In this document: one piece after another, positions 1 to 33,976 of the stretch
Layout of the letters: the number at the start of each line of letters is the position of its first letter
Numbering within the stretch: the first letter of the stretch is position 1
Assembly: GCA_913061165.1 (NCBI GenBank)
Contig: CAJXTJ010000009.1
Span: forward strand, 1-33,976
Source of the DNA: an uncultured Polaribacter sp.
GTDB lineage: Bacteria > Bacteroidota > Bacteroidia > Flavobacteriales > Flavobacteriaceae
Reading direction: 5' to 3'
DNA length: 33,976 nt
Translations under genes and position numbers: made by a program
Notes under the pieces: generated by a model
Databases searched by the model: none
Told to the model about the DNA's origin: nothing
The model's input: the letters and a program-made list of their open reading frames with translations, nothing else

Positions 1-5
1 GAGAG

Positions 6-39
6 GTCTCGTGGGCTCGGAGATGTGTATAAGAGACAG
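6..39 (+). other. Residual Illumina Nextera read-2 adapter (GTCTCGTGGGCTCGGAGATGTGTATAAGAGACAG), including the 19-bp Tn5 mosaic end at 21-39; artefact
   Basis: Exact 34-nt match to the known Nextera transposase adapter, at the contig end. Confidence 0.98.
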
Positions 40-50
40 TAATTAGACTT

Positions 51-2381
51 ATGATGAAATCAGTTTTTAGTAAAATCTCGATTTTTACTGTTTTTTCAAT
101 AGTAATTTTTAGTTGTGCTAATTCAAAAAATCAAAAGCAATTTACACTTGCAGAATATGAGGATGCCGCAAAGCACATGGATAGAAGTTTGTACGGTGTA
201 GTCTACAACCAAGTTTCTGGAAGTGCGTTTGTAAACAACAATAACTTACTTTATACTACCAAAACTAAAGATGGAAAAAAATTCGTCTTAGTAAACACGA
301 ATACTCAAACAAAAGAAACTGCTTTTAACCACGAAAAATTAGCTAAAATGCTATCCAAAGAGTTAGATAAAGAAATAGATGCAAACGCATTGCCTATTTC
401 TAATGTTTCTTTTTCTAAAGATCTAAATACATTACAATTTATTGCTTTCAATCAAAAATACGCATACAAAATAAAAGAGCATACTTTAGTGCAACAACCT
501 TCAGAAAGAAACCCTGCAGACAGCAATGAACATGTTTCTCCTAATGGTAAATTAGCTGCTTATATTGAGTATTATAATCTTTGGATTCGTGATTTAGATA
601 CCGATAAACGTATGCAACTTACTTTTGATGGAAAACAAGATTATGGGTATGCAACTAATAATGCAGGGTGGATTAAAAGTGATGGGGCTGTTTTAAAATG
701 GTCTCCAAATTCTGATAAAATTGCAACATTTCAGCAAGATGCAAGAGGTGTTGGTATGATGTACTTAACCTCCTCAAATGTTGGGCATCCAAGGTTAGAA
801 GCATGGAAACATCCTTTGCCAGGAGATGCCGAAATATTCACCATTGAACGTGTAATTATTCATTTAGGAAACCAACCAAAAACGGTGCGTTTAAAAATGG
901 AGAAAGATTTTCAAAGGGGCACTACAACAGACCATATTGCTGGAAGAAATAACGAATTACTTGATGCACAATGGAATAAAAAAGGAACAAAATTTGCTTT
1001 TGTCTCTAGTTCCAGAGATCATAAAATTGCACATTTACAAATTGCAGATGCCCAAACTGGCGCTGTTACATCTGTTCACAAAGAAGTAGTAGCAACCTAT
1101 TATGAATCTGGGGTAAATGCAGAAAACTGGAAAGTGTTATTCGATTCTAATGAGTTTATATGGTATTCAGAAAAAACGGATTGGGGTCATCTTTATTTAT
1201 ATGATTTAAAAACGAAAGCATTGAAAAATAAAATTACTTCTGGTGATTTTATTGTGAAGCAAATAAAAAGCATAGACGAAGAAAATAGACAGATTTATTT
1301 TTCTGCTGGTGGAAAAGAAGCTGGAAACCCGTATCATAATTACTACTATAAAGTAAATTTTGATGGTACTAAATTCACCAACCTAACGCCTTCTAAAGGA
1401 ACACATTCCGTTACTATTTCTGACGATTATTCGCTATTAGTTGATACCTACTCAACAACCACAGAACCACCAATTACTGTTTTAAGAAACGGGTCTGGTG
1501 AAAAAATAATGGATTTAGAAACCGCAGACATTTCTGAATTGAAAGAAAAAAATTGGCAAGCACCAGTTGAGTTTTCTGTAAAAGCAAGAGATAAAAATAC
1601 AGATTTGTACGGTATTATGTGTTTACCTTCTCATTATAATGCCAATAAAAAATATCCTGTTTTAAATTATATTTATCCAGGTCCGCAATCTGGAAGTATA
1701 GGAAATTACGGTTTTAGACCTGTTTGGAGAGACTTTCAAGCAGTTGCAGAATTAGGTTTTGTGGTGGTTGCAGTCGATGCAATGGGAACCCCAATGCGCT
1801 CTAAATCTTTTCATGACGCCTATTACGGAAATATGGGCGACAATGGTTTGCCAGATAATATAACAGCAATTAAACAATTAGCACAAAAATACAAAGGAAT
1901 GGATCTTGAAAGAGTTGGAATTTGGGGACATTCTGGTGGAGGATTTGCTTCTACAAGAGCTGTATTTGCATATCCTGAATTTTATGATGTAGCTGTTTCT
2001 GGCGCTGGAAATCATGATAATAGAAATTACGAAGCAGATTGGGGAGAAAAATGGCAAGGACTTTTGATAGAAGGAAATCTTGAAGGAAAAACAGACGGAA
2101 CTACCAATTATGACAATCAAGCGAATCAATTAATTGCAAAAGATTTAAAAGGAAAATTACTAATTACCCATGGTTCTATGGACAATAATGTACCCCCGTC
2201 TAATACAATGCTGGTAGTTGAGGCTTTAATAAAAGCAAATAAAGATTTCGACATGATTTTATATCCAAATAAAAGACACGGTTATGGAGATATGACAAAC
2301 TACATGACTAGAAAACGTTGGGATTATTTTGTGACCCATTTATTGAATGCCAAACCAGCAAAAGGTTTCCAATTAAAATAA
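51..2381 (+). CDS. S9 family prolyl oligopeptidase / dipeptidyl-peptidase IV-like, secreted lipoprotein
   Basis: Lipobox-like FSCANS; DPP-IV N-terminal beta-propeller-like region; nucleophile GHSGGG, Asp in GSMDNNVP, His in NKRHGYG. Confidence 0.92.
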   Translation: MMKSVFSKISIFTVFSIVIFSCANSKNQKQFTLAEYEDAAKHMDRSLYGVVYNQVSGSAFVNNNNLLYTTKTKDGKKFVLVNTNTQTKETAFNHEKLAKMLSKELDKEIDANALPISNVSFSKDLNTLQFIAFNQKYAYKIKEHTLVQQPSERNPADSNEHVSPNGKLAAYIEYYNLWIRDLDTDKRMQLTFDGKQDYGYATNNAGWIKSDGAVLKWSPNSDKIATFQQDARGVGMMYLTSSNVGHPRLEAWKHPLPGDAEIFTIERVIIHLGNQPKTVRLKMEKDFQRGTTTDHIAGRNNELLDAQWNKKGTKFAFVSSSRDHKIAHLQIADAQTGAVTSVHKEVVATYYESGVNAENWKVLFDSNEFIWYSEKTDWGHLYLYDLKTKALKNKITSGDFIVKQIKSIDEENRQIYFSAGGKEAGNPYHNYYYKVNFDGTKFTNLTPSKGTHSVTISDDYSLLVDTYSTTTEPPITVLRNGSGEKIMDLETADISELKEKNWQAPVEFSVKARDKNTDLYGIMCLPSHYNANKKYPVLNYIYPGPQSGSIGNYGFRPVWRDFQAVAELGFVVVAVDAMGTPMRSKSFHDAYYGNMGDNGLPDNITAIKQLAQKYKGMDLERVGIWGHSGGGFASTRAVFAYPEFYDVAVSGAGNHDNRNYEADWGEKWQGLLIEGNLEGKTDGTTNYDNQANQLIAKDLKGKLLITHGSMDNNVPPSNTMLVVEALIKANKDFDMILYPNKRHGYGDMTNYMTRKRWDYFVTHLLNAKPAKGFQLK

Positions 2382-2399
2382 TATTAAAAAAATAACAAC

Positions 2400-4049
2400 A
2401 TGAAATATCGTTTTTATATACTTCTGTATTTGACATTTATGTGTGCTTTAAATTTTCAATCGCAGGGCTTAATGGATGAAAAAAACCACTTCTCTAGACA
2501 AGATACCTTGAGAGGATCAATAACCCCAGAAAGAATTTGGTGGGATTTAACCTATTATCATTTAAAGGTAGAAGTAGATCCAGAGAAAAAATATATTTCA
2601 GGAGAAAACACGATAAAGTATACTGTTTTAAGCGCTAATCAAACAATGCAAATTGATTTGCAAACACCTTTAAAGATGACAAAGGTTACGCAAGATGGTA
2701 AAGAGCTAGCAGTTCTTCATGACGGAAATGCGCATTTTGTAACACTTACTAAACAGCAAGTAATAGGCAATACAGAAAGTATTATTGTGCAGTATGAAGG
2801 AAACCCTAAAGAAGCTATTAGAGCACCCTGGGATGGCGGTTTTTCATGGAAAAAAGATGCCAATGGCAAGCATTTTGTAGCCACATCTTGTCAAGGTTTA
2901 GGTGCAAGTGTTTGGTGGCCTTGCAAAGACCATATGTATGACGAAGTAGAAAGCATGCGCATTAGTGTTACCGTTCCAAGCAATTTAATGGATGTTTCGA
3001 ATGGTAGGTTAGAAAGTATTGAAAACCATGGAGAAACTACAACCTATAATTGGTTTGTAGACAACCCAATAAATAATTACGGAGTAAATGTAAATATTGG
3101 CGATTATACTCATTTTTCTGAAGTTTTTGATGGAGAAAAAGGACCTTTATCGATGGATTATTATGTACTAAAGGACAATCTAAAAAAAGCAAAAAAACAA
3201 TTCACAGACGCACCAAAAATGATGAGAGCTTTTGAGCATTGGTTTGGTGCATATCCTTTTTATGAAGATGGTTTTAAATTGGTAGAAGTACCTTATTTAG
3301 GCATGGAACACCAAAGTTCTGTGACGTATGGAAATCAATACAAACAAGGGTATCTTGGTAGAGATTTATCTGGAACAGGTTGGGGTTTAAAATTCGATTT
3401 TATTATTATACACGAATCTGGGCATGAATGGTTTGCAAACAATATTACAGATATAGATATTGCTGACATGTGGATTCATGAAAGTTTTACCAATTATTCT
3501 GAAAGTCTTTTTTTAGATTATTATTATGGAAAAAAAGCTTCCTCAGAATATGTTATTGGCCTTCGAAAAACGATTGCAAATACAAGTCCGATTATTGGAA
3601 AATACAATCTAAACAAAGAAGGATCTTCAGACATGTATAACAAAGGTGGTAATATGCTTCACACCTTAAGACAATTGATAGATAATGACGAAAAATGGCG
3701 TCTTATCCTTAGGAAAATGAATGCTGAGTTTTATCATCAAACAGTTACAACAAAACAGATAGAGGATTTTTTAAGCAAAGAAACTGGTTTTAATTTGAAT
3801 CCGTTTTTTGATCAATATTTAAGAGCTATTAACATACCAACCTTAGAGTATAAGATTGAAAAAAAGACTTTAAAATATCGTTGGACGAATACTGTTGCTA
3901 ATTTTGAAATGCCCTTAAAAACAACTATTAATGGCGAAGAAAAATGGATCTACCCAACAAGTACTTGGAAAAATTTAGCGCTAACATCAGCCGGCACTAG
4001 TTTTCTAATTGATGAAAATTTTTATGTTTTCACTAAAAACGTAAATTAA
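2400..4049 (+). CDS. M1 family metallopeptidase (aminopeptidase), secreted
   Basis: HESGHEW...IHESFTNYSE zinc site (HExxH-x18-E); LGMEHQS at the GxMEN position; N-terminal signal peptide. Confidence 0.93.
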   Translation: MKYRFYILLYLTFMCALNFQSQGLMDEKNHFSRQDTLRGSITPERIWWDLTYYHLKVEVDPEKKYISGENTIKYTVLSANQTMQIDLQTPLKMTKVTQDGKELAVLHDGNAHFVTLTKQQVIGNTESIIVQYEGNPKEAIRAPWDGGFSWKKDANGKHFVATSCQGLGASVWWPCKDHMYDEVESMRISVTVPSNLMDVSNGRLESIENHGETTTYNWFVDNPINNYGVNVNIGDYTHFSEVFDGEKGPLSMDYYVLKDNLKKAKKQFTDAPKMMRAFEHWFGAYPFYEDGFKLVEVPYLGMEHQSSVTYGNQYKQGYLGRDLSGTGWGLKFDFIIIHESGHEWFANNITDIDIADMWIHESFTNYSESLFLDYYYGKKASSEYVIGLRKTIANTSPIIGKYNLNKEGSSDMYNKGGNMLHTLRQLIDNDEKWRLILRKMNAEFYHQTVTTKQIEDFLSKETGFNLNPFFDQYLRAINIPTLEYKIEKKTLKYRWTNTVANFEMPLKTTINGEEKWIYPTSTWKNLALTSAGTSFLIDENFYVFTKNVN

Positions 4050-4075
4050 ATCCATACAATCTTTCAAACAAGATG

Positions 4076-4702
4076 TTATTCTAAAATATATGCTCTTATA
4101 ATGAAATCTGTTTTCGGATATTCCTCGCGTACAAATACGTTTCCAAATTTTGAGATCACATCTTGTTTTCTCCCTAGTTTTTCTCCGTACCCATCATAAA
4201 ACTTTAAAATAACTTCTTTTCCAGCAACTACTTTTGCCACTACTGGGAAACCAGTAACTCCAGAATATGCCAGTTTATCTAGACGGTAATTATCTTTTAG
4301 ATTGATAAATATTTGGTTAGAGCGACTTTTAACGCCTCCTCTAGCAAATGCAATTGTCATCGCATCATTTTTTAGTGTTACAGGTTCATCTTTTATACCG
4401 CTCCGTTGCCAACTATTATTTATTAAAGTGTCATTATGAATTCCGAATTGCGCCACAAAGTTAGGAACTACCCTAAAAATTGAAATATCTTGATAATAGT
4501 TTTTTGTAATTAATTGATACAATCTATCCACACCATTTGGGGCCCATTCTCTTTTTGCTTCAATATCAAAGTTCCCTTGTGTAGTTTCAAAACGTGCGTT
4601 AAAAGTTTCAGGTGCCTGGATGTTTGTCCATTTTTCTTTAAATAATTTCGGACTACAACTGCACAATAAAATAACAATAAAGAGATATATTCCTTTTTTC
4701 AT
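4076..4702 (-). CDS. Cyclophilin-type peptidyl-prolyl cis-trans isomerase, lipoprotein
   Basis: Lipobox LLCSCS; FETTQGNFDIEAKREWAPNGVDRLYQLITKNYYQDISIFRVVPNFVAQFG, cyclophilin-like. Confidence 0.88.
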   Translation of the reverse strand: MKKGIYLFIVILLCSCSPKLFKEKWTNIQAPETFNARFETTQGNFDIEAKREWAPNGVDRLYQLITKNYYQDISIFRVVPNFVAQFGIHNDTLINNSWQRSGIKDEPVTLKNDAMTIAFARGGVKSRSNQIFINLKDNYRLDKLAYSGVTGFPVVAKVVAGKEVILKFYDGYGEKLGRKQDVISKFGNVFVREEYPKTDFIIRAYILE

Positions 4703-4855
4703 ACTACTAAATTAGATGCGTAAAGATAATAAAAATGTGTGCTTTAATTAAACATCACAAAGATATTCAACTAGCATATATTGTATCCATTAATTAAACC
4801 TTTCGCAATTTTTAAGTTACTTTTAAAATTTCTTTGAACTGAAAAATAAAACCAA

Positions 4856-4890
4856 AAAAACCGTATCAAATTAATTTTGATACGGTTTTT
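4856..4890 (-). terminator. Intrinsic terminator downstream of ftsZ (end of dcw operon), symmetric/bidirectional in form
   Basis: Perfect 15-bp inverted repeat AAAAACCGTATCAAA-TTAAT-TTTGATACGGTTTTT, with a U-tract from the flanking A-run on the minus strand. Confidence 0.9.
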
Positions 4891-4911
4891 AAACTTTTAA
4901 CAGAACGAATA

Positions 4912-6822
4912 CTAATCTACATTGTCATGTAAAAAAGAATTATTAGATTTAAAATCAATATCGCTATCATCGGTTTTAATAGCCGTCTTAGACCTACTAA
5001 TTGATGCATCTGCACTCAAGTCTAATCCTAATCTTTTATAAGCTGGTTGGCGTTCAATTTCATCTATGTTTTTATTCAATTGATCATTGAATTTATAATT
5101 GAAACCTTTCATTTTTTTACGTCTTTCTTCTGCTCTTTTTTGTAATTCAGATATTGTTAAATCTAAAGGAGAAACTTCTTCACTGATTGTTTGTATACTA
5201 TTTATTTTCGCTTCAGGTGCTGCTGTCTTTAATTCAAATTGAATTTCTTCTTCCGCAACAGTGGTCTCTTTTCCCGTAATGCGAGAACTTTTACCAATCG
5301 TTGGTTTTGCGTCAAAATCTTCTAAAACGTAACGTGTCTCTTGATTTTTATGGATAGGAATAACTTCCTCTACTGCAACAACCTCTATATCATTAACATC
5401 TTCAGAAGGGGCATTTAAATTAAATGTAATAGCTTGTGATACTTCCTCTTCTCTTGCGTTATTTAACGGCAAATCGAATAATAAATCTGCTTGAATTTGT
5501 TTTGGCTCTTCAACAACAGCTTCTGCAATTGGTGTAACATCTGTAATAACAAAATCATCCTCAGAAACAATATCTAGAGATACTTCTTCGTGAAAAACAG
5601 GTGTATTTACAATGGTTTCAGAAGTTGGTATCAAGTCCATTTTCGGAGTTGACTTTACTTCTTCAAATTCCGCATCATCTTCTAAAATATGAATAATTTT
5701 TTCTTGGACAACATCAGAAATTGGTTGCTCTAAAGTAGGTGACTTCGTAATGGTCTTTTCACCAAAATTATAGGTTGCTTTTTGATCATTCTCTAAAGTA
5801 TGAACTATCTTTTTAACCTCTGTATTTGTTATTGTACTCTGTTGATCTTTTGCAAAACCAGTAGCAACAATTGTTACAGCAATAGAATCTCCTAATTTCT
5901 CATCTTCACCAACACCCATAATAATATTGGCATCATACCCTGCTTCATCTTGAATATAATCGTTTATTTCTCCTATTTCATCTAACGTAACTTCATTAGT
6001 TCCTGAAACAATTAACAACAAGACATTTTTAGCTCCTGTAATTTTATTATCGTTTAATAATGGAGAATCTAATGCTTTTACAATCGCTGTTCTTGCTCTA
6101 TTGGTTCCTTCTTCTTTTGCAGAACCCATAATAGCTGTTCCACTATTAGAAAGCACTGTTTTTGCATCATGTAAATCAATATTTTGCTTGTAATGATGTG
6201 TAATTACCTCTGCAATACCACGAGAAGCAGTAGATAAAACTTCATCTGCTTTCGAAAAACCGGCTTTAAAACCAAGGTTACCGTATACCTCGCGTAGTTT
6301 ATTATTATTAATTACAATTAAAGAATCTACATTTTGGCGCAATTGATCAATTCCTTCTTGAGCTTGTTTAGATCGTCTTCTTCCTTCAAAAGCAAAAGGC
6401 ATGGTTACAATTCCAACCGTAAGAATATCCATATCTTTAGCAATCTTTGCAATAATTGGTGCGGCTCCCGTACCAGTTCCACCACCCATTCCTGCTGTTA
6501 TAAATACCATTTTTGTTTGGGTATTTAACATTTGCTGAATTTCCTGCATACTCTCCTTGGCTGCTTGTGCTCCAATTTCTGGATTTGCCCCCGCACCCAA
6601 ACCAGAAGTTAAGTTAGCACCTAATTGTATTTTATTAGGAACTGAACTATTTTCTAATGCTTGTGAATCTGTATTACAAATTACAAAGTCTACACCTTTA
6701 ATTTGCTGCGTAAACATGTGGTTTACTGCATTGCTTCCTCCACCACCAACACCAATTACTTTTATAGTGTTAGATTGTGTCTTTGGCATGTTAAATGAAA
6801 TGTTATCAAATTCTGTGCTCAT
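4912..6822 (-). CDS. ftsZ: Cell division protein FtsZ
   Basis: [13 protein letters not shown], tubulin signature [10 protein letters not shown], long acidic linker, C-terminal [11 protein letters not shown] and [10 protein letters not shown]. Confidence 0.98.
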
Positions 6823-6898
6823 AATAACGTTCTATTATATTTTATTTTTTCTTTATTATATATGTACTCTTAAACCACTCTTTACGTACTCACTTTTT

Positions 6899-8221
6899 TT
6901 ACTCTGCATTGTCTAGGAAATCCTTAAGACTTTCTGTAAACTTATCAAAAAATGATTTTTTCTTTTTTGATTTTGGTTTTTCATCTATCGCTGCGTCATT
7001 TTCAGATATATCTGCACCTTCTTCAGTAACCTCTTCGATAAGATCTTCTTCTTCTCTACCGTCTCTATTTAAACCTTCCATTAACAAACCAACTGCTGTG
7101 GCATATGATGGGCTAGATAAAGCATCTTCAGAATCTCCTGCTAAATGCTCGTTAGGAAAACCAATTCTAGCATCCATACCAGTAATATACTCTACTAATT
7201 GACGTAGATGTTTTAATTGAGATCCACCACCTGTCAAGACAATTCCTGCAATTAGCTTTCCCTTTGCAGTTTCATGTCCATAATTTTTTACTTCTAAATA
7301 TACGTGCTCAATAATTTCTTGCACTCTAGCATGAATAATCTTAGATAAATTCTTTAGGGTAATTTCCTTTGGCTCCCTTCCTCTTAAACCAGGAATTGAA
7401 ACAATTTCTGTTTCTTTATTTTCACCTGGCCACGCAGATCCAAATTTAATTTTTAATAACTCTGCTTGCTTTTCTATTATGGAACAACCTTCTTTAATAT
7501 CATCTGTTATTACATTTCCTCCAAAAGGAATAACCGCCGTATGTCTAATAATACCATCCTTAAAAATGGCTAAATCTGTGGTACCCCCACCAATATCAAT
7601 CAAAGCCACACCTGCTTCTTTTTCTTCTACACTTAGCACTGCGGCTGCAGATGCCAATGGTTCTAAGGTGATATCACTTAAGTCTAAACCTGCACTTTTT
7701 ACACAACGGCCAATATTTCTAATAGAAGAAACTTGCCCAACAACTACATGAAAATTTGCTTCTAAACGACCACCATACATACCAATTGGTTCTTTAATAT
7801 CTGCTTGAGAATCTACTTTAAATTCTTGTGGTAACACATGAATAATTTCTTCTCCTGGCAACATTACAAGTTTGTGTACTTGGTTTACTAAGTTTTCTAT
7901 GTCTGCCTCATCTATTACCTCATCTGCATTATTTCTTGTAATGTAGTCTGAATGATGTAAACTTCTAATATGCTGCCCAGCAATACCTACAACAACGTCT
8001 TCTATCTTTACACCAGAAACACTTTCTGCTTCGTCTACGGCTTGCTGAATAGACTGTATGGTCTGTGTAATATTACTTACAACACCTCGTTTTACGCCTA
8101 AGCTTTTCGCTTTACCAATACCAACAACTTCTATTTTGTCATATTCATTTTTACGACCAATCATGGCAACAATTTTAGTTGTACCAATATCTAAACCAAC
8201 AGCTATTTTATTGTTTTCCAT
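6899..8221 (-). CDS. ftsA: Cell division protein FtsA
   Basis: Actin-like AVGLDIGTTKIVAMIG, DIGGGTTDLAIF; C-terminal basic/amphipathic KKKKSFFDKFTESLKDFLD; upstream of ftsZ. Confidence 0.97.
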   Translation of the reverse strand: MENNKIAVGLDIGTTKIVAMIGRKNEYDKIEVVGIGKAKSLGVKRGVVSNITQTIQSIQQAVDEAESVSGVKIEDVVVGIAGQHIRSLHHSDYITRNNADEVIDEADIENLVNQVHKLVMLPGEEIIHVLPQEFKVDSQADIKEPIGMYGGRLEANFHVVVGQVSSIRNIGRCVKSAGLDLSDITLEPLASAAAVLSVEEKEAGVALIDIGGGTTDLAIFKDGIIRHTAVIPFGGNVITDDIKEGCSIIEKQAELLKIKFGSAWPGENKETEIVSIPGLRGREPKEITLKNLSKIIHARVQEIIEHVYLEVKNYGHETAKGKLIAGIVLTGGGSQLKHLRQLVEYITGMDARIGFPNEHLAGDSEDALSSPSYATAVGLLMEGLNRDGREEEDLIEEVTEEGADISENDAAIDEKPKSKKKKSFFDKFTESLKDFLDNAE

Positions 8222-8227
8222 TTCGAC

Positions 8228-8953
8228 TTATTTTGTGCACACAACTTGGTTGTGATATTTTAATGCAATCGTTTTATATTCTTGTATCATTTTATTTTTA
8301 AATGTAGTATTGTAAAACGCTTTTAACTTCTTAAACTTCAATTCTATTTCTGTTAATTTTCCGAAATTAATTTTATAATTTCCACTTCTTACAGAAAACT
8401 CATACGTATCATCGGCAGATTTTACAATCCCAACGATTTCTTTATGCAAAAAACTATCTTTTAAAATAGTTGATATTAGAGGTAAAATAACCTGAATATC
8501 TTCTGCATTTTTAACACCTGAAACTAACAGTACTCTTGCTGAATAATTAGCAGATAAAGGCATTTTTACACCCTGTTTATCAACATAATAAGAATCTTTA
8601 CCGGAAAGAATTCTTGCAATTGGTGTACGTTGTTTTATCGTCGCTTTTACTACTCCTCCTATGGTCAAAAAAACCACTGCTTTTTCTATATAAGGGTTTT
8701 TAGATACGCTGCGCTCTAAGCTGTATAAATCTAGTACAGATTTTGCTTGGTTTTGAACTGTTTTGTTATTTTGTATTAACAATTTATCAACCATTGCATG
8801 TGTTAAGAAATTGTTGTTTCCAGCTTCAAATTTAACTTCAATTTTTGTTACTTTTTTTCCATTATTCCTCTTGGAAGTAAATCCATACAAAAAGGTCAAA
8901 AACCCAATTAAACCAACCAATAACGAATACTTTAACACTCTTTTAAGCTTCAT
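8228..8953 (-). CDS. ftsQ: Cell division protein FtsQ
   Basis: Single N-terminal TM, POTRA/FtsQ-like region, position between murC and ftsA. Confidence 0.88.
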   Translation of the reverse strand: MKLKRVLKYSLLVGLIGFLTFLYGFTSKRNNGKKVTKIEVKFEAGNNNFLTHAMVDKLLIQNNKTVQNQAKSVLDLYSLERSVSKNPYIEKAVVFLTIGGVVKATIKQRTPIARILSGKDSYYVDKQGVKMPLSANYSARVLLVSGVKNAEDIQVILPLISTILKDSFLHKEIVGIVKSADDTYEFSVRSGNYKINFGKLTEIELKFKKLKAFYNTTFKNKMIQEYKTIALKYHNQVVCTK

Positions 8954-10295
8954 ATTCTAATGCTTTTAAAAGTTCACTTGTTACCTCATTTACCAGCACT
9001 CCAATATCTCCTGCACCCAACATTAAAACTACTTTTGCAGAAGAATTTTTAATATCTTTTATTAAATTATGTTTTTGTGTCAATTTTTTTCGATCATTTT
9101 CAATTTTACTCAATAACCAATTAGAATCTACCCCAACAATAGGAGTTTCTCTTGCTGGATAAATATCCAATAACAATACATCATCAAACTTTGATAATGC
9201 AGAAGCAAAATCTTCTATAAAATCTCTTGTTCTTGAAAATAAATGAGGCTGAAAAACTACCAAAATTTCTTTATCCGGATACATCTCTCTTACTGAATTT
9301 TCTAACGCATTTATAGCTATTGGGTGATGCGCATAGTCATCAATAAGGACAAAATCTGATGTCTTAATTTTATATGAAAATCTGCGTTGAACACCTTTAA
9401 AAGTTGACAAGCTTCTTTTGATATTCTCTAAAGAAATTCCATACACATCTGCCATAGCCAAAGCAGCCAAAGCATTCATTACATTATGACGCCCTGGTAA
9501 ATGAAGTTCTATATTTTTAATTTCTGATGTAGGTGTATTTACATCGAAAATATAGATACCATTTTCTATTTTTAAATTAAAAGCATTATAATCTGCTGGT
9601 GCTTCAATTGCATATGTTAACCCTTTTAGAGGTAGTCCTTTTGCAACAATCAAAGTATCTGAAACTTTATTTGAAAAAGAAACAAATGATTCGTTTAATG
9701 CTTCTATATTTTTATAAATATCTAAATGATCTGCATCCATAGAGGTTACACATGCAATATTTGGACTTAACTGTAAAAAAGAACGATCAAACTCATCAGC
9801 TTCAACAACACTAATTTCCGCAGATCCTAGAATTAAATTGGAATTATAATTCTCTGCAATTCCGCCTAAAAAAGAAGTAGCTTTTACCTCGGCCATAATA
9901 TGACCTAAAATAGAAGATGTTGTTGTTTTACCATGCGTTCCTGCAACTGCTAAACAAAATGTAGTTTCAGTAATTTTGCCTAAAACTGCTGCCCTCTTTA
10001 AAATGGTAAATTTATGATCCAGAAAATAATTAAATTCGGTTTGATTCTTTGGAATTGCCGGTGTATAAACAACCAACGTTTCTTCTTTATTTAAAAATGA
10101 AATTGGAATGTTTTTTACAGCATCTTCAAAATGAATTACTGCACCTAATTCCTCAAGTTCTTTTGTAATTAAAGAAGGTGTCTTATCATAACCTGCTACT
10201 TTTTTTCCAATTGAAGCAAAATAACGTGCAATTGCACTCATTCCTATACCCCCAATTCCGAGAAAATAAATGTTATGTATATTTTTTAAATTCAC
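8943..10295 (-). CDS. murC: UDP-N-acetylmuramate--L-alanine ligase MurC
   Basis: [38 protein letters not shown]. Confidence 0.97.
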
Positions 10296-11386
10296 TTTTT
10301 TAATAATTTTTCAATAGTATCAACAATATCTTTTGTTGCACTAGGAAGTGCTAATTCTTTTATGTTTTCTGACAAGCTTTCTTGTTTACCTGTGTCTTTT
10401 ATCAACGATTCAAAAACTACTGGAAACGTCTCTAAATCACTTTCGTTAATCATTAAAGCGGCATGTTTATCTACAATAGACTTTGCATTTTTTGTTTGAT
10501 GATCTTCGGCCACGTTTGGCGAAGGAATAAAAATTACCGGTTTACCCACAATACACAATTCAGATACAGAACTTGCTCCCGCTCTAGATATTATTAGATC
10601 TGCTGCAGCATACGCAAAATCCATTCTATTTATAAATTGATGTACTTGTATATCTGTTAATGTATTATACTTTTGATACTCCTCAAAGTAGAACTTACCA
10701 CATTGCCAAATAACCTGAACTTTTTGACTTTTAAAGAAGCCTAAATTACGTTCTACAAGTTCATTTATTTTTCTTGCACCTAAACTTCCTCCTAAAATTA
10801 AAATAGTTTTCTTGGTTTTTTCTAGTTTAAAAAAGGTTTTTCCATCTTGTTTTTTTGAATGAATGCAAAGTAAGTCTTGGCGAACTGGGTTCCCTGTTTT
10901 TATAATTTTATCTAAAGGAAAAAACCGTTCTAAATGATCATAGGCAACACAAATATTTTTCGCCTTCTTACTTAATAATTTATTTGTTATTCCCGGGTAT
11001 GAATTTTGTTCTTGTATTACCGTTGGTACTCCTTTCCTAGCGGCCATTATTAGAGTTGGTCCACTTGCAAAACCACCAGTACCAATAGCAATATCTGGTT
11101 TAAATTTATTAATAATTTTTAATGCATTATATAAGCTATGTATCAGTTTAAAAGGAAATGATATATTATCTAAGGTTAATTTTCTTTGAATTCCAGAAAT
11201 CCATAATCCTTTAATTTCGTAGCCTGCTTGTGGCACTTTTTCCATTTCCATCTTATCTTTTGCCCCAACAAATAGAAAATTAGCATTCGGGTACCGTACT
11301 TTTATCTCATTTGCAATTGCAATTGCTGGATAAATATGTCCGCCAGTTCCACCTCCAGAAATTAATATGTTAATCGATTGTTTCAT
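10292..11386 (-). CDS. murG: UDP-GlcNAc transferase MurG
   Basis: [35 protein letters not shown]. Confidence 0.97.
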
Positions 11387-12560
11387 GCAGTATCTCTAAA
11401 GGATTATCATCTAAAATATCTTCTTCTGTTTCTTGTTTAGATGCACTTACACTTAAAATCATGCCCAATGCAAAACAAGTCATCCAGATAGAAGTACCTC
11501 CACTACTAATTAGAGGGAGTGTTTGACCTGTTACAGGAAATAAATTGGTAGCAACTGCCATATTTATAGTTGCCTGAAAAATAATCGGTATACCGACACC
11601 AATGACTAATAATGTGCCAAAAATAGTGACTGTTTTCTTTAAGACCACAAATATTCTAAAGAGTAATAAGAAATATACAAGTACAAGCATAACTCCACCA
11701 AAAAGACCATATTCTTCTACAATAATTGCATAAATAAAATCTGATGATGATTGTGGTAAAAAGTTCTTTTGAACACTTTTACCTGGACCAACTCCTAGCG
11801 GCCCACCTGTTGCAATTGCAATTTTTGCTTTTTCTACTTGATAGGCTTCTTTAACTCCCCCATTAGAAAAACTTTCTATTCTATTTTGCCATGTTTGCAC
11901 TCTATTTGGCATTGCATCTGGAAATGCTTTTGCAATTAATATAAAAAAGGTGAGTGCTAAAATTCCTGCACCTAAAATAAAACTGATATACTTTAAAGGA
12001 TAACCGCCAATAAAAACAATCACCAAAATCATTGTAAAAATAATAGCTGTTGTAGAAAAGTTTGCAGGTAAAATTAAGATTAAGACAAGACTAACTGGCA
12101 ACCACAACTGCAACAAACTTTCTTTAAAAATAATTTCTTTTTCTTTATTTCTAGCTAAATATCTCGCAACAAAAACCATTAAAACCAAACCAGCCAGAGT
12201 AGATGTTTGAAAACCAACGCCAACAAAGGGAATACGAATCCATCTGCTTGCATTTGCGCCTCCAATAGTAGTTCCTTGCGCAAGCGTAAAAACTAGTAAA
12301 ACAATAACAATTGGAAGCATTAGAACAGCGCCTCCAGAGAAATAACGATACGGTATTTTATGTACACCATAAATAATAGCAAAACCCATAATTAATAAAA
12401 CCATGTGCTTAACTAAATGACCAAATGTAGAACCAGAACCTACAACATATACCAAGTTTGTACTTGCACTGTACACAGGCATAAATGAAAATATAGCCAA
12501 AATAGCAACAATTGCCCAAATGGTTTTATCTCCTTCTATATGTTTAAAAATGGTTTTCAT
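11370..12560 (-). CDS. ftsW: SEDS peptidoglycan polymerase FtsW
   Basis: Polytopic SEDS family; [43 protein letters not shown]. Confidence 0.96.
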
Positions 12561-12592
12561 TTCTAGATAAATATCTTTTAATTTTAAATGGT

Positions 12593-13927
12593 TTATAGAC
12601 TTCTAACTGCTGCTTTAAATTGGCGACCTCTATCTTCATAATTTTCAAACAAATCGAAACTTGCGCAAGCTGGTGATAATAAAACTGCATCTCCTTTTTC
12701 CGATAACTTACGCGCCACTTTAACCGCCTCTTCAGCACCTGCAGTTTCTACCACAATATCAACTACGTTACCAAAGGTGTTTTTTATTTTATCGTTATCT
12801 AAACCTAAACAAACAATTGCTTTCACCTTTTCTCTAACTAAGGGTAACAAGTCATTGTAATCATTCCCTTTGTCAACACCACCAACAATCCAAACAGTTT
12901 GCTTGTCCATGCATTCTAAAGCGTAGAAAGTTGCATTTACATTGGTTGCTTTAGAATCATTAATATACTCAACACCATATATCTTTGCTACATTTTCTAA
13001 ACGATGTTCTGCTCCTTCAAAACTTGCCAAACTCTCTTTTATAGATTCTTTTCGAACTCTTAGTAGTTGTGCTGCCATCGTTGCAGCCATTGCATTCTTT
13101 ACGTTGTGTTTTCCTTTTACTGTTAAAGTGGATATAGGCATCTTAAAGGTTTCTTTATTTATGTTGATTGTTATTATATTATTTTTTAAAAAAGCGCCGT
13201 ATTCTAATTCTTTTTGTAATGAAAACGGTACTAATTTTGCTCTTGTATTCTTCTTTTTTAACCAATTACTAATGGCTTCATCATCTGCGTCATAAATTAA
13301 ATAATCAGTTTCTTTTTGATTTTCTGTGACTCTAAATTTAGAGGCTATATATTTTTCAAAATCATATTCATATCTATCTAAATGATCTGGTGTTATATTT
13401 GTTAAAATGGCAATATGGCTATTAAAACCTTTTACACCATCTAACTGAAAACTACTCAGTTCTAATACATAATTGTCATACTTTTCGTTCGCAACTTGTT
13501 GTGCAAAACTGTCTCCAATATTCCCGGCAACGCCCACATTTAAACCTGCTCCTTTTAATATATGGTGCAATAATAATGTAGTCGTGGTTTTTCCATTTGA
13601 ACCCGTAATTCCAACAATAGTTGCATCCGTATATTTCGAGGCAAATTCAATCTCAGAAATTACTTGTATGCACTTATCTTTTAATTTTATAACTATGGGA
13701 ACTGTCTCTGCAATTCCAGGACTTTTAACAACTATATCAGCATTTAAAATTTTACTTTCTGTATGCTGTTTTTCTTCGAATTCAATTGCATTATTTAAAA
13801 GAACTTCTATATACTTTTTAGAAATCTCACCTTTATCAGAAACAAAGACTTCGAATCCTTTTTGTTTTCCTAAAATAGCTGCACCAACACCACTTTCTCC
13901 TCCGCCAAGTATTGCCAACCTTTTCAC
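12593..13927 (-). CDS. murD: UDP-N-acetylmuramoylalanine--D-glutamate ligase MurD
   Basis: GITGSNGKTTTTLLLHHIL, NDSKATNVNAT, LLSPACASFDLFENYEDRG. Confidence 0.97.
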   Translation of the reverse strand: MKRLAILGGGESGVGAAILGKQKGFEVFVSDKGEISKKYIEVLLNNAIEFEEKQHTESKILNADIVVKSPGIAETVPIVIKLKDKCIQVISEIEFASKYTDATIVGITGSNGKTTTTLLLHHILKGAGLNVGVAGNIGDSFAQQVANEKYDNYVLELSSFQLDGVKGFNSHIAILTNITPDHLDRYEYDFEKYIASKFRVTENQKETDYLIYDADDEAISNWLKKKNTRAKLVPFSLQKELEYGAFLKNNIITININKETFKMPISTLTVKGKHNVKNAMAATMAAQLLRVRKESIKESLASFEGAEHRLENVAKIYGVEYINDSKATNVNATFYALECMDKQTVWIVGGVDKGNDYNDLLPLVREKVKAIVCLGLDNDKIKNTFGNVVDIVVETAGAEEAVKVARKLSEKGDAVLLSPACASFDLFENYEDRGRQFKAAVRSL

Positions 13928-13928
13928 G

Positions 13929-15155
13929 TTATCTTAATTTTAAAGTCACAATTGTTAATACCGCTAAAAGAATTCCAATAATCCAAAAACGGACTACAAT
14001 TTTACTTTCGTGGTAACTTAATTTTTGATAATGATGATGCAAAGGAGCCATTCTAAAAACTCTCCTTCCTGCACCAAACTTCTTTTTAGTGAACTTAAAC
14101 CAGAAAACTTGAATAATTACAGACATATTTTCTACTACAAAAATTCCTGCTAAAATTGGTAACAATAATTCTTTTCTAATAGCAATAGCAATTACCGCTA
14201 TAATTCCGCCAATTGTTAAACTTCCTGTATCACCCATAAAAACCTGTGCAGGATACGTATTGTACCAAAGGAAACCGATTAATGCTCCTGCAAAAGCAAG
14301 GATAAAAACGGTCATTTCTCCTGAATTAGGAATGTACATAACATCTAAATAATCTGCAAAAATGATGTTTCCAGAAACCCATGCAAAGACAGCTAGTGTA
14401 ATGACAATAATGGCGGATGAGCCTGCAGCCAACCCATCAATCCCATCAGTTAAGTTTGCGCCGTTAGAAATTCCAGTAACAATAAAAACAACAATAAAGA
14501 TGAATACAATCCAACCATATTTTTCGTAACCTTCACCAAGGAAACTCAAGGATTTTGTATAATCTAGTTCGTTATCTTTTAAAAATGGTACGGTAGTTTT
14601 GGTTGATTTATGAGCAACTCCAAAAACGGTTGTTCTACCATTATCTTGTAAAATTTGTTCTGCAACTGGCAATTGCTCTTTAATAGTTACATCTTCATGA
14701 AAATATAACATAGATCCTACAATAATACCTAAACCAACTTGTCCAAGAATTTTAAATTTACCTTGCAGACCAGCTTTATCCTTTTTAAATACCTTAATAT
14801 AATCATCTAAAAAACCTATAAGACCCATCCAAACGGTAGTAATTACAAGAATAATTATATAAATATTATCCAGTTTTGCTAATAAAAAAACAGGTATTAA
14901 AGTTGCTAGAATAATAATAATTCCACCCATTGTTGGCGTACCAGATTTCTGAACCTGACCTTCTAAACCTAAATCTCTAATAGTTTCACCAACTTGCAGC
15001 TTTTGTAAAAACTGAATAATTCTCTTACCATAGATTGCAGAAATTAACAATGATAAAATAAAAGCCGCTGCAGCTCTAAATGTGATAAATTGAAACACAC
15101 TAGCTCCAGGGAAACTAAACTGACTTTCTAAATATTCGAATAAATAATACAGCAT
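13929..15155 (-). CDS. mraY: Phospho-N-acetylmuramoyl-pentapeptide-transferase MraY
   Basis: [42 protein letters not shown]. Confidence 0.97.
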
Positions 15156-15160
15156 TCTTA

Positions 15161-16624
15161 CTAATTTTTTAACTGGTTAAAACAATTTTTCACTTCTTCT
15201 AAATCATCAAAATGAGCACGAACGCCATTTATCTCTTGATAATCTTCATGTCCTTTTCCTGCAATAAGTATAATATCTCCTACTTCAGAAAGTTTACAAG
15301 CCGTTTTAATTGCTTGTCTTCTATCTAAAACTGTCAATGTTTTTCTATAGTTTTCTGAGGAAACACCAACTTCCATTTCATCTAAAATAGTTTGCGGATT
15401 TTCTGTTCTTGGATTGTCTGAAGTAAAAATTGCCTGACTACTTAATTGCGAAGCAATATTTGCCATTTTTGGTCTTTTTGTCTTGTCTCTATCGCCACCA
15501 CAACCTACTACTGTGATTACCTTTTCGTTACCTGTTCTAATATCATTAATAGTTTCTAATACATTTTTTAATGCATCTGGCGTATGTGCATAATCTATAA
15601 TTGCTGTAATTCCATCTTCTGAAATTACATATTCGAAACGTCCACTTACGCTTTCTAATTCGCTAATAATTGTTAATGTTTCTAATTTCTCTAAACCCAA
15701 CAATTCTGCGGTTGCAATAATTGCAGTTAGGTTATAGATATTAAAAACACCTATAAGCTTTGTCCAAACTTCGGTTCCATCCACAGAAATTAAGGTACCA
15801 GAAAGTTGTTTTTCTAAGATCTTCACCTTAAAATCTGCCAATGTTTTTAAAGCATATGTTTTCTTTTTTGCCTGGGTATTTTGCAACATAAAGTTGCCGT
15901 TTTTATCATCGATATTTGTTAATGCAAATGCCGATTTTGGCAATCCATCAAAAAATTCTTTTTTTACATTTCTATATGCTGCAAACGTTTGATGATAATC
16001 TAAATGGTCATGCGAAAGATTTGTATAAATACCGCCAGTAAAAACCAATCCTTCTGTTCTTTTTTGATGAATACCGTGAGAACTAACCTCCATAAAGCAG
16101 AAATCTACACCGGCGTCAATCATTTTATCTAGATACCCATTAATCGTTATAGAATCTGGTGTTGTGTGGGTTGCCTTAAATTCAACATCATCTACCAAAA
16201 CTTTAACAGTAGACAACAACCCTACTTTATACCCTGCCATCTTAAATAATTGATATAAGAGTGATGCTATGGTAGTTTTACCATTTGTACCTGTAATACC
16301 TATCAAAGGTATTTTAGAAGAAGGGTTATCGTAAAAATTTGAAGCCATAACTGCCAGAGCAGTATTTGCATCTACCACTTGAACGTATGTAATTTCGTCT
16401 TTCTGCGTTTCAGGAAAGTCTTCACAAACAATTACAGTAGCACCTAAATCTATGGCCTTGTTTATGTATAAATGTCCATCAACAGAAACTCCTTTTTGAG
16501 CAATAAAAATATCTTCATTTTCAATTTTTCTAGAATCGAAAACAAGATTTTTTACGGCTACGTTTGTAGCACCAAATACTTTAGTAATTGCAACCTTATA
16601 TAATATGTCTTTTAAGTTTTTCAG
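15161..16624 (-). CDS. murE: UDP-N-acetylmuramoyl-tripeptide synthetase MurE, 487 aa; proposed start is a CTG codon at 16624-16622. The ORF-track start at 16378 is internal
   Basis: [26 protein letters not shown]. The open frame continues upstream: (L)[94 protein letters not shown], a typical MurE N-terminal domain, with no in-frame ATG/GTG/TTG before it. Confidence 0.93.
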
Positions 16625-16625
16625 A

Positions 16626-18641
16626 CTATGATAATTTTAGGGTGATTGTATTTCCTTTTACTAATTTTTCTCCTTTTTTTAAAGATTGATATTTTACTTT
16701 ACCAACTCCAGAAATTTCAACTTTTAATCCAATATTTTCTAATAAAGACAATGCATCCATACCAGACATCCCTTTAACATTTGGAATTTGTGTATGGCTT
16801 TTACTCAATACATCATCATACGTTGCGTATTGCATTTCGATTTCTTCAAAACTTGCTTTATCTTCTACAGATTGATTGTCTACAGGAGTTGTTGTATAAA
16901 TTTTTTGAGCAATTTCTTTAAAAACAGGTCCAGCAACGGTTGCACCATAATATCCTTTTTCCTTTTTAGGATCATGAATTACCACAATACAAGAATATTT
17001 AGGATTCTCTGCAGGAAAAAAACCTACAAATGAAGCTACGTAGTGTTTGTTAGAATATCCTGCAGCCACTGTGTTGCCATTTTCGTCTTTATATTTAGGA
17101 AGGTATTTTTTAGCAGTTCCTGTTTTTCCTGCCATAGAAAAATTTGAAGAATAGATATTATTTGCAGTTCCTCTTACAACTACATTTTCTAGTACTTTTC
17201 TAATTTTACTTAAAGTTTCATCAGAAGCAATTTTGGGGTTAACAACTACAGTTTCAAAAACTTTCTCTGTTTTATCTTGTCTTCTTAGCTCTTTAATAAA
17301 TCTAGGTTTTACCATTATACCGTTATTTGCAACAGCATTATAAAACATTAAGGTTTGCATTGGTGTAACCGAAACTCCGTACCCCCAAGACATCCATTCT
17401 AAAGAAATTTTATTCCATCTTTTATCTGATGGTATAGGCACTACAGGTCTTCCCTCTCCTTTAATAGGGAAACCAATTGCCTTTGTAAATCCGTATGTTT
17501 CTAATTTCTTAATAAATTTTTCTGGCTGATGATCGTAATGCTTTTTAATTAACTTCACAACGCCCACATTAGAGGAAACCTCAAAAACTCTTGCGGCAGA
17601 AATCTTACCATAACCACCTCGATGAGAATCTTCTACCTTAGAACCGTGAATAAAAATTTTACCTTTCTCTGTATCTACAACTGTAGAAGTATCAATAAAT
17701 TTATCATCTAAAGCAGCCATTAAGCTTGCCAACTTAAATGTAGAACCAGGCTCATGACTTTCCCATACCGCATAGTTTCTCTTTTCGTAATACTTTCCTT
17801 TTTTAGTTCTACCTAAATTAGAAATTGCTTTAATTTCTCCGGTTGCAGTTTCCATAACCACCGCACAACCATGATCTGCTTCAAAATACTCTAACTTTCT
17901 TAAAAGTGCATGATGCGTAATATCTTGAATATTCACATCTATCGTTGTAATAATATCATGCCCATCTATTGGTTCTTTTTCATTAAAGTCGGTAATTGGT
18001 TTCCATTGATTTTTAGCAATTTTTTGTTCCCATCTTAATCCATTTTCACCTTGCATATAATCTGCAAAAGCCCCTTCTATTCCTGCTTCACCTCTAAAAT
18101 CGTCATAACCAATAGTTCTCTCGGCTATCTTACCTATAGGGTGTGCTCGTTCCGTTCTGTGCTTTGCAATAAAACCACCCTTATACACCCCCAAATTAAA
18201 AATTGGAAATTTCCTCATTTTTAAATAATCTGTGTATCCAATATTTCTAGCAATTAAGAAATACCTTCTTTTTCTATTTTTTGCAGTCCTTAATTTTTTC
18301 TGATAATAACTAGATGAATTCCCTAGCATTTTCGAAAGTTCATTTGACAAACTCACAATATTCTCTTCAAAAATCGTATTATCTACCGTAACTAAATCCA
18401 TGAAAATATTGAATTTAGACATCGAAGTTGCAAGTAGATTTCCGTCTGCCGCATATACATTGCCTTTATTTGCGTAAATAGTGTCTTGCCTAACCGTAAG
18501 TTCTGTGGCTAGTTCTCTATAGGCATCTCCTTGAACGTACTGAAGATTAACAACTCTTAAAATAATAGCTAATAAAAACAACGTCATAAAAGCACCTACT
18601 AAGTAGAATTTCGTTAAAATGCTTTTTTTGTGAGTTGCCAA
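16626..18641 (-). CDS. ftsI: Penicillin-binding protein, FtsI/PBP3 class B transpeptidase with C-terminal PASTA domain
   Basis: SxxK in EPGSTFKLASL, SSN, AGKTGTAKK; C-terminal PASTA-like IPNVKGMSGMDALSLLENIGLKVEISG. Confidence 0.96.
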   Translation of the reverse strand: MATHKKSILTKFYLVGAFMTLFLLAIILRVVNLQYVQGDAYRELATELTVRQDTIYANKGNVYAADGNLLATSMSKFNIFMDLVTVDNTIFEENIVSLSNELSKMLGNSSSYYQKKLRTAKNRKRRYFLIARNIGYTDYLKMRKFPIFNLGVYKGGFIAKHRTERAHPIGKIAERTIGYDDFRGEAGIEGAFADYMQGENGLRWEQKIAKNQWKPITDFNEKEPIDGHDIITTIDVNIQDITHHALLRKLEYFEADHGCAVVMETATGEIKAISNLGRTKKGKYYEKRNYAVWESHEPGSTFKLASLMAALDDKFIDTSTVVDTEKGKIFIHGSKVEDSHRGGYGKISAARVFEVSSNVGVVKLIKKHYDHQPEKFIKKLETYGFTKAIGFPIKGEGRPVVPIPSDKRWNKISLEWMSWGYGVSVTPMQTLMFYNAVANNGIMVKPRFIKELRRQDKTEKVFETVVVNPKIASDETLSKIRKVLENVVVRGTANNIYSSNFSMAGKTGTAKKYLPKYKDENGNTVAAGYSNKHYVASFVGFFPAENPKYSCIVVIHDPKKEKGYYGATVAGPVFKEIAQKIYTTTPVDNQSVEDKASFEEIEMQYATYDDVLSKSHTQIPNVKGMSGMDALSLLENIGLKVEISGVGKVKYQSLKKGEKLVKGNTITLKLS

Positions 18642-18643
18642 TT

Positions 18644-18973
18644 TTAATTATCTTTATAGGTTACTTTTATTTTTTTTGGTGGAGTTTCTGAAGGTCTTAA
18701 ACCTCTATATATTGCTTTCTCCCGAATACTAGACTCCATTTTCATTCTCATTAAAATAGTACCAGTATCTATATACTCTGCCCTTAATTCTCGCTTCAAT
18801 TTATTTAATTCTGCAATTTTTATTACTTTCTGATCTGATTTGTGCGAACTAGAAATCATTACTAATAAGAGCCCAACTACAAAAATAATAATGCGCCAAT
18901 TTTTAAAAGCAGACTCATCTGTAAGGAAACTTCCTCTTAAAAAGCCGTAAACTCTTTTTTTAACTTTAGACAT
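18644..18973 (-). CDS. ftsL: FtsL-like cell division protein
   Basis: Small bitopic protein with one TM then a coiled-coil-like stretch, between rsmH and ftsI. Confidence 0.82.
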   Translation of the reverse strand: MSKVKKRVYGFLRGSFLTDESAFKNWRIIIFVVGLLLVMISSSHKSDQKVIKIAELNKLKRELRAEYIDTGTILMRMKMESSIREKAIYRGLRPSETPPKKIKVTYKDN

Positions 18974-18977
18974 CTTA

Positions 18978-19883
18978 TTACTTTTTCCTTTTTAGAGTAG
19001 CAATTCTAAGTTTTGCACTTCTAGATCTATTATTTACTTTTATTTCGGCTGCTTTTGGCACCATCAACTTTCCTACTTTCTCCATAGGAACTTCTATATT
19101 TCCAAAAACATCTTTTTCCGGTTCACCAACAAATAACCCTGTTCTAATAAACCTTTTTACTAATCTATCTTCTAAAGAATGATAGGAAATAACACTTAAC
19201 CGTCCTTCTTTATTTAATAAATTTGGCATTTGCATAAGAAACTCCTTCAAGACCTCTAATTCTTCATTTACCTCAATTCTAATGGCTTGAAATATCTGTG
19301 CTAATATTTTATGCGCTACCGCATTGGGTAAATATTTTTGTAAAGCGTCTTTTAACTGAAAGCTTGTTTCAATTTTTTCTTCTTGTCTTTTTTCTACAAT
19401 CGTTTTTGCAATATTTTTTGAGTTCCTTAACTCACCATATAAAAACAAGATCTCTGCTAATTTTTCTTCAGAGTAACCGCTAATAACCTCCTTTGCGGAA
19501 ATTTTAGATTTCTGATTCATTCTCATATCTAAGTCACCATCAAAACGAGTAGAAAAACCTCTTTCTCCCTCGTCAAATTGATGAGAAGAAACACCTAAAT
19601 CTGCTAAAACTCCGTCTACTTTTTTTACACCGTTAAACCTTAGAAATCTAGAGATATATCTAAAATTCTCTGGAATCAGCGTAAAACGAGCATCATCAAT
19701 TACATTCTCTAATGCGTCTGGATCTTGATCAAAACCAAATAACCTTCCGTTTTTACCAAGTCTACTCAAAATCTCTCTTGAATGACCTCCGCCACCAAAC
19801 GTAACATCTACATAGACACCGTCTTCTTTAATAGCTAAGGCATCTATACTTTCTTTTAATAAAACCGGACTATGATAATTCAT
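18978..19883 (-). CDS. rsmH: 16S rRNA (cytosine1402-N4)-methyltransferase RsmH
   Basis: HSPVLLKESIDAL, DVTFGGGGHSREIL, GVLADLGVSSHQFD, ISYHSLEDRLVKRF. Confidence 0.97.
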   Translation of the reverse strand: MNYHSPVLLKESIDALAIKEDGVYVDVTFGGGGHSREILSRLGKNGRLFGFDQDPDALENVIDDARFTLIPENFRYISRFLRFNGVKKVDGVLADLGVSSHQFDEGERGFSTRFDGDLDMRMNQKSKISAKEVISGYSEEKLAEILFLYGELRNSKNIAKTIVEKRQEEKIETSFQLKDALQKYLPNAVAHKILAQIFQAIRIEVNEELEVLKEFLMQMPNLLNKEGRLSVISYHSLEDRLVKRFIRTGLFVGEPEKDVFGNIEVPMEKVGKLMVPKAAEIKVNNRSRSAKLRIATLKRKK

Positions 19884-20337
19884 CTAATTCTTTATTTCCC
19901 ATTACCTCTTCTGCCAAGTCAGCAAAATCTATAGCAGCAGCATCAATTGCCTTTTCATAGTTCTCTTTATCCCAAATTTCTACGATATTCAACGCAGAAG
20001 ACAAAACAACTTGTTTTTTTATTCCAGCGAACTCAGATAAATCTTTAGGAATTAAAACCCTACCCGCAGCATCAAATTCAACGATTTTTACACCTGCTGT
20101 AAATCTTCTAATAAAATCATTGTTCTTTTTAATAAACTTATTCAGTTTATTAACTTTAACCATCATTAAATTCCACTCTTCCATAGAATACAATTCTAGG
20201 CAAGGTTGAAAAACAGCTCTTTTTATTACAAATCCCTCATTTAAAATTGGTTGCAACTGCTTTTTAAGCGCGGATGAGAATAGCACCCTACCTTTCGCAT
20301 CTGCGGTACATTCATATGTCCCAATTAAATTTATCAC
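19870..20337 (-). CDS. mraZ: Transcriptional regulator / division protein MraZ
   Basis: LIGTYECTADAKGRVLFSSALKKQL, duplicated AbrB-like DAAGRVLIPKDL; first gene of the dcw cluster. Confidence 0.96.
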   Translation of the reverse strand: MINLIGTYECTADAKGRVLFSSALKKQLQPILNEGFVIKRAVFQPCLELYSMEEWNLMMVKVNKLNKFIKKNNDFIRRFTAGVKIVEFDAAGRVLIPKDLSEFAGIKKQVVLSSALNIVEIWDKENYEKAIDAAAIDFADLAEEVMGNKELDELS

Positions 20338-20362
20338 GAGTAAAATATATTTTAGTATGTAT

Positions 20363-20370
20363 CAAAAATA
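20363..20370 (-). promoter_or_regulatory. Candidate Bacteroidota -7 element (TATTTTTG) for the mraZ/dcw promoter
   Basis: Matches TANNTTTG; lies between the repeat array and the mraZ start; no clear -33 TTTG. Confidence 0.45.
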
Positions 20371-20380
20371 TATAAATTTT

Positions 20381-20410
20381 ACCACTTCTTACCACTTTTT
20401 ACCACATTGT
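20381..20410 (-). promoter_or_regulatory. Putative MraZ operator: three direct 10-bp repeats (minus strand ACAATGTGGT AAAAAGTGGT AAGAAGTGGT)
   Basis: ACCAC at exact 10-bp period on + strand (20381, 20391, 20401); 44 bp upstream of the mraZ start; resembles the GTGG-type MraZ boxes known from Mollicutes. Confidence 0.8.
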
Positions 20411-20511
20411 TAACAACTTATTGCTTTTGTACACCAATTGCAGACAAGACCTGTCTTAAAATATGATTTAGAGTGATTTAGTAAAACGGGAATTATGTTA
20501 TAAAAAAGAAT

Positions 20512-20519
20512 TACATTTG
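20512..20519 (+). promoter_or_regulatory. Candidate -7 element (TACATTTG) for the alpha/beta hydrolase-engB genes
   Basis: Matches TANNTTTG, 25 bp upstream of ATG 20544. Confidence 0.5.
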
Positions 20520-20543
20520 CCATTACGTAAAATGAATTGAACG

Positions 20544-21308
20544 ATGATTGACCAGTTGAAAACCGAAGGGAAATTTACATATGCAGAAGCGGGTGAAGGA
20601 CCTGTTATTATTATTTTACACGGTTTAATGGGTGCCTTAAGTAATTTTGGTGATACCTATGAACATTTTTCCAAAAATGGTTACAAAGTATTAATACCAG
20701 AGTTACCGCTATACTCCCTTCCTCTTTTACAAACCAACGTTAAAAGTTTAGCCGGGTTTCTAAAAGAATTTATGCAACATAAAAAAGTTAATAACGCTAT
20801 CTTACTAGGTAATTCTCTAGGAGGTCATATTGCTTTATATTTCACAAAACATAATCAAGAACAAGTTAAAGCGCTAGTCTTAACAGGAAGTTCTGGTTTG
20901 TATGAAAAAGCTATGGGAGATAGTTTCCCAAAAAGAGGAAACTATGAATATATCAAAGAAAAAACACAAGGAGTTTTTTACGATCCAGCTATCGGAACGA
21001 AAGAAATGGTGGATGATATTTTTAAAATAGTAAATGATAGAAGTTCTGTAATAAGAACTTTAGCAATTGCAAAAAGCGCTATTAGACACAACATGTCTGC
21101 TGACTTGCCCGCAATGAAACAGCCAACCTGTTTAATCTGGGGAAAACAAGATGTTGTAACTCCGCCAGAAGTTGCTGTAGATTTTAATAAAATTTTACCC
21201 GATTCTGATTTATTTTGGATTGATAAATGTGGGCACGCTGCAATGATGGAGAGACCCTTAGAATTCAATAGAATTCTTCACAAATGGCTGATTTCTAGAA
21301 ATATATAA
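20544..21308 (+). CDS. Alpha/beta hydrolase
   Basis: IILHGLMGALSNFGDTYEHF, LLGNSLGGHIAL, KCGHAAMMERP. Confidence 0.93.
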   Translation: MIDQLKTEGKFTYAEAGEGPVIIILHGLMGALSNFGDTYEHFSKNGYKVLIPELPLYSLPLLQTNVKSLAGFLKEFMQHKKVNNAILLGNSLGGHIALYFTKHNQEQVKALVLTGSSGLYEKAMGDSFPKRGNYEYIKEKTQGVFYDPAIGTKEMVDDIFKIVNDRSSVIRTLAIAKSAIRHNMSADLPAMKQPTCLIWGKQDVVTPPEVAVDFNKILPDSDLFWIDKCGHAAMMERPLEFNRILHKWLISRNI

Positions 21309-21312
21309 TTTA

Positions 21313-21924
21313 ATGAAAATTAAGTCTGCAGAATTTATAATGAGTAACAGTAATGTTACTAAAGCCCCGCAAGAAAGAATGCCAGAGTATGCCTTTATAG
21401 GTCGTTCTAATGTTGGTAAGTCTTCCTTAATTAACATGTTAATGGAGCGCAAAGACTTGGCTAAAATTTCTGGAAAACCAGGAAAAACACAACTTATAAA
21501 TCACTTTAAAATAAATGAAGAATGGTTTCTAGTAGATTTACCGGGCTATGGTTATGCTTCTGTTTCTAAAAAGAAAAGAGTAATTTTTCAATATTTCATA
21601 GAAAACTATTTTAAAGAAAGAGAGCAACTGGTATGTACTTTTGTATTGATAGACTCTAGACATGATCCTCAAAAAATAGATTTAGATTTTATGCAGTTTT
21701 TAGGTGAAAATCAAATTCCGTTTTGTATTGTTTTCACAAAAGCAGACAAACTAGGAAGCTCTAAATTAAACAAACAAATAACTTCTTATAAAAAGAAATT
21801 ACTAGAATTTTGGCAAACGGTTCCAACATCATTTTTAACTTCTTCTTCTACAAGCTTGGGTAGAAAAGAATTTTTAGACTTTATAGATGGTGTAAATGAA
21901 GATGTTGCCAAAGATTTCAAATAA
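21313..21924 (+). CDS. engB: Ribosome biogenesis GTP-binding protein YihA/YsxC/EngB
   Basis: AFIGRSNVGKSSLINML, DLPGYGYASVSKK, FTKADK. Confidence 0.96.
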   Translation: MKIKSAEFIMSNSNVTKAPQERMPEYAFIGRSNVGKSSLINMLMERKDLAKISGKPGKTQLINHFKINEEWFLVDLPGYGYASVSKKKRVIFQYFIENYFKEREQLVCTFVLIDSRHDPQKIDLDFMQFLGENQIPFCIVFTKADKLGSSKLNKQITSYKKKLLEFWQTVPTSFLTSSSTSLGRKEFLDFIDGVNEDVAKDFK

Positions 21925-21941
21925 CCTTTAGACAAGCTTAA
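21921..21941. repeat. Degenerate copy of the widespread CCTTCGACAAGCTCAGG-type intergenic element (here ACCTTTAGACAAGCTTAAGGT region)
   Basis: Imperfect inverted repeat ACCTT...AAGGT with GACAAGCT core; antisense translation gives the tell-tale LSLSKG. Confidence 0.5.
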
Positions 21942-21960
21942 GGTACTATTCAACTGTTCT

Positions 21961-22647
21961 ATGAACTCCACAAAAGAGAATTTACAGGTTTTATTTGAAG
22001 ACAATCACATTATTATTGTAAATAAAAGGGCCGGCGATATCACGCAAGGTGATAAAACGGGCGACAAACCTTTAAGCGATGTGGTTAAGGAATACGTAAA
22101 AGACAAGTACAACAAACCTGGTCTGGTTTTTATTGGCACCGTGCATAGATTAGACAGGCCTACTTCTGGAATAGTGATTTTTGCAAGAACCTCTAAAGCT
22201 TTAGAGCGTTTAAATAAAATGTTACGCGAAAAGACAATTAAGAAAACCTATTGGGCACTTGTAAAAAATGCACCAAAAGCGACTGCGGATACGCTTATTA
22301 ATTTCTTAAAAAAAGACACTAAAAAGAACAAATCTTTTGTCTACAAGAAAGAAATTGAAGGAAGTAAGAAAGCTATCTTACACTACAATATCATTAAAAA
22401 ATTGGAAAATTATTTTTTAATTGAAATTGATTTAGAAACAGGTAGACATCATCAAATTAGAACACAGTTATCTTATATTGGAAGTGCTATAAAAGGAGAT
22501 TTAAAGTATGGTTTTCCACGTTCTAATAAAGATGGAAGCATTAGTTTACATGCCCGAAAAATAAAATTTATACACCCAGTTTCTAAAGAAGAAGTAGCAA
22601 TTACTGCACCCACACCAAAAGATATTATTTGGAATGCATGTAGTTAA
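21961..22647 (+). CDS. RluA-family pseudouridine synthase
   Basis: GTVHRLDRPTSGIVIFARTSKALERLNKML, LETGRHHQIRTQL. Confidence 0.94.
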   Translation: MNSTKENLQVLFEDNHIIIVNKRAGDITQGDKTGDKPLSDVVKEYVKDKYNKPGLVFIGTVHRLDRPTSGIVIFARTSKALERLNKMLREKTIKKTYWALVKNAPKATADTLINFLKKDTKKNKSFVYKKEIEGSKKAILHYNIIKKLENYFLIEIDLETGRHHQIRTQLSYIGSAIKGDLKYGFPRSNKDGSISLHARKIKFIHPVSKEEVAITAPTPKDIIWNACS

Positions 22648-22668
22648 AAGTAAATAAGCCAAATTATC

Positions 22669-24291
22669 TTATAGCACTTCCAACGACGTAAATTGAAAAG
22701 AAGTTCCATCGAATAAACCTTTGTCTGACAATTTTAAAGCAGGAATTACCAATAGGGCCATAAAAGACAAACTCATATAAGGCGCTCTTAGTTTACTGCC
22801 CATTCGTTTTGCCATTGCATCCAAGTCAGCATAAGATTTTCCAATTTCTTGGGCAGATAAATCAGACATAATTCCTGCCACAGGTAAAGAAACAATTTTT
22901 TCTTCGGATGCATTTACAGCACAAATGCCGCCGCTATTTTCAATAATTAAATTCACCGCTTTACAAATTGCTTCATCAGAGACCCCTATAGCAATAATAT
23001 TATGAGAATCGTGCCCCACAGAACTTGCAATGGCGCCCTCTTTGATTCCGAAATTCTTAATAAAAGCGATGGATGGTTTTGCGTTTTTATACCGATTTAC
23101 AACCGTCATTTTTAGAACATCAGTTGCCGTATTTGAAACTAAATTTCCATCAACAATTAAAGTGTTTGCTTCAATTTGATTGGTTACCAATTCACCATCT
23201 AAAGCCTCAATGACTCTAATTTTATTTGCTGAAGATTCAAATCTAAAATCTGCTACTTTCTTTTTATCCGTGTTAAAATTGTTTAAAACTTCAAAATCTA
23301 CAGATTTCACAAAACTTTCTCCGTTTTTAGCCACCAAATCTCCGTTAATGTAGGTTTCTAAAATATTAAAGTTCTTTAAATTATCAACCAAAATAAAATC
23401 TGCAGCATCTCCTTTTTGCAACAAACCAACCTCTAAATTATAATGTTTTACAGGGTTTACGCAAGCTGCTTGCAACACTTTAAAGACGTCAATTCCTTTT
23501 GCTACTGCTCTTTCACATAATTGATTTATATGGCCTAACAGCAAATCATCTGGATGCTTATCATCTGAACAAAACATCATATTCTCGAAATGTTCTGGTA
23601 ATAAATCAATCAAAGCTTCGAAGTTTTTTGCAGCACTTCCCTCTCTAATAAGTACCTTCATTCCTTTTTGCAACTTCTCTAAAGCTTCATCAAAAGTAAA
23701 ACACTCATGATCTGTAGAAATGCCAGCAGCAATGTATTTAGTAACAGCATCGCCTCTTAAGCCTGGGGCGTGACCATCAATTGGTTTATTGTTGTTTTTT
23801 GAATGTTGAATCTTTTTAAGCACCTCTTCATCATCAAATAAAACACCCGGATAGTTCATCATTTCTGCTAAATATTTGATATCAGGATTTTCCATCATCA
23901 ACTTAATATCATTAGCATCAATAATTGCACCAGCACTTTCAAAAGAGGTTGCTGGCACACAACTTGGGGCTCCAAAATTAAATTTCAACGGAACCTTCTT
24001 TCCGTTTTGAATCATAAATTCTACTCCTTTTACACCCAACACATTGGCAATTTCATGCGGATCAGAAACGGTGGCAACTGTGCCATGAATTACGGCTATT
24101 TTAGCAAATTCTGAAGGCACTAACATCGAACTTTCTATATGAATATGTGCATCTACAAAACCAGGTAAAATATAGTTTTCTTGAAGGTGTTGTGTTGCTC
24201 TAACCCCTATAATTTTTCCATTTTCTACTTCAACTTCACCTTTAAAAATTTTCTTGTTTTGTATATCAACAATATTACCTTTTACAATCAT
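22669..24291 (-). CDS. ade: Adenine deaminase
   Basis: [56 protein letters not shown]; full-length 540 aa. Confidence 0.95.
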
Positions 24292-24309
24292 ATACCAAAT
24301 TATTTACTA

Positions 24310-24317
24310 CAAATTTA
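24310..24317 (-). promoter_or_regulatory. Candidate -7 element (TAAATTTG) upstream of ade
   Basis: TANNTTTG match about 18 bp upstream of the ade start; -33 not evident. Confidence 0.35.
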
Positions 24318-24342
24318 CAAAGAATAAAAGGGGCTATTCCTA

Positions 24343-24891
24343 TTATTTTGGATAGATTACTTGGTGCAAAGGAATATCAAATTCATTTTTATCTTCTATT
24401 TCTTTTACTGGTGGAAAAAAATTTAATCCTATAAATTTTGCGTCTTTTCTACAGTTTGATAAAAATCGATCATAGAAACCTTTTCCATAACCCACTCTGA
24501 ATTTTTTATCATCAGAGATTAACATTGGTATAAAAATTAAATCTAAGTCATTTTCTAAAGCTGGATCTGCATTTACAGGTTCTGGAACATCTAATCTATT
24601 CAACTCTAAAACAGTATCATCTTCTAGATAAAAATGCGACAATGTATTGTCTTTAAAATTGCATTTACTTACTACAATCCGTTTATTTTTGTCTCTAAAA
24701 TAGGTAATTAACGCTGCGGTATCTATCTCTTTAAATTTAGGTATGGATAGAAATAAATGCACATTTTTAACAGTAGAAAGATCTAAGTTATAAATCTGTT
24801 GGTATATATTTTCTTGCAAATCCTTAATTTGGATTTCAGTTAGGTCATTTCTTTTTTGCTTGTAAAGCGCTCTAAGTTCTTGCTTTTTCAT
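24343..24891 (-). CDS. 5-formyltetrahydrofolate cyclo-ligase
   Basis: MKKQELRALYKQKRNDL, FIPMLISDDKKFRVGYGKGFYDRFL. Confidence 0.93.
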   Translation of the reverse strand: MKKQELRALYKQKRNDLTEIQIKDLQENIYQQIYNLDLSTVKNVHLFLSIPKFKEIDTAALITYFRDKNKRIVVSKCNFKDNTLSHFYLEDDTVLELNRLDVPEPVNADPALENDLDLIFIPMLISDDKKFRVGYGKGFYDRFLSNCRKDAKFIGLNFFPPVKEIEDKNEFDIPLHQVIYPK

Positions 24892-24892
24892 T

Positions 24893-25261
24893 TTACAAAT
24901 CCTTTAATATTACTTGTGTTTTTTTTGTCAATCCTTTCACCACCATAGCATAAGAATGATTTATTAGCGTTATAGCCAAATTTTGTGAAATATCTTTAGA
25001 ATTAAGAGTTACTGTATTCCAATGCTTTTTGTTCGAATGCCAACCCGGTTGCACACCTTCATAAACTTCTCGTAATTCTTCTGCTTTCTCAGGATCACAT
25101 TTTAAATTTACACATTGTGCACCTTGCTCCCACTTATCTATTCTTGTAAGTACAAAAATTTTATCCATCACTTTAAAAACCAAAGTTACGTTATCAAAAG
25201 GAAAGTGCTCTGTTACTCCTTTTTTTGACAAACAAAAATCTCTTAATTGCGTTATGTGCAT
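24893..25261 (-). CDS. MmcQ/YjbR family DNA-binding protein
   Basis: FCLSKKGVTEHFPFDNVTLVFKV, CDPEKAEELREVYEGVQPGWHSNKKHWNTV. Confidence 0.92.
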   Translation of the reverse strand: MHITQLRDFCLSKKGVTEHFPFDNVTLVFKVMDKIFVLTRIDKWEQGAQCVNLKCDPEKAEELREVYEGVQPGWHSNKKHWNTVTLNSKDISQNLAITLINHSYAMVVKGLTKKTQVILKDL

Positions 25262-25270
25262 TTTTAATTT

Positions 25271-26218
25271 TTACAAAGATTCATTTAAAAAAGATTTTAA
25301 AAACTCTAAACTTTCTTTTGGGTTTTCCTCCATAGGAACATGACCTGAATTTTCTAAAATAACCAGTTTAGAGTTCGGCAGCATGCTATCCATTCTTTTT
25401 CCATTTCCTAAAGGAATCCAAGTATCTTTTGCTCCCCAAATTAATAATGTGGTAGTTTTTACACTTTTTAACTTTACTAAATTTACTTTTTCAGCTAAAT
25501 TGAAATCCGTTTTTGCTCTCTCTATAAAAGCCTTTCTATTTCCTGTTCTCAAAGACATTTTATGATACCGTATAACAAGAGTGTCTGTAACTTTTAATTT
25601 ATCAGCATATACTTGCTCTATATTTTTTCTAATAATAAACTTGGGTGTGATGTACAAAAACAACGAATTTAAGATTGGTGTTTTTGCCATTTTAAAAATT
25701 GATGGTTGTGGGGTAAAGGTTGGCAAACCACTGGCATCTATTAAAATAAGTTTGCGTACTTTATTTGGGTATTCTGCAGCATAATTCCAAGCAATATTTC
25801 CTCCTAAAGAATTTCCTGCAAGATAAAATTTATCAACCTTTATTTTTTCTAAAAATTGAAACAAAAACTTTGTATAACTCTCTATAGAGTAATCTGCATT
25901 CTTGTTTGGACCTGTTAAACCAAAGGCAGGTAAATCTAATCTAATAACTCGATAGTCTTTGGATAGTTGTTTTGTCCAAGCATCATAAGTATGTAAAGAA
26001 GCTGCTGTGCCATGGATTAAAACAATTGGGAAACCAGTACCTTCATCTCTATAATGCACCTGCATTCCATTAATTGCTAAAAACTCTGATTGTTCATTTG
26101 CATATTCCTTTTTTAATTCTTCTACAGAAATATCGGCATAAGAGACCCTATAAATCAGCACCAATAGTAGGATACTAATCCCAATAAAAAATCTTTTTTT
26201 ATGGAAGATTTTTCGCAT
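25271..26218 (-). CDS. Alpha/beta hydrolase, membrane-anchored
   Basis: N-terminal TM; VLIHGTAASLHTYDAW, LAGNSLGGNIAWNYA, NSGHVPMEENP. Confidence 0.92.
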   Translation of the reverse strand: MRKIFHKKRFFIGISILLLVLIYRVSYADISVEELKKEYANEQSEFLAINGMQVHYRDEGTGFPIVLIHGTAASLHTYDAWTKQLSKDYRVIRLDLPAFGLTGPNKNADYSIESYTKFLFQFLEKIKVDKFYLAGNSLGGNIAWNYAAEYPNKVRKLILIDASGLPTFTPQPSIFKMAKTPILNSLFLYITPKFIIRKNIEQVYADKLKVTDTLVIRYHKMSLRTGNRKAFIERAKTDFNLAEKVNLVKLKSVKTTTLLIWGAKDTWIPLGNGKRMDSMLPNSKLVILENSGHVPMEENPKESLEFLKSFLNESL

Positions 26219-26222
26219 AAAT

Positions 26223-26972
26223 TTATTTTATAATTTTATATAAAATAGGCTTACTAGGTGTTGCGTCATTTTCAAAAGGTGCAATCATTAAATTTAATAA
26301 ATACTCACCATCTTCTACCGAATTAGGTACATAGATGAATTCTGTAATCGTTGCATCTAATCGAACTTTTCCAGTCGTATTCCAAAAAGCATTGTGTGCT
26401 AATAACTTTCCGTTATCTTTTTCTTTATCTACAGAAGGCAAATCAATCAATAGGTGTTTTATTCCTTTTTCACGCAGATAAACGGCTGCTTCTTCCAGCA
26501 AGTATGGCGGATTAGTATTCGAATATTGCATCGTCTTTTTATCCTTTAAATTAGGCAATGTTCTAATTATAATAGCATCTCTTTTTTTATTTCTTAACGC
26601 TGTTTTTAATTGTTTTTCAGAAATTACAAAATCTTCTCCTCTGCTTTCTGGTGCAACTGTAACCACCTCGGAAACAAAAAAATAATGTTTTAAATTCTGA
26701 TTTACAGAATATACCTCTTCTGTAATATGACCCACACATTCTGTATGTGTTATGTGTGCATGCGGATTAAAATGAATGTTATTAAAGTTTATAACAGCAC
26801 CTTCAGAAACCTTAACTAATTCACCATCAATATTCTCTGGAAATATCTCTGGCTCACCTAAATACCAAGCATTTACATTTTTTCTTGATGCATCTATGGC
26901 AATAGAAATATCTAAAGGTTTAGAAACATCTATTGTAATTTTTCTAGAATTGTATTCTATAATTGCTTTCAT
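26223..26972 (-). CDS. Cyclase family protein (kynurenine formamidase-like fold)
   Basis: NFNNIHFNPHAHITHTECVGHI metal-site region; LLIDLPSVDKEKDNGKLLAHNAFW. Confidence 0.8.
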   Translation of the reverse strand: MKAIIEYNSRKITIDVSKPLDISIAIDASRKNVNAWYLGEPEIFPENIDGELVKVSEGAVINFNNIHFNPHAHITHTECVGHITEEVYSVNQNLKHYFFVSEVVTVAPESRGEDFVISEKQLKTALRNKKRDAIIIRTLPNLKDKKTMQYSNTNPPYLLEEAAVYLREKGIKHLLIDLPSVDKEKDNGKLLAHNAFWNTTGKVRLDATITEFIYVPNSVEDGEYLLNLMIAPFENDATPSKPILYKIIK

Positions 26973-27011
26973 GTAGGCTAAAATTATTTTAATATTTTAC
27001 TGAAATAGATT

Positions 27012-27045
27012 CAAATATAAGTTATTAAATAAAAAAGGGTTCAAA
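27012..27045 (-). promoter_or_regulatory. Bacteroidota-type promoter for the cyclase-hydrolase-MmcQ-FTHF ligase gene set (TTTG-N22-TATATTTG)
   Basis: Minus strand -33-like TTTG (27045-27042) and -7 TATATTTG (27019-27012); spacer slightly long. Confidence 0.5.
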
Positions 27046-27075
27046 GATTTATAAAAATTAGAAAAGGAACTTGAA

Positions 27076-28203
27076 TTAGTTTAACATAAAAAGATCAGAA
27101 GCAATTCCGTCTACCAAAAACCTCCCTTTTTCGCTCGTTTTTAAAACTCCATTTTTATTAGATAACAGACCTTCTTCAATGTGTTTTTTAGATTGATTCT
27201 TAAAATATTCAGCATATTTTACTCCAAAGTTATTTTCAATTTCATTCAACGAAACACCCCACATAGTTCTTAAACCAGTCATAATATATTCATTGTATCG
27301 ATCTGCTGTAGACAAGGTCTCTCTTTCTATAGGAACTATATTCTCTTGAATCGCTTTTATATACTTCGTATTATTTTTAACATTCCAACTACGTTGTTTT
27401 CCATCGAAGGAGTGCGCAGATGGGCCAATTCCTAGATACGGTTTCCCAAACCAATAGGCAGTATTGTTTTTACTGAAAAAACCCTCTTTTCCGAAGCTAG
27501 ATAATTCATAATGTATGTACCCCGCTTTGTCCAACTCTTTTGTTAGTATTTGAAACTGCTCTTGAACTTTATAATCAGAAACACTTTTAATTTTCCCTTT
27601 TGCTATTAAAGCTTCTAAAGCTGTTTTTGGCTCTACTACTAAGGCATAACTACTAATATGCGGAATATCAAAACTTAATGCTGTCTGAATATTAACCAAC
27701 CATTCTTCGTTTGTGCAATACGGAATTCCGTATATTAAGTCTAAAGAAATATTATCAAAATAGCGAGCTGCAAAAGACAAAGATTTCTTTGCTTCTTCTG
27801 AATTATGTGCACGATTCATTAACTTTAAATCCTTCTCAAAGAAAGACTGAACACCGATACTTAGGCGGTTAATTAAACTTTTAGAAAGCTCAATTATCTT
27901 CTCTTCAGACAAATCATCAGGATTTGCCTCTAGCGTTATTTCCGGGTTTTCTATAACCTCAAAATTTGCATATACTGCAGCTATCAATACCTGAATTTCT
28001 TCAGTATTTAAAACAGAAGGTGTGCCTCCACCAAAATAAATAGTTTCTATAATTTTATCTTCTAACTCGTCTTTTCTCAGTTCAATTTCTCTTACTAAAG
28101 AGACAATCATGTCTTCTTTTTTCTTTAACGAGGTAGAGAAATGAAAATCGCAATAAAAACATGCTTGCTTGCAAAATGGTATGTGAATGTATATTCCGGA
28201 CAA
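27076..28203 (-). CDS. hemW: HemW-type radical SAM protein (HemN-like, heme chaperone family)
   Basis: YIHIPFCKQACFYCDFHFS (CxxxCxxC followed by DF rather than a fourth Cys), GGGTPSVL. Confidence 0.93.
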   Translation of the reverse strand: MSGIYIHIPFCKQACFYCDFHFSTSLKKKEDMIVSLVREIELRKDELEDKIIETIYFGGGTPSVLNTEEIQVLIAAVYANFEVIENPEITLEANPDDLSEEKIIELSKSLINRLSIGVQSFFEKDLKLMNRAHNSEEAKKSLSFAARYFDNISLDLIYGIPYCTNEEWLVNIQTALSFDIPHISSYALVVEPKTALEALIAKGKIKSVSDYKVQEQFQILTKELDKAGYIHYELSSFGKEGFFSKNNTAYWFGKPYLGIGPSAHSFDGKQRSWNVKNNTKYIKAIQENIVPIERETLSTADRYNEYIMTGLRTMWGVSLNEIENNFGVKYAEYFKNQSKKHIEEGLLSNKNGVLKTSEKGRFLVDGIASDLFMLN

Positions 28204-28206
28204 ATT

Positions 28207-28227
28207 AGTTATAGGTTATCGGTTATT
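28207..28227 (+). repeat. Three-copy 7-bp tandem repeat (AGTTATA GGTTATC GGTTATT)
   Basis: Consecutive heptamers RGTTATH in the hemW-ruvC intergenic region. Confidence 0.6.
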
Positions 28228-28247
28228 AATTTGTGTCTTTTTCTAAG

Positions 28248-28808
28248 CTATTTAATTTTCGAAGGATTGTCTTTCACAAAACTAGCCCAACCTGTATAGT
28301 TTTTTCCTCCAACAACTTTTCCTGAGTTATAGAAATGACAAACTGCTGCGGCTAAACCATCTGTTGCGTCTAGGTTTTTTGGAAGTGTTTTTAGGTTTAA
28401 GAGCGATTTTAACATCAAAGCAACCTGCTCTTTACTAGCATTACCATTTCCTGTAACTGCCATTTTAATTTTCTTTGGTAAATATTCTGTAATTGGTATT
28501 TCACGGGACAAACCTGCTGCCATTGCAACTCCTTGCGCTCTTCCTAACTTTAACATAGATTGCACATTTTTACCAAAAAACGGCGCTTCAATTGCAATTT
28601 CATCAGGATTGTAAGTATCTATTAGCTCTATTGTTCTCTCAAAAATGAGTTTTAGCTTTAGATAGTGATCATCATATTTTTTCAACATCAATTCATTCAT
28701 CTGAATAAATTCCATCTTCTTTCCAACCACCTTTATAAGTCCGAAACCCATAATTGTAGTACCAGGATCAATTCCTAAAATAATTTTTTCTGTTTTTACA
28801 ATAGCCAT
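28248..28808 (-). CDS. ruvC: Crossover junction endodeoxyribonuclease RuvC
   Basis: [55 protein letters not shown]. Confidence 0.96.
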
Positions 28809-28825
28809 CTTTATTATTTTAATTT

Positions 28826-28957
28826 TTAAAATAAACTATCTAAAATAACTTCCATTTTATACCACAAAATAACAGCAACCACTAGTAATAAAATTAAAAA
28901 AAGTCCTTTTGTTGGTTTTGATTCTTTTTTTCTGCCAAACTTTCTTCTAAATTGCAT
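28826..28957 (-). CDS. 43-aa single-TM small membrane protein (not in supplied ORF track)
   Basis: ATG at 28957, TAA at 28826-28828: [43 protein letters not shown]; basic N-terminus then one hydrophobic helix; 17 bp upstream of ruvC on the same strand. Confidence 0.72.
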
Positions 28958-29065
28958 TCTTATTAATTTTAATTGATCCTTATTCTTTTTGTTTCAATAC
29001 AAGCGACACTGCGTAAACTGAACTCTTTCTAATACCAACTGATACTTAAAACTGTTTACTAATTT

Positions 29066-29722
29066 TTACAACTTCTTAATAGCTCTTAGCATTTCTCTTT
29101 TTCCCGGAGGGCCAGGTAAACGTTCTACAGTAAAACCAACTGCTTGCATTGCTCTTCTTACGCTTCCTTTTGCAGAATAGGTTACTAAAATTCCGTTCTC
29201 TTTTAAAGCATTAAACATTTTTCTAAAGATTTCTTCAGACCACAATTCAGGTTGCACCCGGGCACCAAATGCATCAAAATATATTAGATTAAATGCATCT
29301 TCATCTTCAATATTTTCAAACAGCTGTTTTCTTTTCAATAAAGAAAATGTTTCTGAAATTTGGTGTTTTTCTTCCCAAGAAACAGCATGCATTTTTTCAA
29401 AAACAGCACTATCTTTTTCTGCTTTTAAAACTGAAATAAAATTCATCTTCTCAACCTCCTCAGCGGTAACTGGATATGCCTCTACACCCACATAATCAAT
29501 AACTCTTTTGCCTTCTAAATACGTAATAAAACAATTTAAACCAGTACCAAAACCAATTTCTAATATTGCAACCTTTTCAGAAGAAACTAATTTTAATCCA
29601 CTGTTTATAAAAACGTGGTATGTTTCATTAATCGAACCATTTTTAGAATGGTATTGTTCGTCTAACTCTGGTAAATGTATGGTTGTAGAACCATCTGAAG
29701 TTACTAAAATTTCTCTTTTCAA
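29066..29722 (-). CDS. mnmD: Stand-alone MnmD-like tRNA (mnm5s2U) methyltransferase (MnmC N-terminal domain family)
   Basis: ILEIGFGTGLNCFITYL, IYFDAFGARVQPELWSEEIFRKMFNALKENGILVTYSAKGSVRRAMQAVGFTVERLPGPPGKREML. Confidence 0.92.
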   Translation of the reverse strand: MKREILVTSDGSTTIHLPELDEQYHSKNGSINETYHVFINSGLKLVSSEKVAILEIGFGTGLNCFITYLEGKRVIDYVGVEAYPVTAEEVEKMNFISVLKAEKDSAVFEKMHAVSWEEKHQISETFSLLKRKQLFENIEDEDAFNLIYFDAFGARVQPELWSEEIFRKMFNALKENGILVTYSAKGSVRRAMQAVGFTVERLPGPPGKREMLRAIKKL

Positions 29723-29771
29723 ACTGCTTGTATTTTTTATGATTTTTATTATACTAAATAGAAATCTATGT

Positions 29772-30281
29772 TTATTTTACTTTTAATAACACTCCATTTG
29801 CTTCAAATGAAAACTCCTTTTTCGAATTTGTAATTGCTGCAATTTCTTCTTTACTTTTTCCTGCATCTTTTGCATAATGCCGTAATTCTGCTACGGATGT
29901 AGTCTGTACAAATGCTTTCCCTTCTAAAACAACCTCTTTTCCCTGAGAATCTAAAGGCATAAAAAAGCCATAATCTTTAAAACGAACCATTACTTCTTTC
30001 TCTGCGGTCAAAGGTAGTTTCATCCAACATCCTTTAGCAGCACAAACTTCCTTAATTTCTGATGCAAATTTTACATTTATAGTATCGCCAACAATCATGT
30101 CTTTAAATTTAAGCAACATTTCTTTTGAGGTAACTACTTCCTCATTAGAAATTTTATCTCCAAAAGAAACAAATGCCAACTCTTGAACCTTACTTATTTC
30201 TAAATTATTTACTTTTTCCGCTTGTTTGCATCCCACAAAAAACACCAATGCTACTGCACAAAATTGAATTGCAAATTTCAT
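29772..30281 (-). CDS. DUF4920 domain-containing lipoprotein
   Basis: Lipobox FFVGC; SFGDKISNEE, CAAKGCWMKLPL. Confidence 0.85.
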   Translation of the reverse strand: MKFAIQFCAVALVFFVGCKQAEKVNNLEISKVQELAFVSFGDKISNEEVVTSKEMLLKFKDMIVGDTINVKFASEIKEVCAAKGCWMKLPLTAEKEVMVRFKDYGFFMPLDSQGKEVVLEGKAFVQTTSVAELRHYAKDAGKSKEEIAAITNSKKEFSFEANGVLLKVK

Positions 30282-30306
30282 ATTCTATATTTTAATCCTT
30301 TATAAA

Positions 30307-30314
30307 CAAATATA
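30307..30314 (-). promoter_or_regulatory. Candidate -7 element (TATATTTG) for the DUF4920 gene
   Basis: TANNTTTG match 25 bp upstream of the start; -33 not well placed. Confidence 0.4.
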
Positions 30315-30369
30315 AGGATTTTAACATCAAACCGACCGTTTTTATATTTCTTCAGATGAATAAATTATG

Positions 30370-30377
30370 TACATTTG
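30370..30377 (+). promoter_or_regulatory. Candidate -7 element (TACATTTG) for ilvE
   Basis: TANNTTTG match about 25 bp upstream of ATG 30402. Confidence 0.5.
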
Positions 30378-30401
30378 TTCTGTAAAATAATCCTTATAAT
30401 T

Positions 30402-31457
30402 ATGAATTCTAATATAGAAATCAAACATACAGAAACATCTAAAATTGAAAGTGTAGATTTTAATAACTTACCTTTTGGTAGTGTTTTTTCTGATCATATG
30501 TTAACGTGTACTTTTAAAGATGGTGCTTGGCAAACTCCAATTATTGAGGCGTATGCACCAATTTCTCTAGATCCTTCTGCTAAGATTTTTCATTACGGAC
30601 AATCTATTTTCGAAGGAATGAAAGCATACAAAGATGCTGAAGGAAATACATTGTTATTTAGACCATTAGAGAACTGCAAACGCTTAAATAAATCTGCAGA
30701 ACGTTTGGTAATTCCTCAAATTCCTGAAGAAATTTTCATGAGTGGTTTAAAGCAATTATTAAAAGTTGATGAAGCCTGGATTCCTACAAATGAAGGAAGC
30801 TCTCTTTATATTAGACCTTTTATGTTTGCTTCTGGAAACGGTTTTCATGCCTCTCCTGCAAATGAATATAAATTTATAATTTGTACAGCGCCATCTGGAG
30901 CTTACTTTGCAGGTAAAGTAAAAGTTTTAATTGAAGAAAAATATGCACGTGCTGCAAATGGTGGTGTTGGTTTTGCAAAAGCAGGTGGTAATTATGCCGC
31001 TCAGTTTTACCCAACACAATTAGCCATTGATAAAGGATATGATCAAGTAATCTGGACAGATGACAATACCCACGAATATATTGAAGAAGCTGGAGCAATG
31101 AACATCTTTGTTCGAATTAATGATACCTTAATTACCAGCCCAACAAACGATCGAATTTTAGACGGAATTACACGTAAGAGTATCATTAAAATTGCTGAAG
31201 ATTTAAAAATTAATGTTGAAGTAAGAAAAATTTCTGTTTCAGAAGTTGTTGCTGCGGCACAATCTGGAAGTTTAAAGGAAATGTTTGGTACAGGAACTGC
31301 TGCTGTAATTTCTCCAATATCTGGCTTTGGTTACAAAGAAAAAGAGTATGATTTACCCGATTTAGACAACTCTTTCGCTAGCCTATTAAAGAAAACAATT
31401 ACGGATATTCAGACAAATAAAACTGAAGACCCATATGGCTGGAGAATGAAATTATAA
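30402..31457 (+). CDS. ilvE: Branched-chain amino acid aminotransferase (ORF track start 30375 probably 9 codons too early)
   Basis: HYGQSIFEGMKAYKDAEGNTLLFRPLENCKRLNKSAERL, EEAGAMNIFV, DGITRKSI; MNSNIEIKHTETSK start preferred because the earlier start overlaps the putative promoter. Confidence 0.94.
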   Translation: MNSNIEIKHTETSKIESVDFNNLPFGSVFSDHMLTCTFKDGAWQTPIIEAYAPISLDPSAKIFHYGQSIFEGMKAYKDAEGNTLLFRPLENCKRLNKSAERLVIPQIPEEIFMSGLKQLLKVDEAWIPTNEGSSLYIRPFMFASGNGFHASPANEYKFIICTAPSGAYFAGKVKVLIEEKYARAANGGVGFAKAGGNYAAQFYPTQLAIDKGYDQVIWTDDNTHEYIEEAGAMNIFVRINDTLITSPTNDRILDGITRKSIIKIAEDLKINVEVRKISVSEVVAAAQSGSLKEMFGTGTAAVISPISGFGYKEKEYDLPDLDNSFASLLKKTITDIQTNKTEDPYGWRMKL

Positions 31458-31477
31458 AAAAAGTATGTATTAAAATG

Positions 31478-31509
31478 AAAAGCATCAATTTAGTTTGATG
31501 CTTTTTTTT
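31478..31509 (+). terminator. Intrinsic terminator after ilvE
   Basis: 11-bp stem AAAAGCATCAA-TTTAGT-TTGATGCTTTT followed by further Ts. Confidence 0.9.
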
Positions 31510-31533
31510 ATCTTTAAATTCTAAAATTTTAGA

Positions 31534-32475
31534 ATGAAACAACTACTACTTCTTTTTTGTATTTCTCTAATTTCTTGCAATAAAGAAACAAGAGTAGTTG
31601 AAAATAAAAAAGAATCTAAACAATATATTACGGTTTTAGGAATAGCACAAGATGCCGGTTATCCTCATATTGGTTGCCAGAAAGAATGCTGTGCTAATTT
31701 TTATAATGGCACTTCTAAAAAGCAAAAAGTAGTTTCATTGGGTTTAGTAGATTTAGAAAACAAGCAAAAATGGCTCTTTGAAGCTACGCCAGATATTGCC
31801 ACTCAATTGGCGTCTTTAGAGCAAAATCACTTAAAAACAAATACTTTAATAGACGGTATCTTTCTAACACATGCTCATATTGGGCACTATACAGGCTTAA
31901 TGTATTTTGGCAGAGAAGCTTTAGGAAGGCAAGGAACAAAGGTTTTTGTGATGCCAAAAATGAAAACATATTTAAGTAAAAACGGTCCCTGGAATCAGTT
32001 AGTGAAATTAGAGAATATTGTATTTGAAAATTTACAAAACGATGCAACAATTACCTTAAACCAAAATCTTAGCGTTACCCCTTTTTTAGTGCCCCACAGA
32101 GATGAGTTTTCTGAAACGGTTGGCTATAAAATTGAAGGTAAAAATAAAACCGCATTGTTTATTCCGGATATTAATAAATGGGAAAAGTGGCAAAAAAATA
32201 TAATAGCAGAAGTTAAAAAAGTAGATTATGCTTTTTTAGATGCCACATTTTTTAAAGATGGAGAAATCAAGAGACCGATGTCTGAAATTCCGCATCCGTT
32301 TATAAAAGAAACCCTTCAGCTGTTTAAAGAAGAAAATACAGCAACAAAAAATAAAATATTCTTTATTCATTTTAACCACACAAACCCTGCACTTCAAAAT
32401 ATATCAAAAGAAAAAATGAATGTTGAAAAACTAGGTTTTAAGTTTGCTTTTGAAGGAATGCAATTGGATTTATAA
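31534..32475 (+). CDS. MBL-fold metallo-hydrolase lipoprotein, PqqB-like
   Basis: Lipobox LISCNK; LGIAQDAGYPHIGCQKECC, IFLTHAHIGHYTGLMYFGREALG, VPHRDEFSETVGYKI, FIPDINKW. Confidence 0.87.
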   Translation: MKQLLLLFCISLISCNKETRVVENKKESKQYITVLGIAQDAGYPHIGCQKECCANFYNGTSKKQKVVSLGLVDLENKQKWLFEATPDIATQLASLEQNHLKTNTLIDGIFLTHAHIGHYTGLMYFGREALGRQGTKVFVMPKMKTYLSKNGPWNQLVKLENIVFENLQNDATITLNQNLSVTPFLVPHRDEFSETVGYKIEGKNKTALFIPDINKWEKWQKNIIAEVKKVDYAFLDATFFKDGEIKRPMSEIPHPFIKETLQLFKEENTATKNKIFFIHFNHTNPALQNISKEKMNVEKLGFKFAFEGMQLDL

Positions 32476-32509
32476 AAATAAAATATTATACTTTTCAAAA
32501 TTGAAAAAA

Positions 32510-33127
32510 ATGAAAAAAAATCTACTATTACTTTGCCTTATGACTGCTCTATGTTCTTGCAACTCTCAAGGAAAAAGAGCCTTAATAGGAAAAACCGAGT
32601 ATCAGCAAAAACTAAATGCCAGTTATAAAGACGCCTCTACATCTCCTCTAAAAAAGAAAGATTTAAAAGGTTTTAAAGGATTAGATTTCTTTCCGGTAGA
32701 TTCAACATTTATCGTTATTGCAACCTTGGTAAAAACAAAAAATGCACCCACTTTTGAAATGGCCACTACCACAGATAGAAAGCCTTTATACAAAGAATAT
32801 GGCACTCTTAATTTTACTTTAAAAGGAACAGCTTGCGAACTCACAATTTACCGAAGTCAGGATGACCTGCGAGATGAGAAATACAAAGACTACTTATTCT
32901 TGCCATTTACAGATGCTACTTCTAGCAATGAATCCTACGGCGGCGGACGCTATATGGATGTGATGACCACTAGTGAGAATACAGACGGAACTATTGAATT
33001 AAACTTCAACAATACCTACAATCCTTATTGTGCTTATAATGCCAAATATTCTTGTCCCTTAACGCCAAGAAAAAATCATTTAGAGATAGAAATAAAAGCG
33101 GGAATTATGGTTTTTGAAAAGCATTAA
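32510..33127 (+). CDS. DUF1684 domain-containing lipoprotein (ORF track start 32444 likely too early)
   Basis: MKKNLLLLCLMTALCSCNSQG lipoprotein signal; KGFKGLDFFPVDSTF, YGTLNFTLKGTACELTIYRSQ, NPYCAYNAKYSCPLTPRKNHLEIEIKAGI. Confidence 0.88.
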   Translation: MKKNLLLLCLMTALCSCNSQGKRALIGKTEYQQKLNASYKDASTSPLKKKDLKGFKGLDFFPVDSTFIVIATLVKTKNAPTFEMATTTDRKPLYKEYGTLNFTLKGTACELTIYRSQDDLRDEKYKDYLFLPFTDATSSNESYGGGRYMDVMTTSENTDGTIELNFNNTYNPYCAYNAKYSCPLTPRKNHLEIEIKAGIMVFEKH

Positions 33128-33136
33128 CCACTAAAA

Positions 33137-33850
33137 CTAGGAAGGATTAATAGAAATGTTTCCTTTTAGGTCTAAATAAATTGCATTTTCTAACGCTTCT
33201 AAATGTAATTTTCTAACTTTTAATTTTGTTTCTGCATGTGCCTTTTTATTTAGCTTCGCAGACATTTCTGCAACTTTAATAGCAGCTGGCAATAGCTGAT
33301 CTTCTGAAACAATACTATCTAAAAAACCAGCAGTTACTGCTTGTTTAGAACTATAAATTTCTGCATTGTTTACGCTTCTATTTAAATATACCTCAGACAA
33401 ACGTGCTTTTGCAATGGCAATACCTGCATTGTGCATGGTCATACCAATCATTACCTCATTTAAACCAATTTTAAAATCGCCCTCTACGCCAATTCTATAA
33501 TCTGCAGAAAGCAATAAAAAGGCACCTTTGGCTATTGCATGACCAGAGCAAGCTACAATAATAGGCTGTGGAAAAGACAACATTCTTAATGATAACTTAG
33601 AACCTTTTGTAACCAATTCTTTGGCAGATTCTGGGGATGCTGTCATTACTTTCAAATCGAATCCTGCAGAAAAAATACCAGATTTACCTGTTAAAATAAC
33701 TACTTTATTTTCTGCTTCCGCAGCATCTAAACAAGCATTTAAACCAGCTACAACTTCATGCGAAATGGCATTTGCCTTTCCATTATTAATAGTAATAATT
33801 GCGTAATTTTCTGCTGACGTATAGGTAACAAATTCGTTCATTGTTTTCAT
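33137..33850 (-). CDS. Enoyl-CoA hydratase/isomerase family protein
   Basis: IITINNGKANAIS, VVILTGKSGIFSAGFDLKVM, QPIIVACSGHAIAKGAFLLLSADYRIG. Confidence 0.92.
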   Translation of the reverse strand: MKTMNEFVTYTSAENYAIITINNGKANAISHEVVAGLNACLDAAEAENKVVILTGKSGIFSAGFDLKVMTASPESAKELVTKGSKLSLRMLSFPQPIIVACSGHAIAKGAFLLLSADYRIGVEGDFKIGLNEVMIGMTMHNAGIAIAKARLSEVYLNRSVNNAEIYSSKQAVTAGFLDSIVSEDQLLPAAIKVAEMSAKLNKKAHAETKLKVRKLHLEALENAIYLDLKGNISINPS

Positions 33851-33976
33851 TTTGAAACAAGTTACAACAAAATCTTAAACAGCCATAAATTTGTTTTAAA
33901 AATGAATTTTTTAAACGAATATTCTCTTCCTTTTTATTTGTTTATTTTTGTCGCTCAAAGTAAGTTAAATACCTAC

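Follow-up and report, generated by a model that had tools for sequence, protein, structure and literature searches.

The ftsI–murE junction

Where does translation of murE begin in this Polaribacter lineage, given that the part of the gene encoding the N-terminal domain is preceded by no canonical start codon? The window, that is the whole stretch of 33,976 nucleotides that was analysed, was read directly at the junction of ftsI and murE. On the minus strand the junction runs CTA AAA TTA TCA TAG T CTG AAA AAC TTA AAA GAC ATA TTA TAT, and the following features are relevant:

15161..16624, minus strand: murE, full coding sequence (with the very probable CTG start) for UDP-MurNAc-tripeptide ligase, 487 residues plus stop; PF01225, PF08245 and PF02875; NF001126
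16622..16624, minus strand: CTG, very probable start codon of murE; same codon in 64/110 genomes of the genus, NTG in 110/110
16604..16609, minus strand: murE codons 6–7, GAC ATA; synonymous-site constraint across Flavobacteriaceae
16379..16624, minus strand: N-terminal 82 codons (Mur ligase N-domain), lost with a start at GTG 16378; PF01225 only in the long form
16625..16628, minus strand: ftsI stop codon TAG (16628–16626) and the 1-nt spacer T (16625); the A of the stop is at −3 of the CTG
16626..18641, minus strand: ftsI, penicillin-binding protein with transpeptidase, dimerisation and PASTA domains; TTG start in 20/20 syntenic relatives

The order TAG–T–CTG at 16628–16622 is thus as the first-pass annotation had given it. 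The murE frame is open from the CTG (16624–16622) down to the stop codon ending at 15161. Going upstream from the CTG, the frame holds four open codons (AGT, CAT, TAT, AAT) and then a TAA, and in the window sequence no ATG, GTG or TTG lies in frame between this TAA and GTG 16378, in agreement with the earlier statement that none precedes the N-domain. GTG 16378 is the first canonical in-frame start, and the mechanical list of open reading frames begins murE there, 82 codons late. The protein sequence that had been quoted for the 82 missing residues was found exactly at this position.

The MurE protein and its N-terminal domain

The protein started at the CTG matched PF01225, PF08245 and PF02875 above the Pfam cut-offs, so that all three domains were found. 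With NF001126, the NCBIfam equivalog for MurE, the long form scored 615.7 bits (cut-off 373) and covered profile positions 2–484 of 486; the form started at GTG 16378 covered only positions 84–484 and lost the PF01225 match entirely. The solved MurE structure 4bub aligned to the CTG-started protein from residue 3 on. The N-domain of MurE carries the binding site for UDP-MurNAc. Only one match to murE and its N-domain was found in the genome, which argues against a second murE supplying the function.

A short MurE translated from GTG 16378 would use the first canonical start in the frame, but it would be a protein without the whole Mur ligase N-domain in a genome with no second murE match. Moreover, the position of the first canonical start differs between genomes: in the 64 with the CTG (see below) it is scattered from codon 8 to codon 123. 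We consider a start at GTG 16378 highly improbable. Gene callers restricted to ATG, GTG and TTG lose as many as 122 residues from the N-terminus of MurE, at a place that differs from species to species.

Conservation of the CTG codon among relatives

We searched 168 genomes of the same GTDB genus, together with named genome records, for the N-domain. The first codon of murE could be aligned for 110 genomes of the genus and was CTG in 64, TTG in 42, GTG in three and ATG in one. The column is therefore NTG in 110/110 genomes, with CTG replaced only by other start codons; being NTG without exception, it evolves as a start codon does. Among the named isolates, Polaribacter sp. Hel1_85 (L035) and P. 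aestuariivivens (L039), for instance, carry the CTG; murE begins with TTG in P. glomeratus (L034) and P. irgensii (L036). In other Flavobacteriaceae the gene begins with ATG, GTG or TTG, and the N-domain, too, is conserved in the family. In none of the 64 CTG genomes was a canonical start found upstream of the CTG.

The first-pass annotation had left two alternatives, a rare CTG start or a single-base error in an ATG. The former is strongly supported by the comparison. For an error, with ATG or TTG as the real codon, it could be said that the window stems from a draft genome of 230 contigs and that a single base decides; however, the same CTG is present in 63 other genomes, including complete genomes of isolates and near-identical metagenome-assembled genomes (MAGs) that were assembled independently, which excludes this explanation. 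In the comparison of the junction with close relatives that had been proposed as a check, the two nearest genomes, MAGs from other surveys (L031, L033), also have the CTG, and the arrangement STOP-N-CTG is found in 64/64. The counterpart in relatives is mostly TTG instead of the ATG that had been assumed, so that the likely change is TTG to CTG.

The murE genes of the CTG genomes have a GC content of 32%, and among their internal leucine codons (2757 codons) CTG accounts for 1.7% and TTG for 17.8%. At the start position, CTG occurs in 64/79 members of the clade described below, against this 1.7% inside the gene. The spacer base varies (G in 25, A in 25, T in 13 and C in one of the 64 genomes), as does the ftsI stop (TAA or TAG). 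Since spacer and stop vary, and CTG is rare internally yet constant at the start, the codon is neither free nor an ordinary leucine codon; these sequence comparisons indicate that it is maintained and not drifting.

Two further readings bear on the same column. An FtsI–MurE fusion, made by readthrough of the stop or by a programmed frameshift, would fit the abutting genes and the four open codons above the CTG. Yet in relatives the two genes are not in a constant frame to each other (spacers of 0, 1 or more nucleotides, or an overlap), and a fusion has no need of a first codon that is always NTG or, here, a rare leucine codon. Such a fusion is hardly credible. Alternatively, initiation might occur at another near-cognate codon, for instance the ATA at codon 7, which is present in 64/64 CTG genomes and nearly invariant in the family. 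However, ATA is almost as invariant in the TTG and GTG relatives, which have a canonical codon 1; L4 and D6, upstream of the ATA, are conserved; and it is the NTG column at codon 1 that behaves as a start. We rate initiation at such a codon as very unlikely. Overall, murE in this lineage very probably starts at the CTG at 16624–16622, and the comparison shows a codon with the behaviour of an evolutionarily maintained start.

Origin of the CTG start

A tree of the MurE proteins was built without the first 12 residues, so that the start columns were excluded. All CTG genomes fell in one Polaribacter clade of 79 (SH-aLRT 98) containing 64 genomes with CTG, 14 with TTG and one with ATG; the branches adjoining the clade have TTG or GTG starts. 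The minimum number of changes between CTG and other codons on this tree was 12, mostly reversions to TTG. The ancestral start was probably TTG, and the distribution is most likely explained by one change from TTG to CTG at the base of the clade, followed by several reversions to TTG.

A family-wide pattern search of 400 genomes found no murE with CTG beyond the clade; the pattern demanded GACATA at codons 6–7 and a 1-nt spacer, and CTG in other settings could be missed by it. Matches to the CTG pattern in other genera were rejected because the genes were not murE. The same search found STOP-N-TTG ahead of murE in further genera, five of which were confirmed.

Spacing and proposed coupling to ftsI

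In 64/64 CTG genomes exactly one nucleotide separates the ftsI stop from the CTG, on the same strand. Spacing differs in six members of the clade; murE begins with TTG or ATG in each of these, and with CTG in none. Accordingly, CTG is found in 64/73 genomes with 1-nt spacing and in 0/6 otherwise (Fisher 1.8e-5); this p-value is uncorrected for kinship and overstates the association, as the spacing changed in only about three independent events. An A at −3, contributed by the TAA or TAG, is likewise present in 64/64 CTG genomes, and is not independent evidence since any start with a 1-nt spacer receives it from the stop codon. At −6 the CTG genomes have C or T and thus lack the A that is a second positive determinant. 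RNA structure at the ftsI–murE junction did not exceed that of shuffled sequences (z = 0.09), and no Rfam matches were obtained in the window.

Bacteroidetes initiate without Shine-Dalgarno (SD) pairing, and an A at −3 raises translation in F. johnsoniae (PMC6847099). CTG initiates translation in E. coli, though at a lower rate (Hecht 2017, as cited in PMC13068326). Of 14 overlapping gene pairs tested in other prokaryotes, 13 were strictly coupled (PMC6728339). Against this background we propose that the initiator tRNA would read the CUG as (formyl-)Met, so that MurE would have its normal length, with 487 residues. Reinitiation at this codon would most likely be by ribosomes or 30S subunits coming directly from termination on ftsI, and the A of the stop codon at −3, where an A is known to favour translation in Flavobacterium, may assist them. 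With a weak start, expression of MurE would be tied to translation of FtsI, as a fraction thereof.

The termination–reinitiation coupling suggested in the first-pass annotation is plausible and is in part supported by the strict STOP-N-CTG spacing; the dependence itself is what we infer. From the gene arrangement and the spacing, we think it rather probable that the start of murE is coupled to translation of ftsI. The competing view, in which the CTG is an ordinary, weak and uncoupled start and STOP-N-CTG reflects mere compactness, is less probable. In its favour, Bacteroidota lack SD signals, the operon is compact, and the association of CTG with spacing, with its about three independent events, is confounded by kinship. 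Against it stand the strictness of the spacing and the frequency of strict coupling among the tested pairs. A stronger version of coupling is offered tentatively. STOP-N-CTG might be a dedicated reinitiation signal, with the CUG read only by ribosomes fresh from ftsI termination, so that MurE would be strictly slaved to FtsI; the CUG would then be kept in tens of species since precursor synthesis and septal cross-linking would fall out of balance if the start were stronger or independent.

Comparison with known systems

The start codon of infC in E. coli is AUU. To our knowledge, murE is not autoregulated by IF3, nor would this be expected, unlike the case of the infC-type rare starts. In Listeria, infC (ATT) and rnhC (ATC) are likewise non-canonical starts that evolution keeps in important genes, and a weak start of this kind can set the dose (PMC13068326); the present case differs in being a CTG, in Polaribacter murE, and in lying directly behind an upstream stop. 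Coupled gene pairs (PMC6728339) share with ftsI–murE the start at the upstream stop, the common pathway of both genes and the dispensability of an SD sequence in Bacteroidetes. In contrast to those pairs, murE has a 1-nt gap in place of an ATGA or TGATG overlap, as well as a CTG start, and the arrangement is the ground for proposing coupling. The murE genes of other Flavobacteriaceae have the same junction with ftsI and the same protein N-terminus, and STOP-N-TTG recurs in five or more additional genera, but the start is TTG, GTG or ATG and not CTG.

No report of a CTG-started murE was found in the open-access literature. Rare bacterial start codons are already known as a kind; what is notable here is that the codon is conserved in an essential gene. 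In a start-codon survey of Listeria, all rare starts, whether non-canonical or flexible, made up less than 0.3% of core open reading frames (PMC13068326); it is unusual for an essential single-copy gene to keep a CTG start in at least 64 species. The junction offers a natural system for probing reinitiation by SD-less Bacteroidota ribosomes and the strictness of start selection after termination.

Other starts and early codons in the dcw operon

Twelve other dcw genes were examined in 20 syntenic relatives, and no CTG start was found among them. In these genomes mraZ starts with GTG (19/20), ftsI with TTG (20/20), and ftsA, ftsL and mraY with ATG (20/20 each). Across the genus, the GTG start of mraZ and the TTG start of ftsI (window positions 16626–20337) are as strongly conserved as the ATG starts of other genes in the operon. 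The conserved identity of the start codons points to start strength as one factor in dose setting along the operon, with murE as the extreme case. A 200-kb scan of four complete relatives for conserved coding above the first canonical start returned mostly antisense-frame noise, and murE was the sole clear case of gene length accepted by eye.

Codons 6–7 of murE are GAC ATA in 98% of the genus genomes (backgrounds 12% for GAC and 23% for ATA) and in 94–98% of other Flavobacteriaceae, whereas GAT and ATT are strongly preferred in the background. As a control, the first dozen codons of other dcw genes were examined; their mean divergence was 0.74 bits, versus 0.38 for all columns, and strong early constraint was also seen in ftsZ, ftsI, mraY and murD. 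No second exact copy of the GAC ATA motif was found in the genome. GAC ATA was therefore dropped as a murE-specific element of the mechanism; as other dcw genes are similarly constrained, early synonymous constraint may accompany SD-less starts in general. Where Asn, His or Ser replaces the aspartate at codon 6, the codon ahead of the ATA usually retains a final C.

The mraY gene (15155–15150, minus strand) begins ATG CTG, although CTG makes up about 2% of leucine codons; codon 2 is CTG in 82/131 genus loci (some genomes are counted twice) and in 24/58 other Flavobacteriaceae. The serines at codon 2 of ftsZ (start 6822, minus strand) and codon 7 of ftsI are encoded by AGC in all relatives that have Ser there, and AGC makes up 5% of serine codons. 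Finally, some Polaribacter genomes have replaced or extended N-termini (e.g. VLPFGKDLGWA, PLGERG) in murC (L236, L240, L244, L245, L247, L248), ftsW (L236) and murD (L238, L244, L249, L251). Those of murC look as if translated from the palindrome-like repeat CCTTCCCTTTGGGAAGG, as though an intergenic repeat had been absorbed into the start of the gene.
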